DNA from: Rhodohalobacter mucosus
GTDB taxonomy: Bacteria > Bacteroidota > Rhodothermia > Balneolales > Balneolaceae
NCBI RefSeq assembly: GCF_003150675.1
Contig: NZ_QGGB01000003.1
Location: 124,001 to 188,000, forward strand
Direction of reading: 5' to 3'
DNA: 64,000 bases
In this document: piece after piece, positions 1-64,000 of the stretch
Layout of the letters: the number at the start of each line of letters is the position of its first letter
Numbering within the stretch: position 1 is the first letter of the stretch
Program-made: the position numbers and the translations under genes
The notes under the pieces: generated by a model
What the model was told of the DNA's origin: nothing
The model's database searches: none
What the model saw: only the letters and a program-made list of their open reading frames with translations

Positions 1-491
1 AGATTACAATTGAAAAAAGAAATGTTGAAGAAATAGCGGAAATAGTAAGAACGCATGAACCAGGTGAACAACTGACCCTTGCCTTAACTCAATTTTTTGA
101 GGAAAAGCTTGGCGATATGGAACAGGTTCAGGGGATTCCCAGAGAGCAATACATTCAGGCCCAGATATCGCAGCTAAACAGGCCGTGGTTCAAATATTTT
201 ATCAATCATGAACCATCTGACTACCTGCAGCATGTCAGGGTACCCATTCTTGCCATCAATGGAGAAAAAGACATTCAGGTCACGGCGGATAATCTTGCGG
301 CCATTGAGCAGTCTGTTATGGACAAAGAACTCATAACCATAAAGGAGTATCCGGGCATGAATCACCTCTTTCAGGAATGTACCAGCTGCATGATGAGCGA
401 GTACGCGCAGATCGAGGAAACGATATCGCCTTTGGTTTTGACAGATATTACAGATTGGATACAAAACGTGATAACCCGGGAAAATAAATAA
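1..491 (+). CDS. Alpha/beta hydrolase, C-terminal part (5' end outside window)
   Basis: The reading frame is open from the first bases of the window, so the gene starts to the left; the first internal Met is at 117 but is not the natural start. The visible part has the end of an alpha/beta hydrolase fold: a strand followed by GEKD, where the Asp is the usual acid of the triad, and later PGMNHLF, where the His is the usual base. The nucleophile Ser would lie in the missing part. The substrate cannot be read from this fragment; similar proteins are annotated as S33-type hydrolases. The next gene is convergent. Confidence 0.8.
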   Translation, partial: ITIEKRNVEEIAEIVRTHEPGEQLTLALTQFFEEKLGDMEQVQGIPREQYIQAQISQLNRPWFKYFINHEPSDYLQHVRVPILAINGEKDIQVTADNLAAIEQSVMDKELITIKEYPGMNHLFQECTSCMMSEYAQIEETISPLVLTDITDWIQNVITRENK

Positions 492-671
492 CGTGTAATG
501 TTCTGATCTTAAATCCGTGGTTTTATCTCACACATGCGCACATATGACCAAAGTATGAGGAATGGATCAGAATATTGCGTACCAAGTGTTGACTTGCCAG
601 CGGTTCCAATTTCACGGTTGGGTTTCGGCGGGTGGATTCATTCACGCTTCCGGATCGGTTACATGTTCCTT

Positions 672-1526
672 TTAGCTTTTCTGATACACCCGTACCCAAT
701 CCACAACCATTTGCTGCGGGAATACGGTGGTGTCATCGGGCCGGCCGGCCCATGTTCCACCCACAGCGATGTTTAGCAGCAGAAAAAACTCTTCGTGAAA
801 TTCAGACAGTTCATCCGGGGTGATATCTGCGGTGGCGTATTCATTTCCATCGACCAGCCAGGTGATCTGATCTTCATCCCATATTAATTCGAATATGTGG
901 AAATCATCCGCAAATGTTCCGGTTTCCAATTCATAATCGACAGCACCCATTTGGGTATGGGATCCGGATGCATCCGCATAATGTATATTTGCCTCAACAA
1001 CCGAATTGCTCTTGGTTCCATAGAGCTCCAGGATATCAATTTCGCCGCTTTGCGGCCAGGGGGTATCTCCGCCGTTTTCATCGATATTGGCCCCGAGCAT
1101 CCAGAAGGCGGGCCAGATGCCTTCACCGTAGGGAAGTTTTATCCGGGCTGCAATTTTTCCGTATTTGAAGGTTACTTTGTTTGCCGTATTCAGCCTGGCA
1201 GAGGTGTATTGATTCATGCCGTGGTCATCACTTTCATGAATAGCCTCAATAACCAGTTTCCCATCATCAACATAGGCATTTTCACTGTTATCCGTGTATC
1301 GCTGCCACTCTTCATTGAATCGTCCGGCGCGTACTACCTGACGGTTCCAGCTGCTTTCGTCCAGGCTTTCGCCCTCAAACTCATCGCCCCAAAACAGTTC
1401 CCAGTCCGAACCGGGGTCGTAGGTGTCATCTGGTGAATTATTGCTGCTATTTTGATTGTTCTGGCAGGAAGATGCTGTCATGATAAGTGTGACCAGGATT
1501 AATAGATGAAATATATGGCTACTCAT
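672..1526 (-). CDS. Glycoside hydrolase family 16 lipoprotein (beta-glucanase/laminarinase type)
   Basis: 284 aa. An N-terminal hydrophobic stretch ends in the lipobox TASSC (Cys21), predicting an outer-membrane or surface lipoprotein. The GH16 active-site motif EIDILE is at residues 162-167, giving nucleophile Glu162, helper Asp164 and acid/base Glu167; the ExDxxE spacing is the beta-bulge form typical of laminarinases. Aromatic residues such as the WPAFW segment just before it fit a glucan-binding cleft. Likely role: cleavage of beta-1,3 or mixed-linkage glucans at the cell surface. It is the second of two GH16 genes on the minus strand, separated by a perfect palindrome, so it may have its own promoter. 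Exact substrate is inferred. Confidence 0.92.
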   Translation of the reverse strand: MSSHIFHLLILVTLIMTASSCQNNQNSSNNSPDDTYDPGSDWELFWGDEFEGESLDESSWNRQVVRAGRFNEEWQRYTDNSENAYVDDGKLVIEAIHESDDHGMNQYTSARLNTANKVTFKYGKIAARIKLPYGEGIWPAFWMLGANIDENGGDTPWPQSGEIDILELYGTKSNSVVEANIHYADASGSHTQMGAVDYELETGTFADDFHIFELIWDEDQITWLVDGNEYATADITPDELSEFHEEFFLLLNIAVGGTWAGRPDDTTVFPQQMVVDWVRVYQKS

Positions 1527-1615
1527 AAGAGGGGGATTTAGTTGTGTATGAAATGCAGTACGGTATGGAGATTTTAGTTACCAAGCTTGAATGGTGCTGG
1601 TAGAACCACCCCCGG

Positions 1616-1636
1616 CCCCTCCTTTCAAAGGAGGGG
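1616..1636. repeat. Perfect GC-rich palindrome between the two GH16 genes
   Basis: A 10-bp arm CCCCTCCTTT, one base, then its exact complement, inside longer imperfect complementarity (GAACC upstream, GGTTC downstream). There is no T-tract on the minus strand, so it is not a clear intrinsic terminator. It resembles the short intergenic palindromes dispersed in many Bacteroidota genomes and may act as an mRNA 3' stabiliser or processing site. Confidence 0.7.
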
Positions 1637-1675
1637 AGGTTCATTAGTAATTATATTTACGTAAGAAATTAATGA

Positions 1676-2527
1676 TCAATCGGAGGCATACTCGTGTTTT
1701 ACCCAGTCCACTTCCATCACCCATTCACCTTCCATCGGGTTATCGGTGATTTTGGCGTAGTTCAGAATTGCAAACATGGGCTCAGGGTAATTGTCTCCCT
1801 GACCTTCGTTGCGATAGATCTCCTCGCCATTCAGGCGATACACCAGGTCGCTGCCTTCCCACTCCACGGAGTATTCGTGGTATTCGTTTAAATCAGCGGG
1901 AAAGTTCGCCCGCAGGCTCCACCAGTCACCCTGATCGCATTCACCCAGGCTTTTGATGGCTCCGGTCGTAAACTCATTGTCAAGATGGTCGCCGTGATGC
2001 TCAAAAATATCAATTTCCCCGGAACCTGTAAGCGGCCAGCAGACGTCTTCATTATCTTCCTGTACCGGTGGTTCATTGTTTCGCGCACCCAGTATCCACC
2101 ATGCCGGAAACTGACTGGGCTCACCGTTACTCCAAAGCCGTAACCGTGCCGTCCATTTCCCCTTTACAAACTCCTGGCGGTTTTTGGAAGCAATACGGCC
2201 GGCAACATACTCCGTATCAGGGTGTTGATTGCCGAATTTGTCCATGTTATCGCAGGGGATCTTTTCGCCGATATTGATCACTTTCAGTTTAAGGGTTCCA
2301 TCGCTGACTTCACGGGTTCCGTACTGGCCATCGGGTACGTAGCACTGGGCTTCGTTATTCACCCATATTCGCTGGTCCTGCCAGTTGTCGGGATTGAATG
2401 TGTCAAAATCATCAAAGAAATCAACCGTCCACCGGTCGGCAGTTTCAGGACTTTCTTCTGGCTTGTTATTGCAGCCTGTAAGTAGAGATAGAAGAACGAT
2501 AAGGAGGGGGACAAGTATCTGTTTCAT
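1676..2527 (-). CDS. Glycoside hydrolase family 16 lipoprotein, second copy
   Basis: 283 aa with lipoprotein signal ending LLTGC (Cys19). The catalytic motif EIDIFE lies at residues 171-176 (Glu171, Asp173, Glu176), again the ExDxxE form of GH16 beta-glucanases. Outside the motif it is clearly diverged from the neighbouring GH16 protein, with extra Cys residues (62, 92, 163) and a longer loop before the active site, so the pair is not a recent duplication and may differ in specificity. It is upstream of the other GH16 gene on the same strand. Role inferred: extracellular glucan breakdown. Confidence 0.92.
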   Translation of the reverse strand: MKQILVPLLIVLLSLLTGCNNKPEESPETADRWTVDFFDDFDTFNPDNWQDQRIWVNNEAQCYVPDGQYGTREVSDGTLKLKVINIGEKIPCDNMDKFGNQHPDTEYVAGRIASKNRQEFVKGKWTARLRLWSNGEPSQFPAWWILGARNNEPPVQEDNEDVCWPLTGSGEIDIFEHHGDHLDNEFTTGAIKSLGECDQGDWWSLRANFPADLNEYHEYSVEWEGSDLVYRLNGEEIYRNEGQGDNYPEPMFAILNYAKITDNPMEGEWVMEVDWVKHEYASD

Positions 2528-2919
2528 GTGCAGCGATGGTTGAATTTGTAAAAATTGTCAGATTATATACCCAATGTGATTGGATATCCGGATGGTCGAT
2601 AACCTGTTTACATCTGCACAATCTAAGAGATTAGTTCAGAATATGCACGGAAAGACGTGCGGTCTGGATAAAGAGTAACCGGATTCTTCATCCGAAACGA
2701 TCTGGATCCGGAGTTGAGAGATAAAATTTATGGGTTTACGTATCTCTAAGGCTGTTTCAGGATCAGCGACTGCACTGTTTGAAATATTTAACCGGTAGTT
2801 GTATCTGTCCTGCATAATGACTGGATAGAAGTAATAACTGCAGGTCGGGATCAAATCTGCCGGGCTCTATGCAAAGCCCGGCAGGCTGAATTCGGAAATG
2901 TTTAATTCTGAAATGCCCT
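2528..2919. other. Intergenic region, no supported gene
   Basis: Between the first GH16 gene and the NmrA-like gene, both on the minus strand. It should hold the promoter of the GH16 pair. A 72-codon minus-strand ORF (2636-2854) has no recognisable domain and no clear ribosome-binding site, and I do not call it a gene. Confidence 0.5.
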
Positions 2920-3759
2920 TCAGATACTGCTTACTTTCTGTTCCCATACTCCCGTTTCAGCAGCGGCAGCGGCAAAGTCAGAGAAGTCTGTGGCTTTTCT
3001 TCCCAACACGCGTTCCACATCATGACTCACGATCTGATTGTCCGGATTGCCCAATACCTCCCTGAAAAGATATTCAAAGAGCCAGATGTAGTCTGGTGGG
3101 AGCCCGGCTGCTTTTAATCCCGCAGTATATTCATCCAATGATATCGGACGATAGTTGATATTGCTGCCGGTTGCTTTGGAGATCTCACTAACAACATCAG
3201 CGAAAGTAAGCTTCCGCGGGCCGGTTACTTCATATGTTTTTCCATTGTGTTGATCATCGGTGAGGGCAGCGGTAACCACATCCGCGATATCACCGGTGTC
3301 CACAAACGGGATCTTAACATCCGGCATCGGCAGTGCTACGTCTCCGGATAGGATGGGATCCACAAAGAAACTCTCGCTGAAGTTCTGGCTAAACCACGAA
3401 GCACGAACCAGGGTATAATCCATGCCGGAATTTGCTATCAGCTTTTCGCAGCGCTCCGCTTCTTTTTCTCCTTTTCCGGACAATAAAACAGCTTTTTGAA
3501 CACCTACGGATGTTGCTATATCGATCAGTTTCTGGATAGCCTCATAAGCTCCGGGCACGGCCAGATCAGGATAGAATACGATATACATCCGATCGATATC
3601 TTTAAGCACCTCACCCCAGTTGGATGGATCCTCCCATTCGAAAGAAGGATTACTTTTTCTGGATGCAATGCGGACATTTCGTCCCGTTTCTTTCAGGTTC
3701 TTAACTACTTTTCGTCCGGTTTTTCCGGTTCCGCCAATAACGAGGTATTTGTTTTCCAT
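2920..3759 (-). CDS. NmrA-like NAD(P)-binding oxidoreductase (atypical SDR)
   Basis: 279 aa, a normal length for the NmrA/HSCARG group of atypical short-chain dehydrogenases. The N-terminus carries the nucleotide-binding motif GGTGKTG (residues 9-15, GxxGxxG) after the first beta-strand. Further along are the VLLSGKG strand and an RASWFSQNF segment typical of NmrA-like proteins, which usually lack the complete SDR catalytic Tyr-Lys pair. Members act as redox-sensing NAD(P) binders or as reductases of quinone-like substrates. It lies 44 bp downstream of the DUF1772 gene, with an AraC regulator just beyond, a frequent grouping for small redox-responsive operons. Confidence 0.85.
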   Translation of the reverse strand: MENKYLVIGGTGKTGRKVVKNLKETGRNVRIASRKSNPSFEWEDPSNWGEVLKDIDRMYIVFYPDLAVPGAYEAIQKLIDIATSVGVQKAVLLSGKGEKEAERCEKLIANSGMDYTLVRASWFSQNFSESFFVDPILSGDVALPMPDVKIPFVDTGDIADVVTAALTDDQHNGKTYEVTGPRKLTFADVVSEISKATGSNINYRPISLDEYTAGLKAAGLPPDYIWLFEYLFREVLGNPDNQIVSHDVERVLGRKATDFSDFAAAAAETGVWEQKVSSI

Positions 3760-3803
3760 GAGTCTAAGTTTATAGATTGGTTGATTATTGAATGGGTACT
3801 CTT

Positions 3804-4295
3804 TTATGAATGGATGAACGCAGTAAATAGAAGCAGCATGAAGGAAATCACTGCAAAAGCAGTGCGAATCAAGTGCAGGCGGTTCCAGGGTTTCTCGTAC
3901 TCGTGCCTCTTGGCAGAGATCTCTTTATCGCTAAGTTTACTCAGCTCAACGGTGTCTAATGCATCATTCAGAGGTACATTTCCGGTACCGGTGACAATCA
4001 CTGTCCCGGCTCCATAGATCAGTACTGAAGACAGGATGAGCCAGAAGGCAGTTGCCGCATCCCTGTAAAGATATGCGCACAAGAGTTGAATGACGACCGG
4101 ACCCAGAAAGATCAGCATGAAAGGCGGGTTGATTATCGCACGATTGATTTTCTGCATCGTTTCGATGTAAACAGTATCCGTTACACGTTTTGTACCGGGA
4201 ATTACCGAAACCTGCCATGCGAAGAAGAGTCCTGCAGATAATCCGGTCAGTATGATGGCTGTATATAAAGCTGCAAATTGAAAGTTGAAGTCCAT
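3804..4295 (-). CDS. DUF1772 (anthrone-oxygenase-like) membrane protein
   Basis: 163 aa with four predicted membrane helices (about residues 5-28, 55-75, 80-103 and 140-160). The pattern fits DUF1772, a family named after fungal anthrone oxygenases; its bacterial members have no settled function. An NRAIINPPFM segment between the first two helices is typical of the family. It is followed at 44 bp by the NmrA-like gene and probably co-transcribed with it; the AraC regulator lies upstream on the same strand with about 100 bp between. Function not assigned. Confidence 0.8.
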   Translation of the reverse strand: MDFNFQFAALYTAIILTGLSAGLFFAWQVSVIPGTKRVTDTVYIETMQKINRAIINPPFMLIFLGPVVIQLLCAYLYRDAATAFWLILSSVLIYGAGTVIVTGTGNVPLNDALDTVELSKLSDKEISAKRHEYEKPWNRLHLIRTAFAVISFMLLLFTAFIHS

Positions 4296-4396
4296 TTTTC
4301 CTCCGTTTTTGGTTCAGAAGAAATATGGGCGCAGAAAAACGGCAAGACTTGACAGTACCTGCCAAATTTTTTGCAGATTTCGCCAAAAGTGCAGAA

Positions 4397-5386
4397 TCAG
4401 GACAGGTTTCGGTACTCCAGGGGAGCTTTGCCTGTCCAGCGCTTAAAGGCGCGGTTGAAGGCACTCTGTTCAGAGAATCCGGTTTGAAAGGCAACCTCAC
4501 TGACAGATTCAGAACTGTTTTTAAGAAGGTTGATACTGACTTTCTGCTGCGTATCCTGTACCAGCTGCCGGTAGGTGGTGCCTTTTTCCGAGAGACGACG
4601 GCTGAATGTGCGTGTACTCATCCCAAGGTGTCTCCCGATATCCGCTGCAAAGGGAATTCCGCTGGGTAAAGCATCCCTTATCAGATTCTGGGCATCCTTG
4701 ATGAGCTTATCTGCGGCAACTTCAATGCCATCCGCTTTTTCTTTCAGCCGCTCTATCATGAACCGGTTAATACTTTCATCCGCCTTTACAGTACGAGTGT
4801 CCAGGTCCTCAGATTTGAAAACCAGCCGATTATAATCCTGCTCAAAGTGCACTTCACAGCCGAAAAAATCTTCATAACGTCCGATTTCATCCGGTCTGCC
4901 GTGAGCAAATGATACGCTTAGTGGACGGATGTCTGCACCGGTAATTTTATGGATCACAGTGAGAGTAGCTACGATGGAGGACTCATTTGAGATCTCAATC
5001 CCCCTTCGGACAGCATCCCTGTAAATGGTAATGTTGCCGGTTTCGCCTTCACCCGTAACTTTATAAATTTGAGTATCGGTCATCAGAATAAAGAAACGTT
5101 CGCACCTTTTGAACATGTCACGGGGTGAGAGGCATGTTTTCCAGGCAAGGCCCAGCACATCGAAATCATCCAGTACCATCAATTGTCCTACACGGACGGA
5201 AAATGCGGGTTCCAGGTGCTCGTCAATGATTTCATAAAGTTCAAAAAAGACGTCGGTTGGTGCATACTTGGAATCATGCTGAAGGATTTCACGAATTCCC
5301 AGATGCGAAACAGCATCATAAGGCAGGCCTTCTTTTTCCGCCAGGTCTGCAACCTTTTTGAATATGCTTTTTAGGACAAAACTCAT
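4397..5386 (-). CDS. AraC-family transcriptional regulator (arabinose-binding-domain type)
   Basis: 329 aa. Residues 1-200 match the long N-terminal sensor domain seen in OruR/VirS-like AraC proteins, and residues 230-329 form the double helix-turn-helix (GRHLGMSTRTFSRRLSEKG, then EVAFQTGFSEQSAFNRAFKRW with GKAPLEYR at the end). This class often activates a nearby enzyme operon in response to a small hydrophobic effector. Genes for DUF1772 and an NmrA-like reductase follow on the same strand, and a DUF4386 protein and an alcohol-dehydrogenase-like enzyme precede it, so these are plausible targets. The effector is unknown. Confidence 0.92.
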   Translation of the reverse strand: MSFVLKSIFKKVADLAEKEGLPYDAVSHLGIREILQHDSKYAPTDVFFELYEIIDEHLEPAFSVRVGQLMVLDDFDVLGLAWKTCLSPRDMFKRCERFFILMTDTQIYKVTGEGETGNITIYRDAVRRGIEISNESSIVATLTVIHKITGADIRPLSVSFAHGRPDEIGRYEDFFGCEVHFEQDYNRLVFKSEDLDTRTVKADESINRFMIERLKEKADGIEVAADKLIKDAQNLIRDALPSGIPFAADIGRHLGMSTRTFSRRLSEKGTTYRQLVQDTQQKVSINLLKNSSESVSEVAFQTGFSEQSAFNRAFKRWTGKAPLEYRNLS

Positions 5387-5492
5387 TCTTATCTGTGAAA
5401 TAGTTCTCCGTTTCTGTTTTTGAGAAAGTGATTAATATCGTGATTGCAGCGAAAAAGGACTGCATTTGATATCTGAAGCTTTCAGATTCCGG

Positions 5493-6179
5493 TCAGTGCC
5501 GCACTCCTTTAATCACCAGCCAAAGCATGAGGGTTACCTCGCCTATTCCGGCAGACAAACCAACAATGAGACCCAATGTGCTTTTCATTTCCGGAAAAAA
5601 GATAAAACCGAATGATTCAATCAGATATCCGAACGCGGCAGCTGCGAGTAATATCCCCAATACTTTTGGGAACAGGTCTGATTGATACAGAAGGTAACCG
5701 AGCAGCAGACAGTGAATTCCGAAAAAAGCTCCTGCTATCAGGTACCCCATGTTATGCAGTTCCATAAAAAAGAGCGAAAATTCCTGAAGCTGGGAAGGGT
5801 TGAACGATGCTGCAAATCCGTCCGACTCCAGCACTTTTAGAGCAGCAAAGTGATTCAGCAGGTTCAGGCTTCCGATGGCGGGGTGGGCGATCAGCCGGAA
5901 AGCCGCGGCTGTCATCGCCAGTCCCTTTCCTACCGGTTTGAGGAGCAGATAGAGCAAAACGGAGACTCCTGCATCGCAGATGAATGCGATCAGGTCGGTC
6001 ATGAGCCCCGCATTGAACAGGTTTGTGTTTTCCAGAATATTCCGCGCGGTTGCCGCAGCATCTCCGCTGACGATCACCACTTCTCGCACAGCCCCCTGGC
6101 TGAAGCCCGCACAAACAATGATGATCAGGTATAATACCCCGGAGATGCGGGCGAGTTTCTTTGTATTCACAGAATCCAT
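5493..6179 (-). CDS. DUF4386 family membrane protein
   Basis: 228 aa with about six hydrophobic helices and the opening ARISGVLYLIIIV typical of DUF4386 proteins. The ISGVLYL start, a FNAGLMTDL segment and a central YLLLKPVGKGLA loop are family features. The function is unknown; genes of this family are commonly found beside regulators and stress genes. It lies between the dehydrogenase gene upstream and the AraC regulator downstream, all on the minus strand, 36 bp after the dehydrogenase stop codon, so co-transcription with the dehydrogenase is likely. Confidence 0.85.
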   Translation of the reverse strand: MDSVNTKKLARISGVLYLIIIVCAGFSQGAVREVVIVSGDAAATARNILENTNLFNAGLMTDLIAFICDAGVSVLLYLLLKPVGKGLAMTAAAFRLIAHPAIGSLNLLNHFAALKVLESDGFAASFNPSQLQEFSLFFMELHNMGYLIAGAFFGIHCLLLGYLLYQSDLFPKVLGILLAAAAFGYLIESFGFIFFPEMKSTLGLIVGLSAGIGEVTLMLWLVIKGVRH

Positions 6180-6215
6180 AAAATTTTGGGTTGTTTTGAC
6201 TGAAGAAAATATTGA

Positions 6216-7184
6216 TCAGATGGTTATGACGACGTTTCCTGCTTTATGTCCCTGTGAAACGTAATCAAAGGCGTCATGGATGTCATCGAGGGGAAAATCC
6301 CTGTCAATAACAGCTGTGAGACGGTGGTTCTTGAACAGATCTGCGATCATTCGCAGGTCTTCGGCCTTCTCCTCACTCTTTCGCATGCCGGTAAAGGCAA
6401 GTATACTTTTTTGGTTGCCCCGGGTCGTTCTCAGCATATCAAATACGGAACGGAGGCTCAGAACGGTAGTCAGATAGGTGCCATCCGCTCTTAGAAGATG
6501 CCGGGTTGAACTGATCGAATATTTGCCGACGGTATCAAAGATAATATCAAACTGGTCGCTTACGTCACTAAGAGGTGTTTTCCGGTAGTCAATAATATGA
6601 TCGGCGCCCAGTGATTTCACCAGCAGGGCATTTTTGGAACTGGTAACACCGGTGACCTCTGCGCCGTAATATTTTGCCAGCTGTACCGCATATGTTCCCA
6701 CGCTTCCGGAAGCTCCGATAATTAATACACGGTCGCCCTTTTTAATTTTCCCATGATCGCGCAGGAAGGGCAGAGCCGTCAGTGAACCGTACGTAACAGC
6801 TGCGGCCTCCTTAAAGGGGAGGTAGTCAGGTTTATGCACTACTGGATCCTGATCCGAAACAAGTACGTACTCTGCATGAGCACCATAGCGGGTACCGCTG
6901 TCGGCGATTACCTCGTCACCCTTTTTAAATGCTGTGACTTTTTCACCTGTTTTTTCTACCACTCCCGAAAGTTCGGTACCCAGTATCTTTATCTTCGGCT
7001 TGAAGATTCCTGTGGCCATTCGGGGAAAGAATTCATTTCCGGACCTGAAAAGTGCATCCACTGCGGTTACGGTTGTTGCCTTTACCCTAATCAGGATGTC
7101 ATGTTCTTTTGGTTCAGGAGTATCGGTATCACCCACAACAACGGATTCGTGGACTCCGTAGGTTCTGAACAGTGCAGCTTTCAT
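6216..7184 (-). CDS. Medium-chain NAD(P)-dependent dehydrogenase / quinone-oxidoreductase-like
   Basis: 322 aa. It has the GroES-like N-terminal domain (residues 25-110, with GTELSGVVEKTG) and a Rossmann domain with GASGSVGTYAVQLAKYYGAEV near residues 150-175. The structural and catalytic Zn ligands of true alcohol dehydrogenases are not evident, which suggests the zinc-independent quinone oxidoreductase/YhdH-like branch acting on quinones or enals. C-terminal GHKAGNVVITI closes the domain as usual. A dyad resembling a Crp/Fnr site lies about 70 bp upstream of the start. Likely the first gene of a unit with the DUF4386 gene. Confidence 0.9.
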   Translation of the reverse strand: MKAALFRTYGVHESVVVGDTDTPEPKEHDILIRVKATTVTAVDALFRSGNEFFPRMATGIFKPKIKILGTELSGVVEKTGEKVTAFKKGDEVIADSGTRYGAHAEYVLVSDQDPVVHKPDYLPFKEAAAVTYGSLTALPFLRDHGKIKKGDRVLIIGASGSVGTYAVQLAKYYGAEVTGVTSSKNALLVKSLGADHIIDYRKTPLSDVSDQFDIIFDTVGKYSISSTRHLLRADGTYLTTVLSLRSVFDMLRTTRGNQKSILAFTGMRKSEEKAEDLRMIADLFKNHRLTAVIDRDFPLDDIHDAFDYVSQGHKAGNVVITI

Positions 7185-7570
7185 AGATATCCTCAGATGT
7201 TGAAGTGATGGTTTCGTGTTCGGCTGCAGTTTACGTCCAGTGCCACCGGGAATTCATTGACTTACGTCAATAAGTGAAATATTTTTGAAAAAAGTCTGAC
7301 TATTTCAGATCAGGCGGACCAAATAACGGGTAGTCTCAATGCCGGTGGTCAGGTCAAAATGATACAAGTTCGATGCGGACTGTTATACGGAATAATGAAG
7401 GGCCCGATTAGGAAATACTTCATCGTACACACTTCAAGAGGGAACAAACGGAAGATGAGCTGCAGGGAGGGGCATAGCCATCTAAAGGTATAGTTGCCCG
7501 GTTTTGGATCCGTTCGCTGTCATGTTCATGTGATCCGCAGGCTTGGATGGATATCACACGTTCACTTTAC
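7185..7570. other. Intergenic region upstream of the dehydrogenase
   Basis: No credible gene. It contains the symmetric site at 7256-7271 and the presumed promoter of the dehydrogenase gene, and the 3' flank of the first XRE gene. No hairpin followed by a T-tract is obvious. Confidence 0.5.
7256..7271 (-). promoter_or_regulatory. Symmetric Crp/Fnr-like site
   Basis: ATTGAC, four bases, then GTCAAT: perfect 6-bp arms with 4-bp spacing. The form matches the TTGA-N6-TCAA core recognised by many Crp/Fnr regulators. It lies about 72 bp upstream of the dehydrogenase start codon. A Crp/Fnr-type gene is present at 15.7-16.3 kb, but the link is inference. Confidence 0.5.
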
Positions 7571-7780
7571 TCAGTTGTACTGAAAGACATCCTCCAGCCC
7601 CAAATCAAATACCCTTGCGATTTTGAAAGCCAGCTCCAGGGAGGGTGAGTATTTGGCCGCTTCAAGGGCATTGATGGTCTGACGTGTAACACCCACTTTA
7701 TTTGCCAGTTCTGCCTGGGTCATCTCATTGGCGTGGAACCGCAGAGAACGGATCTTATTTGTGATTTTCTTATCTCCCAT
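7571..7780 (-). CDS. Small XRE-family helix-turn-helix regulator, first copy
   Basis: 69 aa, essentially one HTH_3 domain: MTQAELANKVGVTRQTINALEAAKYSPSL spans the DNA-binding helices, followed by the DLGLEDVF end typical of the YozG/Cro-like minimal regulators. It begins 9 bp after the stop of a four-helix membrane protein on the same strand, so the pair is one operon. A near-identical arrangement occurs at 10.9-11.6 kb. These minimal regulators usually repress their own operon; the signal could be passed through the membrane partner, but that is inference. Confidence 0.88.
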   Translation of the reverse strand: MGDKKITNKIRSLRFHANEMTQAELANKVGVTRQTINALEAAKYSPSLELAFKIARVFDLGLEDVFQYN

Positions 7781-7789
7781 GAGTCAGGT

Positions 7790-8221
7790 TTACATTTTTC
7801 TGTAAAAATAGATCTGGGTGCCTCTGTTGACGATCGAAGAGATCAGAACGATATAAACCAATATATGAACAAGCGATACGGTTCCGTATATAAACGATTC
7901 GAACCCAATCAATTCCTCAATCATCAGCTGGAACAATACGGATATGATGGCAACGGAAAGAAAAAGATAAGCATTTCTGAAACCTTTGCCGGCTATCCGT
8001 TCATCCCGTTCGTCTTTATCGACTTCATGTTTATTTTTGAGTATGCCGATTACAACTTCAACAATCAGGACGAAAAGGAAAATTTTGAAGAACAGAGACG
8101 ATAGCTGGCTTTCAACTTCAGACCAGTTTTCCGGCAGCCCGAAAGCATAGAGCCCGTAAATGATAAGAATAGACACTGAAGACAGAATGGAAGTCCAGGC
8201 GTAAATTTCTTGTTTAGACAT
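7790..8221 (-). CDS. Four-helix membrane protein partnered with XRE regulator, first copy
   Basis: 143 aa with four predicted membrane helices: two at the N-terminus (about residues 8-28 and 45-62) and two at the C-terminus (85-105 and 112-135), with a charged middle (KHEVDKDERDERIAGKG). The DERDERI loop is reminiscent of DUF2178-like proteins commonly encoded with small XRE regulators. No catalytic motif is visible. It is the promoter-proximal gene of the pair, and a dyad lies just upstream. Confidence 0.75.
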   Translation of the reverse strand: MSKQEIYAWTSILSSVSILIIYGLYAFGLPENWSEVESQLSSLFFKIFLFVLIVEVVIGILKNKHEVDKDERDERIAGKGFRNAYLFLSVAIISVLFQLMIEELIGFESFIYGTVSLVHILVYIVLISSIVNRGTQIYFYRKM

Positions 8222-8251
8222 AGCATGTGAAGTTTAATTGAGAGTCAGCTA

Positions 8252-8272
8252 TTTTTTACGTGATGTAAAAAA
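8252..8272. promoter_or_regulatory. Dyad upstream of the first membrane-protein/XRE pair
   Basis: TTTTTTAC and GTAAAAAA separated by five bases, about 30 bp upstream of the membrane-protein start. A second overlapping inverted pair (ATGTAA/TTACAT on the minus strand) lies just beyond. It could be the operator of the downstream XRE protein or a weak hairpin at the end of the TolB-TPR-AraC gene. No convincing -35/-10 pair is seen. Confidence 0.35.
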
Positions 8273-8320
8273 AATGTTACATGCTTTTGGAAAAAAATGC
8301 TGAATACATAAAAAACAGTA

Positions 8321-10108
8321 CTAAAGTCTGCTTTTAAGCCATTTACGGGGGGATAAACCGGTTTTCTTTTTGAAGTAATCATTGAATGCCGACTTAGAAT
8401 TGAATCCGCTTTCAAAAGCAAGGCCAAGCAGGGTGTAATTCCCGTTAGCGGGATCTGTCGCTTTCTCCTTAAACTGTTCGAGGCGAAAGCTGTTGATGTA
8501 GTCATTAAAATTCATATAAAAATGATCATTCAACAGCCAGGAAAGCTTGTTGGGATGCAAATTTATAGTATCCGCAACATCCCTTAATGAAAGACTTGCA
8601 TTGAGGTATGCTTTATCTTCCTTCATCAGCAGATGTAATTTCTTGCTGGCTGCAGCAATTTCATCCGCTGATAACAGTTGTAATGGATTTTTTATTTTCA
8701 ACGGGGTTTCAGTCTCATCGTCTACATTGGGTAGCTTCTCTTTTTTGAATATGCTGTCGGTAAGAACCTTAAACTCTTTACGTGCATGCAGCGGCTGCAG
8801 AAGCGGCAATGATTTAAAGTTCATGAATTGGCCCCGCTTTGCCTTTACTGCATCGTCAAGAATCCTCATGGCCTCTTCATGGTTTCCGGCCTGGGTTTCG
8901 AGAATCAAGTTCCAGGGTAAAAGGTCAACATGACCCTCACCATTACGAAGAATATTTGCAGGTGAATCGACGTGCGAACCTGATTTTGACTTGTGAATGA
9001 GATCATATAACAGAAGTGCGGCCTCGGGCTGATCAACTTTGGAAGCTTTATCAAGGAAAGACTCCAGTTCGGTTTTTCTTTTCAACTGGATATAACACAG
9101 GATAATTTTCTCAATAGCATGTGTAAAGTGCGGATCGATTCTGTAGGCAGCTAACAGGCTGCTGAGAGCTTTCTCGTAATCCTCCTGAAGATAGAAGATA
9201 TTTGCGATTGTAAAGTGGTGGTTGGGTGAAAGAGGGTCGATTTGAAGGATATTCTTTGCATGATGTTCAGCCCTCTCAAAATCACCTATTGCCGTACATA
9301 ATTCCGCAACGCCTTCCTCAGATTCCGTGTAGGATGGATTTGCCTCGATGGCTTTCGAGTAGAAATCATATCCCTTTTTAAAATCCCAGCGTCCCCAGAA
9401 GTGGAGGGTTGCCAAACCGTAATAGCCCAGGAAAGAGTTACTGTCAATTTCAAAACCTTTGTTAAGGTATTGCTCGGCCAAATCTATCATCTCCGGACTC
9501 CCGCTCCAGGAACCATACATGGTGTACGTAAATCCCAGACCAAAGTATGGCCAGGAAAACTCGGGGGCGGTTTTTATACATTTTTCATACAGGGTAACTG
9601 CTGTGCGGATGCCTGCTCCGTCCCATTTAAGGTGGTGGTAACGTGCCTTCAGGTAGAGATTGTAAGCATAAATATTCTCCGTTGGAGCCTGAATAAGATG
9701 ATCATTGATCTCAAAATGTCCGAAATTCTCCCTGATTTGCTCCGCGATTGTGATACTGATTTCATCCTGGAGCGCAAAAATATCTTTCAGCTCCCTGTCA
9801 AATTTTCCGGACCAAATCTGGAAACCATTATCTGTACGAACCAGTTGAGCACTGATTCTGACTCTGCCGCCAGATTTACGGATGCTGCCTTCCAGTACAG
9901 TAGCAACCCCAAGTTCATTCCCTATATGGCGAATGTCCATCTGTCTGTTTTTAAATGAAAAAGATGAGGTTCTGGAAGAGACCTTCAATTCTTTGATACC
10001 ACTCAACGCATTGATCACGTCCTCTGTTACTCCATCGCTGAAGTATTCATTATCCGGGTCGGAGCTCAAATTCAAAAAGGGCAGAACTGCAATGGAGGAC
10101 TCATTCAT
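8321..10108 (-). CDS. TolB-like/TPR/AraC-type transcriptional regulator
   Basis: About 595 aa from the chosen start. The N-terminus begins SIAVLPF and carries the FsxA/TolB-N-like domain (YFSDGVTEDVINALS, then VLEGSIRKSGGRVRI) found in adenylate-cyclase-like and CadC-like regulators; the middle is a set of tetratricopeptide repeats; the last 100 residues are an AraC-type double HTH (LRDVADTINLHPNKLSWLLND, GLAFESGFNSKSAFNDYFKKKTG). A soluble one-component regulator is expected. The frame stays open to a Met at 10294, but those 62 extra residues look unlike the family and SIAVLPF normally lies at the very N-terminus, so I chose the ATG at 10108. The ligand is unknown. Confidence 0.88.
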   Translation of the reverse strand: MNESSIAVLPFLNLSSDPDNEYFSDGVTEDVINALSGIKELKVSSRTSSFSFKNRQMDIRHIGNELGVATVLEGSIRKSGGRVRISAQLVRTDNGFQIWSGKFDRELKDIFALQDEISITIAEQIRENFGHFEINDHLIQAPTENIYAYNLYLKARYHHLKWDGAGIRTAVTLYEKCIKTAPEFSWPYFGLGFTYTMYGSWSGSPEMIDLAEQYLNKGFEIDSNSFLGYYGLATLHFWGRWDFKKGYDFYSKAIEANPSYTESEEGVAELCTAIGDFERAEHHAKNILQIDPLSPNHHFTIANIFYLQEDYEKALSSLLAAYRIDPHFTHAIEKIILCYIQLKRKTELESFLDKASKVDQPEAALLLYDLIHKSKSGSHVDSPANILRNGEGHVDLLPWNLILETQAGNHEEAMRILDDAVKAKRGQFMNFKSLPLLQPLHARKEFKVLTDSIFKKEKLPNVDDETETPLKIKNPLQLLSADEIAAASKKLHLLMKEDKAYLNASLSLRDVADTINLHPNKLSWLLNDHFYMNFNDYINSFRLEQFKEKATDPANGNYTLLGLAFESGFNSKSAFNDYFKKKTGLSPRKWLKSRL

Positions 10109-10617
10109 AATCTCGTATCTAACAGGTAAAGCACAATAATCTACTAAAACCTGATCAAAAAGATACGTTTTGATTTTACGGATATAAGGTTGCGTATCAG
10201 GTAAGCGATACAGTACGGATGATGGTTTTGCAAGAGTCGCCTGTAGGTATCTTTGCCAGATAGTGCCGGAACGAATCTGCTTCGGATGACACATATCAAA
10301 ATCGACAATCTCACTTTGATGCGGCTGGTTATCTCATTGTAGCACGGTTCATCCCCCGATTTTCTACGGTTCGTGAGATCAGGCCCTCGCGGTAAACCTA
10401 GAAAAATGAAAACACAGGGAGAGGGGACTCAAGGCGAGATGGCCAAGCTTCTGACACCGGGTTAAGGTAAAAGTTATATTTTCAATTCGCGGAAGCCGGA
10501 GTATTTTGGATTCACCATAAGAGCAAAGAAACTATTGCAAATATCGTCAGCGCATCGGAATTTGAGACGCTGACTTGACGTTAGAAAATTGGCCCGCAAT
10601 ACAATAGAGGAATTTGA
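10109..10617. other. Divergent intergenic region
   Basis: Lies between the TolB-TPR-AraC gene (minus) and a small membrane protein (plus). It includes an in-frame 5' extension of the regulator (10109-10294) that I regard as untranslated. Short plus-strand ORFs near 10.4 kb have no supporting features. No RNA gene or repeat recognised. Confidence 0.4.
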
Positions 10618-10881
10618 ATGGTCATTTTTAAAAAGTACAAAACCTGGTGGTTTGTCTTGTTTGTTCTCACCATCGCTGTCTCTTTTATCACTGCGGGCAC
10701 TCCGAGCTTTACCGGACTTTTATTCAGTATGCTTGGGCACTTTGCATTTGCAGCCGTGGTTTCAATTCCCCCTTTAATTTTCTACTGGTTTATTAAAAAA
10801 CCACTGTCACCGGAGGAGTACATGGCAACGTTTACAGTGGCCTGGCTGATCCTGGCCGTTGCCAATTTACTGGTTATGTAA
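10618..10881 (+). CDS. Small membrane protein, function unknown
   Basis: 87 aa with three hydrophobic helices (about residues 10-27, 28-52 and 67-87) and a short loop KKPLSPEEYM. The ATG is preceded by AGAGGA at a good distance, one of the clearer ribosome-binding sites in this half of the window, which decides this frame over an overlapping one starting at 10589. No family recognised. It stands alone between minus-strand regulators. Confidence 0.65.
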   Translation: MVIFKKYKTWWFVLFVLTIAVSFITAGTPSFTGLLFSMLGHFAFAAVVSIPPLIFYWFIKKPLSPEEYMATFTVAWLILAVANLLVM

Positions 10882-10945
10882 GTCTGTTACTCTGCGCTGC
10901 AGACAGATGATTCCGGATTCAGATTGCAAGAATCCACTCCAGATC

Positions 10946-11140
10946 CTACCCCTGATCCTCAAAGATCTCCTCAATCGGCAAACCAAAGAGCCGTGAGATT
11001 TTAAACGCCAATGGCAAACTGGGATCATACTTGCCCGTCTCAATCGCGTTTACCGTCTGTCTTGAAACGTCCAGCTTTTCAGCAAGATCGGCCTGTGTGA
11101 AATCCCTTTCCGCACGCAGTACTTTCAGTCTGTTCTTCAT
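10946..11140 (-). CDS. Small XRE-family helix-turn-helix regulator, second copy
   Basis: 64 aa, a single HTH_3 domain (FTQADLAEKLDVSRQTVNAI, then GKYDPSLPLAFKISRLFGLPIEEIF). It is a clear relative of the 69-aa regulator at 7.6 kb. Its start overlaps the stop of the upstream membrane-protein gene by 4 bp (ATGA), so the two are translationally coupled. Two dyads with the same core flank the promoter of the pair and are good candidates for its operators, implying autoregulation. Confidence 0.9.
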   Translation of the reverse strand: MKNRLKVLRAERDFTQADLAEKLDVSRQTVNAIETGKYDPSLPLAFKISRLFGLPIEEIFEDQG

Positions 11141-11529
11141 TTGTATCGCCTGTATCCGATTACGACAGCTGCCATATAGGTTAAACCCATAAAAATAACG
11201 AGAAATGAAATCTCGGCATCTGCTGCCATCAAATTGGTGGTGTCCATTAATGAGTAACTGATTCCGGCAACAAGTGTGGCTCCGAGCGTAATTCCCATAG
11301 CTTGCAGCTGGATTTTTTGAAGCATCTCATCCAATGACGTTATGTGGTGAATATTGGCGAAAATCATACCTATTCCGACCAGAAAATTTATTCCGATGGC
11401 TCCACCGGTCAGCACCGTCTGGCTTTCCCATACAAATACAGGTCCAAATGCCGCCAGTGCGGTGGAGAGCACCCACGCTATCGTCCATATCGCAAGTGTC
11501 TTTACAGACTTTTTGTTTGTTTTATTCAT
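11137..11529 (-). CDS. Four-helix membrane protein partnered with XRE regulator, second copy
   Basis: 130 aa from the ATG at 11529 (an ATG at 11556 would add nine residues rich in Asn/Ile). Four membrane helices are predicted, near residues 13-33, 40-62, 78-98 and 106-125 of the longer form. Topology and position before an XRE gene match the module at 7.6-8.2 kb, although sequence similarity between the two membrane proteins is weak by eye. No catalytic motif seen. With a transcription start predicted near 11571 the 15-nt leader of the upstream ATG would be short, which is one reason to prefer 11529. Confidence 0.75.
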   Translation of the reverse strand: MNKTNKKSVKTLAIWTIAWVLSTALAAFGPVFVWESQTVLTGGAIGINFLVGIGMIFANIHHITSLDEMLQKIQLQAMGITLGATLVAGISYSLMDTTNLMAADAEISFLVIFMGLTYMAAVVIGYRRYK

Positions 11530-11559
11530 AATCAAAATGTAATTGTTATTTGTCATATA

Positions 11560-11575
11560 GTAAAGCTTACTTTAC
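11560..11575 (-). promoter_or_regulatory. Operator-like dyad, promoter-proximal copy
   Basis: GTAAAG, four bases, CTTTAC: perfect 6-bp arms (extending to 7 with flanking A/T). It lies immediately downstream of the predicted -10 element, over the expected transcription start of the membrane-protein/XRE pair. The same pattern recurs 42 bp away. Confidence 0.6.
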
Positions 11576-11577
11576 TC

Positions 11578-11606
11578 ATGATAGTGCGATTTGAGAACAA
11601 TGTCAA
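11578..11606 (-). promoter_or_regulatory. Predicted promoter of the second membrane-protein/XRE pair
   Basis: On the minus strand TTGACA (11606-11601) is followed after exactly 17 bp by TATCAT (11583-11578), close to the sigma-70 consensus. It is upstream of the membrane-protein gene, and two operator-like dyads overlap its two ends. Confidence 0.6.
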
Positions 11607-11617
11607 GCGTGCTTTAC
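11602..11617 (-). promoter_or_regulatory. Operator-like dyad, distal copy
   Basis: GTCAAG, four bases, CTTTAC: the same dyad as at 11560-11575 with one mismatch in one arm. It overlaps the -35 hexamer. The two centres are 42 bp apart, close to four helical turns, so two bound dimers would sit on the same face of the DNA. Confidence 0.55.
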
Positions 11618-11628
11618 AAAAATTAACT

Positions 11629-12402
11629 CTAGGACAAATGAGGCACAATTACGCTGCAGCACGTAAGACCTGCTTCAGCCTTGGCAAGCTCCGACTGATC
11701 AACGGTAAGCAGATCATATCCAAGTTTTTGCAATACTTCGGCAGTACCCGGAAAAGAGATGGGAGTGAGGGCGGTGTTATTCTTTCGCATCACGTTGGCG
11801 CCAAACGGCTCGGAGGGGTGAACTGGAATGGACCGGCATCCTTCAAAAATTGCAGGATCAATCCATTCAGGATTCATCAGGATCAGATCTTCTTCGATAG
11901 CAGATACAGCCGTTTTAAGATGCAGGCATCCGGTAACCGGAACGGCGACGACTTTGTAACCGATCGGACGGGTGATTTCAGCTACCTGCTGTATAGCGTG
12001 ATGATTTGTCCGGCCGGAGCTTCCGATGTAGATCGTTTTTCCCAGAACCAAAACATCCCCGCCGTCAAGGGTGCCGGGGCTTGTGATGGGGTGCAGAACA
12101 CGATACGCTTCAAGAACGGATGCCATGCTATCTGTTTCAGCCCGCCGCGATTCTGCTCCCGGTCTGGCAATAATGGCAATTTCAGGAAGAACAAAAGCCG
12201 TATCCTCTACAAATACTCCGTCGGGGTGGTCCGGTAAATCAGGCAGCCGGAGAATAGTATAGCCCATTGTCTCGAGCGCTTTTTCATAGGCCTGATGCTG
12301 CTCTGCGGCTTTGGCTATATCAATAGGTGACCGGTTCAGGTGGGTGAGTTCACATTCGGCAAGAAGAGGGCTCACGTTACGTGTAAGAGCGGTGGATTTC
12401 AT
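11629..12402 (-). CDS. Dimethylarginine dimethylaminohydrolase-like protein (DDAH)
   Basis: 257 aa, the usual size of bacterial DDAH. The guanidine-modifying fold is shown by VFVEDTAFV (residues 63-71), TLDGGDVLVLG (111-121), the catalytic His161 in GCLHLKTAV and the Cys pair 248-249 in GLTCCSVI, one of which is the nucleophile. The reaction would convert N-methylated arginine (or a similar guanidine) to citrulline plus an amine. No arginine-pathway genes are adjacent, and arginine-deiminase activity cannot be excluded from sequence alone. A hairpin lies in its leader. Confidence 0.92.
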   Translation of the reverse strand: MKSTALTRNVSPLLAECELTHLNRSPIDIAKAAEQHQAYEKALETMGYTILRLPDLPDHPDGVFVEDTAFVLPEIAIIARPGAESRRAETDSMASVLEAYRVLHPITSPGTLDGGDVLVLGKTIYIGSSGRTNHHAIQQVAEITRPIGYKVVAVPVTGCLHLKTAVSAIEEDLILMNPEWIDPAIFEGCRSIPVHPSEPFGANVMRKNNTALTPISFPGTAEVLQKLGYDLLTVDQSELAKAEAGLTCCSVIVPHLS

Positions 12403-12431
12403 CCGTAAAAGTTTTGGATGTTGAGTTTGGC

Positions 12432-12448
12432 AGCCTTATGGTAAGGCT
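12432..12448 (-). promoter_or_regulatory. Hairpin in the DDAH leader
   Basis: AGCCTTA, three bases, TAAGGCT, followed on the plus strand by a short T-run. No plus-strand gene ends here, so it is more likely a structure in the leader or promoter region of the DDAH gene about 30 bp upstream of its start than a terminator. Confidence 0.4.
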
Positions 12449-12671
12449 TTTGCCCATTATTGGCCATTTGTAAACAAGCTGCAGGTTTGTGCCGGCAAAC
12501 AGCCAGCAATCCTCACTTTTCCGATTGAGATTTAAATTTGCCTGGAGGTGCGCGTGTAAGGGCTTACGTTATGCAATCGTGATGAAATCCCCATGCTGTT
12601 TTAAGAACATGAGGATTGTGAAGCATGTTTGAAAACAGCTAAACCAACAAAATAAGAATAACGGGATTATC

Positions 12672-14036
12672 ATGAGTCAAACATTTGACTACGTCATTTT
12701 GGGAACGGGTCAGGCCACCGGCACATTGCTGGGCAGGCTGATCCCGGAAGGAGGAACCATTGCTGTGATTGAAGGGGGGAGAATCGGCGGAAGCTGCGTC
12801 AATTACGGATGCACCCCCACAAAAACACTGGTGGCCAGTGCAAGGGCAGCACACATGGCACGCCGGGGGGAAGAGTTTGGATTTAAAACGGGCGACATTA
12901 CGATTGACTTCGACCGTGTACGGGAGCGTATGAATAAAATTCGGAACAGCTCGAGCAATGGCCTTGAAAACTGGATGAAAAACACAGACTCCGTAACCCT
13001 GTTCAAGGGGTGGGGAAAATTCACGGGCCCCAAAAGCATACAGGCGGGAGAACATACCATAAAGGGCGAGACCATTTTCGTCAATACAGGTACACGGCCC
13101 TTCAAACCACCCCTAAATGGGATAGACGATGTTCCGTGGATGGACAGTGCCGGACTGTTGGACCTGAAAGAGCTCCCGGAACATCTGGTCATCCTCGGAG
13201 GCGGGTATATCGGCTGTGAACTGGGGCAGGTGTACAGACGGCTGGGCTCCCGGGTAACCATTCTGCAGCGCGATAATCAGCTGATGCCAAGAGAGGACAG
13301 CGACCTGGCGGAGACGGTTGAAGAGATTCTTCAGAATGAGGGTATTGAGGTGAAAAAGGGAACGGAAGCCATAGGAGTAAGCGAGTCAGATGACGGGATA
13401 ACCGTAAGCCTGAATAACGGGAAGGAAGTTCACGGCTCACACCTTTTGGTAGCAGCCGGAAGACGCCCCAACAGTACAACGATAAATCCGGATGCTGCGG
13501 GTATCATGCTGGACAAAAAGGGTTTTATCAAGGTGGATGATCACTGCCGCACAACGGCGGGCAACATTTTTGCGGTCGGGGATGTTAACGGTGAGGGAGC
13601 ATTTACCCATACGTCCGTGAATGATGCTGAGATTGTTTTGGATCTCCTTTTTTGCGGTGACAGGGCCATTTCAAAACGGAATATGATCTACAGCCTGTTT
13701 ACCGACCCACCGCTTGGAAGGGTGGGTATGACCGAAAAAGAAGCCGTAGCCGCAGGATACAACGTGCTCAGGGCCATTCGTCCAATGAGCAAAATAAGCC
13801 GCGCAAAAGAGATGGGAGAGACTCAGGGATTTGCGAAGCTTCTTGTGGATGCGGATACCGACCTCATTCTGGGAGCCTCCATTCTGGGGCCCGGCGGCGA
13901 TGAGATCATCAATATGTTTGCAGCCATTATGCACAGTGAAATACCCTGTCGTGAATACAGGAAAGTGGTTCTGGTGCATCCAACCGTGTCGGAACTGATG
14001 CCATGGGTTCTTGATGGCCTTGAGCCCGTTTCGTAA
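12672..14036 (+). CDS. FAD-dependent pyridine nucleotide-disulfide oxidoreductase (mercuric/lipoamide reductase-like)
   Basis: 454 aa, typical of class I flavoprotein disulfide reductases. In order: an FAD-binding strand with LGTGQATG (10-17), the redox-active motif GGSCVNYGCTPTKT with Cys42 and Cys47, a second nucleotide-binding site ILGGGYIGCELGQVYRRLGSRVT near residue 175, the FAD motif TTAGNIFAVGDVNG near 298, and a C-terminal HPTVSE with the catalytic His and Glu. It lacks the N-terminal metal-binding domain and the C-terminal Cys pair of genuine mercuric reductases and has no lipoamide complex genes nearby, so the substrate is undefined. Confidence 0.92.
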   Translation: MSQTFDYVILGTGQATGTLLGRLIPEGGTIAVIEGGRIGGSCVNYGCTPTKTLVASARAAHMARRGEEFGFKTGDITIDFDRVRERMNKIRNSSSNGLENWMKNTDSVTLFKGWGKFTGPKSIQAGEHTIKGETIFVNTGTRPFKPPLNGIDDVPWMDSAGLLDLKELPEHLVILGGGYIGCELGQVYRRLGSRVTILQRDNQLMPREDSDLAETVEEILQNEGIEVKKGTEAIGVSESDDGITVSLNNGKEVHGSHLLVAAGRRPNSTTINPDAAGIMLDKKGFIKVDDHCRTTAGNIFAVGDVNGEGAFTHTSVNDAEIVLDLLFCGDRAISKRNMIYSLFTDPPLGRVGMTEKEAVAAGYNVLRAIRPMSKISRAKEMGETQGFAKLLVDADTDLILGASILGPGGDEIINMFAAIMHSEIPCREYRKVVLVHPTVSELMPWVLDGLEPVS

Positions 14037-14086
14037 CTCTGCCACGCCTTTTTTGCAGCAATTGCACAGAGTAAAAATATAGTTTC

Positions 14087-14539
14087 TTAAAGCTTTTTCT
14101 CCTTCAGTACAGACAGAAATGACGTCATGGTCTCGGTCCAGCCCTGTACACAGCTGTTATAGAACCCGTCGGCAGACTCATCCTCAGGAAAACCGGTTTG
14201 CAGGACGGTGATTACGGTTCCTCCATTCTCTTTTGAAAGTGAAAACTCCAGCTGCAGATCTGTATCAAATGGCAGGTCTCCTTCTTTTGAATGGTATTGG
14301 AAATCGGATAGTACGAGTCGCTCAGGTCTGATGAGCTCCGAAATCGTCGCAATTGAGATGTAGTCCGGATTGTCGATGTCTTCACCCCAGGTTATTGCAT
14401 AAAGCCCGTTTTTCTCGGGTATCACAATTGCGGTTTGAGCAAACCACCATGTACAAATCTGACTGGGAGTGAGGAGAGCATCAAAAACATCTTCCGTGCT
14501 TCTCTGAATGCGATACGTTTGCTTGATTTGTCTGGACAT
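14087..14539 (-). CDS. SRPBCC/AHSA1-like domain protein
   Basis: 150 aa. The fold signature is the N-terminal TYRIQRSTEDVFDALLTPSQICTWWF and the C-terminal TVITVLQTGFPEDESADGFYNSCVQGWTE helix, typical of activator-of-Hsp90-homologue-1-like SRPBCC proteins. These bind small hydrophobic ligands in a helix-grip cavity; the physiological ligand is usually unknown. It is convergent with the flavin reductase upstream and heads the same direction as the DUF4199 and VOC genes. Confidence 0.85.
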   Translation of the reverse strand: MSRQIKQTYRIQRSTEDVFDALLTPSQICTWWFAQTAIVIPEKNGLYAITWGEDIDNPDYISIATISELIRPERLVLSDFQYHSKEGDLPFDTDLQLEFSLSKENGGTVITVLQTGFPEDESADGFYNSCVQGWTETMTSFLSVLKEKKL

Positions 14540-14628
14540 ACTTTAAGGACCCGGTCAGGTTTTTTTGCATTATTAAAACTATCAGCCTGCCTCATCATAA
14601 GCTTATTTGACCCAGAGGTACTCTCCGT

Positions 14629-15126
14629 TTACTCTGTTTCTGATTTGGGGGTGCCTCCCTTCGTAAAGAAGGCCACAACGGCTGAGGTGATGACTCCCAA
14701 TACCAGGGCTCCGATCACCCCTTGCCGGATATAGCTCCTCAGATTGAAATATCCCTCTGCCTCCTCGCGTGACATCAATCCCTCACTTACCGTATACTCG
14801 ATGATATTCGGAAAATAGTCGGGCGCTATGAATGCAGAGATCAGGTATTGTGTAACCGGACTCAGCAGTGCAACAATCAGGGTGATGATTAGCCCCGAAA
14901 TAAATCCTTCTTTGTACGTCATTACTCCGCTGTAGTCATTTTTTCGCTTGTCAAGCAGTGCAAACACATAAACGGCAATCGCAATGACCGCAAAAACATT
15001 AGTGTAGATCATGTGTTTGTCGATATGCGTACTGTGCAGTCCCGTCAGCCGCTCTATGAACATCCACCCAAGAGAGGCGGCAATGAAGATAAGAGCCCAT
15101 TTTACTTCAGTTTTACGGTTTTTCAT
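14629..15126 (-). CDS. DUF4199 domain membrane protein
   Basis: 165 aa with four predicted membrane helices (about 8-26, 38-58, 74-100 and 138-157). The segment between helices two and three with GVMTYKEGFISGLIITL and the later GLMSREEAEGYF loop fit DUF4199, a family abundant in Bacteroidota and without a known function. It is 16 bp downstream of the VOC gene on the same strand, so the two are probably co-transcribed. Confidence 0.85.
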   Translation of the reverse strand: MKNRKTEVKWALIFIAASLGWMFIERLTGLHSTHIDKHMIYTNVFAVIAIAVYVFALLDKRKNDYSGVMTYKEGFISGLIITLIVALLSPVTQYLISAFIAPDYFPNIIEYTVSEGLMSREEAEGYFNLRSYIRQGVIGALVLGVITSAVVAFFTKGGTPKSETE

Positions 15127-15142
15127 TATGTTTTACTTAGAG

Positions 15143-15532
15143 TCAGGAGTTGGAATGAAGCCCAAATGTATTGCCTTCGCTATCCATGCACATAGCAACA
15201 TACCCAAATTCACCGATTGAGAACTTGCTTTTCAGCACCTTGCCTCCGGCTTCTTCAACGCGGTTCTCCTCATTGCTGCAGTCGTCGCACGCGAAATAGA
15301 CCATCACGCTGTTGCCACCCGGTTCCACTCCATTTGCCTTGACCAGGGCTCCGCTTGCATCGGGCTTATCCTGAACCATCGGGAAGCTCATCATCTGAAA
15401 GGAATTCACATCATCCATCTCGCCCGGAACCTCGAGCTTGTCTAACTGAATATTCAGTACCTGCTCATAGAATTTCCTGGCACGATCCATGTCGCTGACA
15501 TAAATCTCAAACCAGTTAACGGGATTTTTCAT
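15143..15532 (-). CDS. VOC-family (glyoxalase-fold) protein
   Basis: 129 aa with the two-module vicinal-oxygen-chelate layout: NPVNWFEIYVSDMDRARKFYEQVL at the start and a second babbab unit from about residue 65 ending in CMDSEGNTFGLHS. The Glu in the final strand of metal-binding VOC enzymes is replaced by Gly-Leu-His here, so catalysis is uncertain; members of this group (PhnB/YaeR-like) often act as binding proteins. Upstream of the DUF4199 gene. Confidence 0.85.
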   Translation of the reverse strand: MKNPVNWFEIYVSDMDRARKFYEQVLNIQLDKLEVPGEMDDVNSFQMMSFPMVQDKPDASGALVKANGVEPGGNSVMVYFACDDCSNEENRVEEAGGKVLKSKFSIGEFGYVAMCMDSEGNTFGLHSNS

Positions 15533-15700
15533 GACTTTCGGTATTGATTAGTGTTGTTTATGATCTTATGGGGTACAGATATCGCTCTGTTTTTCCACCC
15601 CAGAAGAAATCACCTGGGGAAGAGGCTTACGTGTACTCCAGAGAAATCAGAAGTAAAATGTTCAGAAAAAAGGTTTTTTTACTTGTCATATGGCAAGAAA

Positions 15701-16294
15701 TCATTCGTTTCCCTTACCCAGCTCTTTCCGGATTCTGCTAAGCGAAGTATCGGTAACCCCCAGGTAACTTGCGATATATTTCAGGGGAGCCTGCCGAATA
15801 ATTTCGGGTTGCTCCTTTTGCAGAACCAGGTACCGTTCGGTTGCCGAGTCGGTGATCATCGACAATGATCGCTGTTTGGATATGAACAAAGCGCCCGACA
15901 TCCATGTGCGACCCCATTCTGAAAAGCCATGAACAGTATCGAAGAGCTCCTGAAACGTGTTTAGGCTGATCCTCCAGCAGACGCAGTCCGTTAAGGCATG
16001 TATATTTTCCCTGGTGGGTGTTCCCAGGAACAGGGATGCTACCTCAATGGCGATATCACCCGGACTGAAAAATCCCGTCGTTATCTCGCGTCCCTGGTCA
16101 TTTACAGCAAAAGCACGCATCAGCCCGCTTTCAAGGCAGTAGTAGTGTTGTGAGGTTTGATTCTCACGAAGAATAAAATCCCCTTTCGTAACCTGAACCT
16201 TATCGTGAGCAGATATAATTCTTTCTACGCTTTCATTGCTGAGTGCAGGGTGAGAGTAAAATCGATTGAGTATATGAGGATCTGACTGATTCAA
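15701..16294 (-). CDS. Crp/Fnr-family transcriptional regulator
   Basis: 197 aa. Residues 20-120 form the cyclic-nucleotide-binding-like beta-roll (GDFILRENQTSQHYYCLESGLMRAF, GDIAIEVASLF), and the end carries the HTH (PLKYIASYLGVTDTSLSRIRKEL). There is no N-terminal Cys cluster, so it is not a classical oxygen-sensing FNR. The frame starts with TTG at 16294; an upstream ATG is out of frame and an in-frame stop lies immediately before, so TTG is the probable start. Similar Bacteroidota regulators control stress or quinone-responsive genes; a matching DNA site is seen at 7256. Confidence 0.9.
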   Translation of the reverse strand: MNQSDPHILNRFYSHPALSNESVERIISAHDKVQVTKGDFILRENQTSQHYYCLESGLMRAFAVNDQGREITTGFFSPGDIAIEVASLFLGTPTRENIHALTDCVCWRISLNTFQELFDTVHGFSEWGRTWMSGALFISKQRSLSMITDSATERYLVLQKEQPEIIRQAPLKYIASYLGVTDTSLSRIRKELGKGNE

Positions 16295-16457
16295 TAGATT
16301 CGTTCATTCTTGGAGCCTGAAACCTATTCTGATACTTGTATGTAGTGAAATAGATGATGAATCTCAATAATGCGGCCGGTTGAAACAGATGAATTTGATT
16401 TGATAAATATTCTGACGTAATTGGAGCTGAAAAGTTAATCCATACGTATCTTCTGCC

Positions 16458-17879
16458 ATGTCATTAAAAAAATTCACGTCTATCCTGTTTGTTCTTCTAA
16501 GTGTGATATCCTTTTCAGGATGTATTCAGTTCAATGAAAGCAGTACGTCTCAAACGGTAGCGATCACGGGAGCCACGCTTTTTGATGGCAACGGTGGAGA
16601 GCCTGTAACCCAAAGTGTGGTTGTGGTTAGCGGAGGAGTGATTGATTGCATCGGTGCGGAGGGCGACTGCTATATTCCGACAGGAGCAGAGGTGGTTGAT
16701 GCCTCCGGTCAATTTATCATGCCCGGCATGATCGACGTACACATGCACTTTTTTCAGACCGGCTTTTTTGACAGCCGTCCGGATGGAATGGACCTGAATG
16801 ATACCTATCCGTTTCCCGAAGTGGCCGCCTATCAGCAGAAGAATCCGGAACGGTATTATGAGAGTTATCTCTGCTCCGGAGTTACCGGCGTATACGATGT
16901 TGGCGGAGCCTCCTGGTCCATAGCTTTTCAGGATCATGCCGAAAACCATCCCATGGCTCCGCACGTGGCTGCAGCGGGACCCCTGATTACACCGGCCCAG
17001 GGTGCACCATTCGATCTGCCCTCCGATAAAGTGCTGGTGCCGCTCAATACCGTGGATGACGGAATCAAAACTGTTCAGTACCTGTCGGAACTGGGAAGCA
17101 CAGGCATCAAATTCTGGCAGCTTGATGCAGGGGATGAAGCATTCATGAGCAGGGTGGAAGCGGCGGCAGAAGAGATCGAAAGGAGAGGAAACCAGATGAT
17201 TGCTCATGCCACCACTCTTGAACAGGCCAAAGCCGCACTTCGGAACAATACCAAACTGCTGGTGCACAGCGTGAGTGACACGGAAGTAGACAATGAATTT
17301 ATTGAACTGGCCCTGGCTAACGGAACCGTTTATAATCCCACGCTAATTGTGAGCAGCGGATATCTCCTGGCCTACAGGGCCGCTGCGGGAATTGAGCCGT
17401 TTGAGATTGTGGATCCGAACGGCTGTGTGGATGATAAAACCAGGGAGCTGATGGAAACCGCGTCGCAGTTCAGCGATAACCCAAGATTTACGGATGGGTT
17501 TCTGAACAGAATCCGGAATTTTGACCCGGAGACAAACCGTGTGAATGAGATTGATGAAATAAATCTGATGAAAGTATATGAAGCCGGCATTCCCGTTGCG
17601 GTAGGCACCGATGCGGGCAACCCCGGAACACTGCACGGTATCTCCATCTTTGACGAATTGGAGGCCATGCAGGATGCAGGCATACCGGCGGAAGATCTGA
17701 TCGTCATGGCTACCAAAAATGGTGCACAGGCGATGCGCCGCCTGGACGATTTCGGTACCCTTGAGGAAGGAAAACTGGCAAATTTATTGATTCTGAATCA
17801 GGATCCGTCTGAGGACATTTCGAATATGCGTTCAATTAAGGAGGTGATGGTGAAAGGGGCCTTTTTTAGTGAAAAGTGA
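16458..17879 (+). CDS. Amidohydrolase-family lipoprotein (imidazolonepropionase/prolidase-like)
   Basis: 473 aa with a lipoprotein signal ending SFSGC (Cys22). The amidohydrolase metal site is visible: His95 and His97 in DVHMHF, a Lys in the TGIKFWQLD strand, His in MIAHATT, His in LLVHSVSD and Asp in VGTDAGN. The closing VMATKNGAQAMRRLDDFGTLEEGKLANLLIL is characteristic of the family. Secreted members hydrolyse cyclic amides or X-Pro dipeptides; the exact substrate is unknown. A heptamer array starts inside its stop codon. Divergent from the Crp/Fnr gene. Confidence 0.9.
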   Translation: MSLKKFTSILFVLLSVISFSGCIQFNESSTSQTVAITGATLFDGNGGEPVTQSVVVVSGGVIDCIGAEGDCYIPTGAEVVDASGQFIMPGMIDVHMHFFQTGFFDSRPDGMDLNDTYPFPEVAAYQQKNPERYYESYLCSGVTGVYDVGGASWSIAFQDHAENHPMAPHVAAAGPLITPAQGAPFDLPSDKVLVPLNTVDDGIKTVQYLSELGSTGIKFWQLDAGDEAFMSRVEAAAEEIERRGNQMIAHATTLEQAKAALRNNTKLLVHSVSDTEVDNEFIELALANGTVYNPTLIVSSGYLLAYRAAAGIEPFEIVDPNGCVDDKTRELMETASQFSDNPRFTDGFLNRIRNFDPETNRVNEIDEINLMKVYEAGIPVAVGTDAGNPGTLHGISIFDELEAMQDAGIPAEDLIVMATKNGAQAMRRLDDFGTLEEGKLANLLILNQDPSEDISNMRSIKEVMVKGAFFSEK

Positions 17880-17926
17880 AAAGGCAAAAGGGAAACGTCA
17901 GACGTCAAACGTCAAATGTGAGACGG
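17878..17926. repeat. Degenerate 7-bp tandem array after the amidohydrolase gene
   Basis: Seven consecutive 7-bp units in one phase, for example CAAAAGG, GAAACGT, CAGACGT, CAAACGT and CAAATGT, starting in the stop codon of the amidohydrolase gene. The units share purine-rich positions 1-3 and a G at position 6. It belongs to the family of heptamer arrays seen at 18.0, 21.2-21.9 and 39.5-39.9 kb. Confidence 0.7.
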
Positions 17927-18024
17927 GAAGAACGATATGCGATTCGAGTCCTGAGTGGAGTCGAAGGGTGAGGTTTGGGATTGTCGATCTCAGAAGTACA
18001 TTTTTCCTTGAACCTTAACCGATA

Positions 18025-18059
18025 CAACTCAAAACTCAAAACTCAACACTCAAAACTCA
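18025..18059. repeat. 7-bp tandem array (AAACTCA) abutting the TonB-receptor stop
   Basis: Five in-phase heptamers: CAACTCA, AAACTCA twice, ACACTCA, AAACTCA. It ends 4 bp from the stop codon of the minus-strand TonB-receptor gene. Confidence 0.85.
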
Positions 18060-18063
18060 CTCG

Positions 18064-20328
18064 CTAAATCACAAGCCTCAGCGACACATACGGAAAAAAC
18101 GGCGACTGATCCACGCGTTGTAGTACGCTGTAGTCAAAATTGAAGATGTTGCTGCGATTGTAGAGGTTGATGGCCCCGGCCTGCGTCTCGAGTACCAGAC
18201 CGTTTTTTAACTGAATGTCGCGGCTCAGTGAAACATCCAGGCGGTGATAGGTTGGCATGCGTCCGTTATAGGGTTCACTGAAGAGAATGCGTGCCTGTCC
18301 GGGATCTGTTTTGGGGTTTTCAAAAGGCAAACGCAGAAAAAAGTCATACCCGAAGATCTCAGTGTAGGGTTTGCCGCTGCCAAACTCCCAGCGCGTATCC
18401 AGGTTGAAGCCGGCAAGCTCAAAACCCGCAGCCACATTCAGCTTGTGGCGCTGATCGTGCGCGGGTGAATAGGAAAAAACGGGTTCCTCAACCCAAGCTC
18501 CCAGATCGCCGCTCACTGCCTCATATTCCGATTTGGACCAGCCGTAAGATATGGTTGCGTAGTATGAAGATCGCTCAAGCATCATTTTTACATCAGCACC
18601 AAACGTAAGCCCTTCTGCCCGGGCCGTTTCGATCTCAATCCGGGGTTCCGGGTTCCATTTTGAAACAGGGACATTATCATGCTGCTTAACATATCCTTCA
18701 GCGTTGAACGATAAGAAATTGCCAAGCCTTTGGTTGACTCCAATCATACCGTGAAGGGATGACGGAAGAGGGTTGTCAATTTCAACGGGCTGGTAAACCA
18801 TAAATACGGTGCCTGCGTCCCGTTCATCACTGATTCCGGAGTGGGTTTGCACGTACCTGCCTGCCGCCAGTGAGAGTTGTGACCGGTCACTCTGACCCGG
18901 CTGCCAGGAAATGCGAATCCTGGGTTCAAAGGTGATGGGCATATCGAGCGTGAACTGTGAGGAGACGCCGGGATAGAAGGTGAGGCCCGTTGCGGGTTCC
19001 CATTCCGTAGCCAGATACATGTGTGTCACCGGCATCTTACGGTTCACGCTTTCAAGTGAAATAAATCTGGAAAAACGTTCATCCAGCTCAACGGAATAGC
19101 TTTTTAAATTAAAGCTGAACCCCAGATCCACCGGCAGATTCATGAGCTGCTCACGGATATCCACTTTCAGGTATACCTGGCCAATAGAAGAGAAACGCTC
19201 GCGCTGTCCCGGTGATCCCTCTTCATTGGCATACCGGGTGTAACCTGCCGAAACATTGAACGGATGGCTGAAAAATTCGGAATATCCAAGGCAACGGGCA
19301 CCAGCTGCCACATTGGTCCACTTGTGATCCACGTTGCGAAGCGGGACGATTTCACCGCTGTCGTAGGTGTACAGGCCTGTAATGCTGCATGTGATATTCT
19401 CTCCCTGAATGGTATACCGGCCCGTAAAATCTCCAAACCGGATATTCTGATCCTCGCCGGTCAGGCTACTGCCGGTCCGGTCAATCAGCGAGTAGCGCCC
19501 GCTCAATAAAAAGGAGGAACGGTCGGTTTTAAAAGGGCCCTCAGCCTGAAGTGCCGTCATGTAGGGGCTGACCGACGCCGCGGCCCTGTGGTCTCTCATA
19601 TTACCGGGACGCAGTGCAATATCAAGAACTGCGGAGGTTGCATCGTTAAATTTCGGGCTGAAACCGCCGGAAAACAGATCGGCATCCTGAATCAGATCGT
19701 CCGGAAAGGCGGAGAAGAGGTTGGATATGTGAAATGGTTTTACAATCGGCATATTATCTACAAGCACCAGGTTCTGGTCGGGCGTGCCTCCGCGGATGTA
19801 GAGATCTCCTCCGCGATCGCCGCTGGTAATTACACCGGGGACGGTTTGTAAAAACGTAGCCAGGTCGCCTCCTGCCACAGGTGAAGGAGTTCGGGAAATT
19901 TGCCTGCTGGTTATCCGCTGCACGCCCACTTCACCCGTTGTTATATAGCGTTGCTCGATCACTGTGAGCTCACCGATCTCTCCGACAGCCGGATTCAGTA
20001 CGGCACGAATAATTTTTCGCTCGCCACCGGCAAAGGTGAGCAGTTCCGTGTAGGGTTCAAAGCCCACGTACGAGATTCTGAGCTCGAGTTCGTCACGAAC
20101 GGGCACATTCCGAATTTCACAGAGTCCGTCGCGGTCGGAGATGCAAAATAGCTCGGGAGCTTGTTCGGATCCCGGTTCTTCCAGAATCACCGTAGCCCCA
20201 ATCAGTGGAGTGCCGTCTTCGCCGTTCAGCGTAAGCACCCTGAGCAGTGCCCCGTCCTGTGCCTGAACGGCTTGAACCGTCAAAGTATAGAAAATAACAG
20301 AGAGCGCTATGGCAATTGTCTTCTTCAC
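18064..20328 (-). CDS. TonB-dependent outer-membrane receptor
   Basis: 754 aa, starting at a GTG. A signal peptide (about residues 1-23) is followed by a carboxypeptidase-regulatory-like domain (GTPLIGATVILEE, residues 38-110), a plug domain (about 125-235, with RGGTPDQNLVLVDNMPI) and a 22-strand barrel ending in an aromatic-rich strand. It would import a large or scarce ligand through the outer membrane using TonB energy. The gene follows a DUF4249-type lipoprotein by 13 bp, so they form a two-gene uptake operon. It lacks SusD and is shorter than SusC proteins, pointing to a siderophore/metal or small-molecule ligand rather than a glycan; this is inference. Confidence 0.93.
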   Translation of the reverse strand: MKKTIAIALSVIFYTLTVQAVQAQDGALLRVLTLNGEDGTPLIGATVILEEPGSEQAPELFCISDRDGLCEIRNVPVRDELELRISYVGFEPYTELLTFAGGERKIIRAVLNPAVGEIGELTVIEQRYITTGEVGVQRITSRQISRTPSPVAGGDLATFLQTVPGVITSGDRGGDLYIRGGTPDQNLVLVDNMPIVKPFHISNLFSAFPDDLIQDADLFSGGFSPKFNDATSAVLDIALRPGNMRDHRAAASVSPYMTALQAEGPFKTDRSSFLLSGRYSLIDRTGSSLTGEDQNIRFGDFTGRYTIQGENITCSITGLYTYDSGEIVPLRNVDHKWTNVAAGARCLGYSEFFSHPFNVSAGYTRYANEEGSPGQRERFSSIGQVYLKVDIREQLMNLPVDLGFSFNLKSYSVELDERFSRFISLESVNRKMPVTHMYLATEWEPATGLTFYPGVSSQFTLDMPITFEPRIRISWQPGQSDRSQLSLAAGRYVQTHSGISDERDAGTVFMVYQPVEIDNPLPSSLHGMIGVNQRLGNFLSFNAEGYVKQHDNVPVSKWNPEPRIEIETARAEGLTFGADVKMMLERSSYYATISYGWSKSEYEAVSGDLGAWVEEPVFSYSPAHDQRHKLNVAAGFELAGFNLDTRWEFGSGKPYTEIFGYDFFLRLPFENPKTDPGQARILFSEPYNGRMPTYHRLDVSLSRDIQLKNGLVLETQAGAINLYNRSNIFNFDYSVLQRVDQSPFFPYVSLRLVI

Positions 20329-20341
20329 GAACAGTGTTTGT

Positions 20342-21154
20342 TTATTGAGACGCGTCTATAGGGATGGCCAGCGTATCGGCATAGAATCCGCCGAATTGCC
20401 GTGTGGTTTGCAGAATATTGGTCAGGTCCTCATTCAGTTTTTCATAAAAACCGGGTGAGTAGTGTGCTATGGCAACATAGATATTTCCTCTTGTAAGAAG
20501 GGAAGAGCATACACCAAATGTGCTTGCGATCCCCTGAGCTGTAATAAGCGGATTTACGGTGATACTGACCCGGTTCGTGTAGGTGGATGGCCCCAGTTCA
20601 ATCAATCTTCCCCATCTCCCTTTTTGGTCAGGCGTATCCGGTTCCAATCCAAATCGAATAACAAGTGTGCCGCCGTTCATTGGGTCAAAAACCAGGTTTA
20701 ATGGTGTGGTGCAGGCATCGTTTTCCCTGTTTACCTGCGGCACCGGAAGGGTGGGAGTGACAGTTTCAAGTTCTACCAGGTCGCCGTTCGAATTTTCCAC
20801 TCTGAGCAGATAGGGAGTATCGGGAACCACACCGTCACTGACCTGAAATGTGTGAAGATACACCCCTTCAAACTCACGAACGGTGCTGCCCAGCGTGGTG
20901 CTGACACCCGAACGCAGATTTTGAAGTGTAACCACTGCATCCAGGTCTTCGGTGGCTTCTAAAGTAAAGGGGGCATTCAGGTCTCTAACACGGATATAGC
21001 TTTTCTCCTCCAGTAGATCCAGGGTTCCGTGGATGGAGAAGGTGCCGTTGTCGGGGCCGGATGGGTCAAACGAATTGTCGCAAGCGATAAACAGAAAGGG
21101 TGTCGCCACAACAAAAAGACCCCAAAAAAGAAAGCGGTTTACCGGAAGTTTCAT
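20342..21154 (-). CDS. DUF4249-type lipoprotein, partner of the TonB receptor
   Basis: 270 aa from the ATG at 21154 (a TTG three codons earlier also lies in frame). The signal peptide ends with FLFIAC, a lipobox, so the protein is anchored in a membrane. The body is predicted all-beta with VTLQNLRSGVSTTLG and TPYLLRVENSNGDLVELETVT, matching DUF4249 proteins that nearly always accompany TonB receptors in Bacteroidota. Its likely place is the outer membrane as an accessory or surface lid. It is the first gene of the operon. Confidence 0.85.
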   Translation of the reverse strand: MKLPVNRFLFWGLFVVATPFLFIACDNSFDPSGPDNGTFSIHGTLDLLEEKSYIRVRDLNAPFTLEATEDLDAVVTLQNLRSGVSTTLGSTVREFEGVYLHTFQVSDGVVPDTPYLLRVENSNGDLVELETVTPTLPVPQVNRENDACTTPLNLVFDPMNGGTLVIRFGLEPDTPDQKGRWGRLIELGPSTYTNRVSITVNPLITAQGIASTFGVCSSLLTRGNIYVAIAHYSPGFYEKLNEDLTNILQTTRQFGGFYADTLAIPIDASQ

Positions 21155-21224
21155 GCAAAACAATATACTGGTACTGAGTGTAAAAAAAATAGCATAATGA
21201 TGCGATGAGGGGGGCGAATTTCAG

Positions 21225-21252
21225 GTGGGTGGTTGTTCGTTGTTCGTTGTAG
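21225..21252. repeat. Short 7-bp array (GTTGTTC) upstream of the DUF4249-TonB operon
   Basis: Four in-phase heptamers: GTGGGTG, GTTGTTC twice, GTTGTAG. They are reverse complements of the CAACNNN-type units at 21335-21411, so the two arrays face each other across 80 bp. Confidence 0.6.
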
Positions 21253-21334
21253 ATAGGGTATTAAAATACTGATAAAAATTGACATAACTACGAAAAAATT
21301 AAAATTTTGCTCACGAGAATTCGGGACCTTTTGC

Positions 21335-21411
21335 CTTTTCAAAACTCAAGACTCAAGACTATTGACTACCAACCACCAACCTCTAACAACTAACTCAACA
21401 CTCAAAACTAC
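21335..21411. repeat. Degenerate 7-bp tandem array running into the VOC gene stop
   Basis: Eleven consecutive heptamers hold one phase: CTTTTCA, AAACTCA, AGACTCA and onward through CAACCAC-like units to ACACTCA and AAACTAC. The last unit overlaps the stop codon of the minus-strand VOC gene at 21408. Individual units drift but positions 3-5 (A-C-T/C) persist. Confidence 0.75.
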
Positions 21412-21839
21412 TTAGTCGTCGGCCCGCCCATTTCGGTAAACACACGGTCAACCGGCTCCCAGAGCTCTATCTTGTTGCCGAAGGGATCCATGATGTGCAC
21501 GAACTTGCCGTAGTCGTACTCGGTGATTTCATCCACAACCGTGACGCCATTCTCCCGGAACTGCTCAACGAGACCCTCAATATTCTGAACCCTGTAATTG
21601 ATCATAAATGGCTGTTCGGAGGGATTGAAGTATTCAGTATCTGCCGAAAATGGACCCCATTGCAAGTAATTGATTTCATCCGGACGATGGGCATTTCGGA
21701 ACTCAAAAGAGGAGCCATATTCGTTGATCGTAAGGCCGAGATGCTTTCCATACCATTCCCGAACTTTCTCAGGATTTTTCGTTTTAAAAAAAATGCCGCC
21801 GATACCGGTTACTTTGGGTTTCAGATCTTTTTGGTTCAT
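21408..21839 (-). CDS. VOC-family (glyoxalase-fold) protein bracketed by heptamer arrays
   Basis: 143 aa with VOC modules: VTGIGGIFFKTKNPEKVREWYGKHLGL at the N-terminus and a second unit ending VHIMDPFGNKIELWEPVD, where Glu in IELWEP is the conserved metal ligand of this fold. A glyoxalase/dioxygenase-type reaction or small-molecule binding is possible; the family is too broad for more. The start codon lies only 3 bp from a long TATTGAG array and the stop overlaps another array, so leader and tail of the mRNA are made of repeats and no Shine-Dalgarno site exists. Confidence 0.87.
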   Translation of the reverse strand: MNQKDLKPKVTGIGGIFFKTKNPEKVREWYGKHLGLTINEYGSSFEFRNAHRPDEINYLQWGPFSADTEYFNPSEQPFMINYRVQNIEGLVEQFRENGVTVVDEITEYDYGKFVHIMDPFGNKIELWEPVDRVFTEMGGPTTK

Positions 21840-21842
21840 TTT

Positions 21843-21932
21843 TATTGAGTATTGAGTATTGAGTATTGAGTATTGAGTATTGAGTATTGAGTATTGAGTA
21901 TTGAGTATTGAGTATTGGGTATTGGGTATTGA
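21843..21932. repeat. Long perfect 7-bp tandem array (TATTGAG) at the VOC gene start
   Basis: Ten exact copies of TATTGAG, two of TATTGGG and a partial copy, 90 bp in all. It starts 3 bp upstream of the ATG of the minus-strand VOC gene, so the leader reads as CTCAATA repeats. A perfect array of this length is expected to vary in copy number by slippage. Confidence 0.95.
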
Positions 21933-21934
21933 TC

Positions 21935-21962
21935 AGGCAAAAGGCAAAAGGCAAAAGGCAAA
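21935..21962. repeat. Second heptamer array (AGGCAAA), adjacent
   Basis: Four exact copies of AGGCAAA, two bases after the TATTGAG array. Unrelated sequence but the same 7-bp period. Confidence 0.85.
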
Positions 21963-22000
21963 AAAGCTAATGGGTTGGCAGATGACTCAATTCCTAAAGT

Positions 22001-22032
22001 ACTTAAACACCTTAACACATTAACACCTTTTC
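22001..22032. repeat. 8-bp tandem array
   Basis: Four in-phase octamers: ACTTAAAC, ACCTTAAC, ACATTAAC, ACCTTTTC. It lies in the 0.5-kb gene-free region between the VOC gene and the Gfo/Idh gene. Confidence 0.65.
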
Positions 22033-22181
22033 ACTGTCAGAACTAACATACTGTTGACCTGACACACTGTGAAATGACCAGTCCTTCTTCTGTACTAACT
22101 GATCTTTCCCGGAATCCCTCGATGCAATTCTCAGCGTTGTTCCAAACCTCGCCTCGGGATTATCCTTCTGTACTCTTATAA

Positions 22182-22228
22182 CCCCGCGCTTCGCACGGGG
22201 CTATTGATGTTTAACGCCTCCGGCGTTA
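22182..22228. repeat. REP-like double hairpin
   Basis: Two GC-rich hairpins 11 bp apart: CCCCGCGC/GCACGGGG (one mismatch, 3-nt loop) and the perfect TAACGCC/GGCGTTA (3-nt loop). The paired form resembles REP elements that are mobilised by RAYT-type transposases in several phyla, but no such gene is in the window. With the preceding 100 bp it may form one repeated unit. Confidence 0.6.
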
Positions 22229-22324
22229 GAGTCGTGGACATCTGCTAATTGGACATTGTAACTGAATTAGACTTCATGCTTTTTTGACTGTGTTTTTTGC
22301 AAAGCAATGCGTAAACAAACAAAC

Positions 22325-22366
22325 TTGCTCGGTTGCTCGGTTGCTCGGTTGCTCGGTTGCTCGGTT
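22325..22366. repeat. 8-bp tandem array (TTGCTCGG) after the Gfo/Idh gene
   Basis: Five exact copies of TTGCTCGG plus two bases, ending 3 bp before the stop codon of the minus-strand Gfo/Idh gene. As with the heptamers, the array abuts a stop codon. Confidence 0.9.
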
Positions 22367-22369
22367 CCC

Positions 22370-23836
22370 TCAAACTTCCCATCCTTCCCGATACTCCCTG
22401 CCGACATATTGATTGGCTTCTTCCAGGTTGGTGATTCGCATATTTTCACCGTCCCACAGCAGTTTCTTCCGGCCGAAGTATTCCATTCCGCCGCGGCTGT
22501 TTTCCCTGCGAAGCATATAGCTCCGGATCGCCAGGTTGCCCATCAGCACGGTTTCGGTCATCGGACCCGCATAGTCAAATGATGAAGTGAGTGCACGGTG
22601 CTCCGCGCTGTCGTATCCGGCTTTGCAGGCATCCACCCACATGCGCTGGTGACCGTATTCGGGTTCTTCATTCTCTTCGGTTTCCGGACCGAACTCCGTG
22701 GTGCCGTCGTTCAGGTAGAGCTTCGGCATCAGCGGCGAGCTGTCGTTGATATTTGTTGTAATAACGCCATTTTCGCCAATAATGAGAACCCCGTTGGCGC
22801 TGCCCGGTCCGCCCATATCGTGGTCGGGTGGAATGATCTCCAGCCTGGAGGGACGAATACCGCCATCACTCCATGTCATGGTTATGGGGCCCCCGGTTTT
22901 TTCCGTTGCATCGTAGTGCATGGTAATAAAGGAGGACGCCGGGCAACCTTCCGGATGGTAGTCGGGTGTCCACATACGAGTAAAAATGGTGCCCACACTG
23001 CATTCAGCATCGGTGGGATAGGTGAGGCCCAGCGTGCGGTAGGGAATGTCAATAAGGTGGCATCCTACGTCGCCCAGTGCACCGGTACCATAGTCCCACC
23101 ATCCCCGCCAGTTAAACGGATGCAGTTGCGGAGTATACGGGCGATAGGCTGCGGGACCCAGCCAGAGTTCCCATTCCAGGTCGTCCGGCTTTTGGGAGGG
23201 ATCGGGTTCGGGCATCGCAAAGCCCTGCGGCCAGACCGGCCGGTTGGTCCAGACCTTTACGTCAGTGATATTTCCCAGAACGCCTGAGTCCACCCAGCCC
23301 TGAACCATACCCAACAGAGGATTGGATGCTCCCTGGTTGCCCATCTGGGTCACAATACGCTGTTCACGGGCCATTTCGGTTAGCAGTCGTGCCTCCCGGA
23401 TATTGTGTGTTACGGGTTTTTGCACATAAACGTGGATGCCGCGTTCCATCGCAGCTTTTGCAGCCGGCGCATGAACGTGGTCGGGGGTGGAGATGGTAAC
23501 TGCATCAATATCAGGTTCACGGTCGAACATCTCGCGGTAATCATGGTAGCGCGCAGCATCCGGGAAAGCCTCCACGGCGCGCGATGCCGATCCGGAAAAG
23601 TGTACATCACAGAGTGCAGCAACCCGTTCGCGTCCGTTCACGGTTGCGTTCGATATATCGCTGAATCCTTTTCCCCCGGCACCAATCGCTGCAAGGTTCA
23701 GCCGGTCGCTGGGTGCGGTATAGCCAATGCCTCCCAGGACATGGCGTGGAACAAATATAAACGATGAAGCAAGAGCACTTTTTTTGATGAATTCCTTGCG
23801 GGACAGAGCCGATTTTTCTTCGTGGTCGTTTTTCAT
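22370..23836 (-). CDS. Secreted Gfo/Idh/MocA-family oxidoreductase
   Basis: 488 aa. The N-terminus has a Tat-like signal (SRKEFIKKSALASSFIF, residues 12-28), so the protein is probably exported folded with its cofactor. The NAD(P)-binding domain follows (NLAAIGAGGKGFSDI, then VAALCDVHFSG) and the EKPVT-equivalent motif reads VQKPVTHN. A large C-terminal domain with WRGWWDYGTGALGDVGCHLIDIP is typical of periplasmic Bacteroidota members. These enzymes oxidise or epimerise sugars and inositols, or cleave glycosidic bonds; the substrate is unknown. It may cooperate with extracellular glycan degradation. Confidence 0.9.
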   Translation of the reverse strand: MKNDHEEKSALSRKEFIKKSALASSFIFVPRHVLGGIGYTAPSDRLNLAAIGAGGKGFSDISNATVNGRERVAALCDVHFSGSASRAVEAFPDAARYHDYREMFDREPDIDAVTISTPDHVHAPAAKAAMERGIHVYVQKPVTHNIREARLLTEMAREQRIVTQMGNQGASNPLLGMVQGWVDSGVLGNITDVKVWTNRPVWPQGFAMPEPDPSQKPDDLEWELWLGPAAYRPYTPQLHPFNWRGWWDYGTGALGDVGCHLIDIPYRTLGLTYPTDAECSVGTIFTRMWTPDYHPEGCPASSFITMHYDATEKTGGPITMTWSDGGIRPSRLEIIPPDHDMGGPGSANGVLIIGENGVITTNINDSSPLMPKLYLNDGTTEFGPETEENEEPEYGHQRMWVDACKAGYDSAEHRALTSSFDYAGPMTETVLMGNLAIRSYMLRRENSRGGMEYFGRKKLLWDGENMRITNLEEANQYVGREYREGWEV

Positions 23837-24029
23837 TTTTGCGCTGGATTAATGAACAATTTGGAATATATGGATGACGATAAGGGCGATCTGTTGTATA
23901 CAATCTTCAGCTGATGGATATTCAGCATTTCAGACGGATAAATCAAAAAAGGTTCGCGCTATGGATTTCATATTTGCATAAGAGTTTTGTATATCAACAA
24001 GAACTCCCCGCAAAAATTAAAAAAGCACC

Positions 24030-25514
24030 ATGAAAAACGTTTTATTCCTCTTCCTTTCTGTCGTTCTAACAATGTCACTTGCGCGGACCAGTCAGGCCCA
24101 AAGCAAGCTGTTGGGAGAAATTGACTTTCCGAATTCTGGAGCAGAAGCTGCGCAGTCTGATTTTATAGAGGGCGTAAAATTTCTTCACAACTTTGAATAT
24201 GAGGATGCAGAACGTGCATTTAAACGAGCCCGGGATATTGATCCTTCTTTTGCCCTGGCCTACTGGGGCGAGGCGATGACCCATAACCACCCTATCTGGT
24301 ACCGGCAGTACCGCGACGATGCGATGGCGGTACTCAATCAGCTGGGGCAAACCGTCCGGCAGAGGCAGGAGAAAGCAGGTACGCAAAGAGAAAAAGACTA
24401 TTTAATGAGCCTTGAAGTACTATACGGGAATACACCGGAATCGTCCGGGAAATCCAAGGAGGAGCGGGATGACCTGTATATGGAAACCATGAAGGAGCTC
24501 CATGAAAAGTATCCGGACGATCATGAGATAACGGCTTTTTACGGACTCTCCATACTTGGAACTGCACACGAGGGAAGAGATTATTTTATCTATATGAAAG
24601 CAGCCGCAGAGTTGTTTGATGTCTGGAATGAAAACCAAAAACATCCGGGAGCCGCGCACTACCTGATTCACTCATTTGACGATCCTGTGCACGCACCGCT
24701 GGGGCTTCCGATGGCCAAAGCCTATTCAGAGATTGCACCCGCAGCTGCGCACGCGCAGCATATGACGTCGCATATTTTCCTTGCACTGGGAATGTGGGAT
24801 GGCGTTATCGATGCCAATGAAACGGCCAGGGATGTGCAGACCGCACGCCAGGCTGAACTGAACGAAGCCCTCACCGTTTGTGGCCACTACCCGTGGTGGC
24901 TCCAGTACGGGTATCTGCAGGAGGGCAGGGTTCAGGATGCGATGAGCGTGCTGGAAACCTGCAGTGAACGCATTGAAGGAGATCCAAGCCAGTCGGAAAT
25001 GTGGCATTTTGCAGTAATGAGAGGTCACTATATCGTTGATACCGAAAATTGGGGAGATGCCAAAAACTGGATGGCAGAGATTGATGCAGAATCCTACGCT
25101 GCACGGAACTTCTACTTTACATCCGCACTGGCTGCTATCCACCGGGATGAAATGAGTGAAGCCAGAGACTATCTGGAAAAACTGGAGCAGTCGCCCGATG
25201 CACCGGAAAGGGATATTCAGTTGAATCAAATCAGGGGGCTGCTCTTAATTGCAGAGGGCAGAACCGATGAAGGTCTGGATCTGTTAAATCAGGCTGTAGC
25301 TGCAGAATTGGAGCTGCCGGTAGATTTCGGTCCGCCGTCGATTGTGAAGCCTTCCCTGGAGCTTCTGGGGGATGTGTTAATGGAGATGGGAAATCACAGC
25401 GAAGCTCACGAAGCCTATCAAAAACAGCTGGAGCGGACACCGAACAGGATGAGATCCGTTTCAGGAACGGAAAAGTCTGCACAGCTCTCGGGCGCTGCCG
25501 CATCCATGCAATAA
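24030..25514 (+). CDS. Secreted tetratricopeptide-repeat protein
   Basis: 494 aa with a signal peptide (residues 1-23, ending QAQS). TPR-like helices run through the sequence: GVKFLHNFEYEDAERAFKRARDIDPSFALAYWGEAMTHN near the start and LELLGDVLMEMGNHSEAHEAYQKQLERTP near the end. A central HAQHMTSHIFLALGMWD segment with clustered His is conserved in this family. Proposed location: periplasm; role: protein-protein scaffold, not defined. It stands alone, divergent from the Gfo/Idh gene. Confidence 0.82.
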   Translation: MKNVLFLFLSVVLTMSLARTSQAQSKLLGEIDFPNSGAEAAQSDFIEGVKFLHNFEYEDAERAFKRARDIDPSFALAYWGEAMTHNHPIWYRQYRDDAMAVLNQLGQTVRQRQEKAGTQREKDYLMSLEVLYGNTPESSGKSKEERDDLYMETMKELHEKYPDDHEITAFYGLSILGTAHEGRDYFIYMKAAAELFDVWNENQKHPGAAHYLIHSFDDPVHAPLGLPMAKAYSEIAPAAAHAQHMTSHIFLALGMWDGVIDANETARDVQTARQAELNEALTVCGHYPWWLQYGYLQEGRVQDAMSVLETCSERIEGDPSQSEMWHFAVMRGHYIVDTENWGDAKNWMAEIDAESYAARNFYFTSALAAIHRDEMSEARDYLEKLEQSPDAPERDIQLNQIRGLLLIAEGRTDEGLDLLNQAVAAELELPVDFGPPSIVKPSLELLGDVLMEMGNHSEAHEAYQKQLERTPNRMRSVSGTEKSAQLSGAAASMQ

Positions 25515-25842
25515 GAAATGACAAATGGTACTCCTGTACAGTATTGATCAGTCCGGGAAGCTGTAGCCTGTTCTGTGTTCCCGCATGCCAAAACCGGGAG
25601 AGCGTCCTCAGAAAAGAAGGTTCTGAAAATACTGAGAACTCACCGAAATAAACCTTATCTTAAAGGCTGTCTATTTTTCGGACAAGTCATAGGTGACTTC
25701 CCGTCATCCTATGTCTCCTTACCCTGATTTGAGATTGTACATCGCTCCAAAACCGGGTTGAGAAAAAAGCACAGGGAGTGACCGGATGAAGCGACTTTAT
25801 CCGTTCACGCACTACAAGATACTTTTTAGAACTTTACCTTAT
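25515..25842. other. Intergenic region before typA
   Basis: No gene seen. The typA frame stays open to 25786, but the conserved GTPase start is at 25843. A short GTTCT/AGAAC inverted pair near 25.62-25.66 kb has no T-tract. Confidence 0.4.
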
Positions 25843-27663
25843 ATGATCAAAGACATTCGAAATATCGCCATTATTGCTCACGTAGACCACGGAAAAACCA
25901 CTCTTGTGGACCAGATGCTGCGTCAGAGCGGAACATTCAGAGAGAATCAGCAGGTTGACGAGCGCGTCATGGACTCCGGTGACCTGGAGAAGGAGAAGGG
26001 CATTACGATCAGCTCCAAGAATACGGCCGTTCTCTGGAAAGGCACCAAAATCAATATCGTGGATACGCCCGGTCACGCCGACTTTGGCGGTGAGGTAGAG
26101 CGCATCCTGAAAATGGTGAACGGCGTTATTCTGCTTGTGGATGCAGCCGAAGGCCCGCTGCCCCAAACCAAGTTTGTGCTCCGCAAATCTCTTGCGCTGG
26201 GGTATCGTCCCATTGTGCTCATCAATAAGATCGACCGTAAAGATGCGCGTCCCGATGAAGTGCTCAACATGATTTTTGATCTTTTTGTATCCCTGGATGC
26301 GGATGACGAACAGCTCGACTTCCCTGTTCTCTACGCCATCGGTATTGAAGGAATTGCCAAAGAGGAGCTGGAGGAGGAGGGCAAAGACCTGTCGCCCCTG
26401 TTTGATCTGATCGTAAACCATATTCCCGCACCGGAGCAAAACGCAGATGCCCCGTTCAAAATGCTCGTGAGCAGCGTGGACTGGAACGACTATGTGGGCA
26501 GGATTGCCATTGGCCGCCTGGAGCAGGGTACCATCAAAACCAACCAGGAGATCGTGCTTCTCGACCGCAAGGGGAAGCAGAAGGAGAAGGCAAAGGCAAC
26601 CAAGCTGTTCACCTTTAACGGGCTGAACCGCGAGCCGGTGGATGCGGCCTATGCGGGAGATATTTTCGCTCTTGCAGGCTACGAGGACGTAGAGATCGGG
26701 GACACCCTGACCCATGTATCGGATCCTCGGCCAATCGACTACTATGACATCGATCAGCCCACCATGGCGATGTATTTCCGTGTGAACAATTCGCCTTTTG
26801 CAGGCAAGGAGGGTGACTATGTTACATCCAACATGATCAAAGACCGCCTCCAGAAGGAGATCCGTACCAACGTTTCCATTCGCGTGGAGCAGACCGACAA
26901 CCCGGATGTATTCCGTGTGGCCGGACGCGGGGAACTCCAGCTGGCCATTTTGATTGAAACGATGCGCCGCGAGGGATATGAGTTTGCAGTGTCGCGTCCG
27001 GAGGTGCTTTTCCGTGAAGTGGATGGCAAGCTTCACGAGCCGTTTGAGGAAGTGGTGATCGATGTGCACAGCGATTACAGCAACCGGGTGATTGACAATC
27101 TTCAGAAGCGCAAGGGAATCATGACTTCCATGGTGCAGGAAGGAGAGAATAACCGCATTGAGTTCAAGGTACCCTCACGAGGACTGATCGGCTTTCGGGG
27201 CGAGATGCTCACCGAAACAAGAGGAACAGGAATCATGCATCAGCAATTTGACGAGTACGGTCCCTTTGCGGGTGAGATTCCGGGACGCACACGTGGTGCA
27301 CTCATATCACTGGAGCAGGGTGATGTAACTCCGTATGCCCTTGAAGGCCTGCAGGATCGCGGACAGTTTATCGTCGAGCCGGGAAATCCGGTCTATACGG
27401 GTCAGGTGGTTGGAATTAACAACCGGGCCGATGATCTGGTGATTAACGTTGTGAAAAAGAAAAACCTCACAAACCACCGGGCTACGCAAACGGCTGATTC
27501 AGTAAAAATCTCCCAGGCAAAAAAGATGAGCCTGGAGCAGTGCATTGAATTTATTGACCGAGACGAACTTCTTGAGGTAACGCCAAAAAGTCTGCGAATC
27601 CGTAAGCTTTACCTCGATCATAATGAGCGAAAGAGGGCGGAGAAGAAGAAAGAGCTGGTTTAA
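25843..27663 (+). CDS. typA: Ribosome-associated GTPase TypA/BipA
   Basis: 606 aa from the ATG at 25843, the normal size. The translational GTPase domain has G1 [10 protein letters not shown]2 KGITI, G3 [14 protein letters not shown] and G4 NKIDR, followed by EF-G-like domains ([18 protein letters not shown]) and the TypA-specific C-terminus ([28 protein letters not shown]). It binds the 70S ribosome and helps 50S assembly and translation under stress or cold. The 19 residues available upstream (to 25786) do not match the family, which starts [20 protein letters not shown]-like. Stands alone. Confidence 0.97.
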
Positions 27664-27775
27664 TCATCCATCCGCTTGTAGGATAAACCACCAATTTCCG
27701 CACAGGATACTACCTACAAAAAGTGTTCCGTAAATCCGTTAGGTTGGATTATACCAAACGTAATCTGCGGAACCA

Positions 27776-29257
27776 ATGGAAGCACATCTGCTCCTGGAAG
27801 CAAAACTGGAAATGATTGGGTCTGTCACCGATTTCACATACAAATGGTGTGTGAATATGGGGCTGGATCAGCAGAGTGCTGCCCGGATGTCGCTCTGCAT
27901 GGACGAAGTACTGACCGACATTGTTCTCTACGCATTTAAGGGTGAAAAAGGATATGTGGAGATCTGGTACCAGTATTCCCCTTCCGAAATAGAGCTGATC
28001 ATCCAGGAGAAAGGGGAGCCCTACGACCCCGCGAAGTACACCTACAATCCTGAACATGCACTCGCCGAAAATGACTTCAAGGGAGCCTCTCAGGAAACGG
28101 TAAAGCAGATGGCGGATGATTTTCTGTTTTTAAACCGTGGAAAAGATGGAAAAGAGTATCGGATAGTCAGAAAATTCAGGTTTCCACATATTCTCGATGT
28201 TGTTCCCGCCGGGTATGATTTTAACGGTGAGGATGAGGAGGAAGACGCTGAAGCAGAGCAGAATTTCCTCATCACGCCGGTTACCAGCGAGGATGCGGAA
28301 GATATCGCCAAATTAATCTATCGCTCCTACAGTTACAGCTATCCCAAAGAGGATTTATACTTTCCGCAAAGGATTGAAACGGCAATCCGCAACGAATATA
28401 AATACGGCACCATTGTCCGAACGGAGTCGGGACGCCCCGTAGGGTATTTTGCGGTCGTAAAAAGTACCGATTCCATGATCGGAGAAGTGACCGAGGCAGT
28501 TGTATCACCCGCCTACCGCAATCGCGGCCTGATGAAAAAAATGATGCTGAACCTGATCGAAATGAGCCGGCAAAGAGGATTGTCCGGTCTCTTCGGCATG
28601 GCTCTTACAAACCACATTTTCAGTCAGAAGGTTAACAGTAAATATGGTTTTAAAAGTGCAGCACTGATCATTTCAAAGACCGGTAAACGCATTTTCAAGG
28701 GAATGGAAAAGAGCCACCTGGATATGGTGAGTGTTGTACTCGACTTTTTGCCTCTCACAAAGCAGTGGGTGCGTCCACCGGTACTGCCGGAAATCTACGC
28801 CGGTCTTATCACGGAAATCTATGATCAGTTTGACGATCCCGTTCCTGCACGATCCGACGACGAACCGGTATCAAGTCGCAAGACAAAAACAGACATGCAG
28901 CTCTCCATCAACTACGAAAGTCAGTCTGCACTGATAACGGTGAAAACGTATGGTGCCACATTCGAGGAAAGCTGTGCGCGTATGCTGAAAAGTACGGAGG
29001 AGATTACACTTACGTCACTGTATATCGATTTGCCAATGAACGACACCTATATCGATACAGCTATATCCTGGCTGAAAAAGAATGGGTTTATTCTCTCCGG
29101 ACTGATGCCATTTTTCCATCAGGAACAGGATTATCTGAGAATGCAGAAAATAGTCAATGATGTGAAATTTGATGAGATCGAGACGTTTACCGATATAGCC
29201 GGAAAGCTGAAAAATGTGATTCAGAATGAATACAATGAACTACAAAAAGACCAGTGA
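27776..29257 (+). CDS. HATPase-like domain fused to GNAT acetyltransferase
   Basis: 493 aa. Residues 1-135 resemble the RsbW-type anti-sigma kinase fold (HATPase_c_2), but the ATP-binding motifs are degenerate: the N-box reads DEVLTD with Asp48 where Asn is expected, the D-x-G box reads EKGEPYDP, and the Gly-rich lid is missing. Residues 165-310 are a GNAT domain with acetyl-CoA motif VSPAYRNRGLMKKMM. The last 150 residues form a further unassigned domain. The following gene is an STAS protein overlapping by 32 bp, as expected for a partner-switch pair. Probable role: acetyltransferase controlled by STAS partner binding; ATP use is doubtful. Confidence 0.82.
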   Translation: MEAHLLLEAKLEMIGSVTDFTYKWCVNMGLDQQSAARMSLCMDEVLTDIVLYAFKGEKGYVEIWYQYSPSEIELIIQEKGEPYDPAKYTYNPEHALAENDFKGASQETVKQMADDFLFLNRGKDGKEYRIVRKFRFPHILDVVPAGYDFNGEDEEEDAEAEQNFLITPVTSEDAEDIAKLIYRSYSYSYPKEDLYFPQRIETAIRNEYKYGTIVRTESGRPVGYFAVVKSTDSMIGEVTEAVVSPAYRNRGLMKKMMLNLIEMSRQRGLSGLFGMALTNHIFSQKVNSKYGFKSAALIISKTGKRIFKGMEKSHLDMVSVVLDFLPLTKQWVRPPVLPEIYAGLITEIYDQFDDPVPARSDDEPVSSRKTKTDMQLSINYESQSALITVKTYGATFEESCARMLKSTEEITLTSLYIDLPMNDTYIDTAISWLKKNGFILSGLMPFFHQEQDYLRMQKIVNDVKFDEIETFTDIAGKLKNVIQNEYNELQKDQ

Positions 29258-29525
29258 CAGATTGGAGGTTACGCTTTCGGGTGATTTTAATCTGAATGCG
29301 GTAAAGAAGATATCGGATTTACTGGATGACAGAAGTGAGCTTGCCATTGACTTCGGCCAGGCACGCTTCGCAAATAGCAAAGCAATCATATTTCTGCACA
29401 AAATAATGACGAGCAAGCAGCCCGTTAAGGTCAGTCTGAAAAATCCGCCTAAAATATTTTTCGAACTTTTGCAGACGCTGGGATTGCATGAAAACTGGAA
29501 TCTTGATGACATTGTTGAACCCTAA
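29226..29525 (+). CDS. STAS-domain protein (anti-sigma-factor antagonist-like)
   Basis: 99 aa from the first ATG, 96 from the ATG at 29235, both overlapping the end of the HATPase-GNAT gene, which indicates translational coupling. The STAS core is visible: RLEVTLSGDFNLNAVKKIS, then ELAIDFGQARFANSKAIIFL, where Ser51 (first numbering) is at the place of the phosphorylated Ser in SpoIIAA/RsbV proteins, and VSLKNPPKIFFELLQTLGLHENW. It is expected to bind the HATPase-like domain encoded just before. No sigma-factor gene is adjacent. Confidence 0.82.
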   Translation: MNTMNYKKTSDRLEVTLSGDFNLNAVKKISDLLDDRSELAIDFGQARFANSKAIIFLHKIMTSKQPVKVSLKNPPKIFFELLQTLGLHENWNLDDIVEP

Positions 29526-29536
29526 TACGCAATCCA

Positions 29537-30142
29537 ATGGAAGACGATAAGCCCACTTTAACCACTCTCAACCTTGATTTTCCGGTATGGGAACAGATCT
29601 TTACCGTACATCCCCTGGTTATTGTCGGTACGACAGATGAGAATGACGAACCGAATTTAGCTCCCAAACATATGGCCTTTCCGCTTGGCTGGAAAAACTA
29701 TTTCGGTTTTGTATGTACTCCGCGTCATGCAACGTATCAAAACATTAAGAAAACAGGTGTGTTTACCGTAACCTATCCCAAACCCGATCAGGTTGTAATC
29801 ACCAGTTTAACAGCCACGCCGCGGTGTGATGACGGCACCAAACCGGACCTGGAGGCGGTTAAAACCTTCCCGGCTTCAGAGATCAAAGGTCACTTTGTGG
29901 AGGACGGTTATCTGTTTCTGGAATGCAAACTGGTGAAATTCGTGGATGGATTTGGGGATAATAGCTTGATTCTGGCTGAAATTATCGCTGCAAGAGCCTG
30001 GAATGATGTCATCAAAAATCCATCACACTCCGACAATGAGTTGATCTACAATCATCCGCAGCTGGTATATGTTGCCCCGGGACGCTATGCGATTGTCAGT
30101 GAAACACAGTCGTTTCCTTTTCCCGACGATTTTAAAAAATGA
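29537..30142 (+). CDS. Flavin reductase-like FMN-binding protein
   Basis: 201 aa with the FMN-binding split-barrel pattern: VGTTDENDEPNLAPKHMAFP, FGFVCTPRHATYQNIKKTGVFTV, and LECKLVKFVDGFGDNSLILAEIIAARA. Such proteins reduce free flavin with NAD(P)H or serve as flavin-dependent binding proteins. It begins 11 bp after the STAS gene and 3 bp before the M20 peptidase, so it is within a four-gene unit. Confidence 0.88.
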   Translation: MEDDKPTLTTLNLDFPVWEQIFTVHPLVIVGTTDENDEPNLAPKHMAFPLGWKNYFGFVCTPRHATYQNIKKTGVFTVTYPKPDQVVITSLTATPRCDDGTKPDLEAVKTFPASEIKGHFVEDGYLFLECKLVKFVDGFGDNSLILAEIIAARAWNDVIKNPSHSDNELIYNHPQLVYVAPGRYAIVSETQSFPFPDDFKK

Positions 30143-30145
30143 GCC

Positions 30146-31315
30146 ATGGTCACGAAGAAAGAATCTGAAGCGATACTTGATGAATGCCTTTCACGTAAAA
30201 AGGAGTATCTGAACCTTTTAGGAAGGCTGGTAAAAATTGAGACACCACCGGCCGATTCCAGGGCACATCAAAAGTTGTTCGGCGTACTGGAGAAGGAGCT
30301 CTCATCGGTGCGATACCTTAGCAGCCACTACCCCGGCATTAACAGCGGGGGACAGATTTTAGCAAAACCGGAATCCCTGAACGGCAGCTGTTATCAATTG
30401 ATGCTGGGACATATTGATACCGTCTGGCCCAAAGGAACACTTGATAAGATGCCGTTTGCACATGAGGGCGACGTGTATAAAGGGCCTGGCATTTATGATA
30501 TGAAAGCCGGTATCACCATGATGATTCAGGCGCTTAAAATCATGAACGATCTTGAATTGAGCCCTCGCGTAACTCCGGTAATTTTTATCAATTCTGACGA
30601 GGAGACGGGCAGCCGGGACTCCGTTTACAGAATTCGTAACCTGGCAAGGGCGATGAACCGTGTGTACGTGCTGGAGCCGTCGCTGGATCCCGAAGGAAAG
30701 CTGAAGACACGGCGGAAGGGGGTCGGGCATTTCGATGTGATCATAAAAGGTGTATCGTCGCATGCGGGAATCGAACCCGAAAAGGGCAGAAGTGCCATTG
30801 TGGAACTCTCATTTCTAATCCAAAAACTGAATGAACTGAACGACCCGGAGAACGGAATTTCGGTAAATGTGGGGAAAATAGGCGGAGGCACCAATACGAA
30901 CGTGGTTGCGGGCGAGAGCAGTGCTGCTGTTGACGTACGGGTCTTGACGAAAAAAGACGCGGAGCGAATCAGGGAAAGTATTCTGGATATTGAACCGACA
31001 ACACCCGGAGTGGAACTGCAGATTACCGGGGGTTTCAAGCGCCCCCCACTGGTGCGTAACCAGAGAAACAGAACGCTTTGGAACGAAGCCGTCAAAATCA
31101 GCAAAAGACTGGGAATCGGGCTTTCAGAAGGAATATCCGGAGGCGGATCGGACGGCAGCTATACAAGTCTTTTTACTGCAACACTTGATGGCCTGGGAGC
31201 GGTAGGCGATGGCGCGCATAGTCCAACGGAAAAGATTTTTCTGGATAAAACGCTTGAACGTATCGCACTGCTGATTCACCTTCTGATGCTTCCAGAACAG
31301 AAAACTGCAGAGTAA
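30146..31315 (+). CDS. M20-family metallopeptidase (glutamate carboxypeptidase-like)
   Basis: 389 aa. Zinc ligands are visible in LGHIDTVWPKG (His), GIYDMKAG (bridging Asp) and SDEETGSRDS (catalytic Glu followed by the ligand Glu), with further sites in VLEPS and near the end GAVGDGAHSPTEKIF. A dimerisation domain sits in the middle (VGHFDVIIKGVSSHAGIEPEKGRSAI). The closest named type is the CPG2-like carboxypeptidase that removes C-terminal glutamate from peptides or folates, but the real substrate is unknown. Last gene of the HATPase-GNAT/STAS/flavin unit. Confidence 0.92.
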   Translation: MVTKKESEAILDECLSRKKEYLNLLGRLVKIETPPADSRAHQKLFGVLEKELSSVRYLSSHYPGINSGGQILAKPESLNGSCYQLMLGHIDTVWPKGTLDKMPFAHEGDVYKGPGIYDMKAGITMMIQALKIMNDLELSPRVTPVIFINSDEETGSRDSVYRIRNLARAMNRVYVLEPSLDPEGKLKTRRKGVGHFDVIIKGVSSHAGIEPEKGRSAIVELSFLIQKLNELNDPENGISVNVGKIGGGTNTNVVAGESSAAVDVRVLTKKDAERIRESILDIEPTTPGVELQITGGFKRPPLVRNQRNRTLWNEAVKISKRLGIGLSEGISGGGSDGSYTSLFTATLDGLGAVGDGAHSPTEKIFLDKTLERIALLIHLLMLPEQKTAE

Positions 31316-31389
31316 TTATTTCGGCCGGGTATGATAATGATACAGAACGATTTCGTCCGTCGCTGGCCATATCGGGTGAATCACCTCTA

Positions 31390-33003
31390 TCACTCAAGCC
31401 GGATGTTTTGTCCCGATGGATATCTCACCTCATAGACAAGCTCAAGCGTGATCATTTCCGAAGGTTCAACAGTCAGCACCCAGTTAACAAAGCCGGTCTC
31501 ATTGGTAAGATCACCGCCGCTAAGCTCGGTTGCCGTTACCTCAATTTCTTCGCGGACGCTGACGGGGATCTGGTCCATCAGCTCTATTTCAACCGGGTAG
31601 CCCTTTGTGTTCCGGATACTGATCTCATGCGCGACGGTTTGAGTGACCCTGTTTCTGAAAAAGGATCGTTCGCTTCTTTCCCCGGATTTTTCCCTGGTAA
31701 CAACAATACCGTTGTCGCGGCCGAATGAGACCTCGAGGGTATCGGATACGGTTTGTGGATTCAGGTAGGTTTGTCCCACAAAGGTGTCCTCAAGGTGGAG
31801 CATCGCAGATCCAGGAAGTAAGAACGTATCTTCCCATTCAGGGATATTGGCAAGTAGAATGGCCCCCTCCTGAATCTTTGGAACGGAGAAGTAAGTGAAA
31901 TCGGCAGGCACAGAATACTCTTCCAGCGTGAGACGGCTTCTCTCATTTCCGGATTCGATGGTTTGCCTGTCTCTGAGCATAAATTGTCGGGCTATCATTG
32001 ATTCAGATCGGAATGACGGGGGTGGTGGGGGTGGCATTGCCAGGCTTGCGCCGAGGTCAGCAGACTCTGCATTGCCGCTTACTACAAGTTCATCCAACTC
32101 AGCTCTCCTGCGTTCCAGCACAGTCATTTGGGGTTCAAAAAAGTCCAGAAACCATGGATCCAAATTCGGAGTAGTGGTACCTCTTTGTGGTATTCGTGTG
32201 GAGAGGGTTATTTCCACATCTTGCCATGTTTGATTCGTATTGTTGTAAACTATTGCAGCCAGTTTCCCTGATATATCTTCATCGACACCTTGTACCCGCA
32301 ACTCGTATTCCGGCTTCCATCCTGCTCGGCTTACCTGGTAGGAAATCTCCGTATCGAAGCTGCCGGGTGTTGGATTGTTTACCTCTACAAGAAGTTCTCC
32401 TTCAGATATATAGGGCTGATATCCCGGCTGCTGCAGGGCCCGGTTAATCTCATTAAGTCTGGTTCGCAGAGTTTGAAGGGAATCGGAAAGCTGTATTGTT
32501 TCGGTCTTCAAGTCCCGAATGCGCTCTCGGTGAAGGGTGAGCAGGTCTCTCAGTGAATCGTTATTTCCAGCTTCCGGTTCACGATTTACGGATAGCATCT
32601 CCATTTCGTAGTCGATTACCTGCTGATCAATTTGCACTGAACGGATAGTCGCTTCAAGCATCTCTTTTTCTGACTCCAGCCTGGCAATACTGTCCGCATT
32701 CACAGTTGCTCTCCGTCTGGTGACTCTGTGACTGACTGAAACGATTTCAACGTTTCCACCCAGCCCGATTGTGCTGGTTGATGCATTAATCTCCCGGTTC
32801 AGTCCTGAAAAAACGATGGTTTGATTGCCGGAGGGTATATCAACTGATACGTGATGGGTGATTTGTGCTCCTTCCGGAAAAAGGGTTACAGAGGTAACGG
32901 GCGGCTCAATATTGATTTCAGGATCCTGATTTAAATCAGTTTCAGGCGTCTGCAGCTGAAGCCCTGTTAATAGCCAGATAGTCAGTATGATTGGAATATG
33001 CAT
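31390..33003 (-). CDS. Mucoidy-inhibitor MuiA-like (DUF4140/DUF4139) secreted protein
   Basis: 537 aa with a signal peptide (residues 1-18). N-terminal DUF4140 is recognisable in VTSVTLFPEGAQITHHVSVDIPSGNQTIVFSGL, a coiled coil spans about residues 100-195 (SEKEMLEATIRSVQIDQQVID to LNEINRALQQ), and DUF4139 follows from ISYQVSRAGWKPEYELRVQGV to the C-terminus with its beta-rich domain. The function is unknown beyond cell-envelope location; MuiA affects mucoid growth in E. coli-type plasmids. It is convergent with the M20 gene. Confidence 0.88.
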   Translation of the reverse strand: MHIPIILTIWLLTGLQLQTPETDLNQDPEINIEPPVTSVTLFPEGAQITHHVSVDIPSGNQTIVFSGLNREINASTSTIGLGGNVEIVSVSHRVTRRRATVNADSIARLESEKEMLEATIRSVQIDQQVIDYEMEMLSVNREPEAGNNDSLRDLLTLHRERIRDLKTETIQLSDSLQTLRTRLNEINRALQQPGYQPYISEGELLVEVNNPTPGSFDTEISYQVSRAGWKPEYELRVQGVDEDISGKLAAIVYNNTNQTWQDVEITLSTRIPQRGTTTPNLDPWFLDFFEPQMTVLERRRAELDELVVSGNAESADLGASLAMPPPPPPSFRSESMIARQFMLRDRQTIESGNERSRLTLEEYSVPADFTYFSVPKIQEGAILLANIPEWEDTFLLPGSAMLHLEDTFVGQTYLNPQTVSDTLEVSFGRDNGIVVTREKSGERSERSFFRNRVTQTVAHEISIRNTKGYPVEIELMDQIPVSVREEIEVTATELSGGDLTNETGFVNWVLTVEPSEMITLELVYEVRYPSGQNIRLE

Positions 33004-33197
33004 GGATACGGGTCGTTTCAGTATAGAAGTCGTTTACATTCACATCAAACAGGCATCTCTGCGATATATTGTATGATATGATTCAACTATAGTACTATAA
33101 AAGCAAAGCCTCCGCAACGTAAACCTGATCTGGTATGGAATGGAATCCGTTTTCTTCCATTTTATCCCTATTTTCAATACTTAACGTCAGTTTGAGA

Positions 33198-33221
33198 TAA
33201 GGAAATGAACCGAAAAAGTCC
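33198..33221. repeat. Dispersed 24-bp repeat, copy 1
   Basis: An exact 24-bp match to 63153-63176, beginning TAAGGAAATGAACC and ending AAAGTCC. It is followed here by a C6/G6 hairpin and a CTCCGTC/GACGGAG hairpin, whereas copy 2 is followed by a different GC-rich stretch. Confidence 0.8.
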
Positions 33222-33266
33222 CCCCTCGGGGGGGAGACTACCATTGCCCTCCGTCAGCCGACGGAG
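33220..33266. repeat. Two hairpins following repeat copy 1
   Basis: CCCCCC-TC-GGGGGG at 33220-33233 and CTCCGTC-AGCC-GACGGAG at 33249-33266. Neither has a T-tract on the relevant strand. Likely part of a dispersed non-coding repeat unit. Confidence 0.6.
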
Positions 33267-33343
33267 TGACACTCTTCAACAAACTCTTATGTCGAACACA
33301 CGTTACTTACTAATTAACATTCATCTTATTCAACACATTACAG

Positions 33344-34543
33344 ATGCCCTGGGCACTTCGAATGGTAACCTATGCAGCGGTTTTGCTGCTGATCTTCCTC
33401 ACCTGGTTCGGATATCGCTATCTGAAAAGCCTTGACAGGATAGAGTTAAGCCATAAAATGTGGCTGAAAGCTCTGTTTTTTCTTGCAGCCGCGCTCTTTT
33501 TGGCTTATCCCGTTGGCGGACACCTGCTGTACTGGATCGGCGGATCATTCGACCGTAACGGTTTCCCGTTGCCTTTCATTTACCTTTTTTGGTATGGTCT
33601 GGTGTTTACGGGGGTGATGCTGAACTGGCTCATTATCCACGACATAACACGTCCCCTTGCGGTCAGATACGTGGACAGGCCGGCAAAGGAGGTCAACAAA
33701 AGCTGGGCGGGCGCATTTCTGATAATGACCCTTGTTACCTTCATCTATACGTCAGGAAAGATGTACGCTGATACCGGGCGTATGGTGTTGCATGAGATAG
33801 AAGCCGGTGACTATATGGAGCATTCAGATACGGGTGCGGATGCCGAAGATCTGAATGTTGTTCATATCGCAGATCTTCACGCAGACATCTATACAAAGAG
33901 GGATAAACTTTCAAGATATATCGACCTTGTAAACCGGGCAGAGCCTGATATTGTGATTGTGTCGGGTGATTTGATTACGTCAGGCCTCGATTTTATCCGG
34001 GAGGGTGCGCGAGCTCTTGGGGAGATCAATGCACCGGAGGGTGTTTTTTTCGTGATGGGCGACCACGATTACTGGACCGGGACACAGCACATTGAAAGCG
34101 CGCTTGTGGAAGAGGGGATAGACGTGCTTCAAAATGAGAACCGGACCATCACTTTCAACGGAAAAGAGATCAAAATTACGGGTGTTACGGAGCTGTACAG
34201 TTACAGGGTTGAACCGCAGCTTCTGGATTCACTGCTTGCGAAAGAAGAAGGGGACTATTTTCATATTGTGGCGGCTCATCAGGCATCGGAAAGGCTGATA
34301 CGCCGGTCGCAGCTCTCGGAGGCAGACCTGCTGCTCACAGGGCATACCCACGGCGGACAGATCAACATCCCTCTCTTTTTCATGCCTTTGACTGCTGTAA
34401 TGGAAGAAACACCGTATGTCCGCGGAGCCTATCAGCTGGAACGCCTGTTGTTGAATGTAAACAGCGGACTCGGGTTTACACTCTCACCTGTGCGATACAA
34501 TGCACCAGCGTCGGTTTCGGTGCTTCGCATTGCCTTGCCATAG
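33344..34543 (+). CDS. Membrane-anchored metallophosphoesterase (YkuE-like)
   Basis: 399 aa. About four membrane helices occupy residues 1-145, then a calcineurin-like phosphoesterase domain faces outward or inward. Metal-site motifs: HIADLHADIY, VSGDLI, VMGDHDYWTG and LTGHTHGGQINIP. The third motif has GDHD where GNH(D/E) is usual, replacing a metal-ligand Asn by Asp, which may change the metal preference. Related YkuE/YaeI proteins act on lipid A precursors or other phospholipids, but the substrate here is not known. Confidence 0.9.
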   Translation: MPWALRMVTYAAVLLLIFLTWFGYRYLKSLDRIELSHKMWLKALFFLAAALFLAYPVGGHLLYWIGGSFDRNGFPLPFIYLFWYGLVFTGVMLNWLIIHDITRPLAVRYVDRPAKEVNKSWAGAFLIMTLVTFIYTSGKMYADTGRMVLHEIEAGDYMEHSDTGADAEDLNVVHIADLHADIYTKRDKLSRYIDLVNRAEPDIVIVSGDLITSGLDFIREGARALGEINAPEGVFFVMGDHDYWTGTQHIESALVEEGIDVLQNENRTITFNGKEIKITGVTELYSYRVEPQLLDSLLAKEEGDYFHIVAAHQASERLIRRSQLSEADLLLTGHTHGGQINIPLFFMPLTAVMEETPYVRGAYQLERLLLNVNSGLGFTLSPVRYNAPASVSVLRIALP

Positions 34544-34649
34544 CAAGGTGGGTTCAGATCCGTGTTTTCCGCACAGCTTTTGCGGGTTTGATAACTTTTC
34601 ATATTCTTAAACCGTACCCAAGGTAAAGTAGTTGAAGATTGAAAACCAG

Positions 34650-35336
34650 ATGCCCCTCGACCCTTCACATACTGATGAATCTGTGGTAAACCGCTGGCAC
34701 ACCATCCTGACGAGGATTCTGTTTGTAGTGATGGCTATAGAATGGGGAATACTGGTATACCAGCAGCGCTGGCTGTCACTTTTTCTGGTAAGCCTGATCA
34801 TACTGGCACTATTTGCACCTGTAGTTTTTAAAAACCGGTTGCGTATCGATCTGCCGGCAGAATTTCACCTCACAGCCGTCCTGTTCATTTTTGCTTCTTT
34901 CTACCTGGGGGAGGTGCAGGATTTTTACCAAAGAATCTGGTGGTGGGATATGGCCCTGCATGCGTCAGCAGGATTTTTAATGGGTATTGTGGGTTTTCTT
35001 CTGGTCTACATATTGAATGAAAGCGAACGTGTGGAGCTGCAAATGTCAACAGGGTTCATCGCCCTCTTTGCATGTACCTTTGCCATCTCAATTGGTTCTG
35101 TTTGGGAAATATTTGAGTTTATGATGGATCTGTTGGCAGGCACCAATATGCAAAAAGAGATGTTCAACGACCCTTCAGGACTGACGGATACCATGTGGGA
35201 TATCATTGTGAACTCTTTTGGAGCCTTTTTTATCAGCCTGATAGGCTATCTGTACCTGAGAGGAGAAAAAAGCTTTTTTCTGCGCAGATGGATCCGCAAA
35301 TTTATTGAGAAGAATCCGAGATTGTTTAAAAAATAG
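34650..35336 (+). CDS. DUF2238/YjdF-like membrane protein
   Basis: 228 aa from the ATG at 34650; an in-frame TTG at 34632 would add six residues. Six predicted membrane helices. The central WWWDMALHASAGFLMGIVGF, the SIGSVWEIFEFMMDL segment with conserved acidic residues in a helix, and DPSGLTDTMWDIIVNSFGA match the DUF2238/YjdF family of unknown function. The conserved His, Glu and Asp within membrane helices hint at a metal or proton site. Downstream of the phosphoesterase on the same strand, about 106 bp apart. Confidence 0.8.
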   Translation: MPLDPSHTDESVVNRWHTILTRILFVVMAIEWGILVYQQRWLSLFLVSLIILALFAPVVFKNRLRIDLPAEFHLTAVLFIFASFYLGEVQDFYQRIWWWDMALHASAGFLMGIVGFLLVYILNESERVELQMSTGFIALFACTFAISIGSVWEIFEFMMDLLAGTNMQKEMFNDPSGLTDTMWDIIVNSFGAFFISLIGYLYLRGEKSFFLRRWIRKFIEKNPRLFKK

Positions 35337-35595
35337 ATTTGATCTGGAAATCAAGAGTCCCTTTCCTGCGGAAGAGACTGCAACAAAGATTATTGGTTTG
35401 GAGAGACGCAGCTATAAAAAGTATACTTCCCGATTTTGTGCCGGTCTCGGATTCAAAATGAACACCCAATGCTTACAAGTTCAATGGAGTAATACTTACA
35501 GAGGAGATTGAGTTTTTGGATAACATGAAAATAAGGAAAGGATGTCTCTAACAGAGTAGATGTTTCAATAGAAAATAAAACGGGGAGGTATAAAA

Positions 35596-36528
35596 ATGAA
35601 AGCAAATCAAATGCCAGTAACCCGAATAGCATATGCTATTGTAATTCTATTCATTTTCTTTTCACAAAGTAGTGTGCTATTCGCCCAGGAAACTGAAATA
35701 GATAAGAGTGAAGTGCCTGAAGCGGTATTACAGGCTATTGAATCAGATTACATGAGTTGTAGTGGCGAAATTACGTGGTATATCCACAGTGGCTCAGATA
35801 ATATCAATTACTATGTAGTTAATGCCACAGGTGATAAGATCACGTGTGAAGCTTATTATGACAGAAACGGAAATCTGATTCATTCCAAAACTGTAATGAA
35901 AGACGCTAAGCTGCCGATTCCAATTCTGGAAGCTGTCTACGAAATTTATCCTGAATGGACCATAACCGAGGATCATGTTGTGATTCGTGATTTCGACGAA
36001 AATAAAATGTATTCTGAAGTTGAGATTACCAAAGGAAGAGAAAGCAAGACGCTCTATTTCGATTCCAATGGTGAGGAACTAACACCCGGACTGGTTTTCG
36101 GACCAGGCAAGGAGATGGTATCAGCTAATGCGATTCCTAATCCTGTTACAGAACGTGTTCAATCGGATTATATGAGTTGCCGGGAGAATATTACATGGTA
36201 CAGCTATACAGAAAGGCCTGGTATGCGACCAGACTACTATGTAGCCACAGCAACAGGTGATGGAATAAGGTGTGAGTCCAGGTATGACCGGAATGGTAAT
36301 CTTGTCAGTTCTAAAACCGTTGCCACAAATGTGAAGCTGCCAAGTGCAATTACACGATTTATTGCCAGAGATTACCCCGGATGGACTATTACAGGTGATC
36401 AGAGGATTACAACCGATTTTGATGAAACCACAACGTATTATACGGTGGTTATCAGATCTGAAAGCGGTGAGCGTCAAACCCTCTATTTTGATAGAAACGG
36501 TAATAAAATTGACCCTGCGAATGTCTGA
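35596..36528 (+). CDS. Secreted two-repeat PepSY-like protein
   Basis: 310 aa with a signal peptide (residues 1-31, FSQSSVLFAQ). The mature protein is an internal duplication of about 135 residues: both halves contain a DYMSC motif, an ITWY strand, an ATGDxI(T/R)CE(A/S)-type segment, YDRNGNL(I/V)xSKTV and a final LYFDxNG. The pattern resembles PepSY_like (DUF2874) repeats, which act as periplasmic inhibitors or calcium-dependent regulators in Bacteroidota. Each repeat has two Cys in corresponding positions. Function unknown. It has no close neighbours on its strand; a hairpin terminator lies 80 bp downstream. Confidence 0.72.
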   Translation: MKANQMPVTRIAYAIVILFIFFSQSSVLFAQETEIDKSEVPEAVLQAIESDYMSCSGEITWYIHSGSDNINYYVVNATGDKITCEAYYDRNGNLIHSKTVMKDAKLPIPILEAVYEIYPEWTITEDHVVIRDFDENKMYSEVEITKGRESKTLYFDSNGEELTPGLVFGPGKEMVSANAIPNPVTERVQSDYMSCRENITWYSYTERPGMRPDYYVATATGDGIRCESRYDRNGNLVSSKTVATNVKLPSAITRFIARDYPGWTITGDQRITTDFDETTTYYTVVIRSESGERQTLYFDRNGNKIDPANV

Positions 36529-36607
36529 CAACGTCTCATGAACAGGGTGTTCAAATTAATCGTTGAGATGAGATACTGCTGTTTCTGAAGGGCGCACAAA
36601 AAATAAA

Positions 36608-36653
36608 AAAGCCACGGTGGCCGGATATAATTTCGCCGAGCCTCCGTGGCTTT
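36608..36653 (-). terminator. Intrinsic terminator of the nuo operon
   Basis: A 10-bp stem (AAAGCCACGG pairing with CCGTGGCTTT) with a 26-nt loop containing secondary complementarity. On the minus strand it is followed by a long T-rich tract, the proper form for a terminator after nuoH. On the plus strand it could also serve the PepSY-like gene. Confidence 0.85.
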
Positions 36654-36679
36654 CATATTCTTTCAGAATAATAAATAAG

Positions 36680-37681
36680 CTAGTTGAAGAAGAAGAAAAT
36701 AATCGCCGCAATAACGATGAAGTTGGCAATACTGAGCGGCAGGAGTTTTGACCACCCCAGTTTCATCACCTGATTGTATTTAAATCTTGGGATAGTCCAG
36801 CGTACCCAGATAAAAAGAAAGATGAAAAATGCCGTTTTAGCGGTGAACACGGTAACATCCAGTATTCCCTTTAGCAATGGTGACAATTCCGGAAGCCAAT
36901 AGCCTGCAAACGGAAGGTGATAGCTTCCAAAAAAGAAAGTAACCATCAGCATGGAGTTGATCACGACATGCATATATTCGGCAAGGAAAAACATCCCAAA
37001 CTTCATAGAACTGTATTCTGTATGAAATCCGCCGACAAGTTCCTGTTCGGCTTCCACCAGGTCGAAAGGGGTACGGTTACTCTCTGCAAATCCCGCAATG
37101 ATAAAAATGACGGCTCCAATGGGGTTCAGAAAGACGAACCACCAGTTCTCCTGGGCCGCGGCAACGTCTACCACGCTCAGCGAACCCACAAATATGATTA
37201 CGGAAGCAACAGCCATTCCGAGCGGCAGTTCATAACTAATCATCTGTGCAGCAGCCCGAAGCCCTCCGAGCAGGGAGTATTTGCTGTTTGATGCCCAGCC
37301 GGCAAGGGTTACTCCGTAAACTCCCAGTGAAGCTACAGCCAGAAGGTAGAGAACGCCCGCGTTGATATTTGTTGCATAGATGCCCTCGCCAAAAGGGATT
37401 ACGGCAACCGTAAGCAGTGCCGTTACAACAGGTATCATGGGTGCAACGGTGTGCAGAAAGCGGTTGCCGTGGATAGGTGTGACGTCCTCTTTGAGGATCA
37501 GCTTTACCACGTCGGCAATGGGCTGCAGAAGTCCAAGAGGTCCCACGCGGTTTGGCCCCACACGATTCTGAATAAAAGCGGCAACCCTGCGCTCTGCGTA
37601 CACGGTAATTGCCGCTGAATTAAGAAGCATGAACAGGGCAAGCCCCATGATGATGTATGATGTAATGGTTACTTCTACCAT
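36680..37681 (-). CDS. nuoH: NADH-quinone oxidoreductase subunit H
   Basis: 333 aa with eight membrane helices, the membrane anchor that contacts the quinone-binding site of complex I. Diagnostic segments: ERRVAAFIQNRVGPNRVGPLGLLQP, IPFGEGI, LLGGLRAAAQMISYELPLG and FAESNRTPFDLVEAEQELVGGFHTEYSSMKFGMFFLAEY. The acidic residues in these loops belong to the E-channel. Last gene of the operon in this window; nuoI would normally follow, but a terminator comes instead. Confidence 0.97.
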   Translation of the reverse strand: MVEVTITSYIIMGLALFMLLNSAAITVYAERRVAAFIQNRVGPNRVGPLGLLQPIADVVKLILKEDVTPIHGNRFLHTVAPMIPVVTALLTVAVIPFGEGIYATNINAGVLYLLAVASLGVYGVTLAGWASNSKYSLLGGLRAAAQMISYELPLGMAVASVIIFVGSLSVVDVAAAQENWWFVFLNPIGAVIFIIAGFAESNRTPFDLVEAEQELVGGFHTEYSSMKFGMFFLAEYMHVVINSMLMVTFFFGSYHLPFAGYWLPELSPLLKGILDVTVFTAKTAFFIFLFIWVRWTIPRFKYNQVMKLGWSKLLPLSIANFIVIAAIIFFFFN

Positions 37682-37744
37682 TCCCGGATTATGTATAGGT
37701 TAATGAATCTGTTTGTTACTGTCTGTTTTAAAATGGCTTGGTTA

Positions 37745-39478
37745 TCAGGATTTAACGGCCGGCCGGACAGAATCAAGCTGAATGCCCAACTGTTCATCCA
37801 TTGCCTGATAGCTTACACCCTCAAGAGCTTTAATCACGGTTGCGGCTTCATCCAGAATATCACGGCCGGATTCGTAGCTGTAATCGCTTAACCCGGCTTC
37901 GGACGCAACTTCGGTAAGAATCTTCCACAATGGCATACAATCCACTTTATTCTCCTCTGTAATCCAATTGTCAAAATTGGTTCCATAGCGGTCAAGGCGT
38001 CCTTCCGACATCTCAAAATCGATTCGCCTGTTTGTATACTTGGTCTCTTTTGCAGGGAGTGTTCTCTGTATTCTGCCATCCACGTTTACGTAGCTCGCAG
38101 CATGTTCAGCCGCACACGTTATTGGAACCACCAGATCGGCTGAGCGTGTGGTATCTGAGTGATTGGTTGCAAACGAAACCAGGTACTTGTCATCCAGTTG
38201 ATCGGCTGTAATAATGCCGCGGTCAATCAGATGATCGCTCAATACAATTACCACCTCGCACTTCTCAATCATTTGAGAGATTTCATCCGCACTTTTTTCG
38301 GTTAGCCCAAGAATACGGCAGCCGTTAGCGTTAGGGGCCAGGTCATCCGTGATCAGAAAATCGTCGCCTTTGCCTTCTTCTTTATGCGGTGTGAATACGG
38401 GTTCGTTCAGCCCCAGAAGCGATGCAAATCGGGACAATACATAATTCTCCTCAACCGAGGCATGAGGGCTGCCGATTACGGCTACCTTATCACGGTCGGT
38501 TTTTTCGATCTGTTCTGCTATGGTTACAATCGCGTTGCTCCAGGATGAGTGAACCTGCTCGTTATCCAATTTTTGATAAGGTCTGGATATGCGATTTTCA
38601 TTAAATAGCCTGTAGGCTTCACGCCCTTCATCCGGCATCCAGTGATCGTTTACCTCACCGTTGTATCGCGGCGTAATCCGGAGAACCAGGTTATCGCGTG
38701 TCCAGAGATCAATGTTGCAGCCCTTGCCGTTTGTGACATCAATGCTTGGTGTTTGATTCATCTCCCAAACCCTGGCTCTGAAACGGAAATCTGCAGATGT
38801 GAGCGCACCCACAGGGCAAAGATCCACGGTATTTAATGAGTAAGGATCGTCAAATTCTCGGCCAGGCGCTGTAATCGGATAGTTTTTATCACCGCGCTTG
38901 GTAATGGTAAGCTGATGGGTTTCACTTATTTCATCGGTAAAACGAACACAGCGGGTACAGTTGATACACCGCTCTGCGTCGAGTACAACGCGCGGGCCTA
39001 GCTGCACTCTTTTAGGCTTGTGGACTTTCTTTACTTCAAAACGGCTTCCTTCCGGACCGTATTTGTAGGTTTGTATCTGGAGCGGACATTCACCCGCCTG
39101 ATCGCATATCGGGCAGTCAAGGGGGTGGTTGATCAGAATCAGCTCAAGATTATCTTTCTGCGCCCGTTTCACAAGGTCGTCGGTTTCCTGGGTGTGAACC
39201 ACCATCCCGTCGGAAATCATCAAATTGCAAGAGGTCTGAAGCTTCGGGAACCACCGGATAACGCGGTCGCCTTTCTCATCCAGTTCATACTCGCCGGATT
39301 CGCGGTCTTTCACGGGCTGACCCACTTTCACCATGCACTGACGGCAATTGGCCGGTGCGGTCATCGAAGGGTGATAACAGAAAAACGGAACTTCCTTTCC
39401 CTGGTCCTGAATAAACTGAAGAAGCCTCTGTTCTCCTTCATATTCGTATCGAATTCCGTCTATAAATACTTCAGGCAT
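37745..39478 (-). CDS. nuoG: NADH-quinone oxidoreductase subunit G
   Basis: 577 aa, shorter than most NuoG proteins (about 680-900). Cys34, 45, 48 and 84 form the 2Fe-2S N1b site; His118 with Cys122, 125 and 131 the N5 site; Cys171, 174, 177 and 221 the N4 site. The following molybdopterin-oxidoreductase-like domain is present but shortened, lacking the final portion. It carries electrons from NuoE/F toward the quinone site. The N7 cluster Cys set is not seen. Separated from nuoF by an inserted four-helix-bundle gene. Confidence 0.95.
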   Translation of the reverse strand: MPEVFIDGIRYEYEGEQRLLQFIQDQGKEVPFFCYHPSMTAPANCRQCMVKVGQPVKDRESGEYELDEKGDRVIRWFPKLQTSCNLMISDGMVVHTQETDDLVKRAQKDNLELILINHPLDCPICDQAGECPLQIQTYKYGPEGSRFEVKKVHKPKRVQLGPRVVLDAERCINCTRCVRFTDEISETHQLTITKRGDKNYPITAPGREFDDPYSLNTVDLCPVGALTSADFRFRARVWEMNQTPSIDVTNGKGCNIDLWTRDNLVLRITPRYNGEVNDHWMPDEGREAYRLFNENRISRPYQKLDNEQVHSSWSNAIVTIAEQIEKTDRDKVAVIGSPHASVEENYVLSRFASLLGLNEPVFTPHKEEGKGDDFLITDDLAPNANGCRILGLTEKSADEISQMIEKCEVVIVLSDHLIDRGIITADQLDDKYLVSFATNHSDTTRSADLVVPITCAAEHAASYVNVDGRIQRTLPAKETKYTNRRIDFEMSEGRLDRYGTNFDNWITEENKVDCMPLWKILTEVASEAGLSDYSYESGRDILDEAATVIKALEGVSYQAMDEQLGIQLDSVRPAVKS

Positions 39479-39487
39479 CGTTTCTGG

Positions 39488-39522
39488 ATTGATTATTAAT
39501 TATTTATGATTGATTATTTTTT
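39488..39522. repeat. AT-rich 7-bp array on the nuoG side of the inserted gene
   Basis: Five in-phase heptamers: ATTGATT, ATTAATT, ATTTATG, ATTGATT, ATTTTTT. It begins 10 bp upstream of the nuoG start codon. The repeated ATTGATT is the reverse complement of the AATCAAT units on the other side of the inserted gene. Confidence 0.6.
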
Positions 39523-39543
39523 CAATGTGCGACCTTAGATCAA

Positions 39544-39897
39544 TCAAGAATTTGTTTGTATTGTTTTTCTGGATGAGATAAAAATTGATGTCAATTCCCG
39601 AGCTTCAGCTATTAATGTTTCAACGTGTGTTATTGGTATCTGATTTTCATCGACCAGGAACTGAATCCAGAATTCAGATTCGTCAGCTTCTTCGATTACA
39701 GTACTAAGTTTAGCCGCAAAGGCTGCCCTGCTGTGTGCAATACAAGCAGCCCTGTAGTTCGCAGCCACCGATGTTCCGCATCTGATTAACTGATATCTAA
39801 TGTGTTTACCTAATGAGTTATTTGGCAAAACCAAAGCAACCTTAACGCATCTATGCGCAAACTGTTTGGTACGTTTTTTTAACTTTTCTTTATCCAT
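39544..39897 (-). CDS. Four-helix-bundle (23S rRNA intervening-sequence-type) protein inside the nuo operon
   Basis: 117 aa, all-helical, of the TIGR02436/S23 family first found encoded in insertions within 23S rRNA genes. Recognised by KKRTKQFAHRCVKVALVLPNNSLGKHIRYQLIRCGTSVAANYRAACIAHSRAAFAAKLSTVIEEADESEFWIQFL. The family forms pentamers and has no settled function; members are often in repetitive or mobile settings. Here the gene lies between nuoF and nuoG, bracketed by inverted heptamer arrays, and has the same orientation as the operon. Confidence 0.93.
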   Translation of the reverse strand: MDKEKLKKRTKQFAHRCVKVALVLPNNSLGKHIRYQLIRCGTSVAANYRAACIAHSRAAFAAKLSTVIEEADESEFWIQFLVDENQIPITHVETLIAEARELTSIFISSRKTIQTNS

Positions 39898-39943
39898 GAC
39901 CGATGTCTTGAGTTATTGCGGTAATTTCAATCAGTAATCTAAA

Positions 39944-39978
39944 CCACAATAATCAATAGTCAATCATAATTAATCAAT
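39944..39978. repeat. AT-rich 7-bp array on the nuoF side of the inserted gene
   Basis: Five in-phase heptamers: CCACAAT, AATCAAT, AGTCAAT, CATAATT, AATCAAT. The last base reaches the nuoF stop codon. In inverted orientation relative to 39488-39522. Confidence 0.6.
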
Positions 39979-41273
39979 TACGCAACTGCGTGAACCGACT
40001 TTTTGCACCTTGCTTCAAATTCGTCACGGAACCTTGTAATGGTATGGCGTACAGGCCATGCGGCTGCATCGGCCAGGGCACAGATGGTGCGGCCTTCCAT
40101 TTGGGTTGTGATGTCGAGGAGAAGATCCAGGTCTTTTATCTCGCCATCTCCATTTTTAATTTTCAGCATAATTTTTTCAAGCCATCCGGTTCCTTCACGG
40201 CACGGAGTGCACTGGCCACACGATTCATGATGATAAAAGTGGGTAATGCGCCATAGCATGTCCACCATATCCGTGTCCTCATCCATTACAACGAGTCCTG
40301 CAGTTCCAAGCATTGTACCCACCGTACGAAGCGAGTCACTATCCATTGAAATTCCATCAAGCTGGTCGGCGCGTACTACGGGTGTGGATGATCCCCCGGG
40401 TATCACTGCTTTAAGCTTTTTGCCATTTCGAATACCACCGGCCATATCATGTATCAGGTCGAGTACGGGTACGCCGGACGGCAGTTCATACACACCGGGC
40501 CTGTTAACGTGTCCCGAAATACCGTAAAGAATGGGGCCGGGATGGTTCTCAGCTCCAACGCTTTTAAACCAGTCTGCACCGCGGTTTATGACGCTCGTTA
40601 CATGCGCAAGTGTTTCAATATTATTGATGGTTGTGGGGCGTCCCCATAGGCCTTTCTGAGCAGGGAATGGAGGTTTGACGCGCGGATAGCCTCGTTTACC
40701 TTCAAGTGACTCAAGCATGGAGGTCTCTTCGCCGCAAATGTAGGCACCGGCGCCACCAGTTACATAGAAATCCACGCTGTAGTTACTGCCCAGGATATTT
40801 TTACCGATAAAGCCTTTTTCATAGGCATCCTCCAGGGCTTTCTCCATCATGCGGATGTATGCCTTATACTCTCCGCGAATATAGACGTAGATGGTTGTGA
40901 TCTCCATTGCATAGGCGGCAATAAGCGCACCTTCTATAAATGCATGCGGATTGTATTCAAAAATTTTCCTGTCCTTGAACGTGCCTGGCTCCGATTCATC
41001 ACCATTGCAAGCCAGATACCTCGGCCCGCCATCGGCAGGGGGCATGAACGACCATTTGAGGCCGGCATTGAATCCCGCACCTCCGCGTCCACGGATATTG
41101 GCTGCCTTGACCTCTTCGATGACGCTTTTTGGATTTTCCCATTTCTGCTTGTCGGTCAGTACGGATTTCAACCCCTCATAACCTCCGTTCTTGATGTAAA
41201 CATCAATCTTATGGAGATCCTTGATATTGGGGATCAGTACCGGTTCATAATTTTTCCAGTCTGCAGTGCTCAT
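39978..41273 (-). CDS. nuoF: NADH-quinone oxidoreductase subunit F
   Basis: 431 aa from the ATG at 41273 (an earlier in-frame ATG at 41279 adds two residues). NADH/FMN site: RGRGGAGFNAGLKW and a second Gly-rich loop GAGAYICGEETSMLESLEGKRGYPR. The 4Fe-4S N3 cluster ligands are in ESCGQCTPCREG (Cys354, 357, 360, numbered from 41279) plus Cys400. It oxidises NADH. The coding sequence abuts nuoE directly; the next gene on the strand is the inserted four-helix-bundle gene. Confidence 0.97.
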   Translation of the reverse strand: MSTADWKNYEPVLIPNIKDLHKIDVYIKNGGYEGLKSVLTDKQKWENPKSVIEEVKAANIRGRGGAGFNAGLKWSFMPPADGGPRYLACNGDESEPGTFKDRKIFEYNPHAFIEGALIAAYAMEITTIYVYIRGEYKAYIRMMEKALEDAYEKGFIGKNILGSNYSVDFYVTGGAGAYICGEETSMLESLEGKRGYPRVKPPFPAQKGLWGRPTTINNIETLAHVTSVINRGADWFKSVGAENHPGPILYGISGHVNRPGVYELPSGVPVLDLIHDMAGGIRNGKKLKAVIPGGSSTPVVRADQLDGISMDSDSLRTVGTMLGTAGLVVMDEDTDMVDMLWRITHFYHHESCGQCTPCREGTGWLEKIMLKIKNGDGEIKDLDLLLDITTQMEGRTICALADAAAWPVRHTITRFRDEFEARCKKSVHAVA

Positions 41274-41279
41274 TATCAA

Positions 41280-41810
41280 TTATTTTGCGTTGCGTAATGG
41301 CATGTCAATTTGTTCGTACTCCGGAACCTCACCTTTTCTGAGCGAATCAACCAGCTGATCTGCTTTCTCTTTGGTCAGGTGATTTACATAGGTATCGTTT
41401 GTAATCTGCAGCATCGGGGCATACCCGCAGGCACCCAGGCACTCTACCTCATTGAGTGAAAACATACCGTCGTCGGTTGTTTCGCCTTTTTTAATGCCAA
41501 GCTTGTCTTCCAGATGTTCCAGAATGTCATAACCGCCACACAATTGACAGCTCAGGCACGTGCAGACGTCGAGAACAAACTTTCCTTTCTCTTCCTTATA
41601 GTACTGCGTATAAAATTCAGCCACCCCGTGAACATGTGCTTCGGGCAGATCAAGCGTTTCAGCGACAAGCCGCTGCACGTCAGGATTTACATGGCCAAAC
41701 CGATTCTGTGCAACCCAGAGCACAGGTAACGTTGCCGGCATTACTTCCGGGAACTTGGCCTTGATTTTTTCAATTTCTTCGAGGTCTTCTTTTGTAAATT
41801 CGTATGCCAT
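41280..41810 (-). CDS. nuoE: NADH-quinone oxidoreductase subunit E
   Basis: 176 aa. The thioredoxin-like 2Fe-2S domain (cluster N1a) has Cys83 and Cys88 in VCTCLSC and Cys124 and Cys128 in VECLGACG, the C-x4-C/C-x3-C pattern; additional Cys85 and Cys91 are not usual ligands. N-terminal helices follow the family (PEVMPATLPVLWVAQNRFGHV). Pairs with NuoF. Confidence 0.97.
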   Translation of the reverse strand: MAYEFTKEDLEEIEKIKAKFPEVMPATLPVLWVAQNRFGHVNPDVQRLVAETLDLPEAHVHGVAEFYTQYYKEEKGKFVLDVCTCLSCQLCGGYDILEHLEDKLGIKKGETTDDGMFSLNEVECLGACGYAPMLQITNDTYVNHLTKEKADQLVDSLRKGEVPEYEQIDMPLRNAK

Positions 41811-41815
41811 AATTG

Positions 41816-43108
41816 TTATTTGTCTGCTTCACCCAATACCGGATCCATTCCGCCAATGATAACAACCGTATCGGCAACCATTTCACCGTCAAGAATATTT
41901 TCAAGTACCTGCAGGTTTGCAAATGAAGGACCTGTGATTTTAAGCCTCCATGGGTGTCCCGTACCGTCGCTTTGAATATAGTATCCCAGTTCACCTTTGG
42001 GTGATTCAACTGCGGAGTAGGCTTCGGCACCATCCGGCGGGCAGATCCCTGTGTCTGTCATCATAAAATCATGAATCATGCCTTCCATGGAGTAATACAC
42101 TTCATCCTTGGAAGGGTAGGCCTGTTTAGCGTTATCTGTACGGACGGGCCCCTTTGGAAGCTTTTCAATACACTGCTGGATAATCCGTATGCTTTCCGAC
42201 ATCTCTTCCATCCGAACAAAATAGCGCGCGAGGTTATCGCCTTCGAGCCGGGTCGGGATGTCAAATTCAACCTGGTCATATCTGAGGTAGGGAGAGAACT
42301 TTCTCATATCCATGGCATAACCCGAACCCCTTAAAACGGGACCCGTTGCGCCAATGCCGATCGCATCTTCCGTCTTTAAAACGCCAACGGCTTCATTTCG
42401 GTCAATAAAAATACGATTGCGGTCGAGCAGTTTGTGATAATCTTTAAGCTCTTTGGGGAATGTCTCAACAAACTCCCGGATGGCACCCATCGCTTCATCG
42501 GTGATATCATTAGCAACACCGCCGATGCGGGAGTGGGAGACGGTAAACCTGTGACCTGCCAGGCGGTCCATAATGTCATAAATTTTCTCTCGCTCCTTGA
42601 AGGTCCAGATAAAGAAAGAGATGGCTCCAGCATCCATCACCATGGTACCCAGCCAAAGCAGATGCGAAGATATCCGGGCAAGCTCACAACCTATCATTCG
42701 TATATATTGCGCCCGTTCGGGAACCTCTACATTTGCAATTTTTTCGACTGCAAGACACAAGGCTACGTTGTTGCTGTAGGGCGAGAGATAGTCCATGCGG
42801 TCGGTGTAGGGCATGAACTCCTGGTAGGTTTTGTTTTCGGCAATTTTTTCAACGCCGCGGTGCAGATAGCCTATGTCCAGCTTGGTTTTCTCAATCATTT
42901 CACCGTCGAGCTGCAGAACCAATCGGAGCACTCCATGGGTAGCAGGGTGCTGCGGACCCATATTTAAAATCATTTTAGTCTTCAGCGGGTCACCATCGTC
43001 CATCTCCTCGATCGTGGTATGCTTATCCTCGAGGCTTTGATATAATTTTTTTTGGTGCTCCTTGAAAAAAGTTGAATGAACCTTCGATTGGATATCAGTT
43101 AATTTCAT
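41816..43108 (-). CDS. nuoD: NADH-quinone oxidoreductase subunit D
   Basis: 430 aa. Hydrogenase-large-subunit-like protein contributing to the quinone pocket: NMGPQHPATHGVLRLVLQLDGE, DIGYLHRGVEKIAE and the C-terminal MVADTVVIIGGMDPVLGEADK-like ending. A 30-residue N-terminal extension precedes the conserved part. Separate from nuoC, not fused as in E. coli. Confidence 0.97.
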   Translation of the reverse strand: MKLTDIQSKVHSTFFKEHQKKLYQSLEDKHTTIEEMDDGDPLKTKMILNMGPQHPATHGVLRLVLQLDGEMIEKTKLDIGYLHRGVEKIAENKTYQEFMPYTDRMDYLSPYSNNVALCLAVEKIANVEVPERAQYIRMIGCELARISSHLLWLGTMVMDAGAISFFIWTFKEREKIYDIMDRLAGHRFTVSHSRIGGVANDITDEAMGAIREFVETFPKELKDYHKLLDRNRIFIDRNEAVGVLKTEDAIGIGATGPVLRGSGYAMDMRKFSPYLRYDQVEFDIPTRLEGDNLARYFVRMEEMSESIRIIQQCIEKLPKGPVRTDNAKQAYPSKDEVYYSMEGMIHDFMMTDTGICPPDGAEAYSAVESPKGELGYYIQSDGTGHPWRLKITGPSFANLQVLENILDGEMVADTVVIIGGMDPVLGEADK

Positions 43109-43117
43109 AATACAGGC

Positions 43118-43630
43118 TTATTCGCTGTCAGGAGTTGTATTGGGCAGTTCGATTGATCCGGGTATACCCAGGAGCGGAAACTCTTTCCGCAGCGGGAAGT
43201 ACTGAAAATCTTCAGGCATGTAGATTCTTCTCAGATCGGGATGATTTCTGAACCGAATACCAAACATGTCGTACACTTCCCGTTCAGCCCAATTGGCGGC
43301 AGGCCATACCCCGGATGCTGAATCCAGTTCCGGATCTTCTTCTTCGCAGCGAACTTTAAGAAAGATACGGTCTCCGTGTTTCAGGGATACAAGATTGTAT
43401 GCCACTTCAAACCGTTCGTCCGAGGTGTATCGGTCAATTCCGAATATGTCGGTCAGATAGTCGAAATGCAGTTCATCTTTTAAAAAGGTGCAGATTTCAA
43501 CATTGGCATCGGCTTCAACGCGTACAAACGTGTCGCCGGAAGACTGGTATACTTCAATCAACTTATCAGAGTAACGCTCCGTAAGTGCGTCAACAGTCTG
43601 CTTGAGATGTTCGGTTAATTCTAATTTCAT
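43118..43630 (-). CDS. nuoC: NADH-quinone oxidoreductase subunit C
   Basis: 170 aa of the 30-kDa subunit family, with DELHFDYLTDIFGIDRY and the signature WPAANWAEREVYDMFGIRFRNHPDLRRIYMPEDF. It stabilises the junction of the peripheral arm with NuoD. Nine bases separate it from nuoD. Confidence 0.97.
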   Translation of the reverse strand: MKLELTEHLKQTVDALTERYSDKLIEVYQSSGDTFVRVEADANVEICTFLKDELHFDYLTDIFGIDRYTSDERFEVAYNLVSLKHGDRIFLKVRCEEEDPELDSASGVWPAANWAEREVYDMFGIRFRNHPDLRRIYMPEDFQYFPLRKEFPLLGIPGSIELPNTTPDSE

Positions 43631-43661
43631 GTCGGTTAAATATTGAATCCGTACCCTGGAA

Positions 43662-44144
43662 TCAGGTATCGAGCATTACAGAGTGTTCACTCTTAATTTT
43701 GTCCTGAATCTTCATCAGTGCATGAAGAACCGCGTCAGGTCGGGGAGGGCATCCCGAAATATAGGTATCCACAGGAAGGAAATTATCCACTCCCTGCACA
43801 ACCCCGTAGCATCGGTGCATTCCTCCCGTTGAAGCACAGGCGCCCATGGCGATGCACCATTTGGGATCTGGCATCTGGTCCCATATTCGTCGGATAGCAT
43901 GCGACATTTTGTAGGTACACCATCCGGCTACAATCATGACATCGCTCTGGCGCGGTGAAAAACGCATAACTTCCGAACCAAAACGTGCAGCATCGTAACG
44001 AGGGCCGGCAAATGCCATCATTTCAATGGCACAGCAGGCAAGTCCCATTGGCATTGGCCAGGCGGCATTTGCCCGTGCCCAGTTTACCAGTGAGTCTACC
44101 TTTGTAGTTAAATAACCTTCACCAAGTGCGCTTTCTAAACCCAT
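43662..44144 (-). CDS. nuoB: NADH-quinone oxidoreductase subunit B
   Basis: 160 aa. The terminal 4Fe-4S cluster N2 ligands are Cys37 and Cys38 (GLACCAIEM), Cys103 (GACASTGG) and Cys132 (ISGCPPRP). Typical length and arrangement. It hands electrons to quinone. Follows nuoA with two bases between. Confidence 0.97.
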
Positions 44145-44146
44145 AA

Positions 44147-44536
44147 TTATTGATGTGTAGCCTTGTGTTTAATATGCTTCATGTCCCAGTCCAGGGTTCC
44201 CTTTTTAAGGGTATAGACCAGTCCAATGAACAGTACAATAATAAATATAAACATTGCCATAAACGTTCCTGTACCCAATTCGGTAAAACGCACAGCCCAT
44301 GGGTAAATAAAGACCACTTCAAGGTCAAAAACGATGAACTCCATAGCTACAAGATAGAAGGCGATGGAGTATCTGTCTTTCGCCTCTCCAACGGGGTCCA
44401 TGCCGCTTTCGTAGGGGTTCAGTTTATTTGTGTTGGGCCGGTAGGGGCCGAGCACGCGGGAAAGTATCATAAAGACAGCCGCCAGGACGAGAGCGATGCC
44501 TACTAAAACAAGAATTGGATAATATTGTTCAAGCAT
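44147..44536 (-). CDS. nuoA: NADH-quinone oxidoreductase subunit A
   Basis: 129 aa with three membrane helices. The loop with [45 protein letters not shown] is the family signature. First gene of the operon, so the promoter should lie in 44537-44700. Confidence 0.96.
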
Positions 44537-44982
44537 GAAAAGTCTGTATTTTGATACGGATGAAATTACCGTCCGTTCTACGGAATGTCAACGCAATTGA
44601 GGCAGGAATATAGCAGTTCTGAAATCCAAAATAGAACTGTTTTTTTAAATTCTGTCCTTTTAGACCGGTTCTAAGAAGTGCATGGAGGCATCACCTCGTT
44701 TCAGCGTTATCTTATGGGGCTTATTTTATCATTAAAGGTGCTTCACTATTCGGGCCGGACTTTGCTTCCATTCACGAAAAGGGCATGCCTCAGCACGGTC
44801 ATTGAATAGGCGTAAATTCGGGATGGGATTCGGGGCTTTAGCCAGATGGATCGCCCCTGTACCGGCCACGCACCTGGCCTTGTATTTGTTATCCTGTCTG
44901 ATCTGATCAAATGGGTTTTCCCCGGCTTTTCGCATTAGAGTGAACACGTACCAGCTGAGTACCCTGAAATAAACGAAGTGAA
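44537..44982. other. Intergenic region between nuoA and the PBP gene
   Basis: Both neighbours are on the minus strand, so this holds the nuo promoter and the 3' end of nothing obvious. A 71-codon ORF at 44732-44947 has no domain and no ribosome-binding site. No hairpin terminator recognised. Confidence 0.45.
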
Positions 44983-47295
44983 TTACCAGCCGATGCGCCC
45001 CCTGCGCGGATCCCTTTCAACTCCGGATGGCGCTTCAGGCATCACAAAACCGGCCGGTTGTTCAAAGGCATCCGTTCCCCATGGTGCATCCGGGTCGTTT
45101 TGAACCCTGTTGATGAATTCACCGACAATAGGAAGTGCAGTTCGTGCTCCCTGTCCGATGCTGCCCGGCAGATCATCGGGAAATCGTATTCTGCGGTCTT
45201 CACCGCCCACCCATGCACCCATCACGATGTGGGGGGTCATCCCTACAAACCAGTTGTCGGCGCTATTCTGAGTGGTGCCGGTTTTGCCGGCAATATCCTG
45301 CCTGATTCCATAAACATTTCTGAGACGCACCCCGGTGCCGTGATATCCGTCACCGCCTCGGATTACACCCCGCATCATATCAATCATGATGTAGGCCGTT
45401 TCAGGGCTCATCACCTCCTGAATATCGCTGGGTACATACTCTTTGAGAACATTGCCCTCACGGTCCTCAATCCGAGTTATAGCCGTGGGTTCAATAAATA
45501 CACCCTGATTGGCAAAAGTTGTATAGGCGCTCACCAGCTCCAGGAGAGATACGTCGGCAGTGCCAAGGGCCATGGCGGGCACAATGCGTGCATCACTCAT
45601 GTCAATTCCAAGATTTTCAGCCATTTGCTGAATCTTGCGTGCCGCCGGATAGAGATCATCAAGCTGATTTGTGCCCGGATTCCCCGCTATTTCGGGCAGC
45701 AGCCTGACGGTAACATTGTTCAGGCTGCGGGCCAGACCCTGACGCAAAGGAACCATTTCCGGACCTGACGGTACGCTCGGATCTTTCGGATTCCAGCGAT
45801 TACCCAGACGATCGATAAAACTGATGGGGTATTTTGAAAAGGTGTGATAGGGCATATACCCGTTGTCGATTGCAACGGCATACACAAAAGGTTTGAAGGT
45901 AGACCCGGCCTGGCGACGTGCCTGGTGAACGTGGTCGAACTGCTGGGCTCCATAGTCGGCGCCGCCCACCCACGCAAGTATGTGTCCCGTGGAGGGCTCA
46001 ATAGCCGTGAAACCGGCTTGAAGCCTGGTTCTGGCCCGCATCACGGAGTCAACAAAAGCAGAGTCCGCCTCCAGGTTGGCAAATACAACCGACTCCTGAT
46101 CGGTGTTGAATTTAGAAAAACCGTTTTTGTAGCGGTCTGTTTCCCGGATGTAGTCACGCAGGAATGTGGGAAATTCTTCCCACAATTTGTCCATATATTC
46201 ACCTTCCGGCGATGTCCATTCCTGTTCAAATATAGGCTGAAATTCGGCCAGCTTTTCACGGACTGCCTGTTCAGCATGCCGCTGCAGGCGAGAGTCGATT
46301 GTGGTGTAGATTACCAATCCGTCTGTATTGAGGTCGTACCCGTTTTCATCCGCCCATGTCTGTACCTGCTGGCGCACATATTCGCCGAAATAGCGGCTTT
46401 CACGGCCGGCCCGGGAAGGGGGCTGGTAATTAAGCGTGATCGGCTCCATTCTAAGAGACTGAAGGGTTTCTGCGCTGATAAATCCACGGTTATGCATCTG
46501 GGCTAGTACTACATTTCTGCGATATTCGGCCCTTTCGGGATTTATCCTCGGATTGTACGCATATATGGCCCTCAACTGACCGATCAGCGTAGCGGCTTCG
46601 GATACATTGATCTCTTTTGCGGGTTTGTTGTAATGAGTTTTTGAAGCCTGCTCTATACCGAATGCGGAATTGCTGAACTCCACTGTATTCAGATACATCT
46701 CAATAATTTCACGTTTCGTGTAATTGTGTTCGATCTGAATGGCGGTAATCATTTCGCGAAGCTTCCGGGTTACGGAAACCTCAAAACCTATCTTTCTGTA
46801 CAGGTTTCTGGCAAGCTGCTGTGTGATGGTCGACCCTCCCTGAAGGCGCCCCTGTATCCAGTAGTAGGGCAGTCCTGCAAGCCTGACAATGTCTACGCCC
46901 CAATGCTCAAAGAAACGATGATCTTCAATGGCAACCAGCGCGTTCACAATGCTGGGTGAGATCTCATCAATTGAAACATTGGTTCGGTTTTCAACAAAAT
47001 AGCGGTCGAGCACTACTCCGTCGGAGCTTCGTATTTCGGTTGCAATAGCGGTCTCCGGATTTTCCAGCTCTTCAATGGAGGGTAAACCCTGAACCAGGTA
47101 ATAAAAATATCCTCCTGCAAGACCGATTATCACCAGAAGCGCAATGCCTGAATAGAGCAGCATTTTTCTTTTTAACACGCTCTTCCGCTTTGGATTGTTG
47201 CTTTGGGGTGATTTGTCTTTACCCAGCACTCGCTTTCTGTAGTCGGGATCATTGAAATAGCGATCCATATCTACATCATGATCATCATTGCTCAT
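44983..47295 (-). CDS. Bifunctional penicillin-binding protein (class A, PBP1a-like)
   Basis: 770 aa. A cytoplasmic tail, a membrane anchor (about 45-66), the glycosyltransferase-51 domain with VAIEDHRFFEHWGVD (catalytic Glu124) and QGGSTITQQLARN, then a transpeptidase domain with the SxxK motif in AGSTFKPFVYA, SLNN and KTGTTQNSADNWF. It polymerises and cross-links peptidoglycan in the periplasm. The next genes on the strand upstream are lpxH and a polyprenyl synthase, an envelope-synthesis grouping. Confidence 0.96.
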   Translation of the reverse strand: MSNDDHDVDMDRYFNDPDYRKRVLGKDKSPQSNNPKRKSVLKRKMLLYSGIALLVIIGLAGGYFYYLVQGLPSIEELENPETAIATEIRSSDGVVLDRYFVENRTNVSIDEISPSIVNALVAIEDHRFFEHWGVDIVRLAGLPYYWIQGRLQGGSTITQQLARNLYRKIGFEVSVTRKLREMITAIQIEHNYTKREIIEMYLNTVEFSNSAFGIEQASKTHYNKPAKEINVSEAATLIGQLRAIYAYNPRINPERAEYRRNVVLAQMHNRGFISAETLQSLRMEPITLNYQPPSRAGRESRYFGEYVRQQVQTWADENGYDLNTDGLVIYTTIDSRLQRHAEQAVREKLAEFQPIFEQEWTSPEGEYMDKLWEEFPTFLRDYIRETDRYKNGFSKFNTDQESVVFANLEADSAFVDSVMRARTRLQAGFTAIEPSTGHILAWVGGADYGAQQFDHVHQARRQAGSTFKPFVYAVAIDNGYMPYHTFSKYPISFIDRLGNRWNPKDPSVPSGPEMVPLRQGLARSLNNVTVRLLPEIAGNPGTNQLDDLYPAARKIQQMAENLGIDMSDARIVPAMALGTADVSLLELVSAYTTFANQGVFIEPTAITRIEDREGNVLKEYVPSDIQEVMSPETAYIMIDMMRGVIRGGDGYHGTGVRLRNVYGIRQDIAGKTGTTQNSADNWFVGMTPHIVMGAWVGGEDRRIRFPDDLPGSIGQGARTALPIVGEFINRVQNDPDAPWGTDAFEQPAGFVMPEAPSGVERDPRRGRIGW

Positions 47296-47319
47296 TTCTT
47301 TGAACCGTTATTTTCTTAT

Positions 47320-48072
47320 TCATTTATCTTCCAGAGGGATCAGTTTGTAATCGTCTGCTGACCATTTAACGAGTTTAATCTCATTGTTGGTATAGTAAGC
47401 AACCGTATAATCTTTAAAGAAGGCACCGGGGTTTATATATGTGCCGGAGGGAAATGTTTCCTTTCGGGCTATGTGATCGTGACCTGAGAGCACAAAGTCA
47501 AAAGTACTGCTATTTAGTAAATTTTTCGACCATTGATTCAGGCGCTCCGGTTCGGATCCTGTTTTTTCACGGCTCATGGATGAAAATGATTTCATCATGT
47601 GCAATCCAGCGTCCGGCGGAAGAAGTGCCTGATAGAGCCGCGTGAACCAGATGCTGCGAATGATTCTGTGATAAAGCGGGCGGGGAAGCTGATAGGCGGG
47701 ATCGGACAACCCGTCTCCATGATGCAGAAAAAACCGGTTTTCGTCTGCTTCAAAAAGATAGTAATCGGATGACACACCGAATCCCAGTTCTGTAAAGTAA
47801 CCTCTGTCCCAATTATCGTGATTACCGAGGATGTAGGTTGCAGGATATACCGATCGGTTATACTGTTCGAGTGTGTCAAGCAGCTCCATTCCCAGTTCAG
47901 GCACATCTCCCGGATATTCCATCCAGTAATCAAACAGGTCGCCGAGAATATGCAGGCGAATGGAGTGTTCGGTACAGTACTGTATCAGTGCAATAATCTT
48001 TTGCTCCAGATGCCTGTTACTCCGGTCGTCAAACGCACCCAGATGAACATCGGATAGAAAAAGATGATCCAT
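47320..48072 (-). CDS. lpxH: UDP-2,3-diacylglucosamine diphosphatase, LpxH-like
   Basis: 250 aa of the calcineurin-like metallophosphoesterase group. Motifs: SDVHLGAF (Asp8, His10), LGDLFDYWMEYP, LGNHDNWDRGY, HHGDGLSD and SGHDHIARKE, with the FDYW aromatic insertion characteristic of LpxH and its relatives. Reaction in lipid A synthesis: UDP-2,3-diacylglucosamine to lipid X plus UMP. 24 bp upstream of the PBP gene. Confidence 0.88.
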   Translation of the reverse strand: MDHLFLSDVHLGAFDDRSNRHLEQKIIALIQYCTEHSIRLHILGDLFDYWMEYPGDVPELGMELLDTLEQYNRSVYPATYILGNHDNWDRGYFTELGFGVSSDYYLFEADENRFFLHHGDGLSDPAYQLPRPLYHRIIRSIWFTRLYQALLPPDAGLHMMKSFSSMSREKTGSEPERLNQWSKNLLNSSTFDFVLSGHDHIARKETFPSGTYINPGAFFKDYTVAYYTNNEIKLVKWSADDYKLIPLEDK

Positions 48073-48179
48073 TTTAAAATCTGTTATTTGCGTTCAGAAA
48101 GGCTTCCGGACAGAGTAAGTGGTTAAATAACGCTGTGGGCACATGCGGTAAATAAATAATAAATTCGGTGCATAGATAT

Positions 48180-49199
48180 TTATTTCCTGCGGGTAATGAT
48201 GAACTGTATAAGCTCCTCAAAATCTTCCAGTCCCTCTTTGACAGGCAGCTTTTTAAGCTCCTCGAGCGCTTCGGAAGCAAACCTGTTCATCGCTTCCCTT
48301 GATCCGCTCAGACCGCCAAAGTCATTCACAAACTTAACGATCTGATCAACGTCTTCAGACCGTTTTTTTCTTTTTTTCATCAGACGCACCACATGCTTGC
48401 TGTCGGATCGGCCTGCATGCTCAAGCGCTTTGATCAGGGGAAGGGTAATTTTTCGCTCCTGGATATCGTTTCTTCTGGGCTTGCCGACGTCATCCATCCC
48501 GTAATCGAGAAGATCGTCTTTGATCTGGAAAGCAATGCCCACTTTCAATCCGATCTCACCCATCTTTTCAACCACATCCGGGTTGTCGGTAGCCGCAATC
48601 GCTCCGCAACGGCAGCAGGCAGAAATCAGGCTCGCCGTTTTCTCAGAAATTATCTGATAATATCGGTCCTCCGTCATATTAAACAGTTTGGAGGTTTTAA
48701 GCTGTCTGAGCTCACCTTCGCTCATCTTGCGTACGGCATCTGAGAGTACGTGGAGCAGGTCATACTCTTTATGGTCGAGTGCCACAAGTAGACCTTTTGA
48801 GAGCAGAAAATCACCAAGCAGAACGCCCGCTTTGTTCTTCCACAATTTATTGATGCTTAAAAAATCGCGCCGAAGGTCAGCCTCATCCACAACATCATCA
48901 TGAATAAGCGTAGCGGTATGCAGCAACTCTATCATGGTTGCAGCCACGTAACTGCGCTTATTTATATCGCCAAACATGCGCGCTGTCATAAAAACCAGGG
49001 TGGGCCGAATCTCTTTTCCTTTCTGCCTCAACAGATAACGGATAATCTGATCGAGCAGAAAAACATCGCTGCTTATCTCATCTTTGAAAAACGAGCGAAA
49101 GGTTTTCAGGTGATCCTGAACGGGTTTGGTGATCTCCCGAAGAGATCGGCTGGTTATGGTAGACGTTGCCGGGTTTTGAATTGCCGCCTCAGTGGACAT
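48180..49199 (-). CDS. Polyprenyl diphosphate synthase
   Basis: 339 aa, trans-isoprenyl synthase family. First Asp-rich motif in LIHDDVVDEADLRR and second in FQIKDDLLDYGMDDVG; KGKEIRPTLV is the usual substrate-binding stretch. Chain length (octa-, hepta- or solanesyl) cannot be set from these motifs. Product supplies the side chain of menaquinone or ubiquinone; quinone is the electron acceptor of complex I encoded upstream. Divergent from pfkA. Confidence 0.93.
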   Translation of the reverse strand: MSTEAAIQNPATSTITSRSLREITKPVQDHLKTFRSFFKDEISSDVFLLDQIIRYLLRQKGKEIRPTLVFMTARMFGDINKRSYVAATMIELLHTATLIHDDVVDEADLRRDFLSINKLWKNKAGVLLGDFLLSKGLLVALDHKEYDLLHVLSDAVRKMSEGELRQLKTSKLFNMTEDRYYQIISEKTASLISACCRCGAIAATDNPDVVEKMGEIGLKVGIAFQIKDDLLDYGMDDVGKPRRNDIQERKITLPLIKALEHAGRSDSKHVVRLMKKRKKRSEDVDQIVKFVNDFGGLSGSREAMNRFASEALEELKKLPVKEGLEDFEELIQFIITRRK

Positions 49200-49260
49200 T
49201 CGGTACTTATGTATTTAAAATTTGGATCGGTAATAAAATAAGAATAAAGCTCATTAATTA

Positions 49261-49292
49261 TTTGCGCAAAGATGAAGGGCTGTTTAGTTTTG
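49261..49292 (+). promoter_or_regulatory. Bacteroidota-type promoter of pfkA
   Basis: TTTG at 49261-49264, a 20-bp spacer, then TAGTTTTG at 49285-49292, an exact fit to the TAnnTTTG -7 element. It is about 40 bp upstream of the pfkA start. Confidence 0.6.
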
Positions 49293-49332
49293 TAACTTAT
49301 TCAAAATCGACAGATAACCAAACCATCTTAAT

Positions 49333-50301
49333 TTGAAAACAATCGGTGTTCTCACAAGCGGGGGAGACTCCCCGGGAATGAACGCGGCTGTACGAGCCGT
49401 AGTGCGTACCGCCCTATTTAATGAGCTGGATGTTTACGCTATCAGGCAGGGCTATAAAGGCCTTATCAGTGGCAATCTCAAAAAAGTGGACTCTTCAGAC
49501 GTTTCCAACACGATACAGCGGGGTGGTACTATTCTCAAATCCGCACGCTGCGAGCAATTCAGAACTCCGGAAGGACGGGAAATTGCGGTTCAGAAATTGC
49601 GGGATAATGGAATAGATGCTCTCGTTGTGATTGGCGGTGACGGTTCTTTTCAGGGAGCCACTCTTCTGGGCAAAGAGCATGGAGTGAACGTAATTGGCGT
49701 ACCGGCAACCATCGACAACGATCTGGTGGGTACCGACGAAACCATCGGTTACGATACGGCTCTTAATACGGCAACGGAAGCAATTGATAAAATCCGTGAC
49801 ACCGCAGATGCACACGACCGGCTTTTTCTGGTTGAGGTTATGGGGCGCGATGCAGGCTTTATCGCTCTCGAGACGGGTATTGCAGGCGGCGCAGAACTTA
49901 TCTTGCTGCCGGAATCCCTCACCAACCTCAGTGAAATTAAATCTTCTCTCACCAGGGTGCTTGAGGAGCATCAGAGAAGCAGTCTTGTAATAATTGCGGA
50001 GGGTGACGAAACCGGAGGTGCACTGAAGCTATCAGAAGAACTGAAACCGGACTTCGGTAAATACGATATGAGGGTCTGTATCCTCGGTCATGTGCAGCGC
50101 GGTGGCAACCCTACGGCGAGAGACAGGGTATTGGCCAGCCGTCTGGGCTCAGCGGCGGTAACGGTTCTTATCGAAGGACACAGCGAAGTAATGGTTGGTG
50201 TGGTGAACAACAAGATAAAGCTGACGCCCCTGAAAATGACATTCGGTAAGAAGAAAGACATCAATTATGAGCTGGTTGAGCTGGCCAAAACGCTCCGTTA
50301 A
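49333..50301 (+). CDS. pfkA: ATP-dependent 6-phosphofructokinase
   Basis: 322 aa, normal size. The initiation codon is TTG: the conserved N-terminus (KTIGVLTSGGDSPGMNAAVRA) starts here and no in-frame ATG precedes it. ATP site GGD near residues 11-13, catalytic segment PATIDNDLVGTDETIGYDTALNTA, substrate-binding VMGRDAGFIAL and LGHVQRGG. Glycolytic phosphorylation of fructose 6-phosphate. Followed by pgi 20 bp downstream, so glycolytic genes are linked. Confidence 0.96.
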   Translation: MKTIGVLTSGGDSPGMNAAVRAVVRTALFNELDVYAIRQGYKGLISGNLKKVDSSDVSNTIQRGGTILKSARCEQFRTPEGREIAVQKLRDNGIDALVVIGGDGSFQGATLLGKEHGVNVIGVPATIDNDLVGTDETIGYDTALNTATEAIDKIRDTADAHDRLFLVEVMGRDAGFIALETGIAGGAELILLPESLTNLSEIKSSLTRVLEEHQRSSLVIIAEGDETGGALKLSEELKPDFGKYDMRVCILGHVQRGGNPTARDRVLASRLGSAAVTVLIEGHSEVMVGVVNNKIKLTPLKMTFGKKKDINYELVELAKTLR

Positions 50302-50321
50302 TCAAGCTATATAAGGATATT

Positions 50322-51614
50322 ATGATTAAAACAGATGTTGACGGAGCCCGTCAATTTATAGATGATGAAGAGTACACAAAAACCTATGAAATGGCTGAAA
50401 ATGCCTTTCGCCAGGTTGAGCAGGCAAGCGGTCCGGGTAATAACTGGCTGGGCTGGAGACGCATCCTGAAAGAGCCCAACGATGCGGAACTGGAACGGAT
50501 AGAACGTCATGCGGCAGAGATCAGAAAAAATGCAGACATTTTTATTATCTGCGGCATAGGTGGGTCTTACACGGGAGCCAAGGCAATTATTGAATCGCTG
50601 ACATCCGGTTTCGAGGGTAGCGGCCTGGAAATACTATACGCAGGCCATCATATGGGCGGAAGATACCTGCACGATCTGATGGAGTACCTGAAATCACCCC
50701 GTGAGGATGGAGAGCCAAAGAGAGTCTATCTTAATGTGATCTCCAAGTCGGGATCCACGCTTGAAACGGCACTTGCTTTCAGAACCATCCGGGCATGGAT
50801 GCATGAAGAGTACGGTGATGAGGCGAAAAACCGCATTGTGGCTACCACCGGCGAATCCGGAGGTGTTCTGAATAATATTATTGAAGAGGAGGGGTATGCA
50901 AAGTATGTCATCCCGGGGGATATCGGCGGCCGCTTTTCTGTATTGACTCCCGTAGGACTGCTTCCGGTTGCCGTTGCAGGAATTGATATCCAAACCCTCT
51001 ACTATGGTGCGGTTGCGGAATATGAGCTTACTGAATCCGACCCCGGCAAGATTCTGGAATACGCTACCATTCGTTACATACTCCATAAAAACGGGTATGC
51101 ACTCGATGTAATCGGTTCGTTTGAACCTGAGATGATGGGATTTGCCGCCTGGACTCAGCAGCTGTTGGGCGAAAGTGAAGGAAAAGAGGGGAAAGGTCTG
51201 TTCCCGGCCACGGCAAGCTACTCAACCGATCTTCACAGCATAGGACAGATGATTCAGCAGGGACAAAGAAATATGCTTGAAACTCTCTTTGTGATCGAAA
51301 AACCGATTTCTGATTTGAAAATTACTTCAATGAGTGATAACACAGATGAGTTGGGGTACCTGGAAGGAAAAACATTTCATGAAATCAATCACAGTGCACA
51401 GGAAGGCACTGTGCAGGCTCACCTTGAAGGAGGTGTACCCGTAATCAGGGTGATACTCGAAAAACTGAATGCGCAGCAAATTGGCCGGTTCATCTATTTC
51501 TATGAACTGATGACGGCTGTTTATGTGTACATGCTCGATGTGAACCCCTTCAACCAGCCGGGAGTGGAAAACTATAAACAAGCCATGTACCGCTTACTTG
51601 GAAAAAAGGACTGA
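50322..51614 (+). CDS. pgi: Glucose-6-phosphate isomerase
   Basis: 430 aa, in the shorter bacterial class. Sugar-phosphate isomerase motifs: GIGGSYTGAKAIIESL, VISKSGSTLETALAFR, TTGESGGVLNNIIEEEGY and GQRNMLETLFVIEKP. The C-terminal GVENYKQAMYRLLG matches the family's end. Interconverts glucose 6-phosphate and fructose 6-phosphate, next to pfkA. Confidence 0.95.
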   Translation: MIKTDVDGARQFIDDEEYTKTYEMAENAFRQVEQASGPGNNWLGWRRILKEPNDAELERIERHAAEIRKNADIFIICGIGGSYTGAKAIIESLTSGFEGSGLEILYAGHHMGGRYLHDLMEYLKSPREDGEPKRVYLNVISKSGSTLETALAFRTIRAWMHEEYGDEAKNRIVATTGESGGVLNNIIEEEGYAKYVIPGDIGGRFSVLTPVGLLPVAVAGIDIQTLYYGAVAEYELTESDPGKILEYATIRYILHKNGYALDVIGSFEPEMMGFAAWTQQLLGESEGKEGKGLFPATASYSTDLHSIGQMIQQGQRNMLETLFVIEKPISDLKITSMSDNTDELGYLEGKTFHEINHSAQEGTVQAHLEGGVPVIRVILEKLNAQQIGRFIYFYELMTAVYVYMLDVNPFNQPGVENYKQAMYRLLGKKD

Positions 51615-51616
51615 CA

Positions 51617-52252
51617 ATGAGTGAAATCAGACCTAAAAAATATATTGCGGTTGCCGGGAATATCGGTGCCGGAAAATCATCTCTTACCGGGTTGTTGGCA
51701 AAGAATTTTGGCTGGAAAACCTACTACGAGTCGGTAGATAACAATCCGTACCTCACTGATTTTTATGATGACATGCGGCGCTGGAGTTTTAACCTGCAAA
51801 TTTACTTTTTGTCCAGCAGGTTTCGTCACCAGAAAGAAATTCAGACTGCAGCTGAAAATCTGATACAGGATCGCACGATTTATGAAGATGTTGAGATCTT
51901 CGCCAAGAACCTTCATGATATGGGACTGATGAGTAACAGAGACTTCGAGAACTACAGGAGTCTCTTTGCTGAAATGGTGCACTACCTGCAGCCGCCTGAC
52001 CTGCTTATCTATCTAAGGGCCGATGTACCCACGCTGGTTCGGCAAATACAGCGAAGGGGAAGAAATTATGAGAATACGATCCGTATAGAATACCTGGAAA
52101 GGCTCAACAGTTTGTATGAAGACTGGATTGATCGCTATGAGCACGAAAAGCTGATTATTGACACCGATAACCTGGATTTTGTGAACAGTGAAGAGGACCT
52201 GGGCAAAGTAATCGGGCTGGTTGAACAGCGGTTGTTCGGACTCTTTAATTGA
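51617..52252 (+). CDS. Deoxynucleoside kinase
   Basis: 211 aa of the deoxyadenosine/deoxyguanosine kinase family. The P-loop GNIGAGKSSLTGLLAKNF starts near residue 15, EDVEIFAKNLHDMGLM carries the catalytic acid region and IQRRGRNYENTIRIEYLERLN is the lid with the Arg residues. It salvages deoxynucleosides to dNMPs. Two bases separate it from pgi. Substrate choice among dA, dG and dC is uncertain. Confidence 0.92.
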   Translation: MSEIRPKKYIAVAGNIGAGKSSLTGLLAKNFGWKTYYESVDNNPYLTDFYDDMRRWSFNLQIYFLSSRFRHQKEIQTAAENLIQDRTIYEDVEIFAKNLHDMGLMSNRDFENYRSLFAEMVHYLQPPDLLIYLRADVPTLVRQIQRRGRNYENTIRIEYLERLNSLYEDWIDRYEHEKLIIDTDNLDFVNSEEDLGKVIGLVEQRLFGLFN

Positions 52253-52293
52253 ATTGCTTTCAAAATTATATCTTTCTATTTTTATAAGCTGTC

Positions 52294-52827
52294 GTGAAAA
52301 CATCACCATTAACATTTGAGCTTCAGGAAATTCCGGACGGAAAGAGTACGCGTAATGTGTCTCTGGATGAAGACAGTTTAGAGCTGGATGATGATACATC
52401 ACTGCTCAATGCGGACGTTCATGTTGAGTTTTTCAGGACAGACCTTTTTATCAGGGTTTGGTTTGAGGTGAGTGCCGACACAACATTGATTTGTGATCGC
52501 ACGCTGAAGCCATTTACTGAAACCGTTTTGGGGGATTATGAAGTGATGTTTTATCCCGAAACACCGGAAGAACACGAAACGGATAAAGGAAAAGTAAAGG
52601 AAATTGATGCTGAAAACCTCACCATTTCAATTGATGAGGAGGTGCGGGATACGATCATGCTTCAGATTCCGATCAGAAAATTGCATCCGGACCTGATTGA
52701 TCAAGACGGTAAGCCTGTTGAGTTTGAAACACAGGTATTTGGCAAAAATGTTGAAAACGAAGACGGTAGTGACCAGCCGATTGACCCGCGCTGGGAAAAA
52801 CTTAAGAAACTGAAGAAGTCAAACTAA
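52294..52827 (+). CDS. DUF177/YceD-family protein
   Basis: 177 aa, GTG start. DUF177 proteins are nearly always encoded just before rpmF, as here (16 bp), and are implicated in 23S rRNA processing or ribosome assembly. Features: LICDRTLKPFTETVLGDYEVMFYP and the C-terminal PIRKLHPDL and IDPRWEKLKKLK. The two Cys pairs of some members are missing; a single Cys is present at the usual place. Confidence 0.88.
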   Translation: MKTSPLTFELQEIPDGKSTRNVSLDEDSLELDDDTSLLNADVHVEFFRTDLFIRVWFEVSADTTLICDRTLKPFTETVLGDYEVMFYPETPEEHETDKGKVKEIDAENLTISIDEEVRDTIMLQIPIRKLHPDLIDQDGKPVEFETQVFGKNVENEDGSDQPIDPRWEKLKKLKKSN

Positions 52828-52843
52828 ACTGAGTATATATTAA

Positions 52844-53023
52844 ATGGCGCATCCAAAACGAAAAACCTCCAAGGCACGCAGAGACAAACGACGGTCTCAC
52901 CACAAAATTTCTGACGTGGTGCTCACCGAGTGTACAAACTGCGGTGCAATGCACAAGTATCATCATGTATGTATGGAGTGTGGCTATTACCGCGGAAGGC
53001 AGGTAATCAACGTTTCCAACTAA
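52844..53023 (+). CDS. rpmF: 50S ribosomal protein L32
   Basis: 59 aa. The start is the ATG in TAAATGGCGCAT; the protein opens MAHPKRKTSKARRDKRRSHH, with a zinc ribbon formed by Cys30, Cys33, Cys43 and Cys46. Encoded between DUF177 and plsX, the conserved order rpmF-plsX-fabH. Too short for length-filtered gene finding. Confidence 0.96.
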   Translation: MAHPKRKTSKARRDKRRSHHKISDVVLTECTNCGAMHKYHHVCMECGYYRGRQVINVSN

Positions 53024-53039
53024 TTAACAACTTTTAAAT

Positions 53040-54026
53040 ATGATGATTGCAGTTGATGCTGTAGGTGGGGATCATTATCCCGAAAATCCGGTAGCCGGGG
53101 CAGTTCTTGCCACCGGAGAAAACCCGGATATACAGATCCTGCTCGTCGGTCCTGAAGATGTGGTATCTGAGGAGCTGTTAAAACACTCCTATGATTCATC
53201 TCGCATCCATTTGCTTCATGCTCCCCAGATTATCGGCATGGACGAGTCTCCGTCATCTGCGGTTAAAACCAAGCAGTCATCCTCTATCGCCGTCGGGCTC
53301 GCCGCGCACAAGCAGGGCAAATGCTCCGCCTTTGTGAGTGCAGGAAACACTGGTGCTCTCCTGGCCGCTTCAACGTTTATTTTAGGAAAGCTTGAAGGCG
53401 TTATCCGTCCTACAATCGTTGCGCCCTATCCAACCATAAAGGGCATCAGCCTGTTAATTGATGCCGGCGCAAACCTTGAGCCCAAACCTGAAATGATTCT
53501 CCAGTTTGCCAAGATGGGCGAAATATTCTGCAGGGAAATTATGGGCATTGAGAACCCCACCGTCGGTCAGCTGAATGTTGGTGAAGAAGCTGAAAAGGGG
53601 ACTGATTTGCAAAAAAATTCACACAAGCTGCTCAGTCAGATGAAGGGATACCTTGGAAATATTGAAGGCAAGGACATACTCTTCGGGAAAACCGATATCT
53701 ATATCACCGACGGCTTTACAGGAAACGTAGTTCTCAAATTCGGTGAATCCATCCCGGATGCACTCCAGCAAATGCTCTCTCTTACCATGAAAAGTGAAGC
53801 CGTTCAGGAAGAGATGCAGAGACAAATTTATTCAATTTTGGAAAAAAGCCTCAAAACCTTCAATTATGAACATGTTGGAGGTGTTCCTTTTCTGGGTGTA
53901 GACGGTACCAGCCTTGTAGGTCACGGAGGCAGTTCTCCTGTTGCAATTAAAAATATGATATTCAGTGCTGCTCAGTGTGTTGAGCACAAGGTGAATAGTA
54001 AAATCATATCATCTCTTAATAACTAA
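53040..54026 (+). CDS. plsX: Phosphate acyltransferase PlsX
   Basis: 328 aa; two ATGs in succession (53040 and 53043). Motifs: IAVDAVGGDHYPENPV at the N-terminus, VSAGNTGALLAASTFILGKLEGVIRPTI and LFGKTDIYITDGFTGNVVLKFGES. It makes acyl phosphate from acyl-ACP for phospholipid synthesis. Part of the fatty-acid cluster with fabH. Confidence 0.96.
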   Translation: MMIAVDAVGGDHYPENPVAGAVLATGENPDIQILLVGPEDVVSEELLKHSYDSSRIHLLHAPQIIGMDESPSSAVKTKQSSSIAVGLAAHKQGKCSAFVSAGNTGALLAASTFILGKLEGVIRPTIVAPYPTIKGISLLIDAGANLEPKPEMILQFAKMGEIFCREIMGIENPTVGQLNVGEEAEKGTDLQKNSHKLLSQMKGYLGNIEGKDILFGKTDIYITDGFTGNVVLKFGESIPDALQQMLSLTMKSEAVQEEMQRQIYSILEKSLKTFNYEHVGGVPFLGVDGTSLVGHGGSSPVAIKNMIFSAAQCVEHKVNSKIISSLNN

Positions 54027-54043
54027 CCCTCTCTCTGAATTTA

Positions 54044-55030
54044 ATGACTTCAAACCGAGCGATTATCACCGGGGTAGGGCGCTATTTGCCCGATTACGTG
54101 CTCACAAATGAAGAGCTTGAAAAGTACGTAGACACAAATGATGAATGGATCAGAAGCCGTACGGGTATTTCAGAGCGCAGAATACTGAAAGACCCTGATA
54201 AGGCAACTTCTTTTATGGCAGCTAAAGCCGCCGAAGATGCCCTTCAGGATGCAGGCGTTCAGGCTGATGAAATTGATGCAATTATTGTTGCAACCGTTAC
54301 GCCCGATTATCTCTTTCCGGCTACTGCAGGCCTTGTTCAGCGGCGTATAGGTGCATCCAACGCGTTTGCATTCGACCTCTCTGCAGCCTGCTCCGGATTT
54401 TTATATGCACTCACCACCGGCGGCAATATGATTGAATCGGGACGCTCAAAGAAAGTGCTGGTTATCGGCGCAGACAAAATGAGTTCCATAATCGACTTCA
54501 CCGATCGAACCACTTGTATTCTGTTTGGTGATGCTGCTGGCGCCGTCGTTTTGGAATCAGGTGAAGAGGGCGGAATTGTCGATTACGTTCACCACACCCA
54601 GGGAGACGAAGAGTGCATGCTATATCAGCCGGCGGGGGGAAGCATGAATCCTGCAAGTGAGGAGACCGTTCGGAATAAAATGCACTATATCAGGCAGGAT
54701 GGAAAAGCCGTCTTCAAGAAAGCGACCGAAGGAATGGCGGATGTGTCGCTTGAAATTATGAAAAGAAACAACCTGAGTGCAGACGATGTGGCTTGGTTGG
54801 TACCTCACCAGGCCAATCTGCGAATAATAGACGCCACTGCACGCAGAATGGGCCTTGATAAAGAGAAGGTGATGATCAATATTTCACACTATGGAAATAC
54901 TACCGCCGCAACGATTCCGCTCTGTTTGTATGACTGGAAAGACCAGCTGAAGAAAGGAGACAACCTGGTGCTTTCTGCTTTTGGCGGGGGACTGACCTGG
55001 GGCGCAATCTATCTTCAGTGGACAAAATAG
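54044..55030 (+). CDS. fabH: 3-oxoacyl-ACP synthase III
   Basis: 328 aa. Catalytic Cys116 in DLSAACSGFLYAL, His in LVPHQANLRI and Asn in ISHYGNTTAATIP form the triad. It condenses acetyl-CoA or a branched acyl-CoA with malonyl-ACP to start fatty-acid synthesis. 18 bp after plsX and 22 bp before fabD. Confidence 0.97.
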   Translation: MTSNRAIITGVGRYLPDYVLTNEELEKYVDTNDEWIRSRTGISERRILKDPDKATSFMAAKAAEDALQDAGVQADEIDAIIVATVTPDYLFPATAGLVQRRIGASNAFAFDLSAACSGFLYALTTGGNMIESGRSKKVLVIGADKMSSIIDFTDRTTCILFGDAAGAVVLESGEEGGIVDYVHHTQGDEECMLYQPAGGSMNPASEETVRNKMHYIRQDGKAVFKKATEGMADVSLEIMKRNNLSADDVAWLVPHQANLRIIDATARRMGLDKEKVMINISHYGNTTAATIPLCLYDWKDQLKKGDNLVLSAFGGGLTWGAIYLQWTK

Positions 55031-55051
55031 ACCAGATTTAATTCTCATATT

Positions 55052-55936
55052 ATGAATGCATTTCTATTTCCGGGACAGGGTTCACAGAAAGTTGGGATGG
55101 GTAAGGATCATTATGACTCGAATGACCTGTTCAGAAAGCTTGCAGACAAGGCAGATTCGGTGCTTGGTTACGCACTTACCGATATCATGTTTGAAGGTCC
55201 TCAGGACAAACTGATGCAGACCAAAAACACGCAGCCCGCTATATTTTTGCATTCGGTTGCACTCTTCAGAACCCTGAATCAGCAAGCGGATATGGTGGCA
55301 GGTCACAGCCTGGGAGAATTTTCCGCACTTGTAGCAGCCGGTGTGCTAACGTTTGATTCCGGACTTGAATTGGTTGCACTCAGGGGCCAGCTTATGCAGC
55401 AGGCCGGAGATGTGGACCCAGGCACCATGGCTGCCATTATTGGTATGGACGATGATACGGTAGACGAAATTTGTTCTGAAATTTCCGATAAAACGGGCAA
55501 ACCGGTCGTTCCGGCAAACTACAACTGCCCGGGGCAGCTGGTGATATCGGGTGATATGGATGCAGTAAAAGAAGCCGTTTCCCTCGCAAAGGAGAAAGGA
55601 TGCAGAATTGCAACCCTTCTGCCCGTTAGCGGAGCCTTCCATTCACCGCTGATGAAACCTGCATATGATGTCTTCGCTGATAAACTCGAGTCCGTTTCAT
55701 TCTCTGAGGCAGAAATCCCCGTGTACAGCAACTATACAGGAAAACCCTCAACGGATGCGGATGTGCTTAAGGAAAATGTGCTTGAACAGCTGATGAGTCC
55801 CGTAAGATGGACCTCAACAATTCAGAATATGAAAGCTGACGGAGCTGAACGGTTCGTGGAGGTGGGGCCGGGTAAGGTGCTTCAGGGATTGGTAAAAAGA
55901 ACTCTGAAAAATGTCGAAATTGAAGGTTACGAATAG
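55052..55936 (+). CDS. fabD: Malonyl-CoA:ACP transacylase
   Basis: 294 aa. FPGQGSQKVGMG at the N-terminus and the nucleophile Ser86 in AGHSLGEFSA; a His in SGAFHSPLM completes the dyad. It loads malonate onto the acyl carrier protein encoded downstream. 19 bp before fabG. Confidence 0.97.
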   Translation: MNAFLFPGQGSQKVGMGKDHYDSNDLFRKLADKADSVLGYALTDIMFEGPQDKLMQTKNTQPAIFLHSVALFRTLNQQADMVAGHSLGEFSALVAAGVLTFDSGLELVALRGQLMQQAGDVDPGTMAAIIGMDDDTVDEICSEISDKTGKPVVPANYNCPGQLVISGDMDAVKEAVSLAKEKGCRIATLLPVSGAFHSPLMKPAYDVFADKLESVSFSEAEIPVYSNYTGKPSTDADVLKENVLEQLMSPVRWTSTIQNMKADGAERFVEVGPGKVLQGLVKRTLKNVEIEGYE

Positions 55937-55954
55937 CAAAAGGAGACCCTGACT

Positions 55955-56698
55955 ATGGATTTGAAAGGAAAAAATTGTTTGGTTACGGGTGGCGGACGCG
56001 GTATAGGGAGGGCCATTGCACTACAACTTGCAGAGTATGGTGCCAATGTAGCAGTTACCTACTCACGTTCGGCAGATGCCGCAAACGAAACCGTTACTGA
56101 AATAGAAACGCTTGGAGCCAGGGGAATGGCTTTGCAGGCCGATGCAACCAACTTTGCCAAAGCCGAAGAGGTAATAAACACGTTGACGGAAGAGTGGGGG
56201 AGTATCGATGTGCTTGTAAATAATGCGGGCATTGCGCAAGACAACCTTATTCTCAGAATGAGTGAAGAAAACTGGGATGCGGTTCTGGATACCAATCTGA
56301 AAAGTGTGTTCAACTATTGCAAGGCTGCCACCAAACCGATGATGCGCGCACGCGGCGGATCGGTGATTAATATTGGTTCGGTTGTCGGAATCTCCGGAAA
56401 TGCGGGTCAAAGCAACTATGCAGCATCCAAAGCCGGGATGATCGGATTTACAAAATCGTATGCCAAAGAGCTGGCAAGCAGGAATATCCGGGCCAACGTC
56501 GTTGCTCCGGGATATATACTTACAGAAATGACCGAAAAGCTGAGTGAAAACGTGTTGGAGGCCATTAAAACGGAAACACCGCTTGGCAGGGCCGGTAACC
56601 CTGATGAAGTGTCGAACGTGGTGGCGTTTTTGGCATCTGACCTGAGCTCTTATATTACAGGAGAAGTTATAAGGGTGGATGGCGGTATGGCTATGTAA
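55955..56698 (+). CDS. fabG: 3-oxoacyl-ACP reductase
   Basis: 247 aa, classical SDR. Cofactor motif TGGGRGIGRAIALQL, NNAG at 89-92, catalytic Ser142, Tyr155 and Lys159 in INIGSVVGISGNAGQSNYAASKAG. NADPH-dependent reduction of the beta-keto acyl-ACP. Preceded by AAAAGGAGA, a rare clear ribosome-binding site for this region. Confidence 0.97.
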   Translation: MDLKGKNCLVTGGGRGIGRAIALQLAEYGANVAVTYSRSADAANETVTEIETLGARGMALQADATNFAKAEEVINTLTEEWGSIDVLVNNAGIAQDNLILRMSEENWDAVLDTNLKSVFNYCKAATKPMMRARGGSVINIGSVVGISGNAGQSNYAASKAGMIGFTKSYAKELASRNIRANVVAPGYILTEMTEKLSENVLEAIKTETPLGRAGNPDEVSNVVAFLASDLSSYITGEVIRVDGGMAM

Positions 56699-56823
56699 CC
56701 CGTTTTATTGACCTTTTTACGCAACACAATCTCGTATTTTTTTTACACTGAGATGTTGTATTTTCTCCTGACAAAAATTTTATATCATTACAATTAACCA
56801 TAATTCAAATCGAAAGGACTGAT

Positions 56824-57060
56824 ATGTCACAGGATGTTGAAGCAAAAGTAAAATCAATCATTGTTGATAAACTTGGAGTAGATGAATCAGAAGTTACAGC
56901 TGATGCAAACTTCACAAACGATCTGGGAGCCGACTCTCTTGACACCGTTGAACTGATTATGGAGTTCGAAAAAGAGTTCGACCTGAGCATTCCTGATGAA
57001 GACGCCGAAAACATTGCTACCGTAGGCGACGCAGTTAAGTATATTCAGGACAAATCGTAA
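56824..57060 (+). CDS. acpP: Acyl carrier protein
   Basis: 78 aa. The phosphopantetheine attachment site is Ser38 in [11 protein letters not shown]. The acidic surface helix and the [18 protein letters not shown] end are typical. Preceded by GAAAGGA. A 125-bp AT-rich gap before it suggests an additional promoter for high expression. Confidence 0.97.
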
Positions 57061-57087
57061 GCACTGTAGTAAACGAACTCACTGCTA

Positions 57088-58332
57088 ATGACTGAACGAA
57101 GAGTTGTTGTCACCGGTGTAGGTGCAATGACGCCCGTCGGGAAGACCGCTCCCGAATTCTGGAACGGTCTTATCTCCGGTGAAAGCGGCGTCAGGCCTAT
57201 CACCCATTTCGAAACAGCAGACTACCCGACAAAGTTTGCCGGACAAATAGAAGATTTCGACTCCGGTAACTATTTTGACCGGAAGGAGGCCCGCAGGCTC
57301 GATCCGGTTACCCAGTACGGGTTGATTGTTGCTGACGAGACCATCCAAGACAGTAAGATCGATCTTGACACGATCAATAAGGATCGGGTTGCTGTTCTTG
57401 TTGGCACAGGTATCGGTGGCATGAAAACATTCTACGATCAGTCAATTTCACATCATGAGCATGGGCCGCGCGGTGTAAATCCATTCTTCATTCCCATGCT
57501 TATCCCGGATATGCCGGCCGGCCAGATCTCCATTCGCTATGGTTTTCGCGGAGCCAACTTCTGCGCAGTATCGGCCTGTGCAACCGGGTCTCATAATATC
57601 GGTCTTGCATACGACTCAATACGATATGGACGATCCGATATGGCTCTCTGCGGCGGCACGGAAGCACCGGTCTGGGAAATTGGTATCGCCGGTTTTTCAT
57701 CCATGAAAGCTCTGTCAAAGCGCAATGATGAACCTGAAAAAGCATCCCGTCCCTTTGATAAGGACCGCGACGGGTTCGTTTTGGGTGAAGGTGCTTCGAT
57801 GATGTTTCTGGAGTCACTCGAATCGGCAAAAGCAAGAGGAGCGCGAATCTACGGGGAAATCGTGGGTTACGGATTCTCTGCCGATGCATACCATATTACC
57901 GCTCCTGACCCTGATGGTAACGGGGTTATACTGGCATTTAAAAGTGCACTTGAAATGGCGGGTATAAAACCGGAAGATGTGGATCACATCAATATGCACG
58001 GAACATCGACCCCTTTGGGCGACATTGCCGAAACCAACTCCATCAAAAAGGTTTTTGGTGACCACGCATATAAGATCAATCTCAACAGCACCAAATCGAT
58101 GACAGGGCATATGCTGGGTGCTGCAGGTGCGGCTGAATCGGTGGCTACACTGCTGGCCGTATATCACGGAATGGTTCCGCCAACCATCAACTATGAGACC
58201 CCCGACCCCGAATGTGACCTGAATTACACGGTGAATGAAGCAGAAGTCAGAGATCTGACATATGCAATGAATAATGCTTTTGGATTTGGCGGGCACAACA
58301 CTACGATCGTGTTCAAAAAATTTGAAGACTAA
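57088..58332 (+). CDS. fabF: 3-oxoacyl-ACP synthase II
   Basis: 414 aa. Active-site Cys164 in VSACATGSHN, His in NMHGTSTPLGD and His in the last GFGGHNTTI segment complete the Cys-His-His triad. It performs chain elongation. Start is 27 bp after acpP, the common acpP-fabF order. Confidence 0.97.
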   Translation: MTERRVVVTGVGAMTPVGKTAPEFWNGLISGESGVRPITHFETADYPTKFAGQIEDFDSGNYFDRKEARRLDPVTQYGLIVADETIQDSKIDLDTINKDRVAVLVGTGIGGMKTFYDQSISHHEHGPRGVNPFFIPMLIPDMPAGQISIRYGFRGANFCAVSACATGSHNIGLAYDSIRYGRSDMALCGGTEAPVWEIGIAGFSSMKALSKRNDEPEKASRPFDKDRDGFVLGEGASMMFLESLESAKARGARIYGEIVGYGFSADAYHITAPDPDGNGVILAFKSALEMAGIKPEDVDHINMHGTSTPLGDIAETNSIKKVFGDHAYKINLNSTKSMTGHMLGAAGAAESVATLLAVYHGMVPPTINYETPDPECDLNYTVNEAEVRDLTYAMNNAFGFGGHNTTIVFKKFED

Positions 58333-58343
58333 CCACCCGTCTT

Positions 58344-59108
58344 ATGATAGGCAGGCTGAGAGAATGGTTCAGGAAACACCCTGCTCCGGAACCGGATAAA
58401 CCTGCTGTTGAACGGCTTACTCTGCTCAGAAAAAATCTGGGGATCTCGATACCCGATGAGGATCTTCATTTTTTCACCAAAGCACTCCGGCACCGGTCCA
58501 TTGTCGATAAATCCGGATATGAGTCACACGAAACTTATGAAAGGCTTGAGTTTTTGGGGGATGCCGTTCTTGACCTGATCGTCACTGAAATCCTGTTTGA
58601 AAAATACCCCACCGAGAACGAAGGATTTCTGACAAAAATGAGAGCCAAGATAGTAAAGGGTGATACTCTTCATAAACTTGCTCTGAGCCTTGAGCTGAAT
58701 AAAGCGCTTGAAATCGGAGACAGAGCCTCGGGACAGGGTGTGGAGCTCTCAAAAAGTGTTTTGGCCGATGTATATGAAGCCATCATTGCAGCAATCTATG
58801 TGAGCCAGGGTTATGAAAAAACATTCCTGTTTGTGGAGCAGAACCTGAACAGCTATCTCGATCTCAAAAAAATTGAGACCAAGGTTGATAATTTCAAAAG
58901 CGTACTGATGGAATACACGCAGGCTGAAAAGATGCCGCTGCCCGAATACAGAGTGATTTCGGAAGAGGGGCCGGGTCATAATAAAACGTTTTCGGTTGCC
59001 GTATTTGTGAATAACAGGAAAGCCGGCGAGGGTGAGGGTAAAAGCAAGAAACAGGCTGAACAGCTGGCTGCAAGGGACGCGTTGGCAAAACTGGATTTGC
59101 CGCATTAA
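58344..59108 (+). CDS. rnc: Ribonuclease III
   Basis: 254 aa with a roughly 25-residue N-terminal extension rich in Pro. Catalytic signature ERLEFLGDAVLDLIVTEIL (residues 66-84); the second acidic site is ILADVYEAIIAAIY-like (VLADVYEAIIAAIYV). A double-stranded-RNA-binding domain covers the last 75 residues (GPGHNKTFSVAVFVNNRKAGEGEGKSKKQAEQLAARDAL). It processes rRNA and structured RNAs. The fabF-rnc order is common. Confidence 0.96.
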   Translation: MIGRLREWFRKHPAPEPDKPAVERLTLLRKNLGISIPDEDLHFFTKALRHRSIVDKSGYESHETYERLEFLGDAVLDLIVTEILFEKYPTENEGFLTKMRAKIVKGDTLHKLALSLELNKALEIGDRASGQGVELSKSVLADVYEAIIAAIYVSQGYEKTFLFVEQNLNSYLDLKKIETKVDNFKSVLMEYTQAEKMPLPEYRVISEEGPGHNKTFSVAVFVNNRKAGEGEGKSKKQAEQLAARDALAKLDLPH

Positions 59109-59136
59109 AACAGGGTATTTCAGGTATTGCTGTCCG

Positions 59137-59160
59137 AGTAAAATCGGTTTGTTTTTTGTG
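59137..59160 (+). terminator. Weak terminator-like structure after rnc
   Basis: CCGA, six bases, TCGG, then TTTGTTTTTT. The stem is only 4 bp, so this is a weak candidate for ending the fatty-acid operon before mgtE. Confidence 0.35.
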
Positions 59161-59220
59161 CAGAAACCTTCGTTTCTTAGTACCGTTAATTGAGGCCGAG
59201 CAGCAGAATCAGGTTTAGCA

Positions 59221-60603
59221 ATGATCGCACATTTATTAAAACCGGAATTTGATGAACTGATCCAGAAAAAAGACTGGATTGCCATCAAGGAGTCGCTCGA
59301 CGACGTACCGGCTGTGGATATTGCAGAACTTCTTGAAGACCTTGAGCCTGAAGTGGCTGTGGTTGTATTCAGGTTGCTGAAAAAAAGCAAGGCAGCAGAT
59401 GTATTTACCTATCTGAGTTCCGGGAAGGGGCTGGAACTGCTGGAGGTGTTCAGCCGGCGTCAGCTCAGTGACGTCATGAACAATCTGGAGCCCGATGAGC
59501 GTGTTGCGCTGATGGAAGAGCTTCCGGGACACCTTACCCAGAAGGTTTTTACCTCAATGGATTCGGATAACCTCGCCCAGGTTCGCAGATTGCTTGGCTA
59601 TCCGCCCGAGTCGGTCGGCCGGCTCATGACTACCAACTATGTGAAAATTCGCAGTGACTGGACCGTAAGCAAAAGCTTTGAACATATCCGAAAATACGGT
59701 CGTACCGCTGAAACGGTAAACGTGATTTACGTTGTAAATGAACAGGAACAGCTTATTGATGACCTTCGCCTGAATCAGCTGATTCTGGCCAGTCCTGAAT
59801 CTCACATAGAAGACATTATGGATGAGTCGTTCGAGGCGCTGAGCGCTTTCGACGATCAGGAAGAGGCCGTGAAAATGCTCAGTAAATACGATCGCGTAGC
59901 ACTGCCGGTAGTTGATTCGGGGGGCGTACTGGTCGGCATTGTAACCGTGGATGACGTTCTGGACGTTGCGGAGGAGGAAACCACGGAAGATATGCAGCTG
60001 ATGGCCGGTATGAGCGCCCTGGATGATTATTACTCACAGACCAACATTACCGAAATGGTTCGCAAGCGTTCGGGCTGGCTGATTCTTCTCTTTCTGGGCC
60101 AGATGTTAACCGTATCGGCAATGGCCGGATACGAAGACACTCTTGCAGCGGCAGCGGTTCTGGCTCTCTTTATCCCAATGATTATATCCAGCGGCGGAAA
60201 TTCGGGTTCCCAGGCGGCCACGCTGATTATACGGGCACTGTCTACGGATGACATCAGGCTTAAAGACTGGATGATGGTTTTGAGAAGGGAGCTGTTCTCG
60301 GGGATGCTCTTAGGTACCATTCTGGGCGTTATGGGTACTGTCGTAATCAGCACCTGGATGGTATTCAGGGGAGAGCCATTTACAACGGCGGTGTTTCTTC
60401 AGGCGCTTACCGTTGGTATGAGTCTGGTTGGTGTGGTTATATTTGGAAATCTGAGCGGTTCGATGCTTCCGTTCATCATGTCGAAAGTGGGCCTTGACCC
60501 TGCAGTTACCTCGGCACCATTCGTAGCCACGCTCGTTGATGTAACAGGAATCCTAATTTACTTTTCAATTGCCGTTGCACTGCTTAGCGGTGTTGTGCTG
60601 TAA
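59221..60603 (+). CDS. mgtE: Magnesium transporter MgtE
   Basis: 460 aa, near the family norm of 450. Order: N-terminal superhelical domain (residues 1-130, IAELLEDLEPEVAVVVFRLL), a pair of CBS domains (about 135-255, with GRLMTTNYVKI and VGIVTVDDVLDVAEEE), a connecting helix and five membrane helices (about 285-460) with the conserved PMIISSGGNSGSQAATLIIRAL and GVVIFGNLSGSMLPF. Mg-gated channel-like uptake of magnesium. Confidence 0.95.
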   Translation: MIAHLLKPEFDELIQKKDWIAIKESLDDVPAVDIAELLEDLEPEVAVVVFRLLKKSKAADVFTYLSSGKGLELLEVFSRRQLSDVMNNLEPDERVALMEELPGHLTQKVFTSMDSDNLAQVRRLLGYPPESVGRLMTTNYVKIRSDWTVSKSFEHIRKYGRTAETVNVIYVVNEQEQLIDDLRLNQLILASPESHIEDIMDESFEALSAFDDQEEAVKMLSKYDRVALPVVDSGGVLVGIVTVDDVLDVAEEETTEDMQLMAGMSALDDYYSQTNITEMVRKRSGWLILLFLGQMLTVSAMAGYEDTLAAAAVLALFIPMIISSGGNSGSQAATLIIRALSTDDIRLKDWMMVLRRELFSGMLLGTILGVMGTVVISTWMVFRGEPFTTAVFLQALTVGMSLVGVVIFGNLSGSMLPFIMSKVGLDPAVTSAPFVATLVDVTGILIYFSIAVALLSGVVL

Positions 60604-60623
60604 TACATTTATTAAACTGTGCT

Positions 60624-61475
60624 ATGAAGCAATATCATGACCTGGTAAAAAACGTACTGGAAAACGGAGTAAGAAAAGAGAACCGTACAGGCACGGACAC
60701 TCTATCCAATTTTGCAGAGTTCTACAAAGTGGATCTATCGAAAGGATTTCCTCTCCTTACCACAAAAAAGGTCTTTTTTAAATCGGTTATCATGGAGTTG
60801 CTGTGGTACCTGAGGGGAGAAGATCATATCCGGTGGCTGCGTGATGAAAACGACGTTCACATATGGGATGCATGGGCTGAGGAAGATGGATATGTAGGCC
60901 CGATCTACCCTGTATTGTGGAGACGTTTTCCCTATCTGAAGGCGGATGACGGCTCGGTATATCGAAAACTGGGTGAGGACGATTCCCATAAAGCGTGGCG
61001 ATATGAAGAATTTGACCAGGTTCAAAGGGCCATAGATATGCTTCGGAAAAATCCCAACAGCCGCAGAATTGTAGTCTCAACCTGGCATCCGGGTCTGCTG
61101 GATGAAATGGGGCTGCCTCCCTGCCATATCATGTACATTTTCAATGTTTCAAACGGCCGTCTGAACTGCCATCTTACGCAGCGATCAGGTGATATAGCAT
61201 TGGGAATACCCTTTAATCTGGCCTGCTATTCAGCGCTCACGATGGCCATCGCACAGGACGTGGGGCTGGAACCCGGTGTTTTTGCACATACCATCGTTGA
61301 TGCTCATATCTACGTAAACCACATAGACGGTTTGAAAGAACAGCTGACTCGCGATTTCCGTCCACTGCCCAAACTTGAAATTAACAGAAAACCGGTTGAT
61401 GAACTGGAATATGACGACTTCAAACTAACCGGATATGATCCTCATCCATCCATAAAATTTCCGGTTGCTGTATGA
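60624..61475 (+). CDS. thyA: Thymidylate synthase
   Basis: 283 aa, with a roughly 20-residue insertion relative to the 264-aa E. coli enzyme (region GSVYRKLGEDDSHKAWRY). The active Cys is in LPPCHIMYIFNVSNGRLNCHLTQRSGDIALGIPFNLACYSAL; the folate/dUMP Arg is in RRIVVSTWHPG. dUMP plus methylene-THF to dTMP plus DHF. Overlaps folA by 4 bp. Confidence 0.97.
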   Translation: MKQYHDLVKNVLENGVRKENRTGTDTLSNFAEFYKVDLSKGFPLLTTKKVFFKSVIMELLWYLRGEDHIRWLRDENDVHIWDAWAEEDGYVGPIYPVLWRRFPYLKADDGSVYRKLGEDDSHKAWRYEEFDQVQRAIDMLRKNPNSRRIVVSTWHPGLLDEMGLPPCHIMYIFNVSNGRLNCHLTQRSGDIALGIPFNLACYSALTMAIAQDVGLEPGVFAHTIVDAHIYVNHIDGLKEQLTRDFRPLPKLEINRKPVDELEYDDFKLTGYDPHPSIKFPVAV

Positions 61476-61942
61476 AACTGATTTTGATTGCAGCCCATGA
61501 TCCCAATTTGGTTATTGGTTCAAATGGGGAATTGCCATGGCATTACAGTGAAGACCTAAAGTTTTTCAAGAAGCAGACGATGGGGCACCCTATTGTGATG
61601 GGGCGTGTTGTATTTGAGGAGCTGAATGAGAAGCCACTACCCGGAAGAGAAAACATCGTTTTGAGCCGCAGCAGGACGTATGATCACGTAAAAACGTTCA
61701 GCGATATCGATTCAGCACTCTCTTATCTTTCTGACAGGGAATCGGTTTTTATCATAGGCGGAGGAGAGATATACCGGCAAACCCTTCCGATGGCAGACCG
61801 TCTGATAATAACACGTATCAGACAGGAGTATGAAGGGGATACAACTTTTCCAGAGTACAGGGACGATATTGGAAGCATATGGAAAGAAACGTGGAGAGAA
61901 GAGCATTCCGATTTTGATTTTATAATTTACGATCGCATATAA
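61472..61942 (+). CDS. folA: Dihydrofolate reductase
   Basis: 156 aa. Family features: IAAHDPNLVIGSNGELPWHYSEDLKFFKKQTMGHPIVMGRVVFEEL with the substrate Asp in DLKFF, and FIIGGGEIYRQTLPMADRLIITRI. It regenerates THF from the DHF made by the overlapping thyA product. The start codon overlaps the thyA stop (ATGA), so the two are coupled. Confidence 0.96.
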   Translation: MKLILIAAHDPNLVIGSNGELPWHYSEDLKFFKKQTMGHPIVMGRVVFEELNEKPLPGRENIVLSRSRTYDHVKTFSDIDSALSYLSDRESVFIIGGGEIYRQTLPMADRLIITRIRQEYEGDTTFPEYRDDIGSIWKETWREEHSDFDFIIYDRI

Positions 61943-62045
61943 ATCTAAATATCAATACGATACAAGGTTCTAAACTGGCGATCATTGTTATAAAAGATTA
62001 ACTGAATGTCTTACATAAGATGGCGTACTTTTATATCACAAATTC

Positions 62046-63155
62046 GTGGGGAATTACGCCGAAATATCTCAGTTCTACCTGTTAAACGAAATCTGGTTGT
62101 ACAATACGACCAACCAGGTTTTACTCATCACACTGTTGATGCTGTTTTCTCTGGTAGCCTACCTCTTTCTGAAAAGCAGGTCACGGGAGAACTTTGTGCT
62201 CACGTCCAGTGAGCGCTACAGCTACCTGAAAACGATAACGTCCAACTCCGAAACGGCAGATCTGATTCTGGATACCACCAATGTCGTTAAATTTGCAAAC
62301 GACAAGTTCCTCGAGCTTTTTAACCTGATTAAACACCAGGTGGATAATAAACCGGTACGGCAGATCGGCATTCCGGACGATCTGGTGAAACAGCTGCTCA
62401 AGTATAAGATTGACAATAAAACGTTCACGTTTAATATGTGGGGGAGAAAGTTCTTTGTGAAGTATGCAACGGTAACGACGGATGAAGGACAGTTGCTGGG
62501 CAGCCTCATTAAGATCCACGAAGAGAAGAATGTCATATTGGACGATGAGTATGTAAGTCAGTGGATGCACGAACTTAATACCCCTCTGAATGCGATCATG
62601 GGATACAGTGAGCTTTTGGCGGGTGAAAAGAATCTGACCCGTGAACAAAAGCGCCAGCTTCATACGATATCAGATCACTCCGCATTGCTGAAAAAGCGAA
62701 TCGAAAACCTGCTTATGGACCAGGAGATCAGCCGAATCTATAAGGTTGACAGCAAGCGTGATAATGGACTTGAAAAAATACTTATTGTCGATGATGTAAC
62801 GATTAACCGTACACTTCTTAAGATTATCCTGAAAAGGAACGGATATGATGTTACTGAGGCCAAGAACGGACGGGAGGCGGTGGAAAAAATATCGGAAGAG
62901 TGGTTCGATATGATTCTGATGGACCTGAGTATGCCGGTAATGGACGGTCTCGAAGCAACAAATCAAATTCGTGAAATGAAGGGTGAGCGTGCAACCGTGC
63001 CCATTATTGCCGTCACTGCAAGTTCGCTCTACAACAGCGATAAAGCACTGAAGGAGAAGGGATTTAACGGGCTGGTAAAAAAACCTTTTAAGGAGGGCGA
63101 GCTTATCTCCATCATCCGGGAGTTTGAAAAAGTATCTAAGGTCAGTTCGGGTTAA
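62046..63155 (+). CDS. Membrane DHp-receiver hybrid signalling protein without an ATPase domain
   Basis: 369 aa, start GTG with no in-frame ATG upstream. One membrane helix (about residues 24-43), a PAS-like sensor segment (about 70-160), a dimerisation/phosphoacceptor (HisKA) helix pair with His175 in MHELNTPLNAIMGYSEL, then directly a receiver domain (residues 243-360) with Asp249, Asp250 and phosphoacceptor Asp293 in ILMDLSMPVMDGLEA and Lys in LVKKPF. Between His175 and the receiver there are only about 70 residues, too few for the HATPase_c domain, and no N, G1 or G2 box is visible. Its phosphate source must be another kinase. No such kinase is adjacent. The stop codon lies inside a dispersed repeat. 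Confidence 0.85.
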   Translation: MGNYAEISQFYLLNEIWLYNTTNQVLLITLLMLFSLVAYLFLKSRSRENFVLTSSERYSYLKTITSNSETADLILDTTNVVKFANDKFLELFNLIKHQVDNKPVRQIGIPDDLVKQLLKYKIDNKTFTFNMWGRKFFVKYATVTTDEGQLLGSLIKIHEEKNVILDDEYVSQWMHELNTPLNAIMGYSELLAGEKNLTREQKRQLHTISDHSALLKKRIENLLMDQEISRIYKVDSKRDNGLEKILIVDDVTINRTLLKIILKRNGYDVTEAKNGREAVEKISEEWFDMILMDLSMPVMDGLEATNQIREMKGERATVPIIAVTASSLYNSDKALKEKGFNGLVKKPFKEGELISIIREFEKVSKVSSG

Positions 63156-63176
63156 GGAAATGAACCGAAAAAGTCC
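63153..63176. repeat. Dispersed 24-bp repeat, copy 2
   Basis: Exact copy of 33198-33221; here its first three bases are the stop codon of the DHp-receiver gene. The following 25 bp are GC-rich but differ from the hairpins after copy 1. Confidence 0.8.
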
Positions 63177-63215
63177 TCATTCCCCGTAGGGATCCCCTTG
63201 GGAAGCTCATGTTAT

Positions 63216-64000
63216 CTATATAATCTCTTTCATGTGAACCAGGTACGGTTTTACCACCGGTTTGGTCAGTGCAATGATATGTTTCGTGTCTGCCGCCTTT
63301 GAAAATTCGATGGCCTTGTCGTCATCATCCAGAATCCAGATACTTTCCGTTTCATATTTATACGCCTCGCTGAAACTCTCATCAGCATCCAGGTAAAAAG
63401 ATACAGAGTCATCGTCGTGTGGCAAACCGGCCCGCTTGAGCTCCCGGGATGTACGGTCCCTGAAATCACCAAGCAGCTTTTTTTGCTCTTTTTTGCTGGT
63501 AAATGTGGTCTTGAACAATTTTCTGTTAAGGAAACGGGTTGAAAGGTCTGCAAGAATAGCGTCTTCCGCTTCAGACCATGATTTGATACTGATGTACACA
63601 TCATGATCGTCCAGGCGCATATAATGATTCAGCATTTCGGATGTAATCTGTTTTCTGGCAGAAGGCCTCTCGGTCAGGAAATATCGAAGCGAATGTGAGG
63701 GAATAGGGGGAAGCTTATCGTGTTTCCACAGAAAGTGGACACGGCGAAAGATCTGTTTCAGAAGGGAGTCGGCTGATAGTACGGTTTTGTGCAGATACAC
63801 CTGCATGTACATCAGTCTTCTGGACAGGATGTAATTTTCAATTGCATAGATTCCCTTCTTTTCGATTACCACATTTCCCTTAAATACCCGCATTGTTTTC
63901 AGAATCCGGTTTATTCCCACAGAACCTTCAGAAACGCCGGTAAAGAAACTATCCCTTTTAAGATAGTCGAGGCGGTCTATATCAAGCTGGGAGGAGATAA
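63216..64000 (-). CDS. HD-superfamily phosphohydrolase, C-terminal part (5' end outside window)
   Basis: The minus-strand frame stays open to the window edge, so the natural start is beyond 64000; a GTG at 63920 is only internal. The edge-side sequence ISSQLDIDRLDYLKRDSFFTGVSEG is diagnostic of the YwfO/dNTPase-like HD phosphohydrolases (SQLDxDRLDYL), where the Asp is a metal ligand of the HD domain. The rest is a long helical C-terminal domain. Family members hydrolyse (d)NTPs or related nucleotides; the substrate is unknown here. Convergent with the DHp-receiver gene. Confidence 0.9.
   Translation of the reverse strand, partial: ISSQLDIDRLDYLKRDSFFTGVSEGSVGINRILKTMRVFKGNVVIEKKGIYAIENYILSRRLMYMQVYLHKTVLSADSLLKQIFRRVHFLWKHDKLPPIPSHSLRYFLTERPSARKQITSEMLNHYMRLDDHDVYISIKSWSEAEDAILADLSTRFLNRKLFKTTFTSKKEQKKLLGDFRDRTSRELKRAGLPHDDDSVSFYLDADESFSEAYKYETESIWILDDDDKAIEFSKAADTKHIIALTKPVVKPYLVHMKEII

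Follow-up and report, generated by a model that had tools for sequence, protein, structure and literature searches.

Genes of the S23/IVP family are known mainly as insertions in ribosomal RNA genes. To our knowledge, bacterial genomes very commonly contain these 'four helix bundle' genes, for which no function is known. In Rhodohalobacter mucosus, one of them lies between nuoF and nuoG, with an array of heptamer repeats on either side, within the 64,000-nucleotide stretch of DNA analysed here (the window; contig NZ_QGGB01000003.1, positions 124,001 to 188,000). Is this gene an old neighbour of the nuo genes, or did it enter the operon together with its repeats, and if so, as what kind of unit? 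The features of the locus are these, in the order of transcription, with the whole insert last.

41280-41810, minus strand: nuoE, operon context (TIGR01958)
39978-41279, minus strand: nuoF, the operon gene upstream (TIGR01959, 593 bits)
39947-39978: upstream arm, on the nuoF side, an imperfect heptad array reading TTGATTAATTATGATTGACTATTGATTATTG in the transcript (TRF, 4.6 copies of 7 bp, 68% match)
39544-39897, minus strand: S23/IVP four-helix-bundle gene, 117 aa, here called class A (PF05635, TIGR02436, AlphaFold model)
39488-39518: downstream arm, on the nuoG side, ATTGATT on the plus strand and AATCAAT in the transcript (TRF, 4.4 copies of 7 bp, 79% match)
37745-39478, minus strand: nuoG, the operon gene downstream (Fer4_Nqo3, NADH-G_4Fe-4S_3 and Molybdopterin; TIGR01973 at 380 bits, which is below its cut-off)
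36680-37681, minus strand: nuoH, operon context (PF00146)
39479-39977, minus strand: the whole insert from the nuoF stop to the nuoG start, 499 bp, closed in the RNA fold by a stem that the two arms form

The window protein belongs to the S23/IVP family, since it scores above the curated cut-offs of both Pfam (PF05635, E=6.6e-11, 42.8 bits against 33.8) and NCBIfam (TIGR02436, E=4.7e-18, 65.4 bits against 24) and has the four-helix-bundle fold. Its AlphaFold model (pLDDT 96) finds its best PDB matches in the S23-family structures 2rld and 2gsc, while Foldseek also finds Avd, alone and in the ribonucleoprotein of diversity-generating retroelements (4dwl, 8ub7), with a TM of about 0.75-0.8, less close than the S23 structures. 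S23 proteins form pentamers, as do Avd proteins, and the work of Avd involves RNA. The domain matches bear out the preliminary description of this DNA, which had placed an S23/IVP-family gene between nuoF and nuoG; its figure of 700 bp for the distance between the two nuo genes has to be corrected to 499 bp. The arrays that it described as mutually inverted (ATTGATT and AATCAAT) are indeed reverse complements, each of them an imperfect repeat in itself (79% and 68% match). They lie much where it had put them: the array on the nuoF side touches the stop codon of nuoF, and the one on the nuoG side ends 9 bp before the nuoG ATG.

How unusual is such a pair of inverted arms? A 464-kb sample of the R. 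mucosus genome gave 370 gene slots, with eight S23 genes among them, which we ranked by the best complementary match between the left and the right flank. The nuo slot came fourth, and its flank score of 16.5 is higher than every shuffle of comparable flanks at other loci (maxima 13 and 15). S23 genes occupy seven of the top 16 slots (hypergeometric p 5e-10). The genome has 15 PF05635 matches, and most of its other S23 genes stand between inverted arrays of other heptamers, whose sequence is specific to the site. In the flanks of 39 S23 genes of the genus that lie outside nuo, inverted complementarity is again twice that of shuffles. Other S23 genes with heptamer flanks, which the preliminary description had suggested looking for, were thus found by the dozen. 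The motif TGTAAGG occurs at 25 of these 39 non-nuo genes, against about 0.4 expected, and is usually followed at a fixed distance by a GGTTCATAC-like box; the nuo copy is without it. In its full form, TGTAAGG-N15/16-(G)GTTCATAC, it resembles a promoter and lies no more than 200 nt upstream of S23 (L001-L008, L039-L043, L045-L072); it may be an ECF-sigma promoter carried along by the cassette. At locus L001, S23 is followed by a thiolase ORF (from 1901) that starts within an ACTCAAG array (N-terminus MTQDSRLKTK), so the array seems to extend into the N-terminus of the thiolase.

The nuoF-nuoG junction also exists in an empty form. In eight order-level relatives from other families the gap is only 12-21 bp, which is the empty site that a comparison with relatives was meant to find. 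The gene is absent from these eight genomes, and the repeats are present wherever the nuo S23 gene is intact; an old fixed neighbour shared by all relatives and free of repeats, the outcome named beforehand as fatal to the idea of an insertion, is therefore not what we see. Among the 22 junctions that we read within the genus, three have an intact S23 gene (R. mucosus, G024 and G004), one has a frameshifted gene (G015), three have remnants, and 15 are empty. The remnants comprise an internally deleted gene (G021), a C-terminal scrap (G012) and a gene without its 5' half (G011). Heptads resembling the downstream arm are kept in six of the 14 testable empty spacers (per-spacer p < 0.02), indicating that many of the empty junctions in the genus are losses and not ancestral states. 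S23 also lies between nuoF and nuoG in Gracilimonas mengyeensis and in a Balneola MAG. In the Balneolaceae bacterium isolate CSSed11_50 (L143), nuoF and nuoG are 93% and 81% identical to those of the window, and the S23 protein is identical to that of G024.

Given that the insertion is common to Gracilimonas and Balneola and that many of the empty junctions in the genus look like secondary losses, it is old and not a recent event. The simplest history is that the gene entered once, no later than the base of the Balneolaceae, and was then lost repeatedly. The S23 tree scatters the nuo copies, and a one-clade constraint is not rejected (AU p=0.29); because the copies are split in the tree, several independent entries at nuoF-nuoG are also conceivable. 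In the 28 genus genomes that we searched, class A occurs only at nuoF-nuoG, and no recent transposition of class A was seen among them. Where dS is unsaturated, dN/dS among the nuo S23 copies is 0.07-0.18, which points to purifying selection and to a protein that has been in use over long times. As an insertion, the nuo copy in the window is old and declining. A match to the whalefall-1 RNA (RF01762, 38.8 bits) was noted in G004, on the downstream side of nuoG (L026, 1421-1473).

Gain is visible at another site. Between folE and cysS, R. mucosus has an S23 gene with GGTTGCC arrays, while 18 relatives have clean gaps of 33-78 bp with neither arrays nor heptamers. The empty gaps being free of arrays, the gene and its arrays were gained jointly and recently. 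In the gap upstream of ispG, one or the other of two S23 lineages is found, depending on the species, and no split in the S23 tree of the genus is deeper than that between the two. In G004, G015 and G011 (L257, L261 and L252), the spacer before ispG has inverted or single arrays and no S23 gene.

The nuo S23 alignment, used as query against GTDB genomes, gave 270 relatives, of which the best 80 were analysed. These best 80 of 270 come from about ten phyla or more: Balneolota, Bacteroidota, Thermodesulfobacteriota, Planctomycetota, Neomarinimicrobiota (Fidelibacterota), Poribacteria, Cloacimonadota, WOR-3, Ignavibacteriota, Lentisphaerota, Nitrospirota, and records labelled 'Deltaproteobacteria'. 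Their proteins are 56-71% identical to the window S23, a level that matches that of the nuo copies of the same genus in G024 and G004, which are 61-62% identical to it. Strong class-A copies number one or two per genome in those genomes from outside the genus that we searched in full.

By their differing neighbours, the 80 loci represent 58 sites, most of which separate genes that are transcribed together. The neighbours, for which our short gene names are a reading of Pfam domains, include leuC|leuD, pheS|pheT, ilvB|ilvN, gspE|gspF and nqrB|nqrC, as well as leuA|ilvD, cdsA|dxr, ruvX|def and a histidine kinase with a response regulator, so that S23 often stands between adjacent subunits or steps within one operon. 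Both neighbours are co-directional with S23 at 62 of 71 loci, compared with 105 of 159 control triplets drawn from mechanical ORFs and not from curated genes (p 7e-4), and the upstream neighbour is co-directional at 69 of the 71. Empty sites (nuoF-nuoG and folE|cysS) together with the same element at 58 sites are the marks of a mobile element.

The flanks of the 80 loci have a period of 7, and otherwise only of 14; the mean lag score is 17.6 versus 4.4 in shuffles, and all remaining lags between 3 and 15 stay close to background. Inverted complementarity between the two flanks has a median of 15, compared with 7.5 in dinucleotide shuffles, and at 50 of the 80 loci it is higher than in every shuffle, while similarity in direct orientation is far weaker. 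The arms of one locus match each other better than they match arms from differing loci (p 1e-12). Arrays are present in 78% of the gaps next to S23 and in 14% of the other gaps of the same loci, gaps being delimited by mechanical ORFs (odds ratio 21, p 1.7e-28). The heptad consensus, (A)TTGAnn with two loose positions, is the same in both arms. Typically, the left arm starts inside the upstream stop codon (median 2 nt before its end), and the right arm ends shortly before the next start codon (median 9 nt). As we read these positions, the arrays fill the permitted gap, for which growth by slippage up to the coding borders would suffice.

Heptamer arrays are not confined to S23 genes. In 464 kb of the R. 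mucosus genome we counted about 40 strong 7-bp arrays, the majority at a distance from S23 genes, compared with one to five arrays for any other unit length except 14, the double of 7. Only five of 50 arrays lie within 250 bp of an S23 gene. Arrays this common elsewhere mean that S23 cassettes are one user of them and not their sole context. Two inverted array pairs without a gene (AAGGCAA/CTTTTGCC, about 60 bp apart; G000:C2:9962-10105 and 313030-313149, L074 and L089) resemble MITEs, and positions 17871-22366 of the window hold a dense cluster, about 4.5 kb long, of differing 7- and 8-bp tandem arrays.

The preliminary description had also likened the nuo insert to a VOC (glyoxalase-like) gene in the window (21408-21839). 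This gene takes third place among the 370 slots for inverted flanks, and its surroundings (21333-21963) show two nested heptamer families in mirror order, CCTTTTG then CTCAAGA on one side and TATTGAG then AGGCAAA on the other. The likeness holds for the geometry but not for the heptamers (TATTGAG and AGGCAAA versus CTCAAGA and CCTTTTG), which differ. The broader suggestion drawn from the two genes, that single-gene cassettes bounded by heptamer arrays enter operons, stands for S23, for which there are empty sites and dozens of flanked genes. As a rule for all heptamer-flanked single genes it is weaker, because arrays are common where there is no visible cassette gene.

We think it probable, with considerable room for doubt, that the nuo insert is a copy of a mobile S23 cassette, itself mostly immobile by now. 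The cassette, of about 0.5 kb, would consist of one S23 gene with no recognisable promoter of its own between inverted (A)TTGAnn arrays. It would lodge between two co-transcribed genes of the same direction, reaching from the first stop codon to just before the second start, and S23 would be expressed by read-through of the host operon. After a single entry into the nuoF-nuoG junction, no later than the base of the Balneolaceae, purifying selection would have kept S23 functional in some lineages while it decayed in others by frameshift, truncation, reduction to an array scar or clean loss. S23, as a pentamer-forming relative of the RNA-binding Avd, may bind the heptad arms, and gene and arms together may form the unit that has spread between genomes, moved by an enzyme acting in trans or by host recombination. 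No recombinase or transposase is encoded within the cassette, and the intergenic DNA has diverged so far that a target-site duplication would no longer be visible. A reverse transcriptase (RVT_1) was searched for and is lacking in the R. mucosus genome despite its 15 S23 genes; being absent also from four class-A genomes of other lineages, it was rejected as the common mover.

Several other explanations deserve consideration. The arms could act in RNA, pairing in the nuo mRNA so that RNase III excises the S23 piece as an intervening sequence, with selection at the RNA level. The 507-nt insert RNA does fold better than 100 of 100 shuffles (z -3.5), and the MFE fold pairs both arms as a closing stem, as in an rRNA intervening sequence (IVS); the co-directional placement of S23 fits as well, as does the precedent of the Coxiella IVS, which combines an S23 ORF with a terminal stem of 28 bp, excision by RNase III and heptamer repeats (PMC4990558). 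We nevertheless consider this explanation unlikely. The arm mismatches comprise 34 G-U and 36 A-C types, with transversions dominant, and since G-U is no commoner than A-C in this test of modest power, selection for RNA pairing is not seen. No Rfam family matches at the S23 locus, and the R. mucosus 23S rRNA is uninterrupted. A doubtful possibility is that cassettes are exchanged at docking sites, the heptad arrays providing recombination homology by which S23 genes swap at one intergenic site. The ispG gap, with its two deeply split lineages and some species that have arrays only, would be accounted for in this way, although the pattern may also go back to an ancestor that carried both genes, of which different descendants lost different ones. 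The heptamers differ between sites of the R. mucosus genome, which limits homology, and the empty folE|cysS sites had no arrays to dock with.

The arrays could also be ordinary intergenic repeats that grow by slippage independently of S23, which would simply be found in permissive gaps. Such repeats are plentiful in the genome (about 40 strong arrays in 464 kb, with only 5/50 within 250 bp of S23), inverted pairs occur without a gene, and some 'empty' ispG spacers have arrays. This account has difficulty with the rank of S23 genes among the 370 slots (seven of the top 16, p 5e-10), with arrays that are specific to S23-adjacent gaps across phyla (odds ratio 21) and have one consensus in inverted order, and with the clean folE|cysS gaps, and we judge it improbable. 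Finally, it is hard to believe that S23 is an old native neighbour of nuoF and nuoG with coincidental repeats and no insertion at all. Gracilimonas, Balneola and several species of the genus do have the gene at this site, as they would with such a neighbour, but all order-level outgroups lack it, in most of the genus it has decayed or disappeared, the repeats are there wherever it is intact, and close relatives of its protein lie in other operons and phyla. The reading of the nuo insert as an old copy of an S23 cassette is therefore the one that we prefer, and the general idea of an S23 cassette is supported.

How does such a cassette relate to known systems? The closest are the 23S rRNA IVSs with an S23p ORF in Coxiella and Leptospira, which likewise have an S23 ORF, a length of about 0.4-0.5 kb and complementary ends able to form a closing stem; heptamer repeats are reported in the Coxiella IVS, and decay of the ORF between strains is another point in common (PMC4990558). 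In contrast, the nuo insert lies in a protein-coding operon, its arms are degenerate heptad arrays common to both ends and show no G-U bias, and its S23 gene is under purifying selection, whereas the authors of the Coxiella study think that S23p is not made (PMC4990558). An insertion within the R. mucosus 23S rRNA itself was ruled out, the 23S being continuous, with one match over model positions 1-2925; the S23 piece lies between nuoF and nuoG and not inside an rRNA gene. The four helix bundle proteins of TIGR02436/PF05635 (2rld, 2gsc) share sequence family and fold with the nuo S23, but they are families without a described mobile context, and the nuo S23 class is closely associated with gaps in operons and with inverted heptad arrays. 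With the Avd of diversity-generating retroelements it shares the four-helix-bundle fold; in place of the reverse transcriptase, template repeat and variable gene that stand next to Avd, the neighbours of the nuo S23 are nuo genes, and its own genome has no reverse transcriptase.

Intergenic direct repeats of the heptamer TAACTGA are known from Beggiatoaceae, Cyanobacteria and some Bacteroidetes, and in the last a role in gene rearrangement has been suggested (PMC4679880). They too are period-7 arrays, but they are mostly direct and lie upstream of start codons, and neither an S23 gene nor an inverted partner array has been reported with them. Mobile elements that lack a recombinase, MITEs among them, are similarly short, with terminal inverted repeats and no transposase of their own. 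The S23 cassette differs from MITEs in having a conserved gene under selection, period-7 array ends that vary by S23 class, and no known parent transposon. In a literature search for which subscription journals were mostly outside the scope, we found no description of S23 genes between inverted heptamer arrays, nor of the link across phyla that joins one S23 class to inverted (A)TTGAnn arrays and to gaps in operons. This link is what most merits attention here.

We offer tentatively, as something we can imagine rather than expect, the stronger claim that S23 genes and inverted heptad arms form cross-phylum, recombinase-free mobile cassettes specialised in co-transcribed gaps, with S23 recognising the arms. 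In a more extreme variant, suggested by analogy with telomere repeats, the arms, which have the same heptad on both 3' ends, would be the product of a templated polymerase acting on an intermediate that is linear. If the stronger claim is true, rRNA intervening sequences would be one branch of a wider class of S23 cassettes. The link between S23, arrays and operons gives a concrete handle on whether S23 binds the heptads, whether the piece is excised from mRNA and whether it moves. Part of the puzzling intergenic heptamer arrays gains a context from it, and it would turn what has been an oddity of ribosomal RNA genes into a general type of mobile cassette.
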